Part shown: piece by piece, positions 1 to 57,707 of the stretch
Position numbering within the stretch: position 1 is the first letter of the stretch
Layout of the letters: every line of letters starts with the position of its first letter
NCBI GenBank assembly: GCA_003003725.1
Contig: PVWI01000002.1
Span: 1-57,707, forward strand
DNA from: a filamentous cyanobacterium Phorm 6
Lineage (GTDB): Bacteria; Cyanobacteriota; Cyanobacteriia; Cyanobacteriales; Microcoleaceae
Length of the DNA: 57,707 bases
Reading direction: 5' to 3'
Position numbers and translations under genes: made by a program
Notes under the pieces: model-generated
Told to the model about the DNA's origin: nothing
Database searches by the model: none
The model's input: the letters and a program-made list of their open reading frames with translations, nothing else

Positions 1-92
1 GGGGGAGTGAGGTAGCCTCTAAAATCTCAAGTCTAAAATCCATTGAGCGATAAATACGATAAATACGATGACAGAAAATCAGGATGAATCTT

Positions 93-163
93 AGACATCT
101 CCTAAAAATCAGGTTTTGAACAGGCTAGGAGGGCCTGTTCCACAATAATTATGGGAGATGTCT
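93..163. repeat. Nested inverted repeat
   Basis: The outer arms AGACATCTCC (93-102) and GGAGATGTCT (154-163) are perfect complements. They enclose a second perfect hairpin, GAACAGGC (118-125) with GCCTGTTC (133-140). It lies just upstream of the ferredoxin pseudogene and has the size and form of a small non-autonomous palindromic insertion. No coding content is visible. Confidence 0.6.
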
Positions 164-182
164 CTTCTCTTGTAGCCAAGGC

Positions 183-591
183 TTGAGGGCTGGCGTCCCA
201 AGCTTGGGAATCGCTCAAATTGGTCGGCATATTTTGCTCTGTGCTGACCAAACCGTGTTCAAGTATGGCGATCGGGAAACCAGTCTGGTGGCTTGGAATT
301 ACTTAAAAAAACGCTTGCCAGAATTGGGGTTGGACAAGCCAATTGCGAGGGCGGCCAACCTGCATTTTTCGGAAGAGAGCTAACTGACGGAGAGTGTGCA
401 AGTCGCCAGCCGATTATGGTAGTCTATCCAGACGGAGTATGGTATCGCGACGCTCAAGCCCCCTGTCACCCTTGAGAATTATTCAGGAACATCCGATCGA
501 CGGGAATGTTGTTCAAAAATACGCTTTTTTTAACTCATCCTTTGCCGCCGCCAGTTCAGGGGAAACCAGGCATTTAACTGTAGTGGTGTGA
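183..591 (+). pseudogene. Decayed thioredoxin-like [2Fe-2S] ferredoxin-domain protein
   Basis: Three reading frames in succession carry pieces of one cyanobacterial (2Fe-2S) ferredoxin-domain family. Frame one (about 210-320) has HILLCADQT and AWNYLKKRLPELGL. Frame two (about 411-475) has PIMVVYPDGVWYRDA. Frame three (about 472-540) has RIIQEH and GNVVQKYAFF. The family is normally a single ORF of about 100 residues with four cluster cysteines. Here the cysteine expected after CADQT is replaced (FKYGD), and the segment at about 320-410, which should hold the remaining cysteines, is unreadable. At least two frameshifts and loss of cluster ligands make a functional product very unlikely. The start at 183 (TTG) is only the beginning of the open frame. 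Family recognition is from memory of conserved motifs. Confidence 0.75.
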
Positions 592-1248
592 AAAAGCACA
601 GCCCGATCGGCAAGATGATAAGTTGAAGGCGCTCAAGTTGAGAGGACGATCGCACCCATAACACATCGGACAACTCTAGTTTTTTGCCTGTCTCTGCTAC
701 TTCTGCTTGTGACTTTGGTTCTAAAGAACCTGCACCTCCAGAAGTTCGATCGCCGGAGTCTGGCGACATTTGACCCAAAAGTTTCGTGCGTAGAGGACAT
801 CAGAGAGTTTGCCAAACTACACTATAAATAGTTAAATACGTAAATGAATCAGTCAATAGATTTTTCTATATCATAAAGTACCAATTAAAATCGGGGCATC
901 AACCTACAATTGAGTATCTACAGATTAAATATCTCACTTGGCTATCAAGAGGATTTTTCCCACCAATCAAGGCATGACAACATTATTGATGATTATTTAC
1001 TTGGGAGATAAGTTTTGTTAAGTTCAGCCCGATCGTCAAGTGGCAGGCGATCGTCCATTATTAAGTTTTAGCTTGGTTTTTAGTCCAAAGGCATTGAAAA
1101 AGCAAAGTCAGAACAGTGATGGGGAAGCGGTAACACCCGCCCCGTTTTCCCCTCACCGCAATCGCATCACCGGGCGACGGCCGGGGACGCGCAGAACAAA
1201 CAAGATTGAAAACAAAGAATTGTGCGGGATACTCTAGCGAGAATAAAT
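592..1248. other. Gene-poor stretch of about 650 bases
   Basis: No convincing gene is visible. Short open frames on the minus strand (530-815) and plus strand (1040-1237) have low-complexity or arginine-rich translations and no recognisable motif. The middle (about 830-1010) is AT-rich. The 3' end contains a GC-rich 19-mer (1173-1191) that recurs at 1949-1967, on the other side of the response regulator gene. The promoter of that regulator should lie here, but I could not assign boxes. Confidence 0.5.
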
Positions 1249-1893
1249 ATGAAGGACAATTCAGCAGACCAAAAACGGCTGATGTTGGTTGACGATGATC
1301 CGAACTTGATCTTGCTAGTCAAGGATTACTTGGAGTTTCGGGGTTACAACGTCATTACAGCAGAAAACGGCAGACACGCTCTCGAAAAACTCGAACAAGA
1401 AGTCCCCGATTTGATCATCTGCGATGTGATGATGCCGGAAATGGACGGGTACACTTTAGTCAAACACATCAGAGAAGACCCGCGCACGAGCTGGATTCCG
1501 GTTCTTTTCTTGTCCGCCAAAGGTCAAAGTTCCGATCGAGTAAAAGGCTTGAGCACTGGGGCTGACGTTTATATCGTCAAGCCTTTTGAACCCGAAGAAC
1601 TGGTAGCTCAAGTAGAATCTTCTCTGAAAGCAGCATCCCGCTTAATTCGCCACTCAACTCCAGGTGTTGACAGCGGCCCAAGAATTAAGGCGCGCCGCAA
1701 TGTCGAATTGACTCCAACTGAGTTAAAGGTGGTACAGTTGCTAGCGCAGGGTATGGCAAACCGCCAAATCGCAGACGTGATGAATGTTAGCCAGCGGACT
1801 ATCGAGAGCCACGTCAGCAATATGCTGGGCAAAACAGGTCTGCACAACCGGACAGAGTTAGCTCGCTGGGCCCTTGAAAGCAAAAAGGCTTGA
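1249..1893 (+). CDS. NarL/LuxR-family response regulator
   Basis: This is a two-domain DNA-binding response regulator of 214 residues. The receiver domain (about 9-125) has the acidic pocket VDDD, the phospho-acceptor Asp59 in IICDVMMPEMDG, Ser89 in FLSAK, and Lys111 in YIVKPFEPEEL. A linker leads to a LuxR-type helix-turn-helix (about 148-210) with LTPTELKVVQLLAQG and SQRTIESHVSNMLGKTG. It would be phosphorylated by a histidine kinase and bind DNA as a dimer; no kinase gene is adjacent. The architecture resembles the cyanobacterial Rre1/Ycf29 regulators, but I cannot call orthology. The ATG at 1249 is preferred over the in-frame GTG at 1222 because family homology begins a few residues after it. 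Confidence 0.9.
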   Translation: MKDNSADQKRLMLVDDDPNLILLVKDYLEFRGYNVITAENGRHALEKLEQEVPDLIICDVMMPEMDGYTLVKHIREDPRTSWIPVLFLSAKGQSSDRVKGLSTGADVYIVKPFEPEELVAQVESSLKAASRLIRHSTPGVDSGPRIKARRNVELTPTELKVVQLLAQGMANRQIADVMNVSQRTIESHVSNMLGKTGLHNRTELARWALESKKA

Positions 1894-1948
1894 GCACTAT
1901 TCGCGGCCCGAATGTTGTGAAATCAGGGGAGCAAAAGGTATTGCAATA

Positions 1949-2080
1949 GGCGACGGCCGGGGACGCGTGGTATGGCCGTGAGGCTGGTAGTTTCAAGCCT
2001 CATACACCGGGAGCATCGCAGCCGCTCGCTTAGTTACTGGGGGTCTGGTTCGATCGCCATAGCTCGATCGAATACCAGGA
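1949..2080. repeat. Structured intergenic region with a 19-base GC-rich repeat and hairpins
   Basis: GGCGACGGCCGGGGACGCG at 1949-1967 is an exact copy of 1173-1191, so the two copies bracket the response regulator gene. Next comes an imperfect hairpin at about 1969-2006 (GAGGCT with AGCCTC). A second hairpin at 2045-2078 pairs CTGGTTCGATCG with CGATCGAATACCAG, with one bulge. The rest of the 1894-2235 gap shows no gene. It could be the regulator's 3' UTR or a repeat-derived structure; no poly-T tract marks it as a terminator. Confidence 0.45.
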
Positions 2081-2235
2081 GCGTTAAAAGAGCCCTCTGG
2101 CGGTAGTGCCAAAAATATGAAATACTGGGGGGATGGAGTTTTCTGAAGTTTAATCTATTGCCTCAGTTAGCTCCATGTTGCTAAAATGTGATATTTAGAT
2201 TAACTTCTTTCTACAATTATTAGGTCTAAGTTTCT

Positions 2236-2757
2236 ATGACAAACTTAATGAACCGCCTTTCTATTTTTGTGGACGGGAACAATATGTTCTACGCTCAACA
2301 AAAGAACGGCTGGTTTTTTGATCCTCGCAGGGTGCTCGAATATTTCAAAACTTCGCAGCCGAATGTCATCTTGATCAATGCTTTCTGGTACACGGGTTTG
2401 AAAGATCCCCAAGATCAACGGGGATTTCGAGATGCTTTGATTAGTCTGGGTTACACGGTTCGCACCAAGATTCTTAAGGAATATTACGATGATGCTTCGG
2501 GCAGATATTCTCAAAAAGCTAATTTAGACATAGAGATTGTGGTTGATATGTTTAATACGGTGGATCAGTACGACCAAGTTGTGCTGTTTAGCGGGGATGG
2601 GGATTTTGAGCGGGCTATTGAGCTATTGCGATCGAAAAATACTCATATTACTGTGGTATCTACCGAAGGAATGATTGCCAGAGAATTGCGAAATGCTACA
2701 GATAGGTATATAGACCTAAATGAAATTCGCGAGCATATCGAGAAGATGGATTATTAG
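2236..2757 (+). CDS. LabA-like NYN-domain protein
   Basis: The 173-residue protein is a single NYN (PIN-like) domain of the LabA/DUF88 type. Visible motifs are FVDGNNMFYAQQ near the N-terminus with the first acidic residue, the central KANLDIEIVVDMF, and VVLFSGDGDFERAIELLRS with further acidic residues, followed by a strand HITVVS. NYN domains have a PIN-nuclease-like fold and are predicted metal-dependent RNases. LabA of Synechococcus elongatus takes part in negative feedback on circadian output, but NYN paralogs are common, so that role is not implied here. The start is either ATG 2236 or ATG 2248. The TAG stop falls inside a TTATTAG repeat tract. The gene stands alone between the response regulator and leuA. 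Confidence 0.85.
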   Translation: MTNLMNRLSIFVDGNNMFYAQQKNGWFFDPRRVLEYFKTSQPNVILINAFWYTGLKDPQDQRGFRDALISLGYTVRTKILKEYYDDASGRYSQKANLDIEIVVDMFNTVDQYDQVVLFSGDGDFERAIELLRSKNTHITVVSTEGMIARELRNATDRYIDLNEIREHIEKMDY

Positions 2758-2840
2758 TTATTAGGCATTAGTCAATAGTTAGTAGTTATTAGTTAGTAGT
2801 TATTAGTTATTGGTTAGTGCTTATTAATTATTAATTATTG
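2752..2840. repeat. Degenerate TTAGTTA/TTAGTAG heptamer tract
   Basis: Tandem, slightly varying TTAGTTATTAG and TTAGTAG units begin at the LabA-like gene's stop codon and run about 85 bases. They match the short tandemly repeated repetitive sequences (STRR) described in filamentous cyanobacteria. Confidence 0.8.
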
Positions 2841-2880
2841 GCATGAGGCGTAATATCGTTTCCGTTGCATCGGTATTGTT

Positions 2881-2962
2881 CAAACAGTTGACAGTTAAAA
2901 GTCAACAGTCAACAGTTAACAGTTAACAGTCAACAGTTAACAGTCAACAGTCAACAGTCAAC
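2881..2962. repeat. CAGTCAA/CAGTTAA heptamer array upstream of leuA
   Basis: About eleven heptamers alternate between CAGTCAA and CAGTTAA. The array ends only 11 bases before the leuA ATG, so it occupies the leader where promoter or ribosome-binding elements would be expected. The same heptamer family recurs at 16494-16533, 21633-21664, 27083-27125 and 56834-56863. Confidence 0.85.
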
Positions 2963-2973
2963 TTTTGAGAGCT

Positions 2974-4617
2974 ATGAAAACTCAACCAAGTCAAGACCGG
3001 ATTATTATTTTCGATACGACTTTGCGGGACGGAGAACAATCTCCGGGCGCATCTCTGAATGTGGATGAAAAGCTAACTATTGCCCGTCAGTTAGCGAGAT
3101 TGGGCGTGGATGTGATTGAAGCGGGTTTCCCTTTCACCAGCACCGGAGATTTTGAGGCTGTCCAAAAAATAGCTCGGACTGTTGGCACGGAAAATGGGCC
3201 GACAATTTGCGGTTTGGCAAGGGCGAGAAAGCCGGATATTAAAACAGCAGCCGAAGCTGTGAAACCAGCCGTAAATTCGCGAATTCATACGTTTCTAGCT
3301 ACGTCTGATATTCACTTGGAATATAAGCTGAAAAAGACGCGGGCTGAGATTCTGGAAATTGTGCCGGAAATGGTGGCTTACGCTAAGTCTTTTGTCGAAG
3401 ATGTGGAGTTTTCGCCGGAAGATGCTTGTCGTTCTGATCCGGAGTTTTTGTATCAGGTGCTGGAACGGGCGATCGCCGCTGGGGCGACAACTGTTAATAT
3501 TCCTGATACAGTCGGCTACACGACTCCGAGTGAATTTGGGGCTTTGATTCGGGGAATTAAGGAAAATGTGCCGAATATCGATCGCGCAATTATTTCGGTT
3601 CACGGTCACAATGACTTAGGATTAGCTGTTGCTAACTTTTTGGAAGCTGTGAAAAATGGCGCAAGACAGTTAGAATGCACGATTAATGGTATTGGCGAAC
3701 GCGCGGGAAATGCGGCTTTGGAAGAGTTGGTAATGGCGCTTTACGTGCGCCGCCAATATTTTAATCCGTTCTTGGGCCGGCCTGCGGATTCTGACGAACC
3801 TCTGACGAATATTGATTCGCGCCAAATTTACAAAACTTCCCGCTTGGTTTCCAATTTAACGGGGATGTTGGTACAGCCAAATAAGGCGATTGTCGGCGCA
3901 AATGCTTTCGCCCACGAGTCGGGAATTCACCAAGATGGGGTGCTGAAAAATAAGCTGACTTATGAGATTATGGACGCTGAGTCGATCGGCTTAACGGAAA
4001 ATCAAATCGTATTAGGCAAATTATCAGGCCGCCATGCTTTTCACACTCGCTTGAAAGAGTTGGGTTTTGAAATGGCGGATGATGAGCTAAATAAGGCTTT
4101 TGTCAAGTTCAAAGATTTAGCCGACAAGAAAAAAGAGATTACTGATTGGGATTTGGAGGCGATCGCCAATAATGAATTCCATCAAGCTCCAGAACTTTTC
4201 CGGTTAGAATTGGTACAGGTTTCCTGTGGCGACAAATCTCGTCCGACAGCCACCGTCACCGTGCGGAATCCGGCGGGGGAAGAATTGACTGATGCGGCGA
4301 TCGGCACTGGGCCTGTAGATGCCATTTACAGGGCGATTAACCGGGTGGTAAATGTCCCGAATGAGTTGATCGAGTTTTCTGTACAATCGGTGACAGGGGG
4401 CATAGATGCGATCGGCGAAGTCACAATTCGCTTGCGCCACGAAGGGAAAGTATTTTCTGGACACTCAGCAAATACCGACATTATCGTCGCCTCCGCAGAA
4501 GCATACATCAGCGCTTTAAATCGACTGTACGTGTCATTACAGTCTAGTGCTGAAAAAGCATCGGAAAAGCCAACTAAAATCAGAAGTGAAGTTGTTGCAG
4601 CAGAAGTACAGCGCTGA
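2974..4617 (+). CDS. leuA: 2-isopropylmalate synthase
   Basis: It condenses acetyl-CoA with 2-oxoisovalerate, the first committed step of leucine biosynthesis, in the cytosol. The 547-residue length fits the long LeuA class with a C-terminal allosteric domain. The N-terminal TIM barrel carries [18 protein letters not shown] (catalytic Arg18, metal ligand Asp19), the metal-binding HGHNDLG (His210, His212), [14 protein letters not shown] and HESGIHQDG. The C-terminal third (about 395-525) is the leucine-binding regulatory LeuA dimerisation domain. ATG 2974 is chosen over TTG 2965 because family members start just before the first strand. No other leu genes are nearby. The heptamer array immediately upstream is unusual for a leader. 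Confidence 0.97.
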
Positions 4618-4648
4618 TAAATTTATTGTCAGGCATATTTCTTAAAAC

Positions 4649-4722
4649 AAACCGCAGACGAACCAAGATAATAGCAGATAAATCTCAATTAATCTGCGTT
4701 AATCCGCGTTCATCTGCGGTTT
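4649..4722. repeat. Inverted repeat of the CCGCAGA type
   Basis: AAACCGCAGA (4649-4658) is exactly complementary to TCTGCGGTTT (4713-4722). Between them run TTAATCTGCG/TTAATCCGCG units. The same ATCTGCGTTA motif repeats at 7503-7535 beside hisC, and related CCGCAGAG arms flank 40291-40415. It is a dispersed intergenic repeat in the 143-base gap after leuA and may also end its transcript. Confidence 0.65.
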
Positions 4723-4760
4723 CAAATTAATTTTTTTACAAACAACAAACACTTAAAAAA

Positions 4761-5561
4761 ATGCAAGACGAAACCTTAAAAAAAGAGCGACAATTCCATG
4801 ATGCTTGGGCATCGACAATCGACGTTGATGGCATTCGAGTCAATGATTACTTTGAAGCTTGTACAGCCCCAGAAAATAGATTTATCCTCAAACAAATGGG
4901 CGATATTACGGGCAAACGCCTCTTAGATTTAGGCTGCGGCGCGGGAGAAAACAGCGTTTATTTTGCGAAAAAAGGCGCGCATTGTGTGGCGGCTGACTAT
5001 TCTCAGGGCATGGTAGATGTGGCGCTGAAATTGGCAGAAAAAAACGGTGTCAAAATAGAAGGTTGCACTGTCAATGCAATGGCGCTAGATTTCCCGGACA
5101 ATAGTTTTGATATTGTTTACGCTTCTAATTTATTGCACCATTTGCCGGAACCAGAAAAAGCAATTCGCGAAATGCAGCGCGTGCTGAAACCGGGCGGTAA
5201 AGCTTGTTTTTGGGACCCGATGAAGCACAATCCGGTGATTAATGTTTACCGCAAGATGGCTACTGAGGTGCGAACTGAGGATGAAACTCCTTTGGATATT
5301 AATATTGTCAAGTTTGTTGAATCTCTGTTTTCGGAGACGGCTTACGATACGTTTTGGTTGACCTCGCTGTGGATTTTTTTGCGTTTTTATTTGATCGAAA
5401 AAGTGCATCCGAATGAGGAGCGTTATTGGAAGAAGATTATTCTTGAAGAAGAGAGATTGAAGCCGGAATACTCTCGATTGGAAACGTTGGATGGGTTTTT
5501 AAAGAAGTTGCCTTTGATGAAGCGGTTGGCTTGGAATTTGGCTGTGGTAGCAACAAAGTAA
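4761..5561 (+). CDS. Class I SAM-dependent methyltransferase
   Basis: The 266-residue protein has a Rossmann-type methyltransferase fold: motif I LLDLGCGAGENSVYFAKKG (about residues 54-72), an acidic residue at the end of strand 2 (CVAADYS), FDIVYASNLLHHLPEPEKA (motif IV region) and LKPGGKACFWDP (post-III). This is the Methyltransf_11/UbiE-like class, which modifies small molecules, lipids or sugars; the substrate cannot be read from sequence. The helical C-terminal third (about 180-266) has aromatic segments such as FWLTSLWIFLRFYL, suggesting a hydrophobic substrate or a membrane-proximal position. It stands alone after leuA and shows no operon link with the following toxin-antitoxin pair. 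Confidence 0.85.
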   Translation: MQDETLKKERQFHDAWASTIDVDGIRVNDYFEACTAPENRFILKQMGDITGKRLLDLGCGAGENSVYFAKKGAHCVAADYSQGMVDVALKLAEKNGVKIEGCTVNAMALDFPDNSFDIVYASNLLHHLPEPEKAIREMQRVLKPGGKACFWDPMKHNPVINVYRKMATEVRTEDETPLDINIVKFVESLFSETAYDTFWLTSLWIFLRFYLIEKVHPNEERYWKKIILEEERLKPEYSRLETLDGFLKKLPLMKRLAWNLAVVATK

Positions 5562-5607
5562 TTAAAAGAAGTACAATAAGTCTAAGCATTTAATTAAGAA
5601 GCTAATT

Positions 5608-5904
5608 ATGCCAGAAACTATTACTGCTATCTACGAAAACGGGGTTTTTCGCCCCTTGAGTTCTGTGTCTTTCCAAGATGGGGAAACTGTGCAGATTCAA
5701 CTCTGGCCTGATGATCCCAAAAAGCAGGCAGAATTGGCAATCCAGTTGTTGGTCGATCGAGGATTGGTGACTCCACTACCTAACACTCCCCAGAATGTCG
5801 AGGCTGTAACCGATGAAGATGTGTATGAATTGGCTAAAAAGTTAGGGGCAAAACCGGGCAAGCCTCTGTCTGAAATGATTATCGAGGATCGCGGGCCGTG
5901 GTAA
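5608..5904 (+). CDS. DUF104/AF2212-like antitoxin
   Basis: This 98-residue protein begins with the short beta-rich motif ITAIYENGVFRPLSSV and EGTV-like DGETVQIQLWP, typical of the DUF104 (AF2212-like) family. Members lie directly upstream of PIN-domain toxins. The tail (about 60-98) is acidic then proline/glycine-rich, as expected for a toxin-wrapping segment that folds on binding. Its stop overlaps the PIN gene start by 7 bases, so the pair is almost certainly cotranscribed and translationally coupled. It probably neutralises the PIN ribonuclease and may repress its own promoter. Function is inferred from family and arrangement. Confidence 0.8.
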   Translation: MPETITAIYENGVFRPLSSVSFQDGETVQIQLWPDDPKKQAELAIQLLVDRGLVTPLPNTPQNVEAVTDEDVYELAKKLGAKPGKPLSEMIIEDRGPW

Positions 5905-6380
5905 ACATTTATTTTTTGGATAGCAGCGCTCTCATCAAAAGATATGTGGTTGAAATTGGCAGCCCTTGGATCAAGACTCTCACGGATTCCCAGACGGGTA
6001 ACTCGCTGCTTCTCGTCCGCATCACCTGGGTGGAAGTTCTTAGTGCTTTTGCATGCAGACAGCGTGAAGGTGGTATAAATGCTGCGGAAGTTGCTGCACT
6101 TATTCAACATTTTAGATCGGAATTCAATAGTCGGTATAGAGTTATTGAAGTTGATGAGGTACTAGCTGAAAGGGCGGGTGAACTGATTATTCAATATCCA
6201 TTGCGGGCTTATGATGCTGTGCAATTGGCGGCTGCTTTGCGGGTTCAATCTGTTTTAACATCAATGCCAGAAACTCAACTAATTTTTGTTTCGGCGGACA
6301 ACAGGCTGCTGAATATTGCTCAGTCGGCCGGGTTGGCGATCGACAATCCTAATAATTATCGCTCATCAAACGGTTCGTAG
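5898..6380 (+). CDS. PIN-domain (VapC-like) ribonuclease toxin
   Basis: The 160-residue single PIN domain shows the acidic residues expected for metal-dependent RNase activity: Asp in YFLDSSALIKRYV, Glu in ITWVEVLSAF, Asp in RAYDAVQLAAAL and Asp in FVSADNRLLNIA. All four look intact. In toxin-antitoxin pairs such proteins cleave RNA and halt growth when the antitoxin is lost. The GTG start at 5898 overlaps the antitoxin stop. The final codons and stop (GGT TCG TAG) are supplied by the left arm of a dispersed hairpin repeat (6372-6432), so the original C-terminus may have been altered by its insertion. Confidence 0.85.
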   Translation: MVNIYFLDSSALIKRYVVEIGSPWIKTLTDSQTGNSLLLVRITWVEVLSAFACRQREGGINAAEVAALIQHFRSEFNSRYRVIEVDEVLAERAGELIIQYPLRAYDAVQLAAALRVQSVLTSMPETQLIFVSADNRLLNIAQSAGLAIDNPNNYRSSNGS

Positions 6381-6432
6381 TGCGGACTTTAGTCCGTTCT
6401 TATGCTGCGGACTAAAGTCCGCACTACGAACC
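6372..6432. repeat. Perfect 25-bp-arm hairpin repeat (GTAGTG-GGACTTTAGTCC family)
   Basis: Arms 6372-6396 and 6408-6432 are perfect reverse complements around an 11-base loop. Each arm contains the smaller palindrome GGACTTTAGTCC. Relatives occur at 8278-8346, 15270-15294 (one arm only) and 44896-45003 (three arms), so this is a mobile or amplified palindromic family. Here it covers the PIN toxin stop codon and lies between convergent genes, where it may also terminate transcription. Confidence 0.85.
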
Positions 6433-6452
6433 TGTATTGCTGAAGTGGTTAT

Positions 6453-7499
6453 TTAGAGGATTTCCTTCAAAGTTTTAACTAATATTTGATTCTGTTCTTC
6501 CGTACCTACACTAATTCGCAATTTGTCTTCTAATCGTGGCTGATTGAAGTAGCGAATCAATATTCCCCGTTCTTTGAGTGTTTGATAAATCCTTGCTGCA
6601 TCGCCGTTGGGCGGTCTAACTAACAAAAAGTTGGTTTGCGAAGGCCAAACTTCAAAGCCTAATTCCTTGAAGATAACTGCTAGTTTTGCTCGCGAAGCCT
6701 TGATTTTTTCGGCGTTGGCTGTTTTGTGGTCTTGATCTGCGATCGCCCCTACCGCCACCGCATAGGCTACAGCATCCACATTATAGCTGTCTTTGATTTT
6801 ATTTAATTCAGCTAACAGTGCCGGATTTGCTATAGCAAAACCCAACCTCAATCCTGCTAGCGAATAACCTTTTGAAAGCGTCCTCAAAACTAGAACATTA
6901 CTGTACTTTTTTGTCAACTCCAAAGCATGATTTTCGGCAAAATCTACATAAGCTTCATCGATGACGAGAATGCCCGATAACTCTTTAGCCAATTTCTCCA
7001 AATCCGCCACAGATATCGCTGTTCCCGATGGACTGTTGGGCGAAGCTACAAATGTCACAGCACCTTTAGCTGCTATTAGCAAATCAACTGGTAATTTGTA
7101 GTCATCTGGATAGGGAACTTCGACAAATTCTGCATCTTGAATTTGAGCCAAAGTGCGGTACAATACGTAAGTAGGCGCGGGACAAACAATCGGTTTTCCG
7201 GGTTCGCCCACAGCGCGAACTATCAAGTTTAATAAATCGTCGCTGCCGTTACCTACCGCAATCCAATCGTCAGGAACTCCCAAAGCTTTACTAGCGGCGA
7301 TGCGGAAACTTTTGCCAGTGGGATCGGGATAGCGCCGCAGCATTTCTGGGTCTATTTCGTGAAGCACTTTTAAGGCTTTTGGAGAAGGCGGATAGGGATT
7401 TTCATTAGAATTTAATTTAATAATTTTTGTGCCTAGCGGCGGCTGTTCCCCCGGCACGTAACCAGACATTTCGTGGATGTTTTTGCGAAAGTAATTCAT
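6453..7499 (-). CDS. hisC: Histidinol-phosphate aminotransferase
   Basis: This PLP-dependent fold-type I enzyme converts imidazole-acetol phosphate and glutamate to histidinol phosphate in histidine biosynthesis. The 348-residue length is normal for HisC. Visible features are KLNSNENPYPPSP at the substrate-binding N-terminus, GNGSDDLL for PLP phosphate binding, ASPNSPSGT with the conserved Asn, VIDEAYVDF with the PLP-pyridine Asp, and RTLSKGYSLAGLRLGFA with the Schiff-base Lys210. The C-terminal NFLLVRPP and LRISVGTEEQN also fit. No other his genes are near. It is convergent with the toxin gene, separated by the hairpin repeat. Confidence 0.93.
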   Translation of the reverse strand: MNYFRKNIHEMSGYVPGEQPPLGTKIIKLNSNENPYPPSPKALKVLHEIDPEMLRRYPDPTGKSFRIAASKALGVPDDWIAVGNGSDDLLNLIVRAVGEPGKPIVCPAPTYVLYRTLAQIQDAEFVEVPYPDDYKLPVDLLIAAKGAVTFVASPNSPSGTAISVADLEKLAKELSGILVIDEAYVDFAENHALELTKKYSNVLVLRTLSKGYSLAGLRLGFAIANPALLAELNKIKDSYNVDAVAYAVAVGAIADQDHKTANAEKIKASRAKLAVIFKELGFEVWPSQTNFLLVRPPNGDAARIYQTLKERGILIRYFNQPRLEDKLRISVGTEEQNQILVKTLKEIL

Positions 7500-7541
7500 C
7501 TATTATCTGCGTTAATCTGCGTTAATCTGCGGTTAAAAATA

Positions 7542-8255
7542 TCATATCAAACAATTAGTAACAATCCGAGTTATACCCAAATCAATTAGCTTTTGCATAT
7601 CTGCTGGATCGTCTACCGTCCACGCCACAATGTCAACTCCCTGACTGCGGCTTGCTTGAATCAGTGCGGGGTTTTCCAGCAAAACGCGATACTGGCTGCT
7701 AATCAAGTTATCGCGATTGGCCACAGCTTGAGACAATTGAGTTTTGTATGCTTCTAGATTAGCAACGATTTGCCCGATCGCCAAATCGCCATCTACCCGC
7801 CGCACTTGTCCTAAAAATGTATCATTAAACGAGGTAATAACGCATTTCTCTTTAATTCCTCTGTCGTTCAAAGTATTGACAAAATCCGTAACTTCTGAAT
7901 CAGACCATTCGCAGTGCGGCTTGACATCAAAGTAGAGAAATTTGTCAACATTCTTGAGGATTCCTAATGCTTCTTTCAACGTAGGAATTTTTTCGTCGGA
8001 AAATTCATCGCTAAACCATTTTCCCGCATTGAGTGTCTGCAATTGAGACAAATTTTTGTCCCTGACTTTACCCGAAATGCCTGTAATCCTATCCAGTGTA
8101 GCGTCGTGGAAAATTACCGGTACGCTGTCGGCGGATAGCTGGATGTCAAATTCGATCGAATTAGCTTTGCGGGCGATCGCCAGTTCAAAAGCTGCTAAAG
8201 TGTTCTCAGGGGCGATCGACGAAAATCCCCGATGTGCGATAATTTCTAAATTCAT
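7542..8255 (-). CDS. Glycerophosphodiester phosphodiesterase
   Basis: The 237-residue GDPD TIM barrel hydrolyses glycerophosphodiesters to glycerol-3-phosphate and an alcohol, in lipid turnover or phosphate salvage. Catalytic and metal residues are all visible: His8-Arg9 in IIAHRGFSS, Glu35 and Asp37 in IEFDIQLS, and His50 in VIFHDATLDR. Later elements are FDVKPH and the C-terminal VDIVAWTVDDP. No signal peptide is visible, so a cytosolic location is likely. It lies 42 bases upstream of hisC on the same strand, with ATCTGCGTTA repeats between, so cotranscription is possible but not required by function. Confidence 0.92.
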   Translation of the reverse strand: MNLEIIAHRGFSSIAPENTLAAFELAIARKANSIEFDIQLSADSVPVIFHDATLDRITGISGKVRDKNLSQLQTLNAGKWFSDEFSDEKIPTLKEALGILKNVDKFLYFDVKPHCEWSDSEVTDFVNTLNDRGIKEKCVITSFNDTFLGQVRRVDGDLAIGQIVANLEAYKTQLSQAVANRDNLISSQYRVLLENPALIQASRSQGVDIVAWTVDDPADMQKLIDLGITRIVTNCLI

Positions 8256-8277
8256 TATTTAACCTCTTGTGTATATT

Positions 8278-8346
8278 GTTTGTAGTAAGGACTTTAGTCC
8301 TGATTGAGTAAAAGATCAAGAAAGGACTAAAGTCCTCACTACGAAC
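8278..8346. repeat. Hairpin repeat, GGACTTTAGTCC family
   Basis: The left arm (8278-8301) and right arm (8323-8346) are near-perfect reverse complements, differing at two positions, around a 21-base spacer. The arm ends match the copy at 6372-6432. It lies between the GDPD start and the end of the phytase-like gene. Confidence 0.85.
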
Positions 8347-8359
8347 ATATCTTTCCGAC

Positions 8360-9622
8360 TTAATGTTTGCGATTCAAACTCAACAAAATAAACTGAGTTT
8401 TCTGCGCTTCCTCAAAATTGTCATCGCTAACCAAAACTATACTTTGACTACCGTCTGGCAAACGTGGACCGAGAGTCATCCCTTCTAAATTGTACAGCGG
8501 AATACCCAGTTCGTTCAAGTCTAGCAGCAACTTTTTTCTAGCAGGTTCGACCATTGCAGATCGCCCTTTAAAACTTTTGATTCTCGAAGTATCCGTAGCC
8601 GCCCCAACCGCTACTTGATAAATCCGAGCGCTATATCCCGACAGCCCAAAAGAACGTTCTAAGCTTAAAAATTGGCCGCCCCCGACAGTTACTAATTCTG
8701 TTAAACCGTTCAAAACAGTCATCGGAATTTGGTCTAGCGTGTAAAGATTTTCTGAGACTAATTGCGATGTTTTATCGACGATGATATAATGTAAAAGACG
8801 CAGTTTGCTTGCCTGTTCCGGGTCTAAATCTTGCATTAATGGTGCTTCGGTAGCCAGAAACAAACGAAATGGATCTAGACCGCCTGGGCTAAAGGTTTCT
8901 GGATCGATGCTTAAAGATTCAAAACCTAAATTGTCCAGCACTCCTTGCTGCTGTTTATCATCGCTGGCGTCGGGAATATAGCGCTTGGGAATTGGCAAAC
9001 TTCCTCGCTGATTGCCAGTTTTTAAGTCAAATTCTCCGACAAAAGGAGGAATGCCAGCATGAGTTATGCCTTCACTAGCAACAAACACTGAATTGCGCGG
9101 AGAAAGGGCGATGCCTTGGGGATTGATCGAATCCCAAGGGAAGGTTTCACCGTCTGTTTTTTTGAGGGATGTAACGCCTTCAACGGTAACTTTTTTGAGG
9201 CGAATATTGGCTGAATCGCTGGATGCAATGTCTAGCCTGAGACTGTAAAATCTGGCTTCTCCATTTTCGCTCTTGTCGTCGGAAAGAGCGTAAAAGCGAT
9301 AAGCTTGGGAAGTGACTCCGCTAATACCTTTTGGATCGTAGGTAATTCCTGATAAGCCACCAACTGGTGTTCCTTCAAAAGTGATTTTGGGCAATTGGTA
9401 CTCGCCTAAAAAGTTGAGAGACATTTCAGGAAAAGAGCGGTCTCTAGCCACTGCGGGAGGTATAGTGCAAGCTGTGCAAACAGTTAACAAAATTAGGGCT
9501 AAACTGAACAGGCGCAAAATACGACCGCCCAACGCCTTAAACTGCCAATAATTGCTGAGTGCGGTAAGTTTTATTTTGTTGCTCTTGTTGAACTGTTTGC
9601 TTTTGTGCCATCTTTGTGACAT
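8360..9622 (-). CDS. Secreted phytase-like esterase-domain protein
   Basis: The 420-residue protein resembles the cyanobacterial/proteobacterial 'esterase-like activity of phytase' beta-propeller family. Typical pieces are VGGLSGITYDPKG, RFYALSDDKSENGEARFYSLRLD, INPQGIALSPRNSVFVASEG, DNLGFESLSIDP, NLEGMTLGPRLPDGSQSIVLVSDDNF and FILLSL at the end. The N-terminus has a hydrophobic stretch LFSLALILLTVCTAC, consistent with a signal peptide and possibly a lipobox cysteine, so it is probably exported or lipid-anchored. The first 33 residues before it are unusually long and polar, and the true start may be further in. Substrate is unproven; a phosphodiesterase gene lies next to it. It is divergent from the TPR gene. 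Confidence 0.75.
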   Translation of the reverse strand: MSQRWHKSKQFNKSNKIKLTALSNYWQFKALGGRILRLFSLALILLTVCTACTIPPAVARDRSFPEMSLNFLGEYQLPKITFEGTPVGGLSGITYDPKGISGVTSQAYRFYALSDDKSENGEARFYSLRLDIASSDSANIRLKKVTVEGVTSLKKTDGETFPWDSINPQGIALSPRNSVFVASEGITHAGIPPFVGEFDLKTGNQRGSLPIPKRYIPDASDDKQQQGVLDNLGFESLSIDPETFSPGGLDPFRLFLATEAPLMQDLDPEQASKLRLLHYIIVDKTSQLVSENLYTLDQIPMTVLNGLTELVTVGGGQFLSLERSFGLSGYSARIYQVAVGAATDTSRIKSFKGRSAMVEPARKKLLLDLNELGIPLYNLEGMTLGPRLPDGSQSIVLVSDDNFEEAQKTQFILLSLNRKH

Positions 9623-9700
9623 GATTTATACCGTTTTGTAGATATGCAAAATTTGATGTTTCGAGCGGGGCTGCCGAATCGCGGCAACAATATTTATTTT

Positions 9701-10975
9701 ATGAGAAATTCTGTGCCAATTGGGTGCTTGCTTTTCTTGTGGTTGTGTGCTGGTTCGATTGCTAGCGCCCAAACTAATCCACCAGCCTTGGATCAATTTT
9801 CTCCTAATCCTCTAGAAGTTACCACACCCGATCCCCTAACTCCCACTAATGAATCTTTGAGCAGCACTCAGCGGGAGGAACTCAAAGCGGCTTTGCAGCA
9901 GTTAAACTTAGAAGCAGCGACTAAACTACAAGCTGGAGACGGGGCTGGTGCTTTTGATATTTGGTTCCGAGAATTGCGGCTGCGCAGGTATCTGGGCCCG
10001 GCGCAGGAAATTGCTGCTTTGAGTCGGGTGGGAAGTGTTGCTTGGAGTAGCGGTAAAAACCTGGAATTACAGCTTATTACCAAACGGCTGCAAACAATTC
10101 AAAAACAAGTACGATCGCAAGTACCAGCGAATAGTGAGTTGCTTCCGGTATTGGCTGCGGCTTTTGGGCAGGTGCGTGCTAAAGGCCCGACTGTAGAAGT
10201 TTACCAAGAAATTCTTGACAATGCGCGCGAAAACCAAGATATATTAGCTCAAGGTCAGATTTTGAAGACGATCGGGCAAATCCACATCAATTGGCTGAGT
10301 TACGATAAAGCTGCTCCCGTGTATGAGGAATTAGCAACTTTAATTCAGGAAAACCGCGCTTTATTTGCTGCTAATTCTGCTGTTATAAATCCTGCTGTAG
10401 TTGCGGGAAACGGTGCGCCGCAACCTGTAACTCTTCCAACTGAGGTAGATACCCTGAGACAGTTGGCCTACGTTTACCAGCAGTCGAAACAACCCCTAAA
10501 GGCGATCGCAGCTAGGGAGAAATTAGCATCCGTATATCTTAACCTCCAAAACCCGAGTGCTATACCACCGCTCAAAATTGCGATCGCCACCGATTACCAA
10601 ACGCTAGGTCAAATCAATTTAGCAGCTCAATACTATCAAGAAGCCTACAATTTAGCCGTCCCGATTCAACAGTATGCCCAGGCTAGCGAAGCTTTGGATA
10701 AATTAGCGTTGCTTTATCGATCGCAAAAGCAGTGGGAACCGACTTTGCGGATTTATCAAATGCAGTTGCTGTTAGAAGAACGGGCTTACAATTTCTACGG
10801 ATTGATGAGCGCTTACGATAATCTCGGTCAAGTTTATCAGGAGATGACGGACTACAAAAAAGCTTTGGAAGCTTATCAAAAAGGGTTAGAAGTCGCTAAA
10901 AGATTGGGACATCGCCAAGAGTATTTTGATAAGAAAATTGAAAAGGTTAACAAGCAATTGCAAAGGACTTCGTAG
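9701..10975 (+). CDS. Secreted TPR-repeat protein
   Basis: Starting at ATG 9701 gives a 424-residue protein with a clean signal peptide (basic MRNS, hydrophobic IGCLLFLWLCAGSI, cleavage near ASAQ). ATG 9644 would put 19 unlikely residues in front. The mature part begins with a Pro/Thr-rich spacer followed by at least five helical repeats with TPR signatures, including TIGQIHINWLSYDKAAPVYEEL, LGQINLAAQYYQEAYNLA and LGQVYQEMTDYKKALEAYQKGLEVAKRLG. TPR solenoids mediate protein contacts, so a periplasmic scaffold is likely. The specific partner is unknown. Both this gene and the divergent phytase-like gene encode exported proteins and share a short intergenic promoter region. Confidence 0.8.
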   Translation: MRNSVPIGCLLFLWLCAGSIASAQTNPPALDQFSPNPLEVTTPDPLTPTNESLSSTQREELKAALQQLNLEAATKLQAGDGAGAFDIWFRELRLRRYLGPAQEIAALSRVGSVAWSSGKNLELQLITKRLQTIQKQVRSQVPANSELLPVLAAAFGQVRAKGPTVEVYQEILDNARENQDILAQGQILKTIGQIHINWLSYDKAAPVYEELATLIQENRALFAANSAVINPAVVAGNGAPQPVTLPTEVDTLRQLAYVYQQSKQPLKAIAAREKLASVYLNLQNPSAIPPLKIAIATDYQTLGQINLAAQYYQEAYNLAVPIQQYAQASEALDKLALLYRSQKQWEPTLRIYQMQLLLEERAYNFYGLMSAYDNLGQVYQEMTDYKKALEAYQKGLEVAKRLGHRQEYFDKKIEKVNKQLQRTS

Positions 10976-11019
10976 TTGTCAGCCGACAATAATGTTAAGG
11001 GTAAAGCGGTGAACTTAAA

Positions 11020-11066
11020 TTCAGTAAGGTGCGCACTGTGCACCCTACAAAGCACCCTACAAAAAT
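11020..11066. repeat. GTGCGCACTGTGCACCCTAC palindromic repeat
   Basis: AAGGTGCGCACTGTGCACCCT can fold on itself and is followed by a second CACCCTAC unit. A longer relative with two full arms lies at 39434-39509. It sits between the convergent TPR and GNAT genes and may act as a transcription end. Confidence 0.55.
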
Positions 11067-11578
11067 ACTTTTGACTGGTCAGTTTCTCGCGAAATTGAAT
11101 AATATAATACATCAGTTTCGTAATAAAAAGCATTTTTTTCGTATTTCATGCCAACTTTCTGCATTACCCGCTGGGAGGCGATATTTTCTGGGCGGGCGAT
11201 CGCAACTATTCTGTCAAGATGTAATATGTCAAATCCATAGTTGAGACTCACAAAAGACGCTTCCGTCACCAATCCTTGATTCCAATAAACCTTGTTAAGC
11301 ACGTAGCCAAGCTCAACTTCCGGTGTTTTGTCCAGAAAAGCAAGTCCGCAGCGGCCAATCATTTTACGGTCTATTTTATGTACTAAAGCCCACATTCCGA
11401 AGTTGTTTTGTTCCCAATTTTTGAGCATAGTATGAATGGCTATTTCTGTTGCTTCTCTACTTCTAACTCCTCTCAAGTATTTCATGATTTCCGGATCGCT
11501 GTAGATGCGGTATAGCTCGTCTAAGTCGTCTAGCGTAAATTGTCTCAGATACAATCGGGCGGTCTCTATCTCTTGCAT
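11057..11578 (-). CDS. GNAT-family N-acetyltransferase (RimJ/RimL-like)
   Basis: Starting at ATG 11578 (MQEIETARLYLRQFTLDD) the protein has 173 residues and begins as RimJ/RimL-type acetyltransferases do. The upstream extension to 11638 is hydrophobic, not family-like, and is rejected. Features include a central MIGRCGLAFLD, VELGYVLNKVYWNQGLVTEAS (acetyl-CoA loop region) and RIVAIARPENIASQRVMQKVGMKYEKN (motif B). The predicted reaction is acetyl transfer from acetyl-CoA to an amino group of a protein or small molecule; the substrate is unknown. It is convergent with the TPR gene and not obviously part of an operon. Confidence 0.88.
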   Translation of the reverse strand: MQEIETARLYLRQFTLDDLDELYRIYSDPEIMKYLRGVRSREATEIAIHTMLKNWEQNNFGMWALVHKIDRKMIGRCGLAFLDKTPEVELGYVLNKVYWNQGLVTEASFVSLNYGFDILHLDRIVAIARPENIASQRVMQKVGMKYEKNAFYYETDVLYYSISRETDQSKVFL

Positions 11579-11792
11579 GATTAATATAATTAATACCACT
11601 AGATCATGATACCAATTTTGATAAGTCTTGATACACAAATTTTAGTTTGGTTTCCTTCCTCAACCCAACCTCCTGTTACAAGAAAACACTCTTTGTGCAA
11701 CAGGCATCTTGCCTGTTACTGATATTAGTGCCAAATATTGATTCTATTTGTTACAATTATCACTTAGATATCTTGTAAAATTTTTGCCATCA

Positions 11793-13667
11793 ATGACCAT
11801 TTCCTCACCAGTAGCAGACACCAAAAACAAATCCGGCCAGGAAACAGACTGGCGGTTATTCATGAGGTTGGCAGCTTATGCAACCCGCAGCAAACGCTTG
11901 CTGATTATTTCGATCGTCCTATTAGTACCGCTAGCAGTCTCAGGAGCAGTTCAACCGATTCTGATCGGACAGGCAATTTCGGTAATTCGCTCGGAACCTA
12001 CTTACGAGTTTTTGCGGGGAATGCCTCTATCTGCGGCATTAAATATTTTGGCAGTTTTGCTGATGCTAACTATAACATTTAGATTGGCACTGCAATCAGT
12101 TCAAGGCTATTTAGTCACGAAAGTAGGACAAATAATTACTACAGATATTAGAAATGATTTGTTCGCCCACGTCACATCCCTAGCAGTGAGATTTTTCGAT
12201 CGCACTCCTGTAGGCAAATTGATGACTCGCCTCACTAGCGATGTAGAAGCTTTGGGAGAGGTTTTCTCTTCAGGCGCGATCGGTATTGTCAGCGATTTAT
12301 TTTCAATTCTAGTAATTGCCATTTTCATGTTTACCATGCAGTGGCAACTAGCTTTAATGTTGGTGACGATGATGATCCCGATTAGCGCATTAATCGTTTA
12401 TTTCCAGTATCAATTTCGGGTGGCAAATTATACTACCCGAGAAGAGCTCTCCGATCTTAACGCACAACTGCAAGAAAACCTGACTGGCATTGGCGTAGTG
12501 CAGCTATTCCGCCGCGAAAGATTCAACTCAGAATTGTTTAGAGTCACCAACAAACGCTACATCAAAGCAGTTGACACCACAATCTTTTACGACTCTGCGG
12601 TATCTGCGACATTGGAATGGATTGCTTTAGTGGCAATTGGAGCCGTTTTGTGGCTGGGCGGTGAAAAAGTTCTGCAAGGTAATCTTAACTTTGGTACTCT
12701 GTCGGCATTTATTTTATTTGCTCAGCGTCTCTTCGATCCGCTGCGGCAATTTGCCGAAAAATTTACCGCGATTCAAGCAGGATTTACCGCCGTCGAACGG
12801 ATTAGCGATATTCTCAACGAACCGATCGAAATTAAAGATCCAACTAGGGAAGAACAGGCAGAAGGAAAACGGCAGCAGAAAGCAGAAAGAATTAAAAGGG
12901 AAGCAGGAAGAAACCAAGATTATTCGGATGAATCTGAATCGGGAGAAATCCAATTTGACAATGTGTGGTTTGCCTACAAAGAGAACGAATACGTCCTGGA
13001 AAATCTCAACTTTACGATCAAATCCGGCGAGAAAGTAGCATTAGTCGGCCCAACCGGTGCGGGCAAAAGTTCGATCATTCGTCTTCTGTGCCGCCTTTAC
13101 GAGCCGACGCGAGGACGGATTCTGATTAATCATGTAGATATTCGCGACTTGCCTCAAGCAGAATTGCGCAAGCACGTAGGTGTAATTATTCAAGATGGCT
13201 TTCTATTTGCGGGCGATGTGAAGAGCAATATTAGTTTGGGCGAGAATTATTCGATCGAGGAAATTCAAGCAGCAGCAGAAAAGACCAATGTTGCGCGTTT
13301 AATCGAACAGTTACCTCAAGGTTATGATACGCAATTGCGGGAAAGGGGAACCAATCTTTCGGGGGGACAAAAGCAATTATTAGCGTTTGCTCGTGCCGCC
13401 ATCCGCAATCCCAGTATTTTAGTTTTAGACGAGGCAACTGCTAGTTTGGATGTGGGGACGGAAGCTTTAATTCAAGAAGCTCTGGAGCGTTTGATGGTGG
13501 ACAGAACGGCAATAATCATTGCGCACAGGCTTTCGACTATCCGAAATGTTGATCGTATTTTAGTGCTCAAACGCGGGCAGTTAGTAGAGTCTGGCAGCCA
13601 CGAAGAATTGTTGCAGGTAGAAGGTTTATATGCCAGTTTGTACAAGTTGCAAATGCTGGGAAGTTAA
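11793..13667 (+). CDS. ABC exporter, fused permease-ATPase
   Basis: This 624-residue half-transporter has a six-helix transmembrane domain (about 35-330) and a C-terminal ATPase. The ATPase shows Walker A GPTGAGKSS, Q-loop VIIQDGFLFAG, signature LSGGQKQLLAFARA, Walker B ILVLDEATASLD and H-loop AHRLSTI, all intact. Such proteins (MdlB/MsbA-like) homodimerise or pair with another half-transporter to export lipids, drugs or peptides; the substrate is unknown. ATG 11793 is preferred over TTG 11748. The linker between domains (about residues 350-385) carries an unusually long Lys/Glu/Arg-rich insert encoded by purine-rich DNA. A GAAGGAA repeat starts one base after the stop. Confidence 0.93.
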   Translation: MTISSPVADTKNKSGQETDWRLFMRLAAYATRSKRLLIISIVLLVPLAVSGAVQPILIGQAISVIRSEPTYEFLRGMPLSAALNILAVLLMLTITFRLALQSVQGYLVTKVGQIITTDIRNDLFAHVTSLAVRFFDRTPVGKLMTRLTSDVEALGEVFSSGAIGIVSDLFSILVIAIFMFTMQWQLALMLVTMMIPISALIVYFQYQFRVANYTTREELSDLNAQLQENLTGIGVVQLFRRERFNSELFRVTNKRYIKAVDTTIFYDSAVSATLEWIALVAIGAVLWLGGEKVLQGNLNFGTLSAFILFAQRLFDPLRQFAEKFTAIQAGFTAVERISDILNEPIEIKDPTREEQAEGKRQQKAERIKREAGRNQDYSDESESGEIQFDNVWFAYKENEYVLENLNFTIKSGEKVALVGPTGAGKSSIIRLLCRLYEPTRGRILINHVDIRDLPQAELRKHVGVIIQDGFLFAGDVKSNISLGENYSIEEIQAAAEKTNVARLIEQLPQGYDTQLRERGTNLSGGQKQLLAFARAAIRNPSILVLDEATASLDVGTEALIQEALERLMVDRTAIIIAHRLSTIRNVDRILVLKRGQLVESGSHEELLQVEGLYASLYKLQMLGS

Positions 13668-13668
13668 G

Positions 13669-13699
13669 AGAAGGAAGAAGGAAGAAGGAAGAAGGAAGA
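13669..13699. repeat. GAAGGAA tandem repeat
   Basis: About four AGAAGGA heptamers begin immediately after the ABC exporter stop codon. The same purine-rich unit recurs at 29153-29270 and, inverted, inside the decarboxylase gene. Confidence 0.8.
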
Positions 13700-13724
13700 T
13701 TTTCCCGAGACTCTGATGATTGAC

Positions 13725-13761
13725 GATTTTAGATTTTAGATTTGTTCTAAAATCTAAAATC
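13725..13761. terminator. Perfect AT-rich hairpin between convergent genes
   Basis: A 16-base arm of GATTTTA-type repeats (13725-13740) is exactly complementary to 13746-13761 around a 5-base loop. Placed between the 3' ends of the ABC exporter (plus) and the small membrane protein (minus), it could end both transcripts. There is no separate poly-T tail, and it is built from the dispersed AAAATCT repeat. Confidence 0.45.
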
Positions 13762-13764
13762 AGA

Positions 13765-13983
13765 TCATTTGCCTGAAAATATTTTCGACAGGGTTTCTGG
13801 CAGGTTAGTTATGTGTTGGAAAAGCTGATTTGGCCCGATGCCAAATAATAATTGCATGGCCAGCACAATTGCTGCTAGAGAAATTGCTGTCCCAATGCTG
13901 GCTTTCAATACTTTAAAAGCCCAATTGAAGACCAGCCAAGATACAAGTAAGGAAGCGATTAAGATAATTAATTCTATTGGCAT
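13765..13983 (-). CDS. Small two-helix membrane protein, uncharacterised
   Basis: The 72-residue product has two hydrophobic segments, IELIILIASLLVSWLVFNWAF (about 3-23) and IGTAISLAAIVLAMQLLFGI (about 30-49), then a short polar amphipathic tail with TNLPETLSKIF. I recall similar small conserved cyanobacterial proteins but no function. It starts 27 bases downstream of the NurA gene's stop on the same strand, so the two may be cotranscribed. Confidence 0.7.
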   Translation of the reverse strand: MPIELIILIASLLVSWLVFNWAFKVLKASIGTAISLAAIVLAMQLLFGIGPNQLFQHITNLPETLSKIFSGK

Positions 13984-14010
13984 ATAACATTTTTTACCGT
14001 AATGTTTAAT

Positions 14011-15228
14011 TCAAGCAATACTCCCGCGCTTCCGTGTTTCCTTGAAAGAAATTCCGACATTTTTTAAGCCTGCTTTAATCATTTGCTGCTCTAACAAAGC
14101 GAAAAAGCGAGTTCGATCGCCCCCGGTGACTACGGCTTGGTTATGGGCTTCTGCTAGTGTCACGGGATAGCCACCGCCTTTGTGTACTTGAGCCAGCATC
14201 ATTCCTAATGCTAAATCTAGCTCCACCTTATCTTGTGCCACCCATTCGGGTACTTCTATTCTAGCAATTTCTGTGCCAACATGAACGTAACAAAAATAGA
14301 TGGGATTAAGGCCGTATAAATCTAAAATTCGAGCGTGGGATTTCCATAATGGGCTCCTTTGCCCGGGGGACAGAATTGTTGCCCATAAGATGGCATCTCG
14401 CAAGGGTTCAAATTCTTGACAAGGTGCTTTTTCGTCAAAAGCACTGGTGGCGGAAAATCCAACATTCGGACAGTTTGTCATGCAGTCTGGTACTTCGTGG
14501 GTGCAAGCTTGAAATCGCAAAAAAGATAAGCTTTCGGTGCTGCGAGAAGCGCTTAAGTATCCTAATAGGGGAATTCTGGCTACACGCAATTTGTCCCAAG
14601 CTTCTAAAATTGGCTGCAAAATTCGATCGCGCGCTTCGCTGGGCAACTGTTCCAAAAACCAATAAATTAGGGAACCGTCTACCATTGCCAAAGCTGGCGC
14701 GGGCAATTTATTGTCATTCACTTTTGCCCAATCGCAGCCCATTTCTGCGAGGGCGATTGCTTCGGAAACGGCGCGCCGGTATCCCATCCATTCTTCGGTT
14801 CTAATTCCCCATTGTCGCGAAGCATACAAGTCTTCGGGTTTGTAGAAAACCTCGGGCACGCTGTCTAAAACTGGGTGGCGGCTTTGCCCGTAGTGCAGCA
14901 TGACAGTGCCGACGTTTAGCAGGTAGCAGTAGGCTATTTCGTGGTGGCTGGGCGAAATTTGCGATCCGTCTGTGGCAAATACTGTGTGGGCGGCGGGTGG
15001 TGCGGTGATGTATGTGCGATCGGACAAAGGCTCGATCGGAGTTGCAGCATTGAATAAAGTGCGATCGTTCCAACTCTCTTGCAATTCCACCAAATTTTCC
15101 TGTCCCGTTGCTGCCTTAATCAGCAAATTTTGAGCCACTTGCAAACGGTGACGAGCCGCATGAGCTTCCACATTCAAATGTTGGCTCATCCCCTGCATAG
15201 CCTTAGCTGCTTTAGTTAAATCGAGCAT
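14011..15228 (-). CDS. NurA-domain nuclease
   Basis: The 405-residue protein carries the two conserved DGS-type motifs of the NurA fold: VFATDGSQISPS (Asp87) and PALAMVDGSLIYWFLEQLP (Asp184). Toward the C-terminus HNQAVVTGGDR and RFFALLEQQM complete the family pattern. NurA proteins are Mn-dependent 5'-3' DNA exonucleases that, in archaea, act with the HerA translocase in end resection of double-strand breaks. No HerA gene lies in this window. Many cyanobacteria have this longer NurA-like protein, and its repair role there is inferred. A 117-bp palindromic element (15345-15461) lies upstream. Confidence 0.8.
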   Translation of the reverse strand: MLDLTKAAKAMQGMSQHLNVEAHAARHRLQVAQNLLIKAATGQENLVELQESWNDRTLFNAATPIEPLSDRTYITAPPAAHTVFATDGSQISPSHHEIAYCYLLNVGTVMLHYGQSRHPVLDSVPEVFYKPEDLYASRQWGIRTEEWMGYRRAVSEAIALAEMGCDWAKVNDNKLPAPALAMVDGSLIYWFLEQLPSEARDRILQPILEAWDKLRVARIPLLGYLSASRSTESLSFLRFQACTHEVPDCMTNCPNVGFSATSAFDEKAPCQEFEPLRDAILWATILSPGQRSPLWKSHARILDLYGLNPIYFCYVHVGTEIARIEVPEWVAQDKVELDLALGMMLAQVHKGGGYPVTLAEAHNQAVVTGGDRTRFFALLEQQMIKAGLKNVGISFKETRKRGSIA

Positions 15229-15269
15229 TAGTTTTAAGCCTCAGATTGGTTCGGAGAACTTGGAAAAAA

Positions 15270-15294
15270 AGGACTAAAGTCCTCACTACGAACC
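15270..15294. repeat. Solo arm of the GGACTTTAGTCC hairpin family
   Basis: This is the right arm only (AGGACTAAAGTCCTCACTAC followed by GAAC), matching 8323-8346 and 44980-45003. The partner arm is absent, so this copy is truncated. It lies 42 bases upstream of the NurA gene start. Confidence 0.75.
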
Positions 15295-15344
15295 TATTTT
15301 ATTGCGCTCGTAAGAAAAAAAATCGATGTTTTTTTTTCGGTATC

Positions 15345-15461
15345 CTTGATTTTTGCGGAAGTTCATGTTATGTTTATATTATAATGGAAATCTGTGCAAA
15401 AATATTTTTCACGCAACCATCCCATTATATAATAATACCATACAGGAGCCGCAAGAGTCAA
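15345..15461 (+). mobile_element. Palindromic MITE-like element, copy A
   Basis: An imperfect 117-bp palindrome begins CTTGATTTTTGCGG (15345-15358) and ends with its near-complement CCGCAAGAGTCAA (15449-15461). Inner arms pair TATATTATAATGG with CCCATTATATAATA. Its core TAATGGAAATCTGTGCAAAA recurs, with one change in the first 20 bases, on the minus strand of 35376-35490. Similarity extends to an outer flank (AAATCGA plus a T-run at about 15318-15338). No ORF is inside. A separate A/T-tract hairpin, GAGTCAA paired with TTTGACTC, follows at about 15455-15497. It lies in the otherwise gene-free 15229-15542 gap. Confidence 0.6.
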
Positions 15462-15542
15462 CAAAAAAAGTGAAAAATTTTCAATTTTTTTTGACTCTGC
15501 TCATATAAAAAAATCTAATTGCCAACAAGTCTAACATCAATA

Positions 15543-16331
15543 TTAGTCAGGGAGCCAATCGCCAAAATCTCCGGCAAACTGAGACAGAGAAAGCAATTGA
15601 ACTGGTGGATTTTGAGCCATTGATTCCCGTTCGGCCAAAGTATTGTAACCCCAATCAGCCAAAAATAACCTCACCTGAGATAAATCCGGCTGCTGCTTCA
15701 CCGACAGCAAAGTTTTTAACCGATCTTCCACAAACCAAATAGTCGCATCTTTGCCTGAAGCTGCCAAAAATTCCCGCAAAATTTGGTGTTTCGGCTTATT
15801 GTATTCCTTGCCAAAAATCAACTCTGACGGTATTTGTACGCCAGCTAGCTGCAAAAGTTCCCGCACAAAACGGCCTTCCTTCGTAGTGACGATCGCCACT
15901 TTCACCGCACTCTCTTGCAACGATTGCAGGCGATCGGCTATTCCTGGATAAAAGCGGTGCAAAGACAGCCATCCAGGTAAATCCTCAGCAATCCAATTAT
16001 CGCGCAAACCGTCTAGCATAGCGCCGACAGACTGCGCTTTTAAATTATTTTCGGTCAACAAATGTGGTACTATTTCTGGCCATTCCCGCAAAATTTGCTC
16101 TTGAGTAATTCCTGTCAGCAGGGCGCGGATCAGCAGCGGCATTTCCCAACCGCTTTCGATGGCTGGCCGCACTCGGTAAAAACTCAAAGCTAAATCGGGA
16201 TCTGGCTTTGTTTCGGCTGGTTTCCAAATTTGACAGTAGCTACGCCAAGCTATTTGGAAATATTCGATTAGTCCGTCACAAATTACACCGTCAAAATCAA
16301 GAGCTAGAATATTTGGCAAGTTATTAGTCAT
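15543..16331 (-). CDS. HAD-superfamily hydrolase
   Basis: The 262-residue protein has the HAD motif I ALDFDGVICDG with nucleophile Asp12 and acid/base Asp14, motif II in VAIVTTKEGRFV, a lysine region in IFGKEYNKPKH, and motif IV around TIWFVEDRLKTLLSV with the acidic pair. A large helical cap lies between about residues 20 and 130. Such enzymes are phosphatases or phosphonatases for small phosphorylated metabolites; the substrate is not predictable. It lies alone, with no operon partner. Confidence 0.85.
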   Translation of the reverse strand: MTNNLPNILALDFDGVICDGLIEYFQIAWRSYCQIWKPAETKPDPDLALSFYRVRPAIESGWEMPLLIRALLTGITQEQILREWPEIVPHLLTENNLKAQSVGAMLDGLRDNWIAEDLPGWLSLHRFYPGIADRLQSLQESAVKVAIVTTKEGRFVRELLQLAGVQIPSELIFGKEYNKPKHQILREFLAASGKDATIWFVEDRLKTLLSVKQQPDLSQVRLFLADWGYNTLAERESMAQNPPVQLLSLSQFAGDFGDWLPD

Positions 16332-16493
16332 GAATCAATCGATTTTAGATTTTGGAGACTTCGACCCAACGGAGGGCACAGGTTTTGGATTTTGGATTTA
16401 CTGTGGAAACACTCAGCAGTGATACCAAAGCCGCGCTTCATCGGAATTATAAAATCGAGTCATATCAGCACAATTCTCGGTTTTTGGACTCCC

Positions 16494-16533
16494 AGTCAAC
16501 AGTCAACAGTCAACAGTCAACAGTTAACAGTTA
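16494..16533. repeat. CAGTCAA/CAGTTAA heptamer array
   Basis: About five to six heptamers of the same type as 2881-2962 lie in the gap between the HAD gene start and the 3' end of the downstream DUF928 gene. Confidence 0.8.
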
Positions 16534-16572
16534 TGAGGAGTGGAACCGGAATTGATCCGATCGCAGTCGTTA

Positions 16573-17307
16573 TTAAAAAGACTGAACTAGAGGTTGATCG
16601 GCGATCGCTTCTAATTTTTGGGACTGTAACAACTGCGTCCACTCGTCCTTCAGCCGCGAATCATCGGGTGCGAGGCGGCGCATTTGGGCTAGAGTAGCAA
16701 GAGTCTCGTACCAAATCCCGTTTTTAGCATAAGCGATTAGCTTTGCCCGCGGGTCGGGATTTGCTAAGTCGCTTGTGAGTGTTGGTTGCGGTTGAATTCG
16801 CTGCATCCATCCTTTAACAATATAATCTCCCGATCGCTCCAGAGGATCGCAAGCTAGTGCAAACGACCACACATATCGCTTACCAACCTGAATATTTTTG
16901 GTCTGATCTGTCTGAGAAAGGTTGACTCCCACAATTCCGGCTTTGTCAATTTTTAAAGTAGTTTCGTAGACTACTTCGGATTCATCTTCGTTGAGCAAAA
17001 CAAATTCTATTTGAGCCGCAGGTTGAGAAACATATACAAAAAATGTTGGCGACTCTGTGATCGTTAAGCCAATATTGCTTTCAGGGATTAAGGGAGTAAT
17101 GGATAAACCCTCTCGCAACTTACAGCCTCGATGCGTTCCCCCTTGTCGGTTGTCGGGGGCTGTAACATCTGGAGGTTTGAAATTAAGATTCTGACTCAGG
17201 AGAATTGGTGCAGGTACGGCCAGCATCGGTAGAAGCAAACTGGGAAGAATAAGTACGATCGCACTTGCAGCGATCGCCAGTGCAGTAAAATTTAGAAAAC
17301 GTTTCAT
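16573..17307 (-). CDS. DUF928 secreted protein (copy 2)
   Basis: The 244-residue protein has an N-terminal signal peptide (MKRF then a long hydrophobic stretch to about residue 33) and a DUF928 core: PLIPESNIGLTITESPTFFVYVSQPA, EFVLLNEDESEVVYETTL, VGKRYVWSFALACDP. The C-terminal helix pair includes WYETLATLAQMRRLAPDDSRLKDEW. DUF928 proteins are exported, mostly cyanobacterial, and often lie near CHASE2, CHAT or hemagglutinin-type genes; no biochemical role is known to me. It is a tandem paralog of the next gene, clearly by duplication. Two cysteines (in GCKL and ACDP) may form a disulfide. Confidence 0.8.
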   Translation of the reverse strand: MKRFLNFTALAIAASAIVLILPSLLLPMLAVPAPILLSQNLNFKPPDVTAPDNRQGGTHRGCKLREGLSITPLIPESNIGLTITESPTFFVYVSQPAAQIEFVLLNEDESEVVYETTLKIDKAGIVGVNLSQTDQTKNIQVGKRYVWSFALACDPLERSGDYIVKGWMQRIQPQPTLTSDLANPDPRAKLIAYAKNGIWYETLATLAQMRRLAPDDSRLKDEWTQLLQSQKLEAIADQPLVQSF

Positions 17308-17454
17308 TTTTTCACGAACTTGTAGAGATATTGATCGATCGCATCTCTACTGTTAACCCGGAGTTTTAACCCCGGGCGCGATCGGGTAAATTTGTCAATT
17401 TTCAGATTGCAGCAGCAATAGGAAGACCGACAAAACCTCAAGAAATACCCAACT

Positions 17455-18195
17455 TTAAAGAGGCGAAACCAGCGGTTGAGCTGCCACTGATTCCAGTCCT
17501 TGGGACTGCAACAATTCCGTCCACTTGGCTGTCAGTCTGGCATCTCCCGGTGTCTGGCGTCGCATTTGGGCTAAAGTAGTGAGAGTTTCGTACCAAATCC
17601 CATTTTGGGCGTAAACGTTGAGCCTAGTCATCGGGTCAGGACTTGCCAAATCGCTTTGGAGAGTTGGCTGGGGTGCTATGCGCTGCACGAACCCTTTAAC
17701 AACTGCATCTGCCGATCGATTTTCGGGTTGGCAAATCATCGAAAACGACCACACGTATCGCTTGCCAACTTCCAGGGATTTTCGATTATTGACCGTAGCA
17801 GGAATCCTAATTTCAACAATCCCGGATTCGTCAACTTTAAATGTTTTTTCGTAGACTATTTTTTCCTCGTTTTCGGTGAGCAAAGTAAACTCTATTTCGG
17901 CAGAAGTTTGAGGGACATAGACAAAAACTGTGGGAGAATCTGTGAGGGTTAAACCGATATTAGTTGGAGGGACTAAAGGAGTAACAGATAAACCCGCCGG
18001 ACAAAGTTTGCTACCGCGATGTGTCCCTCCTTGTCGATTGCTGGGGGCTGTGACATCGGGAGGCTTGAAATTCAGATTCTGACTCAGCAGAAGCGGCTGG
18101 GATGGTGTCCGCACTCCCGCAAGTGAACGGGGGACGGTAATGGCGATCGCAGAGACGGCTAACGCAAGTGTAGCCCCATGTAGAAAACGTTTCAT
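17455..18195 (-). CDS. DUF928 secreted protein (copy 1)
   Basis: This 246-residue protein parallels its downstream neighbour from end to end. Shared features are the MKRF signal peptide, SQNLNFKPPDVTAP, RQGGTHRG, LVPPTNIGLTLTDSPTVFVYVP, VGKRYVWSFSM and the C-terminal WYETLTTLAQMRRQTP. The two genes are 147 bases apart on one strand and are probably cotranscribed. The conserved blocks define the DUF928 core of a periplasmic or outer-surface protein. It diverges from the CHASE2 gene across a 340-base promoter region. Its function is not established. Confidence 0.8.
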   Translation of the reverse strand: MKRFLHGATLALAVSAIAITVPRSLAGVRTPSQPLLLSQNLNFKPPDVTAPSNRQGGTHRGSKLCPAGLSVTPLVPPTNIGLTLTDSPTVFVYVPQTSAEIEFTLLTENEEKIVYEKTFKVDESGIVEIRIPATVNNRKSLEVGKRYVWSFSMICQPENRSADAVVKGFVQRIAPQPTLQSDLASPDPMTRLNVYAQNGIWYETLTTLAQMRRQTPGDARLTAKWTELLQSQGLESVAAQPLVSPL

Positions 18196-18534
18196 TTTTT
18201 GTACCTTTGACTATAATGTTGCAAACGCAGGCATTCCCTGGTGGCTAAAAATATTTTTGAGCAGCTAGTCGAGGACGCAGACACAGAATTTGAACCTTGA
18301 CATATCATCAATAACATTAATTAATTCGATCGGCAACTGGATTCTCCGGCTGAAAAATCCGGCGGTAGAGGTAGCCAGTATCATGGAACACATATTCGCG
18401 GGCGGCGAAATGTAAAATTTTGTTACAAAGTGGTCGGAGTTTCCGGGTATCCTAAGATAGAGGAAGTCTCGGGCAGGTGGGGGGCCGTGCGAAATAACTG
18501 CTGTTCCAGAAACGACTTAAACTTTTATCCTGGA
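18196..18534. other. Divergent intergenic region, DUF928 / CHASE2
   Basis: No gene is visible. The region separates two divergent units and should hold both promoters. A short palindrome TGTAAAATTTTGTTACA occurs at about 18411-18427. I could not assign -35/-10 boxes with confidence. Confidence 0.4.
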
Positions 18535-20301
18535 ATGATGATTAAAATATCTAACAAAATTCGATCGGCAGCGGCTCAATTGAGTCAAAAGTATAAACCA
18601 TCGCTAGCATTTGCTAAGTCTGTATTAATTGCCAGCGCGGCAGTAACATTATCCTTGATGGGGGCCAGACAGCTAGGAATACTCGAACCAGTAGAATTAA
18701 GCGCTTACGACCAAATGCTGAGGTGGCGTCCCGACGAAAAGCCAGACTCGCGCTTGTTAGTTGTGGGGATTACTGAAGCAGACATTCAGAAACTGAACCA
18801 GTGGCCGATATCCGATCGCAAAATAGCTGAAATTTTACAAAAACTGGAAAAAATGCAGCCGGCAGTCATCGGTTTAGATGTACTACGAGACGTACCTTTA
18901 GGAGACGGGCGCGAGGAATTAACTAAAGTTTTACAAAAGAGCGATCGAATTATCGGAGTATGTTTAGTCACCGACGGAAGCCCGGACAATCCCGGTTCTC
19001 CGCCTCCCCCAGGAATAGCAGAAAGTCGGGTGGGATTTGCAGATTTCGGAGTCGATCCGGGCGGCATACTCCGCAGGGCTTTATTATTTATGAAACCGCC
19101 GGAAATAGAGGGCAAGTCATTGCCAAAAAAACATCTGTGCAATGACAGTTCTCAAGTTTTAGGTTCCTTCAACCTCCAGATAGCACTACGTTACTTGCAA
19201 AGAGAAAAAATCTATCCCCAATTGGCACCCGATCAATCTTTCTGGCTGGGAAAAACCCAATTAAAACAACTAGAAAACAATGACGGAGGATACAAAAATG
19301 CTGATGCCAGGGGATATCAAATACTAATTAACTATCGTTATCGGCAAGTTGCAAACCAAGTCAGATTAACGGATATTTTAGAAGGAAAAATTGACCCGAA
19401 TTTAGTTAAAGATAAAATAGTTCTCATCGGTTACACCACAGACTCCGTTAAAGATTTGTTTTATACTCCTTACAGCGGGCAAAAGCAAAGCAACCAATTT
19501 ATGCCGGGGATCGTGGCACACGCACAAGTAGTCAGCCAAATTTTGAGTACAGTTTTAGACAACAGACCGATGTTTTGGTTTTGGCCGGAATGGGCAGAAA
19601 TCTTGTGGATTTCGGGATGGTCAATTGTGGGAGGAACCTTGGCATCGCGGATGACTCACCCAGTGCGGCTGGCGCTGACATTCGGAGTAATACTGTTCGG
19701 GTGTTGCGCTTGTAGTTTTGGGATTTTTCTGTTGGGAGGCTGGGTGCCTGTGGCAGCGCCTGTGATCGCATTAATCGTAACTGGCGGGAGCATTGTATCA
19801 GCAGACAGATTTAATAAAGCTGGATACGGAAGAGCAATTAGCGATCGAGTAAAACAAGTCTTCAAAATCGAAATAGACCAAGCCAAGAAAGACCAGCAAG
19901 TCACAGAAATCATAGAATCTGATTTCTTTAAAGAATTGCAGCAAAAGAGAGATAAACTGAGGGTTAGCAAAAAAGAAACCTCTGAAAAATCAGATTCTCA
20001 GGCCCAAGAAATAACTGTCGGTGCTCCAGAGTTTCCCGAGGCCGAAAGTCAGGCCGACGAATACTTAGCTCAGTTGCAGGTAAAAGCCAAACAGCAGAAG
20101 CAACGCGCCACCATGACTGCATCGGAAAGCGGCGGGGCGACGGGTGTCCCCGATTTCGGCGGCGCTGCTAGTTCGGCCGAAACCAAACCCGGTGACGAGT
20201 TCAGTGATTTGAAAGCCAAAGCCAAACAGATGCGGCAGCGCCGGGGCGCAGAAAAGATTGATAGTTCAACAGGCAAGGAGGATTTGGGCGGGAAGGAATA
20301 A
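18535..20301 (+). CDS. CHASE2-domain membrane sensor without a catalytic output domain
   Basis: This 588-residue protein has an N-terminal membrane anchor (about 25-50) and a large extracytoplasmic CHASE2 domain (about 50-355), with LSAYDQMLRWRP, VVGITEADIQKL, AVIGLDVLRD, DKIVLIGYTTDSVKDLFYTP and MPGIVAHAQVVSQIL. Three closely spaced C-terminal helices follow (about 365-450), the usual CHASE2 topology. Instead of the kinase or cyclase seen in many CHASE2 proteins, the cytoplasmic tail is charged and coiled-coil-like. It contains a degenerate internal repeat (LQVKAKQQKQR and LKAKAKQMRQR) about 55 residues apart. The start is either ATG 18535 or 18538; the open frame upstream (GTG 18430) is not family-like. 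A MinD-like ATPase gene follows after 80 bases. Confidence 0.82.
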   Translation: MMIKISNKIRSAAAQLSQKYKPSLAFAKSVLIASAAVTLSLMGARQLGILEPVELSAYDQMLRWRPDEKPDSRLLVVGITEADIQKLNQWPISDRKIAEILQKLEKMQPAVIGLDVLRDVPLGDGREELTKVLQKSDRIIGVCLVTDGSPDNPGSPPPPGIAESRVGFADFGVDPGGILRRALLFMKPPEIEGKSLPKKHLCNDSSQVLGSFNLQIALRYLQREKIYPQLAPDQSFWLGKTQLKQLENNDGGYKNADARGYQILINYRYRQVANQVRLTDILEGKIDPNLVKDKIVLIGYTTDSVKDLFYTPYSGQKQSNQFMPGIVAHAQVVSQILSTVLDNRPMFWFWPEWAEILWISGWSIVGGTLASRMTHPVRLALTFGVILFGCCACSFGIFLLGGWVPVAAPVIALIVTGGSIVSADRFNKAGYGRAISDRVKQVFKIEIDQAKKDQQVTEIIESDFFKELQQKRDKLRVSKKETSEKSDSQAQEITVGAPEFPEAESQADEYLAQLQVKAKQQKQRATMTASESGGATGVPDFGGAASSAETKPGDEFSDLKAKAKQMRQRRGAEKIDSSTGKEDLGGKE

Positions 20302-20381
20302 TAACAGAGAACTCGATGCAATCGGGAATTTGATCCTAATTGATTCTCGCCGTTTCTTACTCTCATCTCAATACGCATATC

Positions 20382-21143
20382 ATGTCCAAAATCATCTCTG
20401 TTCACTCTTATCGGGGTGGAACTGGCAAATCGAACACGACAGCAAACTTGGCATCTATTATCGCTCGCGCCGGAAATCGGGTGGCCATTGTAGACACAGA
20501 CATTCAATCGCCAGGGATTCATGTGCTGTTCGGTTTCAGCGAGAGCAACATGGATCGCTGCCTGAACGATTACCTCTGGGGCCGATGTCCGATCGCCGAA
20601 ACAGCCTACGATGTGAGTTCGCTGCTACCAAAATTAGCCAGTAACGGCATCCTCTACCTAATTCCTTCGAGCATCAAAGCAGGGGAAATAGCGCGAGTTT
20701 TGCGTGAAGGCTACGATGTGGGACTGCTTACCGACGGCTTCGGCGAACTGATCGACGCTCTCAACTTAGACTACCTATTTATCGACACGCACCCGGGGCT
20801 GAACGAAGAAACCCTCCTCAGCATCACCATTTCCGACATCCTGCTACTGATTTTGCGTCCGGATCAGCAAGATTTTCAGGGAACGGCTGTGACGGTAGAT
20901 GTGGCGCGCAAATTAGAAGTTCCCAAGATTTTGATGACGATCAACAAAGCCCCAGAATCCCTCGATTTCGAGGATTTGAAGCAGCAAGTAGAGAGTATCT
21001 ACGGCATCCCAGTGGCGGGGGTGTTGCCCCACAGTGACAAGATGATGCTGCTCGCCAGCAAGGGGGTGTTTGCTCTGCACTTCCCTAACGACCCCTTAAC
21101 TCAGGTGGTGGAAGGGATTGCGAAACAGATTATTGCGGGATGA
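20382..21143 (+). CDS. MinD/ParA-like P-loop ATPase
   Basis: The 253-residue deviant-Walker ATPase has IISVHSYRGGTGKSNTTANLAS. The loop reads RGGTGKS, with Arg11 where ParA/MinD usually have the signature lysine, and Lys16 as the P-loop lysine. Walker A' is VAIVDTDIQSPG and the third motif is YLFIDTHPGLNEETL; LLILRPDQQDFQGT follows. Such proteins sit on membranes or nucleoid and position or regulate partners. ATG 20382 is chosen because homology starts at MSKIISVHS. The gap to the CHASE2 gene is short and on the same strand, so the two probably form an operon. I recall the RGGTGKSN variant from other cyanobacterial MinD-like proteins of unknown role. Confidence 0.85.
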   Translation: MSKIISVHSYRGGTGKSNTTANLASIIARAGNRVAIVDTDIQSPGIHVLFGFSESNMDRCLNDYLWGRCPIAETAYDVSSLLPKLASNGILYLIPSSIKAGEIARVLREGYDVGLLTDGFGELIDALNLDYLFIDTHPGLNEETLLSITISDILLLILRPDQQDFQGTAVTVDVARKLEVPKILMTINKAPESLDFEDLKQQVESIYGIPVAGVLPHSDKMMLLASKGVFALHFPNDPLTQVVEGIAKQIIAG

Positions 21144-21324
21144 TTGATGTAGCGATAGTCGATCGTCCGCTATGCAGAGTGAGTTTCGATCTCAATCTGT
21201 ATAGCAGATGTCACTCCAGGCAAGAGTGGCTGTTGTGGTGGAGGAACTGTCAAAGGCGACAATATTTGCTTAAAGAGTCAGGAGAACAGCGACAAAATGA
21301 GATACAAATAGATTGTCAGAAAAT

Positions 21325-21361
21325 TGGGTTGAAAACCCAGTCCTTAATAGGACGGCTTTTT
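21325..21361 (+). terminator. Possible terminator after the MinD-like gene
   Basis: Two small stem-loops, GGGTTGAAAACCC (21326-21338) and GTCCTTAATAGGAC (21340-21353), are followed by GGCTTTTT. They lie about 180 bases past the stop. The short stems make this a weak call. Confidence 0.35.
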
Positions 21362-21632
21362 GATACAATAAACATGGTTGTAATTCCCAAGGTGGGCGGT
21401 TGTGAAGCGGCTTTTAGTCGGCACCCTCGAACCTGAAAGCTTTTTGAAAGCAAAAAAAAGGGTAGCGAAAACCTTGTAAAACAGAGCTGGGGAATCAACG
21501 CATTCTCATGCACTCTTGAAATCAATAATTTGTTTCAATTCCCGTAGGGTGGGGCACACCCGAATTCGCTTGTTCGTATCCAGCGTACGATGAGTGGAGA
21601 TAGACCCTCTGGAGCGGTTGTGAGATAAGCTC

Positions 21633-21866
21633 TTAACAGTTGACAGTTGACAGTTGACAGTTGAGTGCGAAGTTTTTAGGCAGGGGATTTAAGCCCCAGC
21701 CTAAAAGCAATCCACCTAAAGGTGGGGGCTTAAATCCCCTGTGATGCAGGTCAATTGGTGCAATTGCACGGTTGAAAAGTTTAAGGATTGCCTGTCATGA
21801 CACAGCGCTTAAAGGTCAGTCGATGAATTAAGAATCCCCGTTTCACGCCGGGGAGTGTCAAGAGAA
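21633..21866. mobile_element. Repeat-rich remnant, possibly an IS200/IS605-type end
   Basis: A CAGTTGA heptamer array (21633-21664) is followed by a 17-bp perfect-arm hairpin (21681-21697 with 21725-21741, enclosing CCACCTAAAGGTGG). A second hairpin, AATCCCCG...CGGGG-AGTGTCAA, lies at about 21833-21860. The last motif resembles the right ends I recall for cyanobacterial TnpB-encoding IS200/IS605 elements. No transposase or TnpB frame is present, so if real this is a non-autonomous remnant. The alternative is a structured psbY leader. The remainder of the 21144-21895 gap shows no credible gene. Confidence 0.4.
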
Positions 21867-21882
21867 TTTGTTAAAAAACTTT

Positions 21883-21887
21883 AGGAG
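21883..21887 (+). promoter_or_regulatory. Shine-Dalgarno site of psbY
   Basis: AGGAG lies 8 bases before the psbY ATG and fixes the start of this very short gene. Confidence 0.75.
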
Positions 21888-21895
21888 TAACACTC

Positions 21896-22021
21896 ATGGA
21901 TTTTGACTTCCGCATACTAATAGTATTGATGCCCGTCTTGTTGGCGGGCGGCTGGGCTTTGTACAACGTTGGGGCTATTGCTCTCAAGCAAGTGCAGAAA
22001 TTGTTGAACAAGCAAGCCTAA
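21896..22021 (+). CDS. psbY: Photosystem II protein PsbY
   Basis: A 41-residue ORF translates to MDFDFRILIVLMPVLLAGGW followed by ALYNVGAIALKQVQKLLNKQA. This is the PsbY pattern: an acidic start, one transmembrane helix with LMPVLLAGGWALYNVG, then an amphipathic basic C-terminal tail (KQVQKLLN). PsbY is a peripheral one-helix subunit of photosystem II near cytochrome b559, in the thylakoid membrane. The SD AGGAG and the exact family length support the start and stop. It appears monocistronic, with a repeat-rich leader upstream and a hairpin downstream. Confidence 0.93.
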   Translation: MDFDFRILIVLMPVLLAGGWALYNVGAIALKQVQKLLNKQA

Positions 22022-22048
22022 ACTCAGTCTCTTTTCAGGTAATTTCGC

Positions 22049-22084
22049 AGCCGACTGTTTCGTGAGATACAAAAACAGCCGGCT
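22049..22084 (+). terminator. Hairpin downstream of psbY
   Basis: AGCCGACTGTTT (22049-22060) pairs with AAACAGCCGGCT (22073-22084) with one mismatch, 28 bases after the psbY stop. There is no strong T-run, so it may be a processed 3' end rather than a classic intrinsic terminator. The rest of the gap to malQ (22085-22372) shows no gene. Confidence 0.5.
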
Positions 22085-22372
22085 CATTTGTGTATTAATT
22101 TTCATTAAGCGATGGCTGATGGTTGCTGCGACGGGTAATTTACCACTGAAGAGAGATTGGGCGAAAGCCCAAGAAAAGTTATATTGAAAAGTTAGGCAGA
22201 AACCGGGTGCGATCGACCAATACAAATATTAAAGAAAAGACGTTCCAGCATAAAATATGAGACAATCACAAAAGTATTTGCCCTGACAATCACCCTAAAA
22301 ACTGCGAAGTTGAATTTATAGGGAATATCGGGCAAATTGTCAATGTTTAACTCCTATATCTTTAGATAGATT

Positions 22373-23881
22373 ATGCTTTTTCCCCGATCGAGCGGCATTT
22401 TACTCCACCCAACATCCTTTCCCAGCCGATTCGGTGTTGGGGACCTGGGCATAGAAGCATATAAGTTTATTGACTTTTTAGTGGAAAGCGACCAACAATA
22501 CTGGCAGATATTGCCGCTGGGCCCTACTGGTTACGGCAATTCTCCTTATTCCTGCTATTCAGCAATGGCAGGAAATCCGATGATGCTGAGCCCGGAAATT
22601 ATGCGGGACGAGCAATTGCTCAGCGATCAAGATTTAGATAGTTTGCCGGAATTTTCGCAGGATACAGTAGAATTCGATCGGGCGATCGCGCACAAGATAC
22701 CTCTGCTCAAAAAAGCCTGCGAAAATTTCAAAGCGAAAGCATCGCCGGTGCAGCAAAGAGAATTCTCGGGTTTTTGTGAGAGCAAAGCGCTTTGGCTGGA
22801 AGATTATGCCTTGTTTATGGCACTGAAAGACAGATTTAACGGCACTAGCTGGCACACTTGGGAACCAGAAATTGCCCAGCGCAAACCGGAGGCGCTAGAC
22901 AAGTGGCGGCAGCAGCTAAATACTGAGATTTATTACTACAAATACGTTCAGTTCGAGTTTTTCCGTCAATGGACAGAGTTGAAACGCTATGCGAACCTGC
23001 GCGACATTAAAATCATTGGCGACATTCCGATTTATGTAGCTCATGATAGCGCAGATGTGTGGTCGCATCCAGAAACATTTTGCTTGGACGAAGCAACCGG
23101 AGAACCAGCTTTGATGGCGGGAGTTCCCCCGGATTACTTCAGCGAAACAGGTCAATTGTGGGGCAACCCGGTCTACAATTGGGAGGAGTTGCAAGCAAAT
23201 AATTTCGAGTGGTGGGTGCGGCGTTTTGAGGCGCTTTTCGATTATGTAGATGTGAGCCGGATCGACCACTTCCGAGGATTTGACGCTTACTGGGCGGTGA
23301 AGCGCGGGCAGGATACTGCGATGGAGGGAGAGTGGATTAAGGCGCCGGGAACGGCTTTGTTTGAGGTAATTAACGAGAAGTTCGGCAATTTGCCAATTAT
23401 CGCTGAGGATTTGGGGGTAATTACTCCTGAAGTGGAAGCTTTGCGCGATCGATTCGAGTTTCCGGGAATGAAGATTTTGCAGTTTGCTTTCGGCGCTGGC
23501 CCAGGCGATCCTTTTTTGCCTTTTAACTATGTTCGCAACTGCGTAGTTTACACTGGCACTCACGACAACGACACGACTGTCGGATGGTTCAATCAATTGC
23601 AAAACTACGAAAGAGATGAGGTTTTGCGTTATTTGGGCTGCATCGATCCCCAAGGAATTCACTGGTCTTTAATCCGCATGGCTTGGATTTCTATTGCTAA
23701 TTTGGCAATTGTACCGTTTCAAGATTTGTTGGGTTTGGATACTGACGCGCGGATGAATTTTCCCGGGAAAGCAGAAGGAAATTGGGGCTGGCGGTATCGG
23801 CGCGAAGCTTTGAATTGGGAGGTGCGCGATCGGCTCAAAACCATGACTTACATCAGCGGGCGCACTCCCCATAAAAATTGA
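22373..23881 (+). CDS. malQ: 4-alpha-glucanotransferase (amylomaltase)
   Basis: This GH77 enzyme moves alpha-1,4-glucan segments between chains and works in glycogen/maltodextrin metabolism in the cytosol. The 502-residue length is typical of bacterial/plastid-type DPE1. Motifs include RSSGILLHPTSFPSRFG at the start, WQILPLGPTGYGNSPY, nucleophile Asp298 in VSRIDHFRGFDAYW, acid/base Glu345 in IIAEDLGVITPEVEALRD, and the third acidic residue in YTGTHDNDTTVGWF. All catalytic residues are intact. No neighbouring glycogen genes are present. A GGGGAATTGGTAAT repeat starts directly after the stop. Confidence 0.96.
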   Translation: MLFPRSSGILLHPTSFPSRFGVGDLGIEAYKFIDFLVESDQQYWQILPLGPTGYGNSPYSCYSAMAGNPMMLSPEIMRDEQLLSDQDLDSLPEFSQDTVEFDRAIAHKIPLLKKACENFKAKASPVQQREFSGFCESKALWLEDYALFMALKDRFNGTSWHTWEPEIAQRKPEALDKWRQQLNTEIYYYKYVQFEFFRQWTELKRYANLRDIKIIGDIPIYVAHDSADVWSHPETFCLDEATGEPALMAGVPPDYFSETGQLWGNPVYNWEELQANNFEWWVRRFEALFDYVDVSRIDHFRGFDAYWAVKRGQDTAMEGEWIKAPGTALFEVINEKFGNLPIIAEDLGVITPEVEALRDRFEFPGMKILQFAFGAGPGDPFLPFNYVRNCVVYTGTHDNDTTVGWFNQLQNYERDEVLRYLGCIDPQGIHWSLIRMAWISIANLAIVPFQDLLGLDTDARMNFPGKAEGNWGWRYRREALNWEVRDRLKTMTYISGRTPHKN

Positions 23882-24028
23882 TTATGGGGAATTGGTAATG
23901 GGGAATTGGTAATGGGGAATTGGTAATGGGTAATTGGTAATTAGTCAATAAAGACGTACATTCTCATTACAAACTGTGGACTGCCAGCCATTACCTATTC
24001 CCAATTTCCAATTTCCAATTACCTATTA
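23882..24028. repeat. Inverted pair of GGAATTGGTAATG-type repeat arrays
   Basis: Plus-strand GGGGAATTGGTAAT units (23884-23943) are mirrored by AATTTCCAATTACCTATT units (23991-24028), with a unique spacer between. The array fills the whole gap between the convergent malQ and RodZ-like genes. The right end overlaps the latter's stop codon. Confidence 0.75.
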
Positions 24029-24910
24029 ACCTTCATTCTTGGGCTTTTCTGAAGGCTTGAGTTGGTCTGCTTGAAAAACAGCTTCTTTGGGGACTCCAGG
24101 AGCTCCGAGTAGTTCGGCTTGTCCGTTATTAAGAGCAATCATTACCCCGCCAGCGTTACCAGCTAGAACTACCAATTTGCGATCGGCCTGCCAGGTGCGC
24201 ACAGTCCCGATCGGCAAAATTCCCTCAAAATCTATTTTGCCATCGACTTCTACCTGCATCCAGGATTCGGCCTGAAGAGTGACGCTAACCATCACTGGTT
24301 TACTACCAGATTTATCTAAACTTTTTTGACCGGTTCTTGCTGCTTCGACAGCCGCGTAACTATCAGTTGTCTGATTTTTTGAAGCCGCTGATGCCTCAGC
24401 AAGTAAACGAGCTTGTTCTTGCTGCCCAAGTGCGATTTCTTCGGTTGCCGCACGGTTTTTTACTGTCCCAGAACTGGCCATCAACTGAGATAAGCCATTG
24501 ACTGAACAGATAATTAGAAATGTGTAAAAGAGGTAAAGGTGCATCGGCCGCAACTGAGGCCGATTTTCCCAGGATAGCTTGGTGGACGATCGTGGCGGTG
24601 CTTTGATCGGCAAAAAGTAGGAAAACTGAGTTCCGTCCAAACCCATTGCTTCGGCGTACCGCTTGATCAAACCCTGAGTGTAGACCGGTTCTGGGAGTTG
24701 GTCGAGTTGACCCTCCTCGATGGCTTGTAGTATATTCCGCCGAATCATTGTTACTACGGCTACTTTGTCCAAAGAAATCGAATTCTGTTCGCGGTACTGG
24801 CGGAGTTGAGCCCCTATTTCCGCTAGCTTTTTCTGAGGTGGTTCTGGTTCTTGGGAATGTAGTTTCTGCTTAGTTGTTTTGAAGAATAAAAACAATAAAT
24901 TCTTTGTCAT
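24026..24910 (-). CDS. RodZ-like helix-turn-helix membrane protein
   Basis: The 294-residue protein has an N-terminal cytoplasmic HTH (about 25-95) with LAEIGAQLRQYREQNSISLDKVA, LQAIEEGQLDQLPEPVYTQGLI and KRYAEAMGLDG, the RodZ/YmfM pattern. A transmembrane helix (LYLFYTFLIICSVNGL) follows. The extracytoplasmic region is Ala/Gln-rich, then a beta-rich DUF4115-like end with VTLQAESWMQVEVDGKIDFEGILPIGT. RodZ links MreB to the wall machinery and sets cell shape; here this is inference. ATG 24910 is preferred over 24970 because it gives an ATGA overlap with the upstream pseudouridine synthase stop, implying coupled translation. Confidence 0.82.
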   Translation of the reverse strand: MTKNLLFLFFKTTKQKLHSQEPEPPQKKLAEIGAQLRQYREQNSISLDKVAVVTMIRRNILQAIEEGQLDQLPEPVYTQGLIKRYAEAMGLDGTQFSYFLPIKAPPRSSTKLSWENRPQLRPMHLYLFYTFLIICSVNGLSQLMASSGTVKNRAATEEIALGQQEQARLLAEASAASKNQTTDSYAAVEAARTGQKSLDKSGSKPVMVSVTLQAESWMQVEVDGKIDFEGILPIGTVRTWQADRKLVVLAGNAGGVMIALNNGQAELLGAPGVPKEAVFQADQLKPSEKPKNEG

Positions 24911-25701
24911 CTGCTGTGCTCCTGGGGATTTACTGGCACGCTTATTGATGTTAGGTTGACTAGATTCCATAAAAAAATAATTTCCGAATCTTCAAGGGGT
25001 CGATAGCAGCCTGGTGGTAATATTGGCTGCGCGGGCTGCTGCAATTGAATCGGGCCAATGGCTGTGCGGTGCAGGCGCACCACGGGATATCCCAACTGCT
25101 CGGCTGTTCGCCGAATTTGTCGGTTTCTCCCTTCTGATAGAATTACTTCTAACAGAGTTTGGTCTCGCGTGCGATCGAGAATTTGAACTTTTGCGGGTAA
25201 AGTCTTTCTACCCGACAAGATGATCCCCTGACGCCACTCTTGCAGTATTGGTTCTGGGGGATTGCCGAGCACCCAAACGTGATAAGTTTTGGCGATCGAG
25301 TGACGAGGATGGGTCAAACAAAACGTCAACTTACCATCATTAGTCAGCAAGAGGGCGCCGGTGGAATCTGCATCTAGGCGTCCTACGGGGTGGATGCCTT
25401 GACCCGATCGTAGTTTTGGCGGCAGCAGTTCGAGAACTGTCGATCGGGCATTGGGATCGTTGCAAGTAGAAACTACGCCTGCGGGTTTGTTGAGCAACAG
25501 ATAGACCTCTGCGGGTCGATCGGCTGGTTTCACTGGGATTCCATCGACTTCGATCAGATCGCGATCGGGATTCCCTTTTTGTCCTAAACAAACAATATTG
25601 CCATTAACTCGGACTCGTCCAGCTACAATCATCTGTTCTGCAAGACGGCGAGAGGCAATGCCCCACTGGGCGAGAATTTTTTGCAACCTTTGATCAGACA
25701 T
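24907..25701 (-). CDS. RsuA/RluB-family pseudouridine synthase
   Basis: The 264-residue enzyme isomerises a specific uridine in rRNA to pseudouridine. It has an N-terminal S4 RNA-binding domain (RLQKILAQWGIASRRLAEQMI through VRVNGN) and a catalytic domain with YLLLNKPAGVVST, catalytic Asp110 in HPVGRLDADSTGALLLTNDG, and SEGRNRQIRRTAEQLGYPVVRLHR near the end. The family includes RluB (23S), RluE and RsuA (16S); length and the S4 domain favour RluB, but the target base cannot be fixed. ATG 25701 is chosen because the S4 domain begins right after it. Translationally coupled to the RodZ-like gene. Confidence 0.92.
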   Translation of the reverse strand: MSDQRLQKILAQWGIASRRLAEQMIVAGRVRVNGNIVCLGQKGNPDRDLIEVDGIPVKPADRPAEVYLLLNKPAGVVSTCNDPNARSTVLELLPPKLRSGQGIHPVGRLDADSTGALLLTNDGKLTFCLTHPRHSIAKTYHVWVLGNPPEPILQEWRQGIILSGRKTLPAKVQILDRTRDQTLLEVILSEGRNRQIRRTAEQLGYPVVRLHRTAIGPIQLQQPAQPILPPGCYRPLEDSEIIFLWNLVNLTSISVPVNPQEHSR

Positions 25702-26289
25702 GACGGGAGTGTGGAAACCCTCAACACGCGAGCGGTGAGGGAGGAAACACGACGCGGTTAATTGATTAACCGATGCTACCAATGCTCAATTCCTAGTTAG
25801 GAATAAATTAGAATGCTTGCTAACCAATCCTTACAGGGTGTTGCGCCTGGTGCAGATTATCCTTATGGCATCACCCTGAATGTGCAAAAACTATGAGGAA
25901 AAGACTTGCGGCAGGCACAGGTCTGCACCGTTGGTTTGCTGCGGATTTGAGAGGTGTGGTTTGACCCGACCATAAACCAACACTACCATAAATCCCGTAT
26001 TGGTGGTTAATTTTATACGCTCGATCGCGAAATTTACCTGGGGATCGCAAAACTGGCGAATTTGCCCAGAGATCCTAATGGGGAAAAGGGTAAGAATTTT
26101 TCGGCTTCAGGCGTTGCTAGTTCGAGATTTCGGCTTGATTTTAGGGTTGTTTAGGACTGGCGCTCATCAACCCGGTTTCCGATCGAAATCAGAATATATG
26201 TACCCAAATCGGCTTGGTGAGAGGGGATGTGCGAGTCCTAGTTAAATTTCTGTGCTTGAATATTAAGGGTTTATATTCTGAAATTGTTT
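25702..26289. other. Intergenic region of about 590 bases between divergent genes
   Basis: No convincing gene. CAGGGTG (about 25836-25842) pairs with CACCCTG (about 25872-25878), giving a hairpin with a 29-base loop. A plus-strand open frame at 26000-26245 has no recognisable features. The region must hold promoters of the pseudouridine synthase (minus) and the DUF2993 gene (plus). Confidence 0.4.
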
Positions 26290-27081
26290 ATGACTGTCGA
26301 TCGCAAGTCTCTTCTATTTGACAATGAATCTGGCTCGGCTGGCGAACCGGAAACTGCTAATCTCGGTAAGCAGGAGGGGATACCATCCAGGGTTCAAGGC
26401 AGCCGGATCGCCAGCGCAGTGCTATCTCCAGCGGTGCAGTTGTGGCTACGATCGCAAGTTCAGCAGGTTGACGAGTTGAAGGTAAAAATTGAGGGGAGCG
26501 ATCGACAAATCCTCAGCGGTACGATCCCGAAAGTAACGGCTGCTGCTCGCGGTGCTGTGTATAAAGGATTACACCTTACTGAAATTTCCATAGAGGGCTG
26601 TGGCATTCGCATCAACCTCGGTCAAGTTATAAAGGGTCAACCCCTCCGCCTCTTAGAATCTTTCCCCATATTCGGCGTTTTGAGGCTCAGCCAAGCGGAT
26701 TTGAATGCGTCGCTGAAAGCACCTTTGCTGGCTGATGCTTTGAGTGAATTTTTGTCGCCTCTAGAGCCGATCGCCGATCGAGAACAGCCACTGAAATTGC
26801 AAAATTCGCAAATCGCAATTGATGCTGGTTTGTTGACGCTTTCGGCTGTTATTTTCCGTGCTGACGGTACGCAAATTCCTTTTGTATTGCGGACTGGTTT
26901 GCGGATGGCCAGCAGTCACGAATTGATGTTTGAAAATCCAGAAATTGAAGTTTCAAAACAATTAGACAGGAATGTTTTCAATGGTTTGAAACTTGATTTT
27001 GGCCCCGAAGTTGAAATTGATGAATTAATCTTGCATCCGGGGGAGATAGTTTGTCGGGGTGGAATTAGGGTTTTGCCTTAA
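26290..27081 (+). CDS. DUF2993 (LmeA-like) lipid-binding protein
   Basis: The 263-residue protein fits the DUF2993 family, common in cyanobacteria and actinobacteria. Segments include RIASAVLSPAVQLWLRSQVQQVDELKVKIEG, GTIPKVTAAARGAVYKGLHLTEISIEG and RLSQADLNASLKAPLL, followed by beta-rich repeats ending in PGEIVCRGGIRVLP. Actinobacterial LmeA binds phospholipids and supports lipomannan synthesis; a lipid-binding role here is inference. No signal peptide is evident, so a cytoplasmic, membrane-associated location is possible. ATG 26290 is preferred to TTG 26284. Repeats follow directly after the stop. Confidence 0.78.
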   Translation: MTVDRKSLLFDNESGSAGEPETANLGKQEGIPSRVQGSRIASAVLSPAVQLWLRSQVQQVDELKVKIEGSDRQILSGTIPKVTAAARGAVYKGLHLTEISIEGCGIRINLGQVIKGQPLRLLESFPIFGVLRLSQADLNASLKAPLLADALSEFLSPLEPIADREQPLKLQNSQIAIDAGLLTLSAVIFRADGTQIPFVLRTGLRMASSHELMFENPEIEVSKQLDRNVFNGLKLDFGPEVEIDELILHPGEIVCRGGIRVLP

Positions 27082-27236
27082 TTAGTTAACTGTTAACTGT
27101 TAACTGTTGACTGTTATCTGTTCACTGTTATTGGTTATTCGTTAGTTGTTAGTTACTACCAATAACCAATAACTAATAACCAATAACCAATTCCCAATTC
27201 CCAATTCCCAATGCCCAATTCCCAATTCCCAATTAC
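27082..27236. repeat. Composite heptamer repeat tract
   Basis: The tract passes from GTTAACT units (27083-27125) through TTGGTTATT-like and AACCAAT units to CCCAATT units (27188-27236). It fills the entire gap between convergent DUF2993 and cdsA genes. The final unit, read on the minus strand, supplies the cdsA stop codon (GGTAATTGGG). Confidence 0.8.
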
Positions 27237-28150
27237 CGATTAATTAGATAAGAGTCGATCGCGGGCAAGAGCAAAGTCACAAAATAGTAAACTAACGGTG
27301 CGGTAAAAACATAACTATCAGTGCGATCGAGAATACCACCGTGACCGGGGATCAACTGCCCCGAATCCTTAACACCAGCATCTCGCTTCATCATCGACTC
27401 AGTTAAATCACCCAACAAACTCGCAACACCAATCAATAAACCAAAAGCAGCACCAGTATAAGGCCAGCCTGGCCAATCCAAATACCAAGACCCAACGGCA
27501 CCAACTGCGATGCTGCCACAAACCCCAAACACCGCACCTTCAACCGTCTTTTTGGGACTGATTTGGGACAGGCTAGTGCGGCCGAAGAATTTGCCAACAA
27601 AATAAGCACCAATGTCCGCAGCCCAGATGCAGAGGAAAGCCAGGAGTAGGGAAGTCAATCCCAAAGATACATTAGTGAGGTTTGTCCAAGACTGCGGCGA
27701 GTAAATGCGAACCGGCAAATTGCTAGCCACTGCTTGTCCCAGTCCAGTTGTAGCTTGATAAACTGGGTCAAGTCCGACTCGCAGCCGTATCCAATAGCTG
27801 GGCAAATAGCCGCCGTAGAACAATCCTAAAATAGAAGCGGCAATATCGGCGATCGTTGATAACTTCGGTTGGAACAACAGGTAGAAACAGATGAAGGTTC
27901 CAGCTAGGGGAAACATCGCATCTACGAATTGCGGTGCAAGGGCGGCAGTAATTAGCAGAACTTGACTGACAACTAAGGTAGTTTTGCCAGCAGGTGCAAT
28001 GCCCTTAGCCCTGGCTAATTGAAAATATTCCAATTGACCTAGGTAAACGATGATCCCGAAGCCGACGGTAAAGTACCATCCTCCCAAAATAATCATTCCT
28101 AAAGCAACGACGATCGCAACTATTCCACTCAGGATACGAGACCAAGGCAT
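27233..28150 (-). CDS. cdsA: Phosphatidate cytidylyltransferase
   Basis: This integral membrane enzyme makes CDP-diacylglycerol from CTP and phosphatidate, the branch point to phosphatidylglycerol. The 305-residue protein has about seven to eight hydrophobic helices, for example [20 protein letters not shown] at the N-terminus. It shows the CDP-diglyceride synthetase signature toward the C-terminus: [39 protein letters not shown] with the metal-binding Asp residues, then [12 protein letters not shown] 28150 is chosen over 28177 because it directly precedes the first helix. Phosphatidylglycerol is essential for cyanobacterial photosystems. Confidence 0.94.
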
Positions 28151-28545
28151 AAAATGAATTTCTCTTGCTGATGGCAACGGGTGATTCGATTTTGGATTTT
28201 GGATTTTGGATTTTTATAGGACACGAGTTCTTCCCTTGCACGGCTAACTCCCATCCCCATCCGTCAACCAATATCTCAAGTCAGGCGATCGATCCAGCTA
28301 TGGTCGCCCTTATCCTAAGTATGAAGGTTAACGGGAATTATTAAACAAGGTTAAATTTTACATTTAGTCATGGGAATGGGGCATCGGGCATCGGCCAAAC
28401 AGGGCATCGGGCGTTGGAGGCAGATCCCGGAAGGTGATGCGTAACCAATAACCAATAACCAATAACCAATAACCAATAACCAATAACCAATAACCAATAA
28501 CCAATAACAACTGTCAACACTCAACCGTCAAAACTCAACTGACTT
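28151..28545. repeat. Repeat-containing gap with AACCAAT heptamers
   Basis: GATTTTG units (28184-28217) lie next to the cdsA start. About ten perfect AACCAAT heptamers run from 28441 to 28512, followed by a degenerate CAACTGTCAAC stretch to the end of cbiT. No gene or recognised RNA is visible between. Confidence 0.75.
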
Positions 28546-29139
28546 CTAATCCAACTTTTCGCCACTGAGAATAAACATGGGATTAACCGCAGCAAAGGTT
28601 TGATGGCGGCCGCGAGTCTCCAAGCGGTTGATGGCGGACTGGACTACTTCGATGTTGCGGACTTGCAATTCGGCGAAGCTTTCGGAAAGGGCATAAAGAT
28701 TTTCTAAATTCCCTGCTGTCGCTACGATTCGACCGTGGGGTTGCAAGTACCCCCAGGCTGCTTGGAGAATGGCTTTAATGGGTCTACCTCCTTCGATGCA
28801 AACTCGGTGGGGGGGTTCGGACAAATTTTTGAGGCATTCCGGGGCGCTACCTTCAATGACTTCTACGTTGTTGAGCTCGAAACGATCGCAATTTCTGCGA
28901 ATCAAGCTGGCTACTTCTTCGTCCCTTTCTACGGCGATAATCCTACCTTTGGGACATAGCAAACCTGTTTCTACGGCGATCGTACCAGTACCTGCGCCAA
29001 TGTCCCACACCACGGAGTCTGCTTGCAGCCGCAGGTGTGAGATTAACAGTAGTCGGACTTCTCGCTTACTCATGGGAATACCGGGTAAACGTTCAAATAA
29101 ATCGTCTGGGATACCAGGAGTGACGTAGGGCCAAAGCAT
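28546..29139 (-). CDS. cbiT: Precorrin-6B C15-methyltransferase (decarboxylating), CbiT type
   Basis: This 197-residue SAM enzyme methylates C15 and decarboxylates the acetate side chain of precorrin-6B/-8 in cobalamin synthesis. It has WPYVTPGIPDDLFERLPGIPMSKREVR at the start, the SAM-binding VVWDIGAGTGTIAVETGLL, RIIAVERDEEVASLIRRNC and ECLKNLSEPPHRVCIEGGRPI; the length is normal for stand-alone CbiT. ATG 29139 is chosen: the upstream open frame to 29271 only translates purine-rich repeat DNA into FFLLPSS units. No other cobalamin gene is adjacent. The minus-strand decarboxylase gene lies 177 bases upstream, separated by repeats. Confidence 0.87.
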   Translation of the reverse strand: MLWPYVTPGIPDDLFERLPGIPMSKREVRLLLISHLRLQADSVVWDIGAGTGTIAVETGLLCPKGRIIAVERDEEVASLIRRNCDRFELNNVEVIEGSAPECLKNLSEPPHRVCIEGGRPIKAILQAAWGYLQPHGRIVATAGNLENLYALSESFAELQVRNIEVVQSAINRLETRGRHQTFAAVNPMFILSGEKLD

Positions 29140-29152
29140 AGTTTTATTTTTA

Positions 29153-29270
29153 ATGGAAGGAAGAAGGAAGAAGAACCCCCCCCAAGGGGGGAAAATCAGG
29201 AAGAAGGAAGAGGGAAGAGGGAAGAAGGAAGAAGGAAGAAGGAAGAAGGAAGAGGGAAGATTTTTTTCCA
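29153..29270. repeat. GAAGGAA tract with embedded CCCCCCAAGGGGGG palindrome
   Basis: Tandem GGAAGAA units surround a C8-AA-G6 palindrome followed by AAAATCAGG. The same composite, inverted, occurs in frame inside the decarboxylase gene at 29570-29643, about 350 bases away. Confidence 0.8.
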
Positions 29271-29315
29271 TTTCCTACTATCCCTCATTTCCCACTATCC
29301 CCCAAGCCTTAATGT

Positions 29316-30788
29316 TTACTTTCGCACAATCTTGAGAGTTTGGAGGCGGGGATCGCTGCAACCTGTGATTTTTCCGCCTGAAGCAAGGATTTGTTGCAGG
29401 TATTCCAGGGCTTCTTGGGTAATGATTTCACCGGGCATCAAAACGGGTATTCCTGGGGGATAAGGGCAGATGAGTTCGGCACTGATGCGATCGACTGCTT
29501 TGTCTGCTGCTACTGTTTCCGATGGGGAAAAGAAGGCCTCGCGGGGGGAGAGTGGAGGAGGGGAAAAATCTTCTTTCTTCCTTCTTCCTGATTTTCCCCC
29601 CTTGGGGGGGGTAGGGGGGGGTTCTTCTTCCTTCTTACTTCCTTTTAAAATCATAAAACCTTGAACTAGATTGTCGATATCTGTTTCTGTATTTCCCAAG
29701 CTGATAATAAATGTGAGATGTTGTGGCATCGGCAATTCTGCGGTGACATCGAGTTGAGAGTTCAGAATTTCATCGGCGGCAAATCCTGTAAATCCTAAAT
29801 CCGATACTTTTACTGTTAGTCGTGTTTTATCTAATGCTGTGAATCCGGGGGTGTTTAATGGTTCTAAAACTGATAAACCGGAAATTTGAGATATGCCCGA
29901 TCGCGCTTTTTTCGCTAATAATAAAGTTTGGGTCATTAACTCTTGGCCGTGGAGTGCGATTTGTTGGCGCGCTGCGTCGAGGGATGCTAATAGTATATAA
30001 CTCGGACTGGTGGATTGTACTAACTGTAATGCTCGATTGATTTTTTGGATATCTACCCTAGAACCCTTAATATGCAACATCGATGCTTGTGTCATTGCGC
30101 CGAGGGTTTTATGGATTGATTGTACTGTTAAATCAGCGCCGGCTGATAGTGCCGATTCTGGCAAGTTTGGATGAAAGTTCAAGTGTGCGCCGTGGGCTTC
30201 ATCCACTAATAATGGTATGTTGTATTGATGAGTAATTTTGGCGATCGCCCGCAAATCTCCACACACGCCGTGATAAGTTGGGTAAACCACCATGACTGCT
30301 TTCGCATCGGGATGCTGTTTTAATGCTGCTGCTGCGGATGCGGCTGTGATGCAGTTGGCAATATCCCAATCCGAGTTGTATTCGGGATTGACAAAAATGG
30401 GAATTGCGCCGGATAAAATTAAACCAGAAATTGCCGAGGAGTGGATATCTCGAGGTAGGATAACTTTGTCTCCTGGCCCGCAAGTCGCTACAATTGCGGC
30501 GATGATTCCGCAAGTCGAACCGTTGACTAAAAACCGAGTATGTTCGGCTCCAAATGCCTCCGCAGCTAAATTCTGAGCTTCTTCAATTACACCTTCTGGA
30601 TTGAAGAGATTATCCAATTCTGGCAATTCCGGCAAGTCGGCTCGAAATACTGCCGCACCCAACAAGTCAACCAGCGGCTTAGATATTCCTTGTCCGCCTT
30701 TATGTCCGGGGGCATAAAATGGGGCGTGAGGGTGATTTGTGCGATCGCGCAAAGCATCTAATAAGGGCGTTTTTGTTTGAGAGTTCAT
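29316..30788 (-). CDS. Orn/Lys/Arg decarboxylase-family PLP enzyme
   Basis: The 490-residue fold-type I enzyme begins TPLLDALRDR and FYAPGHKGGQG, typical of the short lysine/arginine decarboxylases of Gram-positives and cyanobacteria. Motifs are LVNGSTCGIIAAI (PLP phosphate), LLVDEAHGAHL (Asp196, His199) and TVQSIHKTLGAMTQ with Schiff-base Lys227. The C-terminus has ICPYPPGIPVLMPGE. The likely reaction is decarboxylation of arginine or lysine for polyamine or cadaverine synthesis; the substrate is uncertain. Between about residues 383 and 420 an insertion rich in Lys/Glu/Pro/Ser (EEEPPPTPPKGG) is translated from a dispersed intergenic repeat. It sits between the two core subdomains and keeps the frame, so the enzyme may still work. 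Confidence 0.88.
   Translation of the reverse strand: MNSQTKTPLLDALRDRTNHPHAPFYAPGHKGGQGISKPLVDLLGAAVFRADLPELPELDNLFNPEGVIEEAQNLAAEAFGAEHTRFLVNGSTCGIIAAIVATCGPGDKVILPRDIHSSAISGLILSGAIPIFVNPEYNSDWDIANCITAASAAAALKQHPDAKAVMVVYPTYHGVCGDLRAIAKITHQYNIPLLVDEAHGAHLNFHPNLPESALSAGADLTVQSIHKTLGAMTQASMLHIKGSRVDIQKINRALQLVQSTSPSYILLASLDAARQQIALHGQELMTQTLLLAKKARSGISQISGLSVLEPLNTPGFTALDKTRLTVKVSDLGFTGFAADEILNSQLDVTAELPMPQHLTFIISLGNTETDIDNLVQGFMILKGSKKEEEPPPTPPKGGKSGRRKKEDFSPPPLSPREAFFSPSETVAADKAVDRISAELICPYPPGIPVLMPGEIITQEALEYLQQILASGGKITGCSDPRLQTLKIVRK
29570..29643. repeat. Dispersed repeat inside the decarboxylase gene
   Basis: CTTCTTCCTGATTTTCCCCC-type sequence, a G-run, then TTCTTCTTCCTTCTT is the reverse complement of the intergenic tract at about 29153-29215. 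It is in frame within the coding region and encodes the KKEEEPPPTPPKGG-type insert. Confidence 0.8.
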
Positions 30789-31239
30789 CGCTGATATGCT
30801 TCATCCTGATTTAATTTATCATGTCCGATCCTACAACATTATTAAAATCTACATTTCGCTCGTTTTACTAATATCTCGTAGGGGCGGGTTTTTGAGATTG
30901 CTTGTTTCAGGCGTTGATAGTTGGTGAACCCGCCCCTACGGGCATTATGTACGCGATTTTAATCAGCAAAACTACAGGCTGACAATGCCTCGTTTTAGCG
31001 CTACAATCGCAGTGAGTACAGTGTGCGTATCGAGGCCTGAACGTTCCAGGCATAACGCGGTTGACGTTTGCCACTATGGTCACGGTTTGAGCATTGGGAG
31101 CAGTAGAGATTTAGCTGTACAAATGGTTAATGTGCGATCGCTATTCATATCAATTTGAATAAATTTTCACTATTTAGATAGATGTCGGATTGGTTTTTTT
31201 TATATACCTTGATTATATCGAGTTATTAATAGAATTGCC
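30789..31239. other. Intergenic region with a 14-bp-arm inverted repeat
   Basis: CGTAGGGGCGGGTT (30887-30900) is exactly complementary to AACCCGCCCCTACG (30927-30940), a palindromic dispersed repeat; a degenerate relative lies at 33611-33715. A short CCTGAACGTTCCAGG hairpin occurs at about 31038-31052. No gene is visible in the remainder, which is AT-rich toward 31200. Confidence 0.55.
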
Positions 31240-31491
31240 GTGATTAATCCCAACCCTACTCCATTTCCCGGGCCACAGATTCCCAGTACCGAACCGGGGC
31301 TGCCGACTATACCGGCATCGCCACCAGTACCCGGTACCCCCCTTCCCGACCTCATTCCAGGGATAGTACCGGAGCCCGTACCTGCGCCAATTCCGCAGCC
31401 AATTCCTGAACCGGTGCCGGAAACAGTACCTTCGCCGATTCCCCAAACAGTGCCGAGTCCAATTCCTCAGACAATCCCTGAACCGATTTAA
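31240..31491 (+). CDS. Proline-rich small protein, uncertain
   Basis: An 83-residue frame (GTG start) is dominated by Pro-Ile/Val-Pro repeats, such as PEPVPAPIPQPIPEPVPE and PSPIPQT, giving a likely extended polyproline chain. There is no signal peptide, domain or good ribosome-binding site. The periodic composition could be a real disordered protein or an accident of the repetitive CCxATTCC DNA. The opposite strand also has an open frame in the same stretch, which lowers confidence. Confidence 0.4.
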   Translation: MINPNPTPFPGPQIPSTEPGLPTIPASPPVPGTPLPDLIPGIVPEPVPAPIPQPIPEPVPETVPSPIPQTVPSPIPQTIPEPI

Positions 31492-31632
31492 ATGATGTTT
31501 TAGTCGATCGCGAAATTTAAGGTTGTTTGTGAGGTCGATCGCAAAAACCGACTTTTTCCAAAGTCCCCAATCTTTTTGATTAATATCAGACTTGAAAAAA
31601 CTCGGTTTTTGCGTAGATTATCGATTAACTAC

Positions 31633-31995
31633 TTACTGATTACTGAAGTTGATCGACGGCGCTGTACAAAAGTTAATACCACGCAAATCAGACTGTGTGC
31701 CGTCAGAGTATGTGGCCCTGACATCAAAAACACAGCCCCCCGAGATATCACCCTCGTACTCAGCTGAATCAAATTCAAAAGGGACAGTGCCCCGATCGGC
31801 AAGCGGACCGTCTAACAGGTTTTCTCCCCAATCATCGTCGGAACTACCCGACTGGAGGACTGTCATCGTCTTGCCGCTGTTGTTAATCACCGAAATTTTG
31901 ACCCTCTCAGCGAAAACGCTAGCTGCTGTGAGTCCTAACAGAGGCAGCGAGAGCACCGCAGCGATCGTCACTTTGCTTAACCATCGGTTAACCAT
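31633..31995 (-). CDS. Small exported protein of unknown function
   Basis: The 120-residue product has a clear signal peptide (MVNRWLSK, hydrophobic VTIAAVLSLPLLGLTAA, cleavage near VFA-ERV). The mature ~90 residues begin with a beta-rich VKISVINNSGKTMTVLQSG and contain an acidic SSDDDWGENLLDG. Two cysteines (GGCVFDV and NFCTAP) could form a disulfide. It looks like a small periplasmic beta-sandwich protein. I do not recognise a named family. It is divergent from ychF. Confidence 0.65.
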   Translation of the reverse strand: MVNRWLSKVTIAAVLSLPLLGLTAASVFAERVKISVINNSGKTMTVLQSGSSDDDWGENLLDGPLADRGTVPFEFDSAEYEGDISGGCVFDVRATYSDGTQSDLRGINFCTAPSINFSNQ

Positions 31996-32116
31996 TGAGC
32001 CATCTACCTTAAGTTGTATATTTACTCAAGCTTAGCTGTAGAAGTTAAAACACACAAGTCAGATATATTGCTATTGCTTATGATATTTTGATACAGTTAT
32101 ATGTTTGTAAATAGCT

Positions 32117-33208
32117 ATGCTTACCGCCGGAATTGTCGGACTGCCTAATGTTGGCAAATCTACCTTGTTTAATGCTTTGGTGGCTAATGCCAAGGCGACT
32201 GCTGCTAATTTTCCTTTTTGTACGATCGAGCCAAACACGGGTATCGTGGCAGTACCAGACGAACGCTTGAAGGTGCTGAGCGATATTTCCACTTCCGCGC
32301 AAACAGTGCCGACGCGGATGGAGTTTGTAGATATTGCGGGTTTGGTGAAGGGCGCGAGTCAAGGGGAAGGATTGGGAAATCAGTTTTTGTCTCATATTCG
32401 GGCCGTAGATGCGATCGCCCATGTTGTCCGCTGCTTTGACAATGATGATATCATTCACGTTGCAGGTTCTGTCGATCCGATCCGAGATATTGACATTATT
32501 AATCTGGAACTAATTCTAGCAGATTTAGCTCAAATTGAACGCAGGCTCGATCGTACTCGCAAACAAGCCCGTAGCAATAAGGAAGCTCAAGCAGAAGTTG
32601 ACATCCTCGAAAAATTGGTCGCGGTTTTGAATGCCGGTAAACCAGCGCGCCAGTATACCTTCACAGATGAGGAAGCTGAATTAGTTAAAGGTTTGGAATT
32701 ACTGACAAACAAACCAATTATCTATGCTGCTAACGTATCTGAGGACGATTTAGGTACAGGAAATAGCTATGTCGAACAGGTGCGAGAAATAGCAGCAGCA
32801 GAAAATGCTAAGGTTGTCATAGTTTCGGCACAAGTTGAGTCAGAATTGGTCGAGTTACCAGAGGAAGAACGGCTCGATTTCCTAGAATCTCTGGGGGTAA
32901 AAGAAGGTGGCTTAAAATCTCTGATTCGAGCTACTTACGAATTATTAGGTTTGCGGACTTATTTTACTAGCGGGCCAAAGGAAACTCGCGCTTGGACAAT
33001 TATCGCCGGAATGTTAGCACCACAAGCTGCGGGAGTGATTCACTCCGATTTTGAGCGGGGTTTTATCCGAGCCGAAACTGTGGCTTATCAAGATTTAGTT
33101 ACCACGGGCGCGATGAATGCGGCTAAGGAAAAAGGCCTGGTTCGTAGTGAAGGAAAAGAGTATGTTGTACAAGAGGGGGATGTGTTGTTGTTCCGATTTA
33201 ATGTTTAG
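32117..33208 (+). CDS. ychF: YchF/Obg-family ATPase
   Basis: The 363-residue protein is a translation-associated P-loop NTPase (OLA1/YchF) that prefers ATP and binds ribosomes. It has G1 GLPNVGKSTLFNAL, switch region FPFCTIEPNTGIVAVPDERL, G3 EFVDIAGLVKGASQGEGLGNQFL, a helical coiled-coil insertion (LERRLDRTRKQARS region), the altered G4 IIYAANVSEDDL with NxSE in place of NKxD (as in the family), and a C-terminal TGS domain with TSGPKETRAWTI and KEYVVQEGDVLLFRFNV. Length and all motifs are normal. A holin-like membrane gene follows after 22 bases, suggesting cotranscription. Confidence 0.96.
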   Translation: MLTAGIVGLPNVGKSTLFNALVANAKATAANFPFCTIEPNTGIVAVPDERLKVLSDISTSAQTVPTRMEFVDIAGLVKGASQGEGLGNQFLSHIRAVDAIAHVVRCFDNDDIIHVAGSVDPIRDIDIINLELILADLAQIERRLDRTRKQARSNKEAQAEVDILEKLVAVLNAGKPARQYTFTDEEAELVKGLELLTNKPIIYAANVSEDDLGTGNSYVEQVREIAAAENAKVVIVSAQVESELVELPEEERLDFLESLGVKEGGLKSLIRATYELLGLRTYFTSGPKETRAWTIIAGMLAPQAAGVIHSDFERGFIRAETVAYQDLVTTGAMNAAKEKGLVRSEGKEYVVQEGDVLLFRFNV

Positions 33209-33230
33209 GTTTTTTTAAGGAGATAACCAA

Positions 33231-33596
33231 ATGGATATCGTTTCGTTGACAATTGCTTGGGTGGTAACATCTGTGAGCTTTTTTATTATTTCCAAGTTGC
33301 CCATCGGGGTAGACATTGACAGTTTTGGAAAGGCGATGGTTTCGGCTGCGGTTTTTGGATTGCTGAACGCTTTGGTGCGGCCGCTTTTTGTTGTACTTTT
33401 TGGTCCATTTGTGTTGGTAACTTTTGGTTTGTTTATGATTGTTATCAATGCTGCTATCTTTGGATTGGCGGCTTGGCTAGTCGAAGGATTTCGCTTGCGG
33501 TGGGGAATTTGGAGTGCAATGCTTGGGGCGATTACTCTCGGTTTTATTAACTCTTTGCTTTATGAGGTGTTGCGGACGCTGCCTAGTTTCCGGTAG
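33231..33596 (+). CDS. Holin-superfamily-IV-like (YvlD-type) membrane protein
   Basis: The 121-residue protein has four hydrophobic helices with the pattern of 'phage holin family' proteins found in many bacterial genomes: LTIAWVVTSVSFFIISKLPIGV, MVSAAVFGLLNALVRPLFVVL, GPFVLVTFGLFMIVINAAIFGLAAWLV and AMLGAITLGFINSLLYEVL. The NALVRP motif in helix 2 is typical. Despite the name, chromosomal members are not lysis proteins, and their role is unclear. It follows ychF closely on the same strand. No phage genes are nearby. Confidence 0.82.
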   Translation: MDIVSLTIAWVVTSVSFFIISKLPIGVDIDSFGKAMVSAAVFGLLNALVRPLFVVLFGPFVLVTFGLFMIVINAAIFGLAAWLVEGFRLRWGIWSAMLGAITLGFINSLLYEVLRTLPSFR

Positions 33597-33610
33597 ATAA
33601 ATGTAACGCA

Positions 33611-33715
33611 GAAGGGGCGGAAGGGGCGGGTTTATCAATCCTGTTAGTTATCGCAAATATTTCCGGTGAAACCGGCCCCTACGGCAAATATTTCGGTAAA
33701 CCCCGTCCCTCATAA
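33611..33715. repeat. GGGGCGGGTTT / AAACCGGCCCCTACGG dispersed repeat
   Basis: GAAGGGGCGGAAGGGGCGGG is followed by GTGAAACCGGCCCCTACGGC and AAACCCCGTCCCT, a degenerate relative of the 30887-30940 inverted repeat. It fills the gap between convergent genes. Confidence 0.5.
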
Positions 33716-33722
33716 ATGCTGA

Positions 33723-34178
33723 CTAATTATCCGGCTCAAAACCCTCTCTGTTCCTCCTATTTTCAACAGGCCAGTCTATATTTTCGCCACCAATAATCAG
33801 TTCTTCAACTGTTACGAATTCTTTGCTGAGTTGCTGGAAAACATTAATTAAAACATCAATGCCAATCGCATCACTGGTACCCAAGTCAAACCAGCAGCGA
33901 GCCCAAGAACCTTCGTACTCCATTTCTCCCATATTGTGCATCAAAGCCATCATACTTTGGTCGGCTAGATTAACATCATAATTCATATCGCTGATGTCTA
34001 AACCTTCATCTTGCACTTGCAAATTTTCCGCATTAAATCCTCCCAGTTTTCCTAAGAAAAACCAAGAGTCAAACACTTCTTCAACATACTGTTTTTCACC
34101 GTTTGAAGGCACGTTGCTGAACTTTAGCCAAATCCAGAGGTCAAAGGGATTAAATTCGCGAAACTCTACTTTCATCAA
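33723..34178 (-). CDS. DUF3531 protein
   Basis: The 151-residue soluble protein matches a conserved family of cyanobacteria and chloroplasts (DUF3531): VEFREFNPFDLWIWLKFSN, EKQYVEEVFDSWFFLGKLGGFNAENLQ, MMALMHNMGEMEYEGSWARCWFDLGTSDA and EELIIGGENIDWPVE. Its function is unknown to me; conservation in phototrophs suggests a plastid or photosynthesis-related role. The start is ATG 34178 or 34175. Confidence 0.85.
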   Translation of the reverse strand: MMKVEFREFNPFDLWIWLKFSNVPSNGEKQYVEEVFDSWFFLGKLGGFNAENLQVQDEGLDISDMNYDVNLADQSMMALMHNMGEMEYEGSWARCWFDLGTSDAIGIDVLINVFQQLSKEFVTVEELIIGGENIDWPVENRRNREGFEPDN

Positions 34179-34260
34179 TTTTTACTCTGGTTAATAACAA
34201 TCGCCAAGATGGTACTGTCAACTAAGAGGGCGGGCACGGGGCACCACCCCTACCAACTGT

Positions 34261-35286
34261 TTATAGTGGTGGTAAGGCCGCCGGCCCCCAGACTCCATCT
34301 GCATCTCTAATTTTATCGCGCATCGGGTCGCAGTTGCGAGATTTGCTGTCGAGGCGGTTGCGGGTTCTGCACTGCTGAAAGAAGATTTCGGCTACTAAAC
34401 TGCGCGGCAGTTGGTCTGGTTTTGCTAGGGCTGCGTCGAAGTTTTTTCGGGCTTCTTCAAGTAAGGTTTTGTTGCTGTCTTTTCCCTGGGATTGGGAAAA
34501 CAGGATTTGTGCTTTTAGATAGAGAACTTCTGGATTGTTCGGGGTTTCTGCTAGGGATTTGTTGGCAAATTCTAAAGCGCGATCGTAGTTTTTTAAGTCT
34601 CGATAGCCTACGGCTACGCCGCGATAAGCTAAGTAGCGGGGAAAGGCTTTTTCTTCCAGTCGTTTTATGGCTTCGCCGGGGTTGGAAAAGGGCAGATTTT
34701 TAGCTAGCATTAAATCCATGTAGCCTTTGAGCAGGTTGAGTTCGGGGTCGTTGGGCGCTATTTTTTCGGCGGCATCTAGGTATTGAAATACTACTCGCAG
34801 TTTAGTCAAAGCCTGGGGCGCGCCTTTGGCTGTTCCTTCTTTTGCTATAATGTTCGCCCCTTCGAGAAAGTGGCCTGCTGCTATGTAAATGTTGCCGCGC
34901 AAGGGGTTAGTCTTGCTTAATTTTTCGCCAATTTCTCGGGTTTTTTGGGCGTAGGAATTCATCGAGTTGAAGTCCTGCTCGATGTAGGATAATGAGGCTG
35001 CCATTGCATAAACTAGCGGTTCGTTTGGTTCGGCTGATAGTGCTTGTTGAACTTGTGCTTTTGCTTGTTTGTAGTTTCCTTGCTGAAACATTGTTTTGAA
35101 GGCGGTTTCGGTTTTGGGCCCGATCGCCTGCGGGTTGCTGCTGCGAAAGGGATCGCGCGCTACTGCGGAGTTGATGCAGAGGCCCAGGGCGATCGCACTT
35201 GCTGAAAGGGCGATCGTCCGCACTGCCTGTTTAGAACTTAACATTTGGTTGCCAATACACGCTAAAGTAGTTTTGATCATCGTCAA
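34261..35286 (-). CDS. TPR-repeat protein (Sll0314/Alr1548-like)
   Basis: The 341-residue protein has an N-terminal export signal (hydrophobic TIALSASAIALGLCINSAVA before RDPF), then TPR-like helical repeats including MFQQGNYKQAKAQVQQALSAEPNEPLVYAMAA and GYRDLKNYDRALEFANKSLAETPNNPEVLYLKAQILF. The C-terminus has FFQQCRTRNRLDSKSRNCDPMRDKIRD with paired cysteines and ends in VWGPAALPPL. It resembles the cyanobacterial Sll0314/Alr1548 family as I recall it; the role is unknown, probably periplasmic scaffolding. Upstream lies the palindromic element at 35376-35490. Confidence 0.75.
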   Translation of the reverse strand: MTMIKTTLACIGNQMLSSKQAVRTIALSASAIALGLCINSAVARDPFRSSNPQAIGPKTETAFKTMFQQGNYKQAKAQVQQALSAEPNEPLVYAMAASLSYIEQDFNSMNSYAQKTREIGEKLSKTNPLRGNIYIAAGHFLEGANIIAKEGTAKGAPQALTKLRVVFQYLDAAEKIAPNDPELNLLKGYMDLMLAKNLPFSNPGEAIKRLEEKAFPRYLAYRGVAVGYRDLKNYDRALEFANKSLAETPNNPEVLYLKAQILFSQSQGKDSNKTLLEEARKNFDAALAKPDQLPRSLVAEIFFQQCRTRNRLDSKSRNCDPMRDKIRDADGVWGPAALPPL

Positions 35287-35375
35287 TTCTCAAAAAGCAA
35301 TTTATTGTAAACTGGGAAGAAAGAAAATTGAAAGTTCAGACTTCCCGGCCGCGACTCAAAAATTGATCGGATGGT

Positions 35376-35490
35376 CTTGATTTTTGCTGGCTATTGCTGT
35401 ATAGTTTAATAATGGGAGTGTGAGCATTAATAAAAATTTTGCACATATTTCCATTATTAGAGTATAGCATCAAAGAATCTAAAAATCAAG
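35376..35490 (-). mobile_element. Palindromic MITE-like element, copy B
   Basis: A 115-bp element has perfect 10-bp terminal inverted repeats, CTTGATTTTT (35376-35385) and AAAAATCAAG (35481-35490). Inner arms TAATAATGG and CCATTATTA (with TATAG/CTATA-like outer parts) make the whole an imperfect palindrome. On the minus strand the core TAATGGAAATATGTGCAAAA matches 15381-15400. The outer flank AAATCGA plus a T-run (about 35497-35519) also matches copy A. It starts 90 bases upstream of the TPR gene. The gap 35287-35669 otherwise contains only the ACTAATG array. Confidence 0.6.
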
Positions 35491-35597
35491 GGGGAAAGCT
35501 CAAAAAAAAGGTCGATTTTTGTAAAGATTTATGTAAAAAATAATTGTGGGCGATCGGCAGCAGTCAAAAAAGCCTTAACTATTAATAGCACAACCAA

Positions 35598-35644
35598 GGA
35601 CTAATGACTAATGACTGATGACTAATGACTAATGACTAATGACT
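35598..35644. repeat. ACTAATG heptamer array
   Basis: About six ACTAATG/ACTGATG heptamers lie 26 bases before the CbiO-like gene. Inverted copies (TAGTCAT) follow that gene at 36338-36369. Confidence 0.85.
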
Positions 35645-35669
35645 TCTTCAAAACTAACAACTGCCATTA

Positions 35670-36341
35670 ATGCTTTATCTAAAAAACTTAGTATATCATC
35701 CTACAGCCTGTCCGAATGCTATTCTGAAAAACATTAACTTAGAACTGCCGTCGCAGCAAATGGGGCTGATTGTCGGCCGTAGCGGTTCAGGAAAAAGCAC
35801 ACTATTAGAAATATTAGCAGGTTTAGCGGAAAAAACTAGCGGTGACATCCGCTGGCGCGAACAGGAATTAACACCGGAACACTTACAACAGTTAGGAGGT
35901 TTAGTGTTCCAGTTTCCAGAAAGACATTTTTGCGGAGGCACAATTTTAGAAGAATTGCGACTGGGACATCCTGAATTAGGACAAGAACAAATTAACTCAG
36001 CAATGGCAGAAGTGGGGCTTGGACATTTGCCGCTGCGCGCTTCTCCCCACGCTTTGAGTGGCGGACAACAGCGCAGGGTAGCGCTGGCTGTGCAGTTAAT
36101 TCGACAGCCGCATTTGCTGCTTTTGGACGAACCGACGGCGGGTTTGGATTGGTCGATGCGCCGACAGTTGGTAAACTTGTTGAGCAAGTTGAAAAGTCAC
36201 TGGACTTTGTTGATTGTTACTCACGATGCTAGCGATTTGTTGGGCGTTGCTGATAAGTTTTGGACATTAGACTACGGGGATTTGCAGGAGGTCGATCGGG
36301 CAAAACTAGAGGCTAAGGAAACGAGTTTTGTTGGTTCTTAG
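35670..36341 (+). CDS. Orphan ABC transporter ATPase (CbiO/ECF-like)
   Basis: The 223-residue ATP-binding subunit has Walker A IVGRSGSGKSTLLE, the ECF-style Q-loop GLVFQFPERHFCGGTI, signature LSGGQQRRVALAVQL, Walker B LLLLDEPTAGLD and H-loop VTHDASD. It ends in DYGDLQEV. The FQFPE Q-loop is characteristic of energy-coupling-factor/CbiO ATPases. No permease is encoded nearby. Similar stand-alone ATPases occur in cyanobacteria and plastids. The partner and substrate are unknown; metal-ion or cofactor uptake is the family norm. The TAG stop is part of a heptamer array. Confidence 0.87.
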   Translation: MLYLKNLVYHPTACPNAILKNINLELPSQQMGLIVGRSGSGKSTLLEILAGLAEKTSGDIRWREQELTPEHLQQLGGLVFQFPERHFCGGTILEELRLGHPELGQEQINSAMAEVGLGHLPLRASPHALSGGQQRRVALAVQLIRQPHLLLLDEPTAGLDWSMRRQLVNLLSKLKSHWTLLIVTHDASDLLGVADKFWTLDYGDLQEVDRAKLEAKETSFVGS

Positions 36342-36369
36342 TCATTAGTCATTAGTCATTAGTCATTGG
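36338..36369. repeat. TAGTCAT heptamer array overlapping a stop codon
   Basis: Four to five TAGTCAT units start inside the ATPase stop codon. They are the reverse complement of the ACTAATG array upstream of the same gene, so the gene is bracketed by inverted heptamer arrays. Confidence 0.85.
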
Positions 36370-36403
36370 TTTAGAGTATGTCAAGAAAGAGTGGAAATAG
36401 AAG

Positions 36404-37147
36404 ATGAATCAGATTACAATGCCTGTGCTACCGGAGATGAATGAATTGTGGCAAAAAACGGTGAATTGGCAGCCGGATCAATCACAACAGCAACAATTTC
36501 AGCGGCTTTATGAGTTAATTGTCGAGGGTAATCGTTCCTTGAATTTAACTCGCATTACCGAGCCGATCGAGTTTTGGGAAAAACATTTGTGGGATTCTCT
36601 GCGGGGAATTGCGAGACTGCTGCCACCTAATCACAATTCGGCAGAAAATGCCCAATTGCCCGCTGAGTCAGTGTTGAAGGCGATCGACATTGGGACTGGT
36701 GGGGGTTTTCCGGGGTTGCCGATTGCGATCGCCCTGCCGCATTTATCCGTTACTTTGCTCGATTCTACCCGCAAAAAAATTGCTTTTCTGGACACAGTTT
36801 TGCCGTCTTTAGGGATAGAAAATGCTGTGACTTTGCTGGGCAGATCCGATGAAATTGCCCGAGTACCGCAGCACAAACAAGCTTACGATATAGCACTTCT
36901 GCGAGCAGTTGGAGCGGCTTCTCTGTGCGCTAAATGCGCGCTACCGCTGCTGAAAGATGGCGGTTTGGCTGTACTTTATCGGGGGAATTGGACGGTGGAG
37001 GAAGAGGCCGAGTTGCAAAGTACGATCGAGCGTTTGGGAGGCACTGTTGAGTCAGTCGAAGCATTCACAACGCCGACGAGTCAGGGCGCGCGGCACTGCA
37101 TTTACTTGCGGAAAGTTGTAAAGCAGTTTGAGCGCCCCATTCTCTAG
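36404..37147 (+). CDS. rsmG: 16S rRNA (guanine527-N7)-methyltransferase
   Basis: RsmG methylates N7 of G527 in 16S rRNA, a site near the streptomycin-binding region. The 247-residue protein has the family start LWQKTVNWQPDQSQQQQFQRLYELI, NLTRITEPIEFWEKHLWDSLRG, SAM motif KAIDIGTGGGFPGLPIAIALP, LLDSTRKKIAFLDTVL and LLRAVGAASLCAKCALPLLKDGG. The length is usual. It lies 62 bases after the CbiO-like gene on the same strand, but a repeat lies between. Confidence 0.95.
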   Translation: MNQITMPVLPEMNELWQKTVNWQPDQSQQQQFQRLYELIVEGNRSLNLTRITEPIEFWEKHLWDSLRGIARLLPPNHNSAENAQLPAESVLKAIDIGTGGGFPGLPIAIALPHLSVTLLDSTRKKIAFLDTVLPSLGIENAVTLLGRSDEIARVPQHKQAYDIALLRAVGAASLCAKCALPLLKDGGLAVLYRGNWTVEEEAELQSTIERLGGTVESVEAFTTPTSQGARHCIYLRKVVKQFERPIL

Positions 37148-37217
37148 CTAGTAGGGACACGGCAGTGCCGTGTCCTGTATTTCATCGGCCGTGTCCTGTA
37201 TTTCATCTAATTGAAAA

Positions 37218-37973
37218 CTACCCGATCGCCTTTTCGTAGCGTTTGTTAATTTCCGTCCAATTAACAACATTCCACCAAGCTTTTAAGTAGTCGGCGCGCA
37301 GGTTTTGGTACTTGAGATAATAAGCGTGTTCCCAAACATCATTGCCCATAATTGGATAGTTGCCTTCCATTAAAGGAGTATCTTGATTAGCAGTAGTTGC
37401 AATCTCAAGTTTGCCAGCTTTTGTGCGGACTAGCCAAACCCAACCGCTACCAAAACGTTTAGTACCTGCTTCATTAAATTTGGCTTTAAAATCGTCAACA
37501 CTGCCGAAACTTTGCTTAATTGCTGTGGCAATTGCCCCAGTGGGTTCACCGCCCCCCTTGGGACTCATGATTTCCCAAAACATACTGTGATTTAAGTGTC
37601 CACCGCCATTGTTACGCACGGCTGTGCGAATATCTTCCGGCACTTTGCTCAAATCTTTGACCATATTTTCAACAGTTACATTTTTAAGATCCGGGTATTT
37701 GCTGATAGCATCGTTGAGGTTTTTAACGTAGGCGGCGTGGTGTTTGTCGTGGTGAAATTGCATTGTCCGCGCGTCGATGTGCGGTTCTAAGGCATTGTAT
37801 TCATAAGGCAGAGGTGGCAGTGTAAAAGGCCCGGGGGTTTGGGCTATTTTTGGGTTTCCTGGAGATGGACTTGCTTGTGCTGCATTATTTCCTGATGCTT
37901 GGCAAGCACCTGCGGTAAGAGCTCCGACGCTAGCTGTCAGCAAATACAAGAAATCTCGGCGTTTGAGTGTCAT
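37218..37973 (-). CDS. Exported Fe/Mn-type superoxide dismutase, probable Tat lipoprotein
   Basis: The 251-residue enzyme dismutates superoxide. The N-terminus reads [16 protein letters not shown]: an RR twin-arginine signal with a hydrophobic core ending in a lipobox-like LTAGAC (Cys24). A Ser/Pro/Asn-rich spacer leads to the SOD core, which has metal ligands in MQFHHDKHH (His74), [10 protein letters not shown] and [29 protein letters not shown] with a downstream [11 protein letters not shown] favours Mn over Fe, but this is not decisive. The mature enzyme probably sits on the outer face of the cytoplasmic or thylakoid membrane. The gene is single. Confidence 0.9.
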
Positions 37974-38084
37974 AAAAGATACCTAAGTAAATTATTAACT
38001 GTTTTATCTCAGCTTAAAGCAAAATGGGAGGGAGTTTAGGAAAAAAAAAAGTTATATCGCCCGAATGGATGAGACGGATGGGCG

Positions 38085-38190
38085 ATGGTTGTGAGACTTT
38101 TTTGAGTATACGCTAATTGTGTGCGCTTGAGTAAAACTCATGTGTTCCGGTTTACTCACCCGGTTTCTCTGTCGAAACCGGGTTTTTTTT
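38085..38190 (+). ncRNA. Candidate small RNA ending in an intrinsic terminator
   Basis: The plus strand of the gap between SOD and the aldo/keto reductase holds a stem (GAGTAAA at about 38130 with TTTACTC at 38151-38157) followed by a textbook terminator. Neither flanking gene is on the plus strand, so the terminator has no known upstream gene. A TATACG-like -10 lies at about 38106. It does not match the Yfr1 pattern I know. The 5' end is not determined. Confidence 0.35.
38158..38190 (+). terminator. Intrinsic terminator on the plus strand
   Basis: ACCCGGTTTC (38158-38167) pairs perfectly with GAAACCGGGT (38174-38183) around a 6-base loop, followed by a run of T to 38190. On the opposite strand no T-run follows, so it is not a terminator for the adjacent minus-strand reductase. 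Confidence 0.8.
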
Positions 38191-38193
38191 AGA

Positions 38194-39396
38194 TTATTTT
38201 TGGGACAAGCGCTGGATGGCTTCGCCTCCAAAAAGCCGATCGGCTGCTTGGAGAATACCAGGAATTTTCGCAGCATGGGGGCTGTGGGCGAGACAGCGGC
38301 GCAAGTCTAATTCATCAAGGCGATGGCGTTCCGCCCCGCAAGCTACGGCTTTTTTGCCCGGAAACCAGTGGCCCGCATTACCTAAAAGGTTGTAGCGCAT
38401 CTTGCAATAGTCGATCATATCGTAAGCATTCGCCAAATTCCACAGCCACAAAATCACCGGAATGTTAATACCTCCGGGAGTATTTTCGATAGTTGGTAAA
38501 CCGACGTGCCAAGTCTTAAACCAATCTTCTCCTAATTTATCAATTGCTGTCTTTTCCAACCTTGCTAATATCGGTGGCAACAATTCATCGGCTCTATCTA
38601 ACAATTCTACCGCTTTCAGATGCTCGTTAAAATCTTCAGGTTTGGCAGCGCCCAAACTCAAAGTATGTACATGAGGATGCGACAAACAAAACAAATCATT
38701 AAACACCATCGGACTCAGCGGATAGCACAAATCCACTAATTTTTGCGACGGGTTATAAAGCTGACCGCCTTTGTCGGAAGGACTGATAATAAACACGCCC
38801 ATATCGTGACGTTTAGCAGCTTCAATTGCCGGCCAATTACTTTGATTGATGTAGTACCAATGCAAGTTAAGATAATCAAATTGATTGGTTTCAATTGTTT
38901 TAACAATTACATCTGTCGGGCCGTGAGTTGAAAAACCAATAAACCGAACTTTCCCTGATGCTTGTAAATTTTTAGCAACATCCATATAACTACCTGGACG
39001 CAGACAATCCTCTAGCAATTCCCACGTATTAATGCCATGTATTGACAGCAAATCAACGTATTCTAGTTGCAAATAAGCTAAGGATTTATCAAATTCTTCC
39101 AGAAACTCCTGACAACTAGGTTTAGGAGTAATTTTAGTTTGAATTATCAACTCTTTTCGGGGAAGCTTCGGCAATATCAACCCCAATTGCATTTCAGAAG
39201 TGCCGTAACCGCGAGCAGTTTCTATGTGATTTATCCCGCATTCTACAGAGTAGCGAATAGTCGCTTCTAGATTTTTCTGGTTGTCGGGTGGAATTTCATT
39301 TGCTGGTACGTCTTGCCATTTGTATTGGTATCTCATGCCGCCGCAGGAAAAGACGGGCATGGATAATTCTGTGCGGCCGAATCTGCGATATTGCAT
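38194..39396 (-). CDS. Aldo/keto reductase
   Basis: The 400-residue protein has an AKR TIM barrel from the start: MQYRRFGRTELSMPVFSCGGMRY, the catalytic region GINHIETARGYGTSEMQLGLILP (Tyr in RGYG), IIQTKITPKPS (Lys), YVDLLSIHGINTW (His) and GFSTHGPTDVIVKTIETN. The last ~100 residues extend past the usual barrel with helical segments NLLGNAGHWFPGKKA and ADRLFGGEAIQRLSQK. It has few cysteines there, so it is not the ferredoxin-type C-terminal extension seen in some AKRs. Substrate is unknown. The start at 39396 is preferred to 39402. Confidence 0.88.
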   Translation of the reverse strand: MQYRRFGRTELSMPVFSCGGMRYQYKWQDVPANEIPPDNQKNLEATIRYSVECGINHIETARGYGTSEMQLGLILPKLPRKELIIQTKITPKPSCQEFLEEFDKSLAYLQLEYVDLLSIHGINTWELLEDCLRPGSYMDVAKNLQASGKVRFIGFSTHGPTDVIVKTIETNQFDYLNLHWYYINQSNWPAIEAAKRHDMGVFIISPSDKGGQLYNPSQKLVDLCYPLSPMVFNDLFCLSHPHVHTLSLGAAKPEDFNEHLKAVELLDRADELLPPILARLEKTAIDKLGEDWFKTWHVGLPTIENTPGGINIPVILWLWNLANAYDMIDYCKMRYNLLGNAGHWFPGKKAVACGAERHRLDELDLRRCLAHSPHAAKIPGILQAADRLFGGEAIQRLSQK

Positions 39397-39433
39397 GATC
39401 AAAAAAGAGATGTGAATCTATTAACAAATCTAA

Positions 39434-39509
39434 TTGTAGGGTGTGCATTGCGCACCGGCATTCACTCTCCGGGTGCAAAGTCAACCGGTGCGCATTGCGC
39501 ACCCTACAA
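39434..39509. repeat. Inverted repeat with GCGCATTGCGC arms
   Basis: 25-base arms 39434-39458 and 39485-39509 are reverse complements with two mismatches, each with an internal GTGCGCATTGCGCAC palindrome. It lies between rpiA and the reductase start. A shorter relative is at 11020-11066. Confidence 0.75.
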
Positions 39510-39524
39510 ACTCAACTACAATAA

Positions 39525-40241
39525 CTATTTAGAAATCTCGCGGACTGCGGGTTTTCCGTCCTTAATTTCGCCGACTAAAACTAAATCTGTACAGTTGACA
39601 AACAAGCCATTTTCTAATACGCCGGGAATGTTATTTAAGGTTTTTTCAAGTTCGACTGGATTGTCTAGATTGTCGAATTTAACATCGATTACCATGTTAC
39701 CTTGGTCGGTAATTACTGGGCCTGCTTTTCTCACACCCATACGGAGTTCTGGTTTGCCACCCAATTTTTCAATAGCGCGGGTAACTGGTGCGATAGCCAT
39801 TGGTATCACTTCGATTGGCACTCGAAAAGTCGAACCCAATTTATCGACCATTTTGGAACTGTCAACGACTACAATAAACTGAGTTGCGAGGTAATCGACA
39901 ACTTTTTCGCGGGTGTGGGCGGCACCGCCTCCCTTAATTAAGTTTAGCTGGGAATCGACTTCATCGGCGCCGTCAATCGCAATATCTATTCTGTCAATTT
40001 CATCGAGTGTTGTCAGCGGGACTCCGTACTGTTTGGCTAACACTTCTGATTGAAAAGATGTCGGCACTCCCTTGATATCTTTGAGTTCACCTGATTTTAT
40101 ACGATCGCCCAACGCTTGAATAGTATAAGCTGTAGTTGATCCTGTGCCGAGTCCGACAATCATACCAGATTTTACGCGATCGGCGGCAGCAAAGCCAACT
40201 TGCTGTTTCATCAATTTTACGGGGTCTTGTTCTGTGGTCAT
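39525..40241 (-). CDS. rpiA: Ribose-5-phosphate isomerase A
   Basis: This enzyme interconverts ribose-5-phosphate and ribulose-5-phosphate in the pentose phosphate and Calvin cycles, cytosolic. The 238-residue protein shows [22 protein letters not shown] (phosphate loop), [35 protein letters not shown] (catalytic Asp/Glu/Lys region) and [14 protein letters not shown]. All conserved residues are present. In a cyanobacterium it is needed for carbon fixation. It stands alone. Confidence 0.96.
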
Positions 40242-40290
40242 GTTGGATACTCCTCAATAGTTTTAAGATTATAGCATTTATTATGGATTT

Positions 40291-40415
40291 ATTTAACCGC
40301 AGAGAACGCAAAGAACGCAGAGAGGAAGAAGCGGAAGAGACGGTACTCGCAAATTGTTTCAAGTGGGAAATTCTCTCTTTCTTCTGGGCGCCCTCTGCGC
40401 CCTCTGTGGTTAAAT
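40291..40415. repeat. ATTTAACCGCAGAG inverted repeat
   Basis: ATTTAACCGCAGAG (40291-40304) pairs with CTCTGTGGTTAAAT (40402-40415), with one G-T pair. The left interior is AACGCAAAGAACGCAGAGAG-type. The same consensus (CTCTGTGGCCTCTGCGGTTAAAT) occurs twice inside the alpha-mannosidase gene. Confidence 0.75.
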
Positions 40416-40455
40416 AAAAAAAATCTAGTTCACAAATCGGCGGATAATTGCCATA

Positions 40456-43400
40456 ATGAAAATCGGTTTTCTGGATACCTACACTTGGGATTACAATATT
40501 GAAACTCCTTACCGCCAACCTTTGGGCGGCACTCAGTCGGCTATTTGTTACTTAGCTGAGGCTTTGGCTGCACAGGGAAATGAGGTATTTTTGCTCAACA
40601 ATACTTCGGAGTCGGGGATGTCGCGCGGGGTTGATTGCAGGCGCAGGGTGGTGGATAAGTCTAATTTAGAATTGCTGCGATCGCTCGATTTTTTAGTTAT
40701 AGTTAATATAGTCGGCAAAGCACTGGAAATTAAGCCGCTTTTGGGGAATCAAACTAAGTTAATTTTGTGGATTCATAACGAACCGGGCTTTGTATTTCTC
40801 CAAGGTTTTAACAACAAGCAAGAAATCAATGCTTGCGATGGTTTTGTATTTGTCAGCGACTGGCAGCGTGAGCAATTTCAGCAACGTTTTGGAATTGACT
40901 GGAATCGCTGTTGTGTTTTAAGAAATGCGATCGCACCTTGTTTTGCTAACATTTTCCCTGATCATATTTCGATCCGATCGCAAAAATCTCAACCGCCAAT
41001 TCTCGCTTACACCAGCACTCCCTTTCGCGGACTCGATATTTTATTAAAAGTTTTTCCCGAAATTCGTCAAGCTGTCCCCGGAACTAGATTGAAAGTATTT
41101 TCTAGCATGAAAGTGCACCAAATAGACGACAATGATAATCAGCTATTTTTCGGTCAACTTTACGAAGAGTGTCAGGCAACAGAAGGCGTTGAGTACATCG
41201 GTTCCATACCGCAACCCGAACTCGTGCGACAACTGCATTCAGTGGCGGTTTTAGCTTACCCGAATACCTATTCGGAAACGTCATCTATTGCCGTGATGGA
41301 GGCGATGGCAAGTGGTTGTCGGATTGTGACGAGTGAATTGGCAGCTTTGCCGGAAACAACTGCGGGATTTGCTCGTCTAGTTTCAATGGGAGGGGTGGAA
41401 AACTTGGCATCCGTAACCAATTGGAACCGTGCAGACAAACCAGATTGGGAGGGATATACAAGGCGGTTTTTAGAGGCGATAGTCGGAGTTTTAAAAGAGG
41501 GCGACGCAACTGCTGAGAATCATCTGAGACAGCAGGTAGAGTATGTAAATCGAGGGTGTGTTTGGTCTGTACGATCCCGAGAGTGGGTAGAATGGCTGAA
41601 TAGTATTAGTGTACAACCTGTAATAGTGGTAGAGCAAATGATCGCGGAGTCGTTGGTAGATTTAGAAGCAGCTCAAGCTTATTTTGTCAAGGGAAATCGG
41701 CTGAAAGATGCAGGCAGGCTTGATGAGGCGAGCGCAAATTACAAGAAAGCTTTAGAGTTTAACTGGGAAGATGCCGAATATCACAAAAAATTAGCAGAAG
41801 TTTATGTTTTGAAGGGCGAATTTGAAAGTGCGATCGCCCAATGCAACCTCGCCATCAAATTCAAACCAAATTTTGCTCCCGCTTATTTGACAATGGGCAA
41901 TGCCCTGCACGCTCAAGACAAGCTAGAAATGGCAATAGAAGCTTATTTGCAAGCTTTAAAAATTCAGCCAATTTTTGCCGAAGCTAGCGCGAATCTTGGC
42001 AGTATGTATTACAAGTTAGGGCAATTGGCACAGGCTGCAAGTCATTACCAAAAAGCTCTGGTAATTAATCCCACTTTGTGTTCGGTTAATGTGATGCTTG
42101 GCGATGTTTTGCAGCAGCAAGGCAAGTTAGATGCAGCAATTGCTTGCTATCAAAAAGTGCTGCAACTGCAACCGGGAGATGTTAATACTGCGGAGAAACT
42201 ATCGAGTTTGATCGCACAAAAACAGCGGGAAACTGCTGATAGTAATTTTATCGAATTAGAAACAGAATCAAGCGTACAACCAATATCTGTAAACAAATAT
42301 GAAGGTTACGGCTTGCAACCTTCGAGCATCAATTTGTCGCCAGCGCCTACTAATGAAAATTTAAATACTCCGTTTACAAATCCCGACGAAGTTTCCGAAC
42401 AAGTTACTTCGCTGAAGGTTCCAGATAGCGGACAAGTTGCCAATTATCAAGAAGTAGAACCGTACAAAAGACTGGCAGAAGACTGTTTAGTTCAAGGTAA
42501 GATTAAAGAGGCGATCGCAATTTGTCAGCAAGCCCTAAAAATTCGACCTGATTTCATTCATGCTTACGTAACTTTAGGCAATGCTTTGCAAGCGGAAGGC
42601 AAAATTGAAGCTGCTATTAGATCGTATTCTCAAGCCTTAGAATTGCAGCCAAATTTTGCAGAAGTGCGCGCCAATATCGGCAGTATGTATTTCAAAATGG
42701 GACGTTTGGAAGAGGCGATCGCACATTACAAGCAAGCCATCGTCCTGAGTCCAGATTTGGCAGGCGCTCACTGGAATTTAGGGAAAGTATATCACAAACA
42801 CGGTGACATCGAAGCAGCGATCGCCTGTTTTCAGAGAACATCCGAACTTAACCCCCAGCTTGTCGGTGCAGACTTTCACTTTAACCTAGCCAACCGACTT
42901 TTTACCCAAGGGAAGCGTGACGAAGCCATCGAAAGCTACGAAAAGGCGATCGCCATTAAACCAGATTGGGCCGAAGCTTACGGTAACATCGGCAGCGCGC
43001 GATCGCAACAAGGCGATCTCGATGCCGCCATCGTCAACTATCAGAAAGCTGTAGCTTTAAAGCCGGAATTAGAAGTTCTACACTTCAATTTAGGCAATTC
43101 TTTCTTGCAGCAAAACAAGTACGAAGAAGCGATTACTAATTACCAAAATACTCTGAAAATCAAGCCAGATTGGGCGGAAGTTCACGCTAACCTCGGCAGT
43201 TGTTTTTCCATGCAGGGGCGGCTGGAAGAAGCTTTAACCAGCTATCAGGAAGCTTTGCGATTAAAACCGGATAGGGCAGAGGTTTACTGCCGAATGGGAC
43301 ATATTCAGAAACAAGATAAGCCCTTGGAGGCGATCGCCCATTTTGAAAAGGCGATCGAATGTAACCCCAAACTTAGCGAAGCCCATCAACAACTCTGCGA

Positions 43401-44883
43401 CTTGCTAAGCCACTCCACCAACCTAGCCAGAGCCCGCAGCGTCGCCGACAAATACTGCGAATTCTGCGGTGACAATGCGCCAGTCATGTCAGCCACAGCC
43501 TACGTTTTTTCTTACCTACAATCAGGTGTCAGCAAACAGGCCATTCAGAAACTAGAAGAAATCGAAAAACTCTGCTACGAAAAAGTAGAAACCTTTAGCG
43601 TCATCGAACTAAAACTGCTCTATGAAATCTTTATGTTTGCAGTTTCCCACCTGCGAGATAACCGCGAAAAAAATGCCAGTTTCTACCGACTAATTGCCAA
43701 AGAATACTACCAAAAAGCGGTGCCGCAGCGCCCTTTTAACAGAATCAAATCCGCAAATCATACAGGACAAAAGCCTTTAAAAATCGGCTTCCTTTCCAAA
43801 CACTTCCGCCGCCATTCAGTAGGTTGGTGCAGCGAAGCTTTAATTCGCGAATTAAGCCGGATCACGCCCCACGTTCACCTGTACGTGACAGGTAAACTCA
43901 ACCGAGATGAAGTTACGCAACGGTTTGAAGAAATGGCGGGAAAATTTTACTGGCCCCAAAAATATCCAAACGGCTTTGCTGACGGCGGCGAAATTCTCGC
44001 CGAAGTAGTGCAAGACGATTTGGATGTTTTAATAGACTTAGACTCGATGACAGTACCGACAAATGTCGAAGTGCTGTATCAATATCCGGCGGGGATTTGC
44101 GTTTCTTGGCTAGGATTTGATGCGCCGTACATTTCAGACAATCACTACTTTCTCTGCGACGAACACACTCACCCCCCAGGCGTCGAAAAAAATTACTTAG
44201 AACAGTTAGTAAGATTGCCTGTTTGTTCGGTAGCAATTGGCGAACTGCAAAGCATTCCCGTGAATCGAGAGGCGATTAGAAATGCTCTCGGAATCGGCTT
44301 GGATCAAATGACTTATCTGTGCGTTGCCCCGGGGAGAAAAACAAATCCCGAAATGGTACAAGCTCAAGTTAAAATACTCAAAGAAGTACCCGACAGTTTG
44401 TTAATCCGCAAAGGTCAAGGCGATGCCGATGTGATTCACAGCACTTACCGCGAAGAATGCGAGATTCAGGGAGTAGACTTTGATCGAATTAAGTTTATCG
44501 GACAAACCAGAACCGAGGAAGAACATCGGGCTATTTATTATGTAGCCGACGTGCTTTTAGATTCCTATCCTTACAACGGCGGGACTCACAATTTAGAGGC
44601 TTTGTGGGCTAATTTGCCAGTAGTAACTAGATCCGGCGATCAATATCTGTCGCGGATGGGTTACGCCTTTCTCAAAAGTGCAAATCTCGATGTCGGTGCG
44701 GCGTGGAGTTGGGAGGAATACACGCAGTGGGGAGTTAAGTTTGGGCGGGATGCTGGTTTCAGAAATGCAGTAAAACAGCATTTGATTAAATCTAAGCAGC
44801 CAGAAAATCTCGCACCTTTGTGGAATCCTAAAAAGTTAGCCCAGGATATGTATGAGGTGTTTCAGAAACTGTTAGCGAAATAG
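40456..44883 (+). CDS. GT4 - TPR - SPINDLY/OGT-type (GT41) glycosyltransferase fusion
   Basis: A 1475-residue protein combines three parts. Residues 1 to about 390 are a GT-B glycosyltransferase (family 4): IGFLDTYTW, GGTQSAICYLAEALAAQGNEVFLLNN, AYTSTPFRGLDILLKVFPEIR and VMEAMASGCRIVTSELAALPE. From about 400 to 1040, two blocks of TPRs (NLGSMYYKLGQLAQAASHYQKAL types) flank a ~70-residue low-complexity linker at about 590-670. From about 1100 a GT41 domain like O-GlcNAc transferase/SPINDLY follows: PLKIGFLSKHFRRHSVGWCSEALIRELSR, VSWLGFDAPYISDNHYFLCDEHTHPP and DVLLDSYPYNGGTHNLEALWANLPVVTRSGDQYLSRMG. It probably glycosylates a polypeptide or polymer bound by the TPRs. No polymer or acceptor gene is adjacent. 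Confidence 0.9.
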   Translation: MKIGFLDTYTWDYNIETPYRQPLGGTQSAICYLAEALAAQGNEVFLLNNTSESGMSRGVDCRRRVVDKSNLELLRSLDFLVIVNIVGKALEIKPLLGNQTKLILWIHNEPGFVFLQGFNNKQEINACDGFVFVSDWQREQFQQRFGIDWNRCCVLRNAIAPCFANIFPDHISIRSQKSQPPILAYTSTPFRGLDILLKVFPEIRQAVPGTRLKVFSSMKVHQIDDNDNQLFFGQLYEECQATEGVEYIGSIPQPELVRQLHSVAVLAYPNTYSETSSIAVMEAMASGCRIVTSELAALPETTAGFARLVSMGGVENLASVTNWNRADKPDWEGYTRRFLEAIVGVLKEGDATAENHLRQQVEYVNRGCVWSVRSREWVEWLNSISVQPVIVVEQMIAESLVDLEAAQAYFVKGNRLKDAGRLDEASANYKKALEFNWEDAEYHKKLAEVYVLKGEFESAIAQCNLAIKFKPNFAPAYLTMGNALHAQDKLEMAIEAYLQALKIQPIFAEASANLGSMYYKLGQLAQAASHYQKALVINPTLCSVNVMLGDVLQQQGKLDAAIACYQKVLQLQPGDVNTAEKLSSLIAQKQRETADSNFIELETESSVQPISVNKYEGYGLQPSSINLSPAPTNENLNTPFTNPDEVSEQVTSLKVPDSGQVANYQEVEPYKRLAEDCLVQGKIKEAIAICQQALKIRPDFIHAYVTLGNALQAEGKIEAAIRSYSQALELQPNFAEVRANIGSMYFKMGRLEEAIAHYKQAIVLSPDLAGAHWNLGKVYHKHGDIEAAIACFQRTSELNPQLVGADFHFNLANRLFTQGKRDEAIESYEKAIAIKPDWAEAYGNIGSARSQQGDLDAAIVNYQKAVALKPELEVLHFNLGNSFLQQNKYEEAITNYQNTLKIKPDWAEVHANLGSCFSMQGRLEEALTSYQEALRLKPDRAEVYCRMGHIQKQDKPLEAIAHFEKAIECNPKLSEAHQQLCDLLSHSTNLARARSVADKYCEFCGDNAPVMSATAYVFSYLQSGVSKQAIQKLEEIEKLCYEKVETFSVIELKLLYEIFMFAVSHLRDNREKNASFYRLIAKEYYQKAVPQRPFNRIKSANHTGQKPLKIGFLSKHFRRHSVGWCSEALIRELSRITPHVHLYVTGKLNRDEVTQRFEEMAGKFYWPQKYPNGFADGGEILAEVVQDDLDVLIDLDSMTVPTNVEVLYQYPAGICVSWLGFDAPYISDNHYFLCDEHTHPPGVEKNYLEQLVRLPVCSVAIGELQSIPVNREAIRNALGIGLDQMTYLCVAPGRKTNPEMVQAQVKILKEVPDSLLIRKGQGDADVIHSTYREECEIQGVDFDRIKFIGQTRTEEEHRAIYYVADVLLDSYPYNGGTHNLEALWANLPVVTRSGDQYLSRMGYAFLKSANLDVGAAWSWEEYTQWGVKFGRDAGFRNAVKQHLIKSKQPENLAPLWNPKKLAQDMYEVFQKLLAK

Positions 44884-44895
44884 GTGGAAAATTTG

Positions 44896-45003
44896 GTTTG
44901 TAGTGAGGACTTTAGTCCTTCTAAAATCTATAGACGAGGGTTTGTAGTAAGGACTTTAGTCCGCATAAAATTCTGAAGAAGGACTAAAGTCCTCACTACG
45001 AAC
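44896..45003. repeat. Three-arm copy of the GGACTTTAGTCC hairpin family
   Basis: Two left arms (44896-44920 and about 44940-44962) precede one right arm (44980-45003). It starts 13 bases after the glycosyltransferase stop. The two left arms suggest duplication or insertion within a copy. Confidence 0.85.
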
Positions 45004-45136
45004 ACCTTGATATCAGGTAGAGAAAAGCGATTTCTGGATAATTTTACCCAAAAGTAAAGTTTTGTAACAATTTCCGTCAAAATGCGTAAAAATTCCGTGC
45101 CAAGCCTGATAGATACATAGCTGATTCATAGTACCG

Positions 45137-45182
45137 CGATCGCCCTAACTTTATTTATGCCAGTTAGGGCGATCGTTTTTTT
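45137..45182 (+). terminator. Intrinsic terminator, 14-bp perfect stem
   Basis: CGATCGCCCTAACT (45137-45150) pairs perfectly with AGTTAGGGCGATCG (45162-45175), followed by seven T residues. It lies 254 bases past the glycosyltransferase stop, beyond the repeat. It may serve that gene or an unannotated short transcript. The sequence before it (45004-45136) shows no ORF. Confidence 0.75.
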
Positions 45183-45197
45183 GAATAATTCGTCAGA

Positions 45198-45246
45198 TAA
45201 CCGTTAACCGTTAACCGTTAACAACCGTCAACTTTCAACTTTCAAC
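45198..45246. repeat. CCGTTAA/CTTTCAA heptamer array
   Basis: TTAACCG units pass into CTTTCAA units and run into the 3' end of the sensor gene. Read on the minus strand the last units (GTTGAAAGTTGA) encode the final Val-Glu-Ser and stop. Confidence 0.8.
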
Positions 45247-48200
45247 TCGATCGCGCCCGCCAGACTTAGCCCGATAAAGCGCCTTATCAGCAGCTTCAAT
45301 CAGCATTTTCGGCGAATTTTGATTTTCAGAAATCGTCGCCACCCCCATGCTGAGAGTCACGGAATCGGTGACAACAGACTTGATGTGGGGAATAGCCAGA
45401 GCTTTCACACGCTGGCGGATTCCCTCAGCAACAACCTGTGCAGCCGCGATGTCGGTATTTGGCAAAATCACCCCAAATTCCTCGCCACCGTACCTAGCAG
45501 CTAAATAAATGCGTTCTGCGGGTGCGTTCGTGCAACTATCCCCGATCGCCCGCGCGACTTGCTGCAAACAAGCATCCCCAGCCTGGTGGCCGTAATTGTC
45601 GTTGTAAAGTTTAAAACAGTCAATGTCGCACATAATCAAAGACAGCGGTTCAGAAATGCTTGAGAGTTCCCATTCCCGGTTGAGCACCTCGTCAAATCGG
45701 CGGCGGTTAGCTAACTGAGTCAAACTGTCCAAATTCGCCAACCCGTCCAACCGCTGGTTAGCAGCAGCTAGCTGCTGGTAAAGTAAAGATTGTTCGATCG
45801 CGATCGCCACTTGAGTAGCCAACTGACTCAGCAAATCCATATCAAACTGCTGCCACTCGCGGGGTGCCGAACAGTGGTGGGCAATCAGCAAACCCCACAA
45901 CTTCGGTACTTGACAAGAAGGATTGCCATCGCGGTGTTCGATTCCCTGCTGCACGATGGGCACAACTAAATTCGCTTTCACCTGACACTCTGCCAAAAAA
46001 TTGACGTGGCACTCAGAAAAATTAGAAGTGTGAATGTCCTCGACCGCTCGAATTCTGTTCTTCAAATACTGTCCGACATAACTGTTAGCAAAACAGCAAT
46101 CCTCTACAGCCATACCCGTCAGCGGCATCCATTCTTCCCCCACCGACTCCACCACCACATCTCCGTTCCAATCGGGTCGGAAGCGGAAAATAATCACGCG
46201 ATCGGTTGCCAAAAATTCCCGCACTTCGGCTACTGTAGTATTGAGAATATCTTCGATATCCAGAGAAGAACGGATGCGCGATTGAATCTGCGCGATCAGG
46301 CGTTCCCGTTCTACCTGCTGCCGCAAAGCTACTTGGGCTTGCTTGCTTTGAGTAATGTCCCTACCTTCGGGCAGCAGCAATACTACTTTGCCAGTTTCAT
46401 CCGCGACGGGTTTGAGAGAAAAATCAACAGTTGCCGTCCGATTTGCACCTTGAAGTTCCACTTCATAGCGGACAAATTCACCTTTTGCCGATCGACAAAT
46501 CGCCTCTTGCAACTGTTCTCGAACTTCCGGAGAATCTCCCCACCACGGCAAAAGCCAAAACGGGCGGTTTGCCACATCCCGCAGCTTAATTCCCGCGAAA
46601 TCTAGAGAAGTTTGGTTAGCTTCCAGCAGAGTGCCGTCCGGATTCAACAAGCTAACAAATTGGAACGAAGAATCAAAAATTGCCCGAAAGCGCCGTTGAG
46701 AATCTCCCAACATTGCCGTCACCTTTTCGCGAGAAGTAATATCGCGGAAGCGCCACACCCTGCCAATAATATTTTGTCCGACTCGAATCGGCTGCGTGTA
46801 GCGTTCAAAAGTCCGACCGTCTTTAAAATCGAGAATATCGCAGCCTTCAGACTCCGCATCGCTATAAATTTCTTTAGTTCTCTGCAAAAAAGCCCTCGGA
46901 TCTCTAACTTGCTTGGCGAGAAAAGTCAGCCGCAGCGTTCGATCCATCGAATTTCTAACTTCTTCATAAATTCCCCACATTTGGACTAACTTTTCGTTAA
47001 AACTAATCAGTTCTCCAGACGTAGTAACGGCGAGAATGCCGTCTGCCGTTGCTTCCAGAGTAGCGTGCAGCAAAGAGCGCGATCGCTCTAATTCCGCTGC
47101 TATTAACTTGCGTTCGGTGAGGTTTCGCACTGCTTTCACCTGCACTAAACGACCCTCGCAAATTACGAATTTACTGCGAACGTCAGCAGGAAAAGCCGTC
47201 CCGTCCCGCCTCAGAAAAATCGTTTCGCAGACTGTATTGCTGCTTGCAGAAATCATTTGTGGCGCTACTTTATAAGATTTTGGCGACAGCAGTTCCAGCA
47301 AACTCATTCCCGCCATTTCCGCAGGTTTGTAACCGAACATTTCGGCAAAATCGCTGTTGACGCTCAGTATTGTGTCGCGGTTAGCGACGGCAACTGCTTC
47401 AAAATAAGCTTCGCATTCGAGCAAGCTGGCTGCTGTGCTGCTGCCATTTTCACTGGAATAGCTATTGTTCATTAGCTGTTGCATTTGCGTATTTGCCGAA
47501 TACAAAGCTGCCATTGCCTGTCGATACATAGCAGTGCGTTTTTCGACTTTTATGGTGAGGCGTTCCCTAGATTCTTGCAGTTCTTTTTCGACTCGCATTA
47601 AATCGGTGATATCTACTGCAAATACGATCACGCCAACAACTTGACCAGTTTCGTCGCGGTAAGGTATTTTATCTGTCCGCACCCAGCATTTTTGACCGGA
47701 TGCAGTTGGCAACAGTTCGACTTTTCCCAGTTTGGGAACGCCAGAATTGATTACTTCTAAATCTTCTAAATAATATTGCTCTGCTTCGTCTGGATAGATT
47801 TCATAAAAAGATTTTCCTTCTAATTGAGCTGCGGGCAAACCTCTCGATGCAGCGGCGGCTTGATTAATTCGCAGCAGGCGGCTTTCGGTATCTTTGTACC
47901 AAATCATTGCCGGCACGGAATCAAAAATAATTTGTTGTTCTTGGTGTTGTCGGCGCATTTCTGCTTCTACTTGTTTTCTTTTGATGATTTCTTCTTGCAG
48001 TGTTTTGTTAGCTTTTTTGAGTTCTGCCGTGCGTTTTTCTACTCTTTCTTCTAGTTGGTCATAGTATTGACTCAGCAAATTTTGCTGCTGTTCGCGCCGC
48101 ATTGCTTCTAATTTAAAGCTTTCGGTAGCTGACAAACTTGACGATACAAAGTCTGCTAATATTTGGGTTAATTCCTGTTCTTCTTCCGTCCACTCACTGC

Positions 48201-49182
48201 GGTCACTTTGGCGTTCGAGGCTGACTATTCCGGCCATTTGATCTGCCAGCATAATTGGTACGTTTAACAGGGCAGTTCTGCGACCTGTGGCAAAATAAAG
48301 ACTAGCAAGTTCTCGGGTTCTCGGGTCATTTTGTGCGGCCATCGTGGCGATCGTACTTTGAGATTTTAAGGCTTGAAAATACGCGGGACAGTCGGCTGCT
48401 GTGATGATTATTTGTACTGAATGCAGTTTCGTATTATATTCGTAAAAATCAATGCAGTGAAGCTGTGTTTTGTCTTCGCCATATAGCCAAATGCTGGCTC
48501 GATCGCAGTTGATAACACTGACAGCGGTTTCTGTGACTTCGCGGATGAATTGTTCTATATTATTGCGTTCTTTAACTTGACTTTTAGCTAATTTTGCGAT
48601 CGCCAAAGTAGGGCTGCGCCAATTTCCTCTCTGCTTGGGCGGCGCACTTACGGGTGAAGCCACCTTAGCCTTAATTTCTTGACAAACTAACAGTACAGCC
48701 GGCCGTAGGAAATTGGTAATTGACCGACCGTTGCTATCTTGCTCTATTTTCCAATCTACCGCAGGCATTCCGTGCGCTGTTGCTTTTACGAAGATAATGC
48801 TACCGTCTTTGCAAGTCAACTGACCTTCCCAAGAGGCAACTTTTGAACTTCGCGTACCGTTTTTAGGATATGCTAATCCGGCAAATTCTGCCTGCATTTG
48901 CCCTTGATTTTCGCAGTAAAATATGTTAAAGATTGAATGAGAAATTAATTCGTGCGACCTGTAGGCAAGACGAGATTCGCCGAATTGATTTAGCGAAAAA
49001 ACTCTTCCCAAAGCATCTAGAACGAAGTAAATACCCGGAAAATTGTCGTAGAGTGTTCGATACCAATCCTGTTCAACTTGTTGGCTAGACGAATATTTCG
49101 CTACCGCGAGTTCATCGCCCGTACCGGTCAAGTGAGAATTGTTGGTTTCTGAGTTATTTGAATTACTTTTTTTAGCAAACAC
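45235..49182 (-). CDS. PAS/GAF/GGDEF sensor diguanylate cyclase with a candidate cyanobacteriochrome GAF
   Basis: The 1315-residue protein reads, in order: PAS (about 38-160), GAF (about 205-350), a coiled coil (about 365-415), PAS (about 420-540), three more PAS (about 595-960), a second GAF (about 970-1130) and a GGDEF domain (about 1150-1315). The GGDEF domain has RYGGEEFGVILPN, so it should make cyclic di-GMP. The I-site RxxD position is not conserved (ERIY). The second GAF contains D1028-C1029-C1030-F1031 and C1058-H1059. This DXCF motif plus a canonical Cys-His 28 residues later, with ANLVVPI and LWGLLIAHHCSAPREW, is the pattern of DXCF cyanobacteriochromes. Light sensing is inferred, not proven. 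No transmembrane helix is evident. Confidence 0.9.
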   Translation of the reverse strand: MFAKKSNSNNSETNNSHLTGTGDELAVAKYSSSQQVEQDWYRTLYDNFPGIYFVLDALGRVFSLNQFGESRLAYRSHELISHSIFNIFYCENQGQMQAEFAGLAYPKNGTRSSKVASWEGQLTCKDGSIIFVKATAHGMPAVDWKIEQDSNGRSITNFLRPAVLLVCQEIKAKVASPVSAPPKQRGNWRSPTLAIAKLAKSQVKERNNIEQFIREVTETAVSVINCDRASIWLYGEDKTQLHCIDFYEYNTKLHSVQIIITAADCPAYFQALKSQSTIATMAAQNDPRTRELASLYFATGRRTALLNVPIMLADQMAGIVSLERQSDRSEWTEEEQELTQILADFVSSSLSATESFKLEAMRREQQQNLLSQYYDQLEERVEKRTAELKKANKTLQEEIIKRKQVEAEMRRQHQEQQIIFDSVPAMIWYKDTESRLLRINQAAAASRGLPAAQLEGKSFYEIYPDEAEQYYLEDLEVINSGVPKLGKVELLPTASGQKCWVRTDKIPYRDETGQVVGVIVFAVDITDLMRVEKELQESRERLTIKVEKRTAMYRQAMAALYSANTQMQQLMNNSYSSENGSSTAASLLECEAYFEAVAVANRDTILSVNSDFAEMFGYKPAEMAGMSLLELLSPKSYKVAPQMISASSNTVCETIFLRRDGTAFPADVRSKFVICEGRLVQVKAVRNLTERKLIAAELERSRSLLHATLEATADGILAVTTSGELISFNEKLVQMWGIYEEVRNSMDRTLRLTFLAKQVRDPRAFLQRTKEIYSDAESEGCDILDFKDGRTFERYTQPIRVGQNIIGRVWRFRDITSREKVTAMLGDSQRRFRAIFDSSFQFVSLLNPDGTLLEANQTSLDFAGIKLRDVANRPFWLLPWWGDSPEVREQLQEAICRSAKGEFVRYEVELQGANRTATVDFSLKPVADETGKVVLLLPEGRDITQSKQAQVALRQQVERERLIAQIQSRIRSSLDIEDILNTTVAEVREFLATDRVIIFRFRPDWNGDVVVESVGEEWMPLTGMAVEDCCFANSYVGQYLKNRIRAVEDIHTSNFSECHVNFLAECQVKANLVVPIVQQGIEHRDGNPSCQVPKLWGLLIAHHCSAPREWQQFDMDLLSQLATQVAIAIEQSLLYQQLAAANQRLDGLANLDSLTQLANRRRFDEVLNREWELSSISEPLSLIMCDIDCFKLYNDNYGHQAGDACLQQVARAIGDSCTNAPAERIYLAARYGGEEFGVILPNTDIAAAQVVAEGIRQRVKALAIPHIKSVVTDSVTLSMGVATISENQNSPKMLIEAADKALYRAKSGGRDRVES

Positions 49183-49478
49183 TTTTAGCTTAACTCGACT
49201 GTAATTAATTTTACTTTCTGGAATTTAACTTTTTTGTGAAACTAAATTAAACCTGTTATTTTAAAAGAGTTACAACTTGTAACAAAAATACAACTTGCCC
49301 AGGGCGCTGGTTTTTGCTTCCCAACGCAAATCCTCTGTTTGTTCGTAGTTGGTAGATTGTCTGTTGGCGATATTTCCCGCTAGTTGCGGTGCTAGCAGGT
49401 TGAGTTGCAATTACCGCGTCTGTACTTGTAGTATCTCCGACAATGGAACAAACCGACACTCAAGGATTTTAAGTATCT
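49183..49478. other. Intergenic region upstream of the sensor gene
   Basis: AT-rich near the sensor start, with a direct GTTACAACTTGTAAC palindrome at 49269-49283 that could be an operator or promoter element. A minus-strand open frame at 49256-49459 shows no recognisable protein. Confidence 0.4.
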
Positions 49479-49709
49479 ATGATAACACTCAACTATCTAA
49501 TCTTGGGGCTGACTTACTTGGGTTTCGGTTTGGGATATTTGCCGGGGCTGCGGATGAACCGGGCGGCGATAGCCATTGTTGGGTCAGATGAGTGCGGTGG
49601 TTTTGGGGATACTCGACCTCAAAACTGCTTGGCTGGCGATCGACCCCAGTGCGATCGTTTTTTGGCCGAGAATGACGATCGTGAATAGAGTTAATTCGAC
49701 GGTTTAATA
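49479..49709 (+). pseudogene. Truncated, frameshifted anion-permease (ArsB/SLC13-like) gene
   Basis: The frame starting at ATG 49479 begins ITLNYLILGLTYLGFGLGYLPGL then RMNRAAIAIVGS, the N-terminal helix of cyanobacterial ArsB/NhaD-type anion permeases. After a frameshift near 49590 the neighbouring frame continues SAVVLGILDLKTAWLAIDPS and AIVFWPRMTIVN, again matching the family (usually IVFLLGMMIVN), before stopping at about 49709. The remaining ~90% of the ~400-residue transporter is missing. This is a degraded gene fragment. Family assignment is from memory of conserved N-terminal motifs. Confidence 0.75.
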
Positions 49710-49806
49710 AATATTGGCAATAATTAAATTCGGCAAATCCGATCGTGCACAATATGCCACAGGCTTTAGTACCATAGTTTATACTGAATCTTGTGCAGCA
49801 AACGCT

Positions 49807-49813
49807 AAGGAGG
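49807..49813 (+). promoter_or_regulatory. Shine-Dalgarno site AAGGAGG
   Basis: A full AAGGAGG lies 9 bases before GTG 49823 and decides the start of the cytochrome b561-like gene against the in-frame GTG at 49793, which lies upstream of this site. Confidence 0.85.
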
Positions 49814-49822
49814 CAAAGAAGA

Positions 49823-50395
49823 GTGACTACCCTAAAACCCGTTGCTAAACCCCGACTTAATTCTGCGTTCAAACAATTGATGTCCTTACACTGGGTGATG
49901 TCAGCTTGTTATTTAGTGCTGTTTATTGGCGGTACGTTTATGGCTCAATTGCCGAGAGAATTGTTGATTCGAGGCCCCCTTTACGATTTTCACAAATCTG
50001 TAGGAGTGCTGACGATGGCTTTGCTGACTTTGCGGATTTTGACTCTGCTGCGAGTAGGGTTGAAAAAGTATACGAAACGCCTGCCAAAGTTTACGAAGGA
50101 GTGGTACAAAAATCTTGCTCTGCACGGGACTCTTTACGTTTTTATGTGGCTAGTTCCGGTTGCTGGTTTCTTTTTTTCTAACTCTTTCAAAAGTAACAAT
50201 GTGAAATTTTTGGGAATTGTTTTGCCGGATGTGTTTCCGCAGAATTCCGCAATGGTTGAGGTGGGAAGAAGTTTGCATTTTTGGCTGGCGTACACATTTT
50301 TAGCATTCGCGATTTTGCATATTTTAGCTCAGAAGAAAGTTGTGAGGGCTAATTGGCGCAGGTTAACAAATTTTGTTCGCACTAAGTTGGCGTAG
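49823..50395 (+). CDS. Cytochrome b561/b6-like membrane protein
   Basis: The 190-residue protein has four transmembrane helices with histidines positioned as heme ligands: LMSLHWVMSACYLVLFIGG, LYDFHKSVGVLTMALLTLRIL, NLALHGTLYVFMWLVPVAGFFF and VGRSLHFWLAYTFLAFAILHILAQKK. This is the bacterial b561 pattern (di-heme electron carrier). The partner is unknown; quinone- or superoxide-linked electron transfer is typical. GTG 49823 is supported by an ideal SD. The N-terminal ~20 residues are basic and cytoplasmic. Confidence 0.87.
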   Translation: MTTLKPVAKPRLNSAFKQLMSLHWVMSACYLVLFIGGTFMAQLPRELLIRGPLYDFHKSVGVLTMALLTLRILTLLRVGLKKYTKRLPKFTKEWYKNLALHGTLYVFMWLVPVAGFFFSNSFKSNNVKFLGIVLPDVFPQNSAMVEVGRSLHFWLAYTFLAFAILHILAQKKVVRANWRRLTNFVRTKLA

Positions 50396-50541
50396 AAGTT
50401 CGGCAGCGGATTCGCTTTCAGAGGATGTAACGGTCAGGTAGAAGGCAATAATATCGATGGTTTCGGCAATTGAAAACATCTCGCTCGCCGAGAAGGTATG
50501 CTATAACTCAATACGATTTACTTAACATATTTATGCCCCGG

Positions 50542-50625
50542 AGATCCCCCTCGCATCCCCCGAAAGCAAGGGGGACTTTGAGGACATTCTTGTCCCCCCC
50601 TTTTTAAGGGGGGTTAGGGGGGATC
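50542..50625. repeat. AGATCCCCC / GGGGGATCT inverted repeat
   Basis: AGATCCCCC (50542-50550) and GGGGGATCT (50617-50625) enclose C- and G-run units including CCCCCCTTTTTAAGGGGGG. It is a common dispersed-repeat type between convergent genes and may form a transcription end. Confidence 0.7.
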
Positions 50626-50648
50626 TGTCTTAAGTGAACCGTATTGTG

Positions 50649-53600
50649 CTATAACTTTACCGCAAAACTGGCTATTTTCCACGCTGATATTCTGAAACCT
50701 TTCCCATTGTCTGACTTCTGGGGTAAATTTATGGGTTGTTCTAATAAATTGACAGGCTGACTAATCGCCAAACCCAAATCGCTCTTTAATTCCAACTTAG
50801 CCTCTTCACCATGACACTCGTAACACCGCAAAATCCAAACATTAGCATCATCGTCCGACTGTTTAAACGCCATCAGCGCTAAATTTTGGGCAGACAAATC
50901 CAAGAACTTGCCAACTGCGGGTAAACTCTTGTTGCGATTTTCCCCTAACTGCGGGAATACCTTTACTAGCAGCGGCAAATTCAACTCGTAACCCTGTCGA
51001 ACAGTACCTGCATCTTGCCAATTTCCAGCGTGGGGATAGACTGCACAAGTAAATTCCGAAACTCCTACATCTGCTTGTTCGTCCGGCCAAGTCGAACCCC
51101 GGAGTAAAGTCAGCCGGATTTGATTTGGTTGAATGTCGCAACCGTATTTACAATCGTTGAGCAAACTCACTCCAAAACCGTCATTGCTGATATCAGTCCA
51201 GCGCAAAATCGGTACTTCCCATTTGGCTTTTTCGGCGGGTGTTTGCGGTTTAGTTGTGCGATCGATCGCACCACCGGGAATTTCGCAAGTTACAAAATCT
51301 GCTTCTACATTTAACCCAAAAGCTGCTTTAACCAAAACGTGAGTTTCTTGCCAATCTACAACCGTCTTAATTTTCAGCAGCGGCGAACCTTTTTCTAGCG
51401 TGTAATCTTGGCAAAACTCCGATTTGCCAATTTGCAGAACAACCCGCAAACTCTGCCGTAATTCTCCCCGATCGATCCAACAAATCTCTTTGAGTATGGG
51501 CGCGGGTAATTGATGTTTTTGATAATTCGGATCGATATTCCAAGCATCCCAATATTGACCGTTGTCTTGAAAGGCTTGCAGTTGATTGCCTCCGGCTGCA
51601 TTCAACACTTCTCTATGATTTACTTTATCCCAAATGCTGGATAAATTACCAGTTTCTTGGTCTATTTTTGCCAGAATAAGTTCATTTTCTAAGATGATTT
51701 GTGGGGCGGCAAAATGCGTTTCTTGACAAAGTGCGTTTTTTTGTGCTATACCGTATGTAAGTTTCGATAAATCTGTCTTGTTTTCGGTGTCTGGACTCGC
51801 GCCCGCATTACCCACAGTTTGAGAGTCTTCGCGACACAGCCAAAACACGCGGTAGCCGATCGCCGGAACATCCTCTGCACAAAATAACATGATAAATTGC
51901 GATGGCGGTCGATCGCCCTTAACAACCTGCGAAACCAGCGGCTGTCCCGACAAATCGTAAATTTGCCAAGCTAAACCAGCAGAATCGGGAAGCGGTAGAC
52001 TGACAACCTCAGAGCGCGACCAATTGAGAGGATTAAAAATCAGAATCGGTTGAGCGTCCGGCTGCGGCGGAGAAGGCAGAGAAATTTGAGCAGCGATCGC
52101 ATCTAAAGATTTTAGCAGAATTTGGTGGCAAGCGCGATCGGCCTCGGCAAAGGCTAGATTAGCATCCGCGTAGACTTGGGCGATCGCCGAACCGGGCAAA
52201 ATATCGTGAAACTGGTTAAACAACACTTGTTTCCAAGCCGATTCTAACTCAGATTTCGGATAAACCGCACCCGTGCAAATCGTTGCCAGCGAAGACAACA
52301 ACTCCGCTTGATAGAGCAATTCTTCACAGCGGCGGTTTTGGCGTTTTTGGTCAGCGCGAGTCGTGTAGCAGCCCCGGTGAAATTCTAAATAAAGTTCGTC
52401 CTTCCAAATCGGCAGACTGTCGAGATTTTTGAGTTGCGAGATAGAAGGATTGGCAAATTCTAGCGCCCGCAAATTCCCCTGATTGTCAGATTCTGGAACA
52501 TCATCATTTTCGGGGAAAGTTGCCGCAACTTCCGGCAAAAACTGACTCTCAATCAAAGCCAAATAATCAACCGCCTTGGCAAACTCCATCCTGGGGAAAA
52601 AAGGCGACAATTTCCAGCGTTTCGCCACCTCCAGCATATCGCGAGTCGGGCCGCCGCCGTGGTCGCCAACTCCCGGCAACCAAAGAGCATCTGGCAAATT
52701 AGTTTTAACTTGCCAATCAAAAGCATAACTTGCCATTTTTACAGATTCTATACTTTCGCCGATCGCCCCAGACATCATGCTAAATATTTTAGTACCATCC
52801 AACCCTTCCCACCAAAAAGCACCGTAGGGAAACTCCGTCGAATCATTCCAGCGCAACTTCTGAGTCACAAAATAATCAACACCGCCGCCGCGCAAAATCT
52901 GAGGTAATTGCCATCCAAAACCAAAAGTATCCGGTAGCCAAGCCACCCGCATCAATTCCCCAAACTTTTCCTTTGCGTAGCGCTGTCCGTAAACAACTTG
53001 TCGCACCATTGACTCAGCAGAAATCAAGTTTAAATCCGGTTCAACCCACATCCCGCCGACAACTTCCCAACCTCCGACAGCCACCTGTTTTTGAATCGCT
53101 GCAAACAAGTCCGGGCGGTGCTCTTCCAGCCAAGCATAAAGCGCCGGAGTTGAATGGCAGAAAATCAAATCGGGAAACTCCGATTGCAGCTTCAATACCG
53201 ACTCAAAAGTTCGTTCTGCCGCTTCCCAAGTTTCCGGGACAGGCCACAGCCAAGCTAAATCTAAATGAGCGTGACCGACCAAATAGATTTTACTTGTATA
53301 TATAGATTTCGCGCCGCTTTCTCCTATATATATAGATGTACTGTTTTGATTATCTCCAACCTGAGAAACTGCATTTCCTCTTCCCTCTGTGTTCTCTGTG
53401 GCCTCTGCGGTTAAATCATCTAACTCCCCAGAAAAAGATTTAATGTTGAGATTTTCACCTATATATATAGATGTACTGTACTGATTTTCTCCAACCTCAA
53501 AAACTCGATCTATTCTTCCCTCTGTGTTCTCTGTGGCCTCTGCGGTTAAATCATCCAACTCCCCAGAAAAAGCCTGCAGATACCCAAGTAAATTGTGCCG

Positions 53601-54317
53601 CAAAACCGACAGAGAGCGATCGAACTTGGCGCGATTCGGCAAAGCCGACCAATCAATCAAATTAACCGCCAAATCAATCTCAGATTTTAGCAAATTTCCC
53701 TTGACAAACCAGGGATGATTTGCTATATTTTTGGTGGGGAGGTATTGGGAATTTTTATTTTCTGAATTACCAGCTAGGGATTTTTGCAAAATCTCTAATT
53801 CGTCGGCCACAAAACCCGGATCGAAACAAGCAGAGTCTGCCGCTTCGTACAAGCAAATCGATCGCACTAAAGCACCGCTATCGTGGCCTGGACTTACTAA
53901 CCGCAACATCACCCAAAATTCATCGCCAGGATTGACCGACGCACTCAACAAAACTCGATCGGCACAATCAAACAAATCACCTTGTCCGACCAACTCCCCG
54001 CCGACAAAAATCTGAGCATCTTCGGCCCACCAAGTCAAGCCCAACAGCAACCGCAAACCAACCACAGGATAGCCGTGCAAATTGTTAGGAACGACAAAGT
54101 GCTGTCCCAAATAAATAACTTGCTTCCCAGAAGGCCAAGCAATATGTCCTTTCCCGTTAAGTTCGGCAACTGGGCCGTTACAAATACCTACCGAACCCGC
54201 CACCTGATCACAATCGCAGTACCTCCAGCCAGACTGAACCTCCACTTGACTGAGGCGGCGCAACTTCTCTACAACTTCAGAAATATTATTGCTAGCGGGT
54301 GTCACAGAAGCGTTCAT
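50649..54317 (-). CDS. GH38 alpha-mannosidase
   Basis: The 1222-residue protein has an N-terminal beta domain (about 1-250), a GH38 catalytic barrel from about 345, then the middle helical and C-terminal beta domains. Catalytic motifs are intact: IYLVGHAHLDLAWLWPVPE (metal His/Asp), WLPDTFGFGWQLPQILRG (nucleophile Asp), FVTQKLRWND and WLPGVGDHGGGPTRDML. It would trim terminal alpha-mannose residues from glycans. The 250-332 segment is not family-like: it contains two copies of FSGELDDLTAEATENTEG, each translated from the dispersed CCGCAGAGG repeat. No signal peptide is seen, so it is cytosolic. Confidence 0.92.
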   Translation of the reverse strand: MNASVTPASNNISEVVEKLRRLSQVEVQSGWRYCDCDQVAGSVGICNGPVAELNGKGHIAWPSGKQVIYLGQHFVVPNNLHGYPVVGLRLLLGLTWWAEDAQIFVGGELVGQGDLFDCADRVLLSASVNPGDEFWVMLRLVSPGHDSGALVRSICLYEAADSACFDPGFVADELEILQKSLAGNSENKNSQYLPTKNIANHPWFVKGNLLKSEIDLAVNLIDWSALPNRAKFDRSLSVLRHNLLGYLQAFSGELDDLTAEATENTEGRIDRVFEVGENQYSTSIYIGENLNIKSFSGELDDLTAEATENTEGRGNAVSQVGDNQNSTSIYIGESGAKSIYTSKIYLVGHAHLDLAWLWPVPETWEAAERTFESVLKLQSEFPDLIFCHSTPALYAWLEEHRPDLFAAIQKQVAVGGWEVVGGMWVEPDLNLISAESMVRQVVYGQRYAKEKFGELMRVAWLPDTFGFGWQLPQILRGGGVDYFVTQKLRWNDSTEFPYGAFWWEGLDGTKIFSMMSGAIGESIESVKMASYAFDWQVKTNLPDALWLPGVGDHGGGPTRDMLEVAKRWKLSPFFPRMEFAKAVDYLALIESQFLPEVAATFPENDDVPESDNQGNLRALEFANPSISQLKNLDSLPIWKDELYLEFHRGCYTTRADQKRQNRRCEELLYQAELLSSLATICTGAVYPKSELESAWKQVLFNQFHDILPGSAIAQVYADANLAFAEADRACHQILLKSLDAIAAQISLPSPPQPDAQPILIFNPLNWSRSEVVSLPLPDSAGLAWQIYDLSGQPLVSQVVKGDRPPSQFIMLFCAEDVPAIGYRVFWLCREDSQTVGNAGASPDTENKTDLSKLTYGIAQKNALCQETHFAAPQIILENELILAKIDQETGNLSSIWDKVNHREVLNAAGGNQLQAFQDNGQYWDAWNIDPNYQKHQLPAPILKEICWIDRGELRQSLRVVLQIGKSEFCQDYTLEKGSPLLKIKTVVDWQETHVLVKAAFGLNVEADFVTCEIPGGAIDRTTKPQTPAEKAKWEVPILRWTDISNDGFGVSLLNDCKYGCDIQPNQIRLTLLRGSTWPDEQADVGVSEFTCAVYPHAGNWQDAGTVRQGYELNLPLLVKVFPQLGENRNKSLPAVGKFLDLSAQNLALMAFKQSDDDANVWILRCYECHGEEAKLELKSDLGLAISQPVNLLEQPINLPQKSDNGKGFRISAWKIASFAVKL
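53323..53571. repeat. Tandem 135-base duplication containing dispersed repeats, inside the alpha-mannosidase gene
   Basis: Two units start with CCTATATATATAGATGTA (53323 and 53458), each followed by TCTCCAACCT, then CCCTCTGTGTTCTCTGTGGC-CTCTGCGGTTAAATCAT and AACTCCCCAGAAAAAG. Offset is 135 bases (45 codons), so frame is kept. Confidence 0.9.
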
Positions 54318-54500
54318 TTTTAGCTAAAATAGGAATTGCGTAGGAATCAGGATCGGAATCGAACCGCGCAGGCGCAAAGGACGCGAAGAAATAAGGGTTT
54401 CAGAGGGTTTGAAACTGCGGTTAATATCTGGCTTTGATTTTACAGCAATTTTTGGCAATTCCGGCGCGAATCTCAAATCAACTATTCAATAATTAAACTT

Positions 54501-56462
54501 ATGTCTAACGGTTACTACGGCCCATACCAAAGCCGAATATTAAATTTTATATCCAAACAGTCCCGTCAAGTCGCTGATAATTGCGATCGAACTTGGCGAC
54601 AAATTAAACAAACAACCCTCAGCAGTACCCAAATTCTACTTTATCCAGCTTACTTGCTGGTGCAAAGTTCCCGAATGTTGACCAGGCAATTGCGGGAATC
54701 GAGTCAAAAAGTAGATTTACCCGAATTGCAAAAAGATGTCGGGGACGAAAATCCCGACTTGCTACAAAATTGGGATGAGGGGGAAATGTCGGAAAGTTCG
54801 ATCGGCAAAATCCTGCACCTAGCCGAAAATTTGCTAAATGCGTCACAAACTGCCAAAACTTTAGCCAGCGTCCCGCTGTTAATAAATCAGACAAATCCAA
54901 CAACGGAGAAACCTGCTAGGGGTTTGCTTCCAGCCATCAATTTTTTGACTGGAAAAACCACCAAACATCAAACAACTTCCGCCTTAGAACATCCGCTGGC
55001 CAAAACTCAATTAGACAGCAAACCAAAAGTTAGCGCAATTGCGACTTTCATTCCGGCGCGCACTTTAGTTTTGGTGGGAAGAGAAAATCAGGTTTTAGAT
55101 ATTTTGACACCCCAACAGCAGGAACTGCTGGAAAATCGGATAACTTGGGAAGTCGCCAACAACGGGCCGGAACGGCGGCACATTGCCCAAAAAGAATTAA
55201 AGTTTAATCTCGGTTTGGAGTCGGCTGCTAAAAAATCTCAGTTAGCGCCGGTGCGTCGTTTTTGGGAATTGATGGCTTGGCTGCAGACAAGTCCGGTTGC
55301 GGTGAAAAGAAATCAGTTTGGAGAATCAATTTTCGCAGTCAAAAAATTGATCGACCGCAACGCTATTTTACTCCAAAAAGCCACAGCGCAGATGGCTGCT
55401 GCGACAACCGCACCGCAGTCGATTGCTCAATCAAATTCCACCGATGACAATACCCCAAAATTAGAAACTAATTTTAACAGCAAGCTCGATCGAGCAGCCA
55501 ATCCTCTCTCCTTTGTCACATTACTCGATCGCGCCGCCCTCAACCTCGAAGAATTTACCGTCCCCCCAGCCGCCAAAACCACCGCAGCCAATCCAGAAGT
55601 CAAATTTGATACATCAGTCGCGCAAACCAATTTAGGTCTTACCGCCCGCGAAATCCTGGAAAAATACGCTCAAAACATCGAAAAAATGATTTGGTCATCA
55701 GTAGACCACCTGCTGGGAAAAGAAACAGCAGCCAGTGATAGTACGGAAAAGTCCGTAGCAATTCGGTATTATTTGCAACAGCAAGGACAGCTAGAGAAAA
55801 CCGAAAACAGCCAGGAGGTCGATCGACCTTGGTTGAATTGGCAAGACTTATTCGGGGAACCAGGGCCGCAGCAGTCGATCGAGGGCAGTTCCGAACCCGA
55901 CGGCGCAACAGATGAAATCTCTATATCACAAAACAGCTCAAAAGTCAAGGATAAAATGGCAGAAGGTCGATCGACCGCCGTCTCAATGTCGCCCTACCCC
56001 AAATCAATTCACCGCCTGCTCGCCGGACTCAAGCAGAGCTTGCTAGCACCAGAGTCAAAAAGTCAACCCCAAAAAGCCTCAAATTTAGCAGTAACTCAAA
56101 AAAATAGCCCTGCACCCGCAACACCATCAACCCCTGGGGGGACACAGGAAACCCAAGTGCCAAAATACACAAACCCCAACACCGCGCCAAACAGCCAATC
56201 CCCAACAGCAATCACCCAGCAAACCAGCAAATATACCCCAACAGCCACAGCGGCCCAACCAACAAATCGCAGCGTCCCGCCCGAAGACGAATACTTAGAA
56301 ACAAAAGCAGAATCAATGGGTTACATTAAACACCCGTTAGAACAAGTCCTCGAATGGCTCGACCTACTCATGCTGCGACTAGAAAACATCCTAGAGCAAG
56401 CCTGGAACTGGGCAAAAATCAACTTGCCAACAATCCTCCAAACCAAAGATAAAATTGAGTAA
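54501..56462 (+). CDS. Large uncharacterised protein, unrecognised family
   Basis: I do not recognise this 653-residue protein. The N-terminus (about 1-75) is basic and amphipathic (RILNFISKQSRQVADNCDRTWRQ) with a hydrophobic ILLYPAYLLV. About 190-300 forms a folded-looking segment with IPARTLVLVGRENQVLDIL, ENRITWEVANNGPERRHIAQKEL and RRFWELMAWLQTSPVAVKR. The middle and 500-590 are Ser/Thr/Pro/Gln-rich and probably disordered. A conserved-looking C-terminus (about 605-645) reads YLETKAESMGYIKHPLEQVLEWLD and MLRLENILEQAWNWAKI. There is no signal peptide. It lies 75 bases upstream of psbI on the same strand and could be cotranscribed. Its coding quality (length, codon use) is sound. Confidence 0.75.
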   Translation: MSNGYYGPYQSRILNFISKQSRQVADNCDRTWRQIKQTTLSSTQILLYPAYLLVQSSRMLTRQLRESSQKVDLPELQKDVGDENPDLLQNWDEGEMSESSIGKILHLAENLLNASQTAKTLASVPLLINQTNPTTEKPARGLLPAINFLTGKTTKHQTTSALEHPLAKTQLDSKPKVSAIATFIPARTLVLVGRENQVLDILTPQQQELLENRITWEVANNGPERRHIAQKELKFNLGLESAAKKSQLAPVRRFWELMAWLQTSPVAVKRNQFGESIFAVKKLIDRNAILLQKATAQMAAATTAPQSIAQSNSTDDNTPKLETNFNSKLDRAANPLSFVTLLDRAALNLEEFTVPPAAKTTAANPEVKFDTSVAQTNLGLTAREILEKYAQNIEKMIWSSVDHLLGKETAASDSTEKSVAIRYYLQQQGQLEKTENSQEVDRPWLNWQDLFGEPGPQQSIEGSSEPDGATDEISISQNSSKVKDKMAEGRSTAVSMSPYPKSIHRLLAGLKQSLLAPESKSQPQKASNLAVTQKNSPAPATPSTPGGTQETQVPKYTNPNTAPNSQSPTAITQQTSKYTPTATAAQPTNRSVPPEDEYLETKAESMGYIKHPLEQVLEWLDLLMLRLENILEQAWNWAKINLPTILQTKDKIE

Positions 56463-56537
56463 TCTTTAGCCTATGATAAAAAAAGTTGCACTCGCAGCAA
56501 TCAGCTCAGTATTAAACCATCTTTGGAGTCTCCCACA

Positions 56538-56654
56538 GTGCTAACCCTCAAAATCGTAGTTAATGTAGTTGTCCTATTTTTTGTTTCCCTGTTCGTATTT
56601 GGATTTTTGTCCAATGACCCAGCCCGGAACCCCAACCGCAGAGACATGGAATAA
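56538..56654 (+). CDS. psbI: Photosystem II reaction-centre protein PsbI
   Basis: A 38-codon frame from GTG 56538 translates to [20 protein letters not shown] then [18 protein letters not shown]. This is PsbI almost end to end: MLTLKI start, one transmembrane helix ending FVFGFLS, then DPARNP-RRD. PsbI is a one-helix subunit next to D1 and CP43 in photosystem II that stabilises the core. GGAG at 56525-56528 precedes the GTG by 9 bases. Compared with the usual KIAVYIVV, this copy has KIVVNVVV, with Asn at the normally aromatic position 9. Confidence 0.95.
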
Positions 56655-56674
56655 GCCAGCTATCTGGGCCGCTA

Positions 56675-56704
56675 GTTCGGGGGCCGACACCGCAGCCCCC
56701 GAAC
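56675..56704 (+). terminator. GC-rich hairpin after psbI
   Basis: GTTCGGGGGC (56675-56684) pairs perfectly with GCCCCCGAAC (56695-56704), 20 bases past the stop. There is no T-run, so it may stabilise or process the transcript end rather than terminate by itself. Confidence 0.55.
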
Positions 56705-57148
56705 CAGGGCGCGAAGCCACAAAAATGAGTAAATCAACACTTGACCTCGCACCACCAGCGAGGTTATCTTGTGGCAAAACAAAGCCGTTTGCTAGGAAAT
56801 ATTCGCTGATTCCCGCGAAACATCTGTTTATTCAGTTGACAGTTGACAGTTGACAGTTGACAGATGAGAGCGACCTCTACAATGTAGAAGGAAGAGGATT
56901 GGAGCAATGAATAATCTTCTTTTAATTTCTTCCCACAAGGGTTCCGGCTTTAAACCAATTCTTTCTGGTAAGCAACCAAGTTTCTGAGGATGAGTCGGTT
57001 AGCTGCGAGGCATACCTGAAGATTTCCGGTTAACCTGGAAACGCTGCCTGTTAAATGCAAAAATTTTGATGATAAATTGTCCGCTATAAAAAACCCTCTA
57101 AAATCTAAAATCTAAAATCTAAAATCGGATGACTCACCTGTTGTAACT
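56705..57148. other. Intergenic region with CAGTTGA and AAAATCT repeats
   Basis: A small hairpin ACCTCGC...GCGAGGT is at about 56743-56763. A CAGTTGA heptamer array is at 56834-56863 and AAAATCT heptamers at 57100-57126. No gene is visible. Confidence 0.6.
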
Positions 57149-57707
57149 ATGCCATATCCGGTACCGCCGCCCGAACCACCTGCCATCATCTACATCGCGA
57201 AACCAAAGAAAGCAGCCCTAACTGTCGCAGCCAGTGATGGAGACACCCCCAGCAACTCCGTAGAAACACCGGAACCAAGTTCAGAAATCGTTCAGCCACC
57301 CCAGCAACCGGCCCAAGTAGAAGAAGCAGCACTCCTCGATACCGCCCCAGCCAGCAACCAACAGCCTCCAGAAATCGCACACCCTCCAGCCACAGTCGAA
57401 AGCGACGAAGCAGTAGCGGGATTTGGACACCCGGTTGCTGCGGAAAAACCCGAAACTCCAGCAGCTAAGCAAGATTCCTCATTTACTGCTTACCAGTTAG
57501 GTTCGGTAGAAAATGCTGTGGCAGCTCGGAATCGCCAAAAAATAGCAGGGGAGCAGAGAAAAGAGGACAAGAATGCGCTAAAACCGCAAGAAAGTTGGTA
57601 TCAGGCCCAAGGCCGACAGTTAGAAGAGAACGCTCCCGTACCAACAGAGATTCCCGTTCCAGAACCGGGGCTGGAACAGCCTCCCACCGAGCAGCAACAG
57701 TTCGAGA
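57149..57707 (+). CDS. Proline/glutamate-rich protein, 3' truncated by window end
   Basis: From ATG 57149 the frame stays open to the window end (186 codons seen). It starts MPYPVPPPEPPAIIYIAKPK and continues as a disordered Pro/Glu/Gln/Ala-rich chain with repeated EP and PP pairs, followed by QDSSFTAYQLGSVENAVAAR and EIPVPEPGLEQPP. Only an N-terminal linker is visible. Cyanobacterial DUF3769 (LptD-like) outer-membrane proteins begin in a similar way, but this is a weak guess. A shadow frame on the minus strand is ignored because its translation is cysteine- and tryptophan-rich without motifs. Confidence 0.7.
   Translation, partial: MPYPVPPPEPPAIIYIAKPKKAALTVAASDGDTPSNSVETPEPSSEIVQPPQQPAQVEEAALLDTAPASNQQPPEIAHPPATVESDEAVAGFGHPVAAEKPETPAAKQDSSFTAYQLGSVENAVAARNRQKIAGEQRKEDKNALKPQESWYQAQGRQLEENAPVPTEIPVPEPGLEQPPTEQQQFE

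Follow-up and report, generated by a model that had tools for sequence, protein, structure and literature searches.

The second GAF domain (GAF2) of a 1,315-residue sensor encoded in the window, the whole 57,707-nucleotide stretch of contig PVWI01000002.1 analysed here, is a cyanobacteriochrome (CBCR)-type GAF domain by sequence kinship and predicted fold, and it carries two adjacent cysteines within a DXCF motif. Here we establish the sequence, orthology, conservation and domain order of this sensor, together with the genes for bilin supply in its genome. Its sequence features make it likely that the protein is a DXCF-type, bilin-binding, soluble diguanylate cyclase regulated by light, of the SesA (Tlr0924) kind. 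That protein class is already known; to judge from the sequences compared, it is the clade-wide set of cysteines that is new.

The sensor adds a predicted soluble light-regulated cyclase that lacks the RxxD motif to the Microcoleus/Tychonema group. Its clade, in which a cysteine is fixed at the X position predicted to lie beside ring A of the bilin, and the sister proteins, which keep DPCF, form a natural mutant series that lets the effect of X on ligation, phycoviolobilin (PVB) formation and redox sensitivity be asked directly. The features discussed below are collected in Table 1.

Table 1. Features of the sensor, with positions in the window and residue numbers in the protein
Feature	Position	Strand	Residues	Remarks
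Sensor open reading frame	45235..49182	minus	1315 aa	GTG start
N-terminal PAS	48643..49095	minus	30-180	sub-threshold Pfam match
GAF1	47983..48645	minus		Pfam 3.8e-13
Four PAS segments	46288..47985	minus	about 400-965	Pfam
GAF2, CBCR-type	45796..46260	minus	975-1129	Pfam PF01590
D1028-C1029-C1030-F1031	46090..46101	minus	1028-1031	Cys in the X place of DXCF; the second (C10) cysteine is predicted to be C1030
C1058-H1059	46006..46011	minus	1058-1059	canonical chromophore cysteine, then His
C1066	45985..45987	minus	1066	canonical Cys +8; common to the sister proteins
C1090	45913..45915	minus	1090	enlarged loop between LVVPI and LWGLL
GGDEF diguanylate cyclase domain	45247..45738	minus	1149-1312	Pfam, TIGR00254
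GGEEF active-site motif	45475..45489	minus	1232-1236

Kinship of GAF2

The initial annotation had assigned a DXCF-type CBCR signature to positions 45811-46290, a span that corresponds to residues 965-1124 and falls in the second GAF domain. A phmmer search of PDB sequences with GAF2 gave 79 matches, headed by 6oap (3.3e-48), 8k9o (9.2e-35), which is RcaE by its structure title, miRFP670nano (2.4e-34) and TePixJ 3vv4 (9.9e-32). Among the best 60 of these 79 matches, CBCR GAF domains and proteins derived from them, as judged by their names, come first, and phytochrome-family chains come after. Ranked above TePixJ are 6oap, a dual sensor kinase whose Pg state absorbs green light, RcaE and several near-infrared fluorescent proteins, none of which is a blue/green sensor. 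An AlphaFold2 model of GAF2, built from 35 alignment rows and containing no chromophore, reached a mean pLDDT of 85.6. Foldseek matched this model to 6oap (3.5e-21), to 4fof (5.2e-18), which is the blue-absorbing state of TePixJ, and to 3w2z (9.7e-18), identified as AnPixJg2 in PMC11284453. In an IQ-TREE tree of 121 rows, the window's GAF2 falls in a 28-row clade (100/100) with the domains of two shorter proteins, L089 and L090, as sisters (97/85), and RcaE groups with three GAF domains of this genome (100/99). Sequence, predicted fold and tree all place GAF2 among CBCR GAF domains, as the initial annotation had anticipated, and none of them sets it outside.

The tree also bears on a quite unlikely reading, that GAF2 is an XRG-lineage domain with a regained second cysteine, whose chemistry and colours may differ from those of blue/green sensors. 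Reacquisition of a second cysteine has been reported (PMC11284453), and both the window clade and the XRG clade lie inside one 107-row group of the free tree. Forcing the two into one clade costs 22.8 log units and is not rejected (p-AU 0.243), in a test that was chosen after the tree had been seen, on a tree with unsettled bootstrap and several long rows, TePixJ included. Against this origin, the free tree gathers AnPixJg2, NpR6012g4 and Slr1393g3 with two GAF domains of this genome into a separate XRG clade (100/100), and the sister proteins have plain DPCF. Moreover, the Trp that marks XRG domains, at the second position ahead of the Asp (WXDXXL; PMC11284453), is absent: the window's GAF2 has V1026 at this place, and Trp occurs there in no ortholog row among those listed. 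Because the XRG grouping is not formally rejected, the DXCF label draws less on the tree than on the motif, the spacing and the absence of the Trp.

Conservation of the cysteine motif

Cys1030 and Cys1058 are separated by 28 residues, and the same spacing is found in the PDB sequence of TePixJ. The DCCF motif, the Cys-His pair and the agreement with TePixJ, all noted in the initial annotation, are borne out by the open reading frame and the PDB sequence. Both of the stretches previously noted downstream, ANLVVPI and LWGLLIAHHCSAPREW, were also found; LVVPI and LWGLL form the last two long strands of the GAF2 model.

A scan of genome contigs identified 49 relatives of the sensor, 20 of which are orthologs at 83-97% identity, with the next best relative at 53%. 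The records of these orthologs are assigned to Microcoleus, Tychonema, Lyngbya, others and MAGs. In the alignment, DCCF, CH, a cysteine at canonical +8 and a loop cysteine before LWGLL are present in all 20. Among 29 whole genomes of the genus, its own included, the sensor is found as a single copy in 28; the 29th (G002, 92% complete) has no ortholog and nothing above 52%. The copies from these 28 genomes, the window's among them, make up the 28 orthologous sequences considered from here on, a set that overlaps with the 20 orthologs: 19/20 are apparently shared, and L027 has the same GAF2 sequence as L028, so that the two sets are not independent.

Across the 28 sequences, 90 of the 171 GAF2 columns are invariant. 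Asp1028, Cys1029, Cys1030, Phe1031, Cys1058 and His1059 are each unchanged in 28/28, although every one of their codons apart from that of Phe1031 shows synonymous changes, and six cysteines (1029, 1030, 1058, 1066, 1090 and 1104) are invariant throughout. Both cysteine codons are in use at four of the six (TGC/TGT 21/7 at Cys1029, 1/27 at Cys1030, 12/16 at Cys1058 and 3/25 at Cys1090), indicating that the residue is held there while the codon drifts; Cys1066 and Cys1104 are encoded by TGT alone. The motif is not a chance run of cysteines, because the best PDB matches of the domain are CBCRs or CBCR-derived proteins and because its invariance is accompanied by synonymous codon changes, the latter ruling out such a run. 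In the ortholog of one genome (G009; L081, also seen as L026), a TAG interrupts the reading frame near the end of GAF2, ahead of the cyclase.

The same conservation makes it very unlikely that GAF2 no longer binds a bilin and merely passes signals from the PAS array to the cyclase. In favour of that reading, CBCR-like GAF domains are numerous in the genome, and some of those retrieved (L113, L117, L123 and L124) lack the canonical cysteine. Unlike these degenerate paralogues, GAF2 keeps the Asp, the second cysteine, the canonical cysteine and the His in 28/28 sequences.

Distribution of the cysteine set

We placed these cysteines in a census of 188 distinct CBCR-like GAF domains, of which 137 have an Asp or Glu, a second cysteine and a canonical cysteine. 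The remaining 51, without [D/E]xC or without the canonical cysteine, were excluded, and typical XRG domains drop out with them. The 188 domains come from loci chosen for their closeness to the query and lean to near relatives rather than representing a random draw of CBCRs; one candidate survey scored at most 13 candidates per genome and listed part of them. The residue at X in the 137 domains is Pro in 55, Cys in 28, Arg in 13, Ser in 10, Thr in 9, Asn in 7, His in 4 and another in 11. All 28 domains with Cys at X are orthologs of the window's sensor. The cysteine that the initial annotation had called unusual at this position is therefore real and clade-specific, occurring in 28/28 orthologous sequences versus 0/109 other dual-Cys domains sampled. 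A cysteine at +8, the position of Cys1066, is found in two of these 109 domains, L089 and L090, and 103 of the 109 have Phe or Leu there. A loop cysteine is not unique to the clade, since 8/109 have some cysteine in the loop.

Outside the 137, two non-orthologous CBCR-like GAF domains, L099 (in G113) and L157 (in G095), carry DCYF, so Cys at X is not without parallel in CBCR-like domains. With Tyr in the place of the second cysteine, these two are possibly a dual-Cys type in which the thiol has shifted by one residue.

The sister proteins L089, L090 and L214 (714-733 aa) belong to the neighbouring genus g2 and have DPCF plus the +8 cysteine and no loop cysteine. The +8 cysteine was therefore probably acquired earlier and the X and loop cysteines later, a direction suggested by tree position. 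By Pfam, L089 and L214 consist of PAS, PAS, GAF and GGDEF: they lack GAF1, and one PAS separates the N-terminal PAS from the CBCR domain; the N-terminal PAS of L089 scores above the Pfam cut-off, unlike the homologous segment of the window's protein. L089 aligns with residues 942-1313 of the window's protein at 63% identity over 382 columns and with residues 1-184 at 34% over 187 columns. The two proteins thus have the PAS head and the CBCR-cyclase tail in common, and the GAF1-PAS region in between is what differs from one genus to the other.

The gain of cysteines close to the bilin is one way in which CBCRs have diversified (PMC11284453). A search of the open-licence literature found no paper that pairs DCCF with a cyanobacteriochrome, and the motif may be described outside open-licence papers. 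None of the literature matches listed on thiol oxidation, on CBCRs with redox or disulfide chemistry, or on vicinal, adjacent, tandem or third cysteines concerned DCCF.

The vicinal cysteines raise the unlikely prospect, as an extension of the preferred reading, of a redox switch at Cys1029-Cys1030 through which the protein would report light and redox together. Were this improbable switch to operate, a disulfide, or Cys1029 replacing Cys1030, would block the normal addition to C10 and leave the sensor colour-shifted or locked. The pair is invariant in 28/28 orthologous sequences and absent from 109/109 other dual-Cys domains, codons 1029 and 1030 show synonymous and no replacing changes, and Cys1066 and Cys1090 are kept too. 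On the other hand, Cys1029 may be kept simply for its small size close to ring A, 90/171 GAF2 columns are invariant anyway, and disulfides between adjacent residues are strained, which counts against a switch of this kind. We consider it doubtful that the orthologs make up a genus-wide CBCR subclass in which this vicinal dithiol, possibly with Cys1066 and Cys1090, renders the bilin photocycle redox-dependent; if they did, a synthesis of c-di-GMP free of RxxD inhibition would need light of the right colour as well as reducing conditions inside the cell.

Domain architecture and cyclase output

Pfam resolves the sensor into PAS, GAF1, four PAS, GAF2 and GGDEF, in that order. GAF1, situated between the first and second PAS, was not picked up by the CBCR profile; within the sensor, only GAF2 passed the profile search. 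The earlier count of five PAS domains holds in part: three of the four middle segments lie above the Pfam cut-off, and two segments, at residues 30-180 and 700-830, are sub-threshold. The predicted lack of a membrane anchor was confirmed, as no transmembrane stretch is visible in the sensor and the highest 19-residue Kyte-Doolittle mean is 1.5. An AlphaFold model of residues 1-971 was set aside at a mean pLDDT of 42.6. Two PAS segments within residues 690-972 (window positions 46267-47115, minus strand) match part of NF045595, a model for the sensor kinase of scytonemin biosynthesis; the score of 124.9 bits is far under the whole-protein cut-off of 865.

GAF2 leads directly into the GGDEF domain (PF00990, 4.5e-48), which carries GGEEF and the stretch CDIDCFKLYND, presumably the active-site pattern of GGDEF domains. 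Consistent with the initial annotation, GGEEF is intact and the I-site is degenerate, with E1223 and Y1226 in place of the Arg and Asp of RxxD. RxxD is also absent from 18/18 ortholog rows with GGEEF among those listed, all of which have Glu and Tyr, and from L089, L090 and L214. With this motif lost, feedback through the I-site would not be expected. Cysteines 1185 and 1189 of the GGDEF domain flank Asp-Ile-Asp (CDIDCFK); they are invariant in 18/18 full-length rows and found also in L089, L090 and L214.

Bilin supply and proposed mechanism

The genome encodes PcyA (NF002760, 333 bits against an NCBIfam cut-off of 206), one heme oxygenase and two reductases of the phycoerythrobilin pathway, indicating that phycocyanobilin (PCB) should be available. 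In DXCF domains, the bilin is attached through the canonical cysteine and the second cysteine adds to C10; typical members bind PVB (PMC11284453). Aligned through the motif Asp, the X position corresponds to Thr292 of AnPixJg2 and Val1018 of MCC3606390g2, both named as mutants in PMC11284453, where Val1018 is described as lying near ring A and helping PCB-to-PVB isomerisation. The distance from the motif Asp to the canonical cysteine is 30 residues both in AnPixJg2 and in the window. Cys1029 plausibly lies in the bilin pocket.

From these features we infer that GAF2 binds a bilin, and likewise the colours and sign of the response, the route of the signal and what Cys1029, Cys1066 and Cys1090 contribute. 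Cys1058 would attach PCB at ring A, and Cys1030 would add reversibly to C10 to produce a dark state that absorbs blue or violet light. A photon would convert this dark state to a longer-wave state, with formation of PVB likely. The signal would then run through the helix that follows GAF2, reach the GGDEF dimer directly and set c-di-GMP synthesis, which would most likely go up in blue light, as in SesA. The upstream PAS domains and GAF1 may provide other inputs or dimerisation of the protein, and Cys1029, near ring A, may modify the pocket, either by tuning it or by assisting Cys1030. Counting against the proposed mechanism, a cysteine beside the second cysteine could disturb ligation.

Comparison with known systems

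SesA has its CBCR GAF domain directly ahead of GGDEF and has a membrane anchor. The window's sensor differs from it in having five PAS segments and GAF1 before the CBCR domain and no transmembrane stretch; its own X residue is Cys. SesA, from Thermosynechococcus, is a blue-light-activated CBCR diguanylate cyclase with PVB (PMC5871770, PMC8846402). Its I-site has RxxD, and it is inhibited by its product (PMC5871770), whereas the window's sensor has lost RxxD.

The TePixJ GAF domain (3vv4, 4fof and 4glq), whose PDB name points to a chemotaxis-type protein and which is 39-41% identical to GAF2, resembles it in the equally spaced DXCF and CH motifs and in the fold match given above, but has Pro at X, Leu at the 1066 position and no loop insertion.

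The insert-Cys CBCRs Mbr3854g4 and NpF2164g3 share with GAF2 an extra cysteine in a loop insertion. As described in PMC5240096, the insert cysteine of such proteins precedes the DXCF position, where the two UG proteins have Tyr-Leu. In GAF2, by contrast, the loop cysteine Cys1090 comes after the canonical Cys1058 and the second cysteine lies within DXCF. An insert-Cys identity for GAF2 is ruled out on that description, since its loop follows the canonical cysteine instead of preceding it.

Neighbouring genes and related loci

At the 20 ortholog loci, the genes beside the sensor encode, within the flanks, GH38 (18 loci), a glycosyltransferase-TPR protein (10), cytochrome b561 (5) and an rpiA-like protein (1), and within these flanks they suggest no function for the sensor. 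The glycosyltransferase-TPR protein of the window (positions 40456-44883, plus strand) has 1,475 residues, with an N-terminal group-1 glycosyltransferase match, a long TPR array and a C-terminal family-41 match.

The sensor's own genome (G000) gave 40 matches to GAF2 at E <= 0.001, some of which are pieces of one domain, and so holds many CBCR-like GAF domains. A separate family of proteins with a CBCR-like GAF domain, about 550-600 aa where complete, is found at L031-L034, L036, L037, L039, L043, L044 and L045-L051. In the GAF domain of this family the motif is lost (ALAVSC-type) and a very long loop is present, and at L031-L034, L036, L037, L039, L043 and L044 the family member is encoded close to a large CBCR sensor, on the opposite strand.
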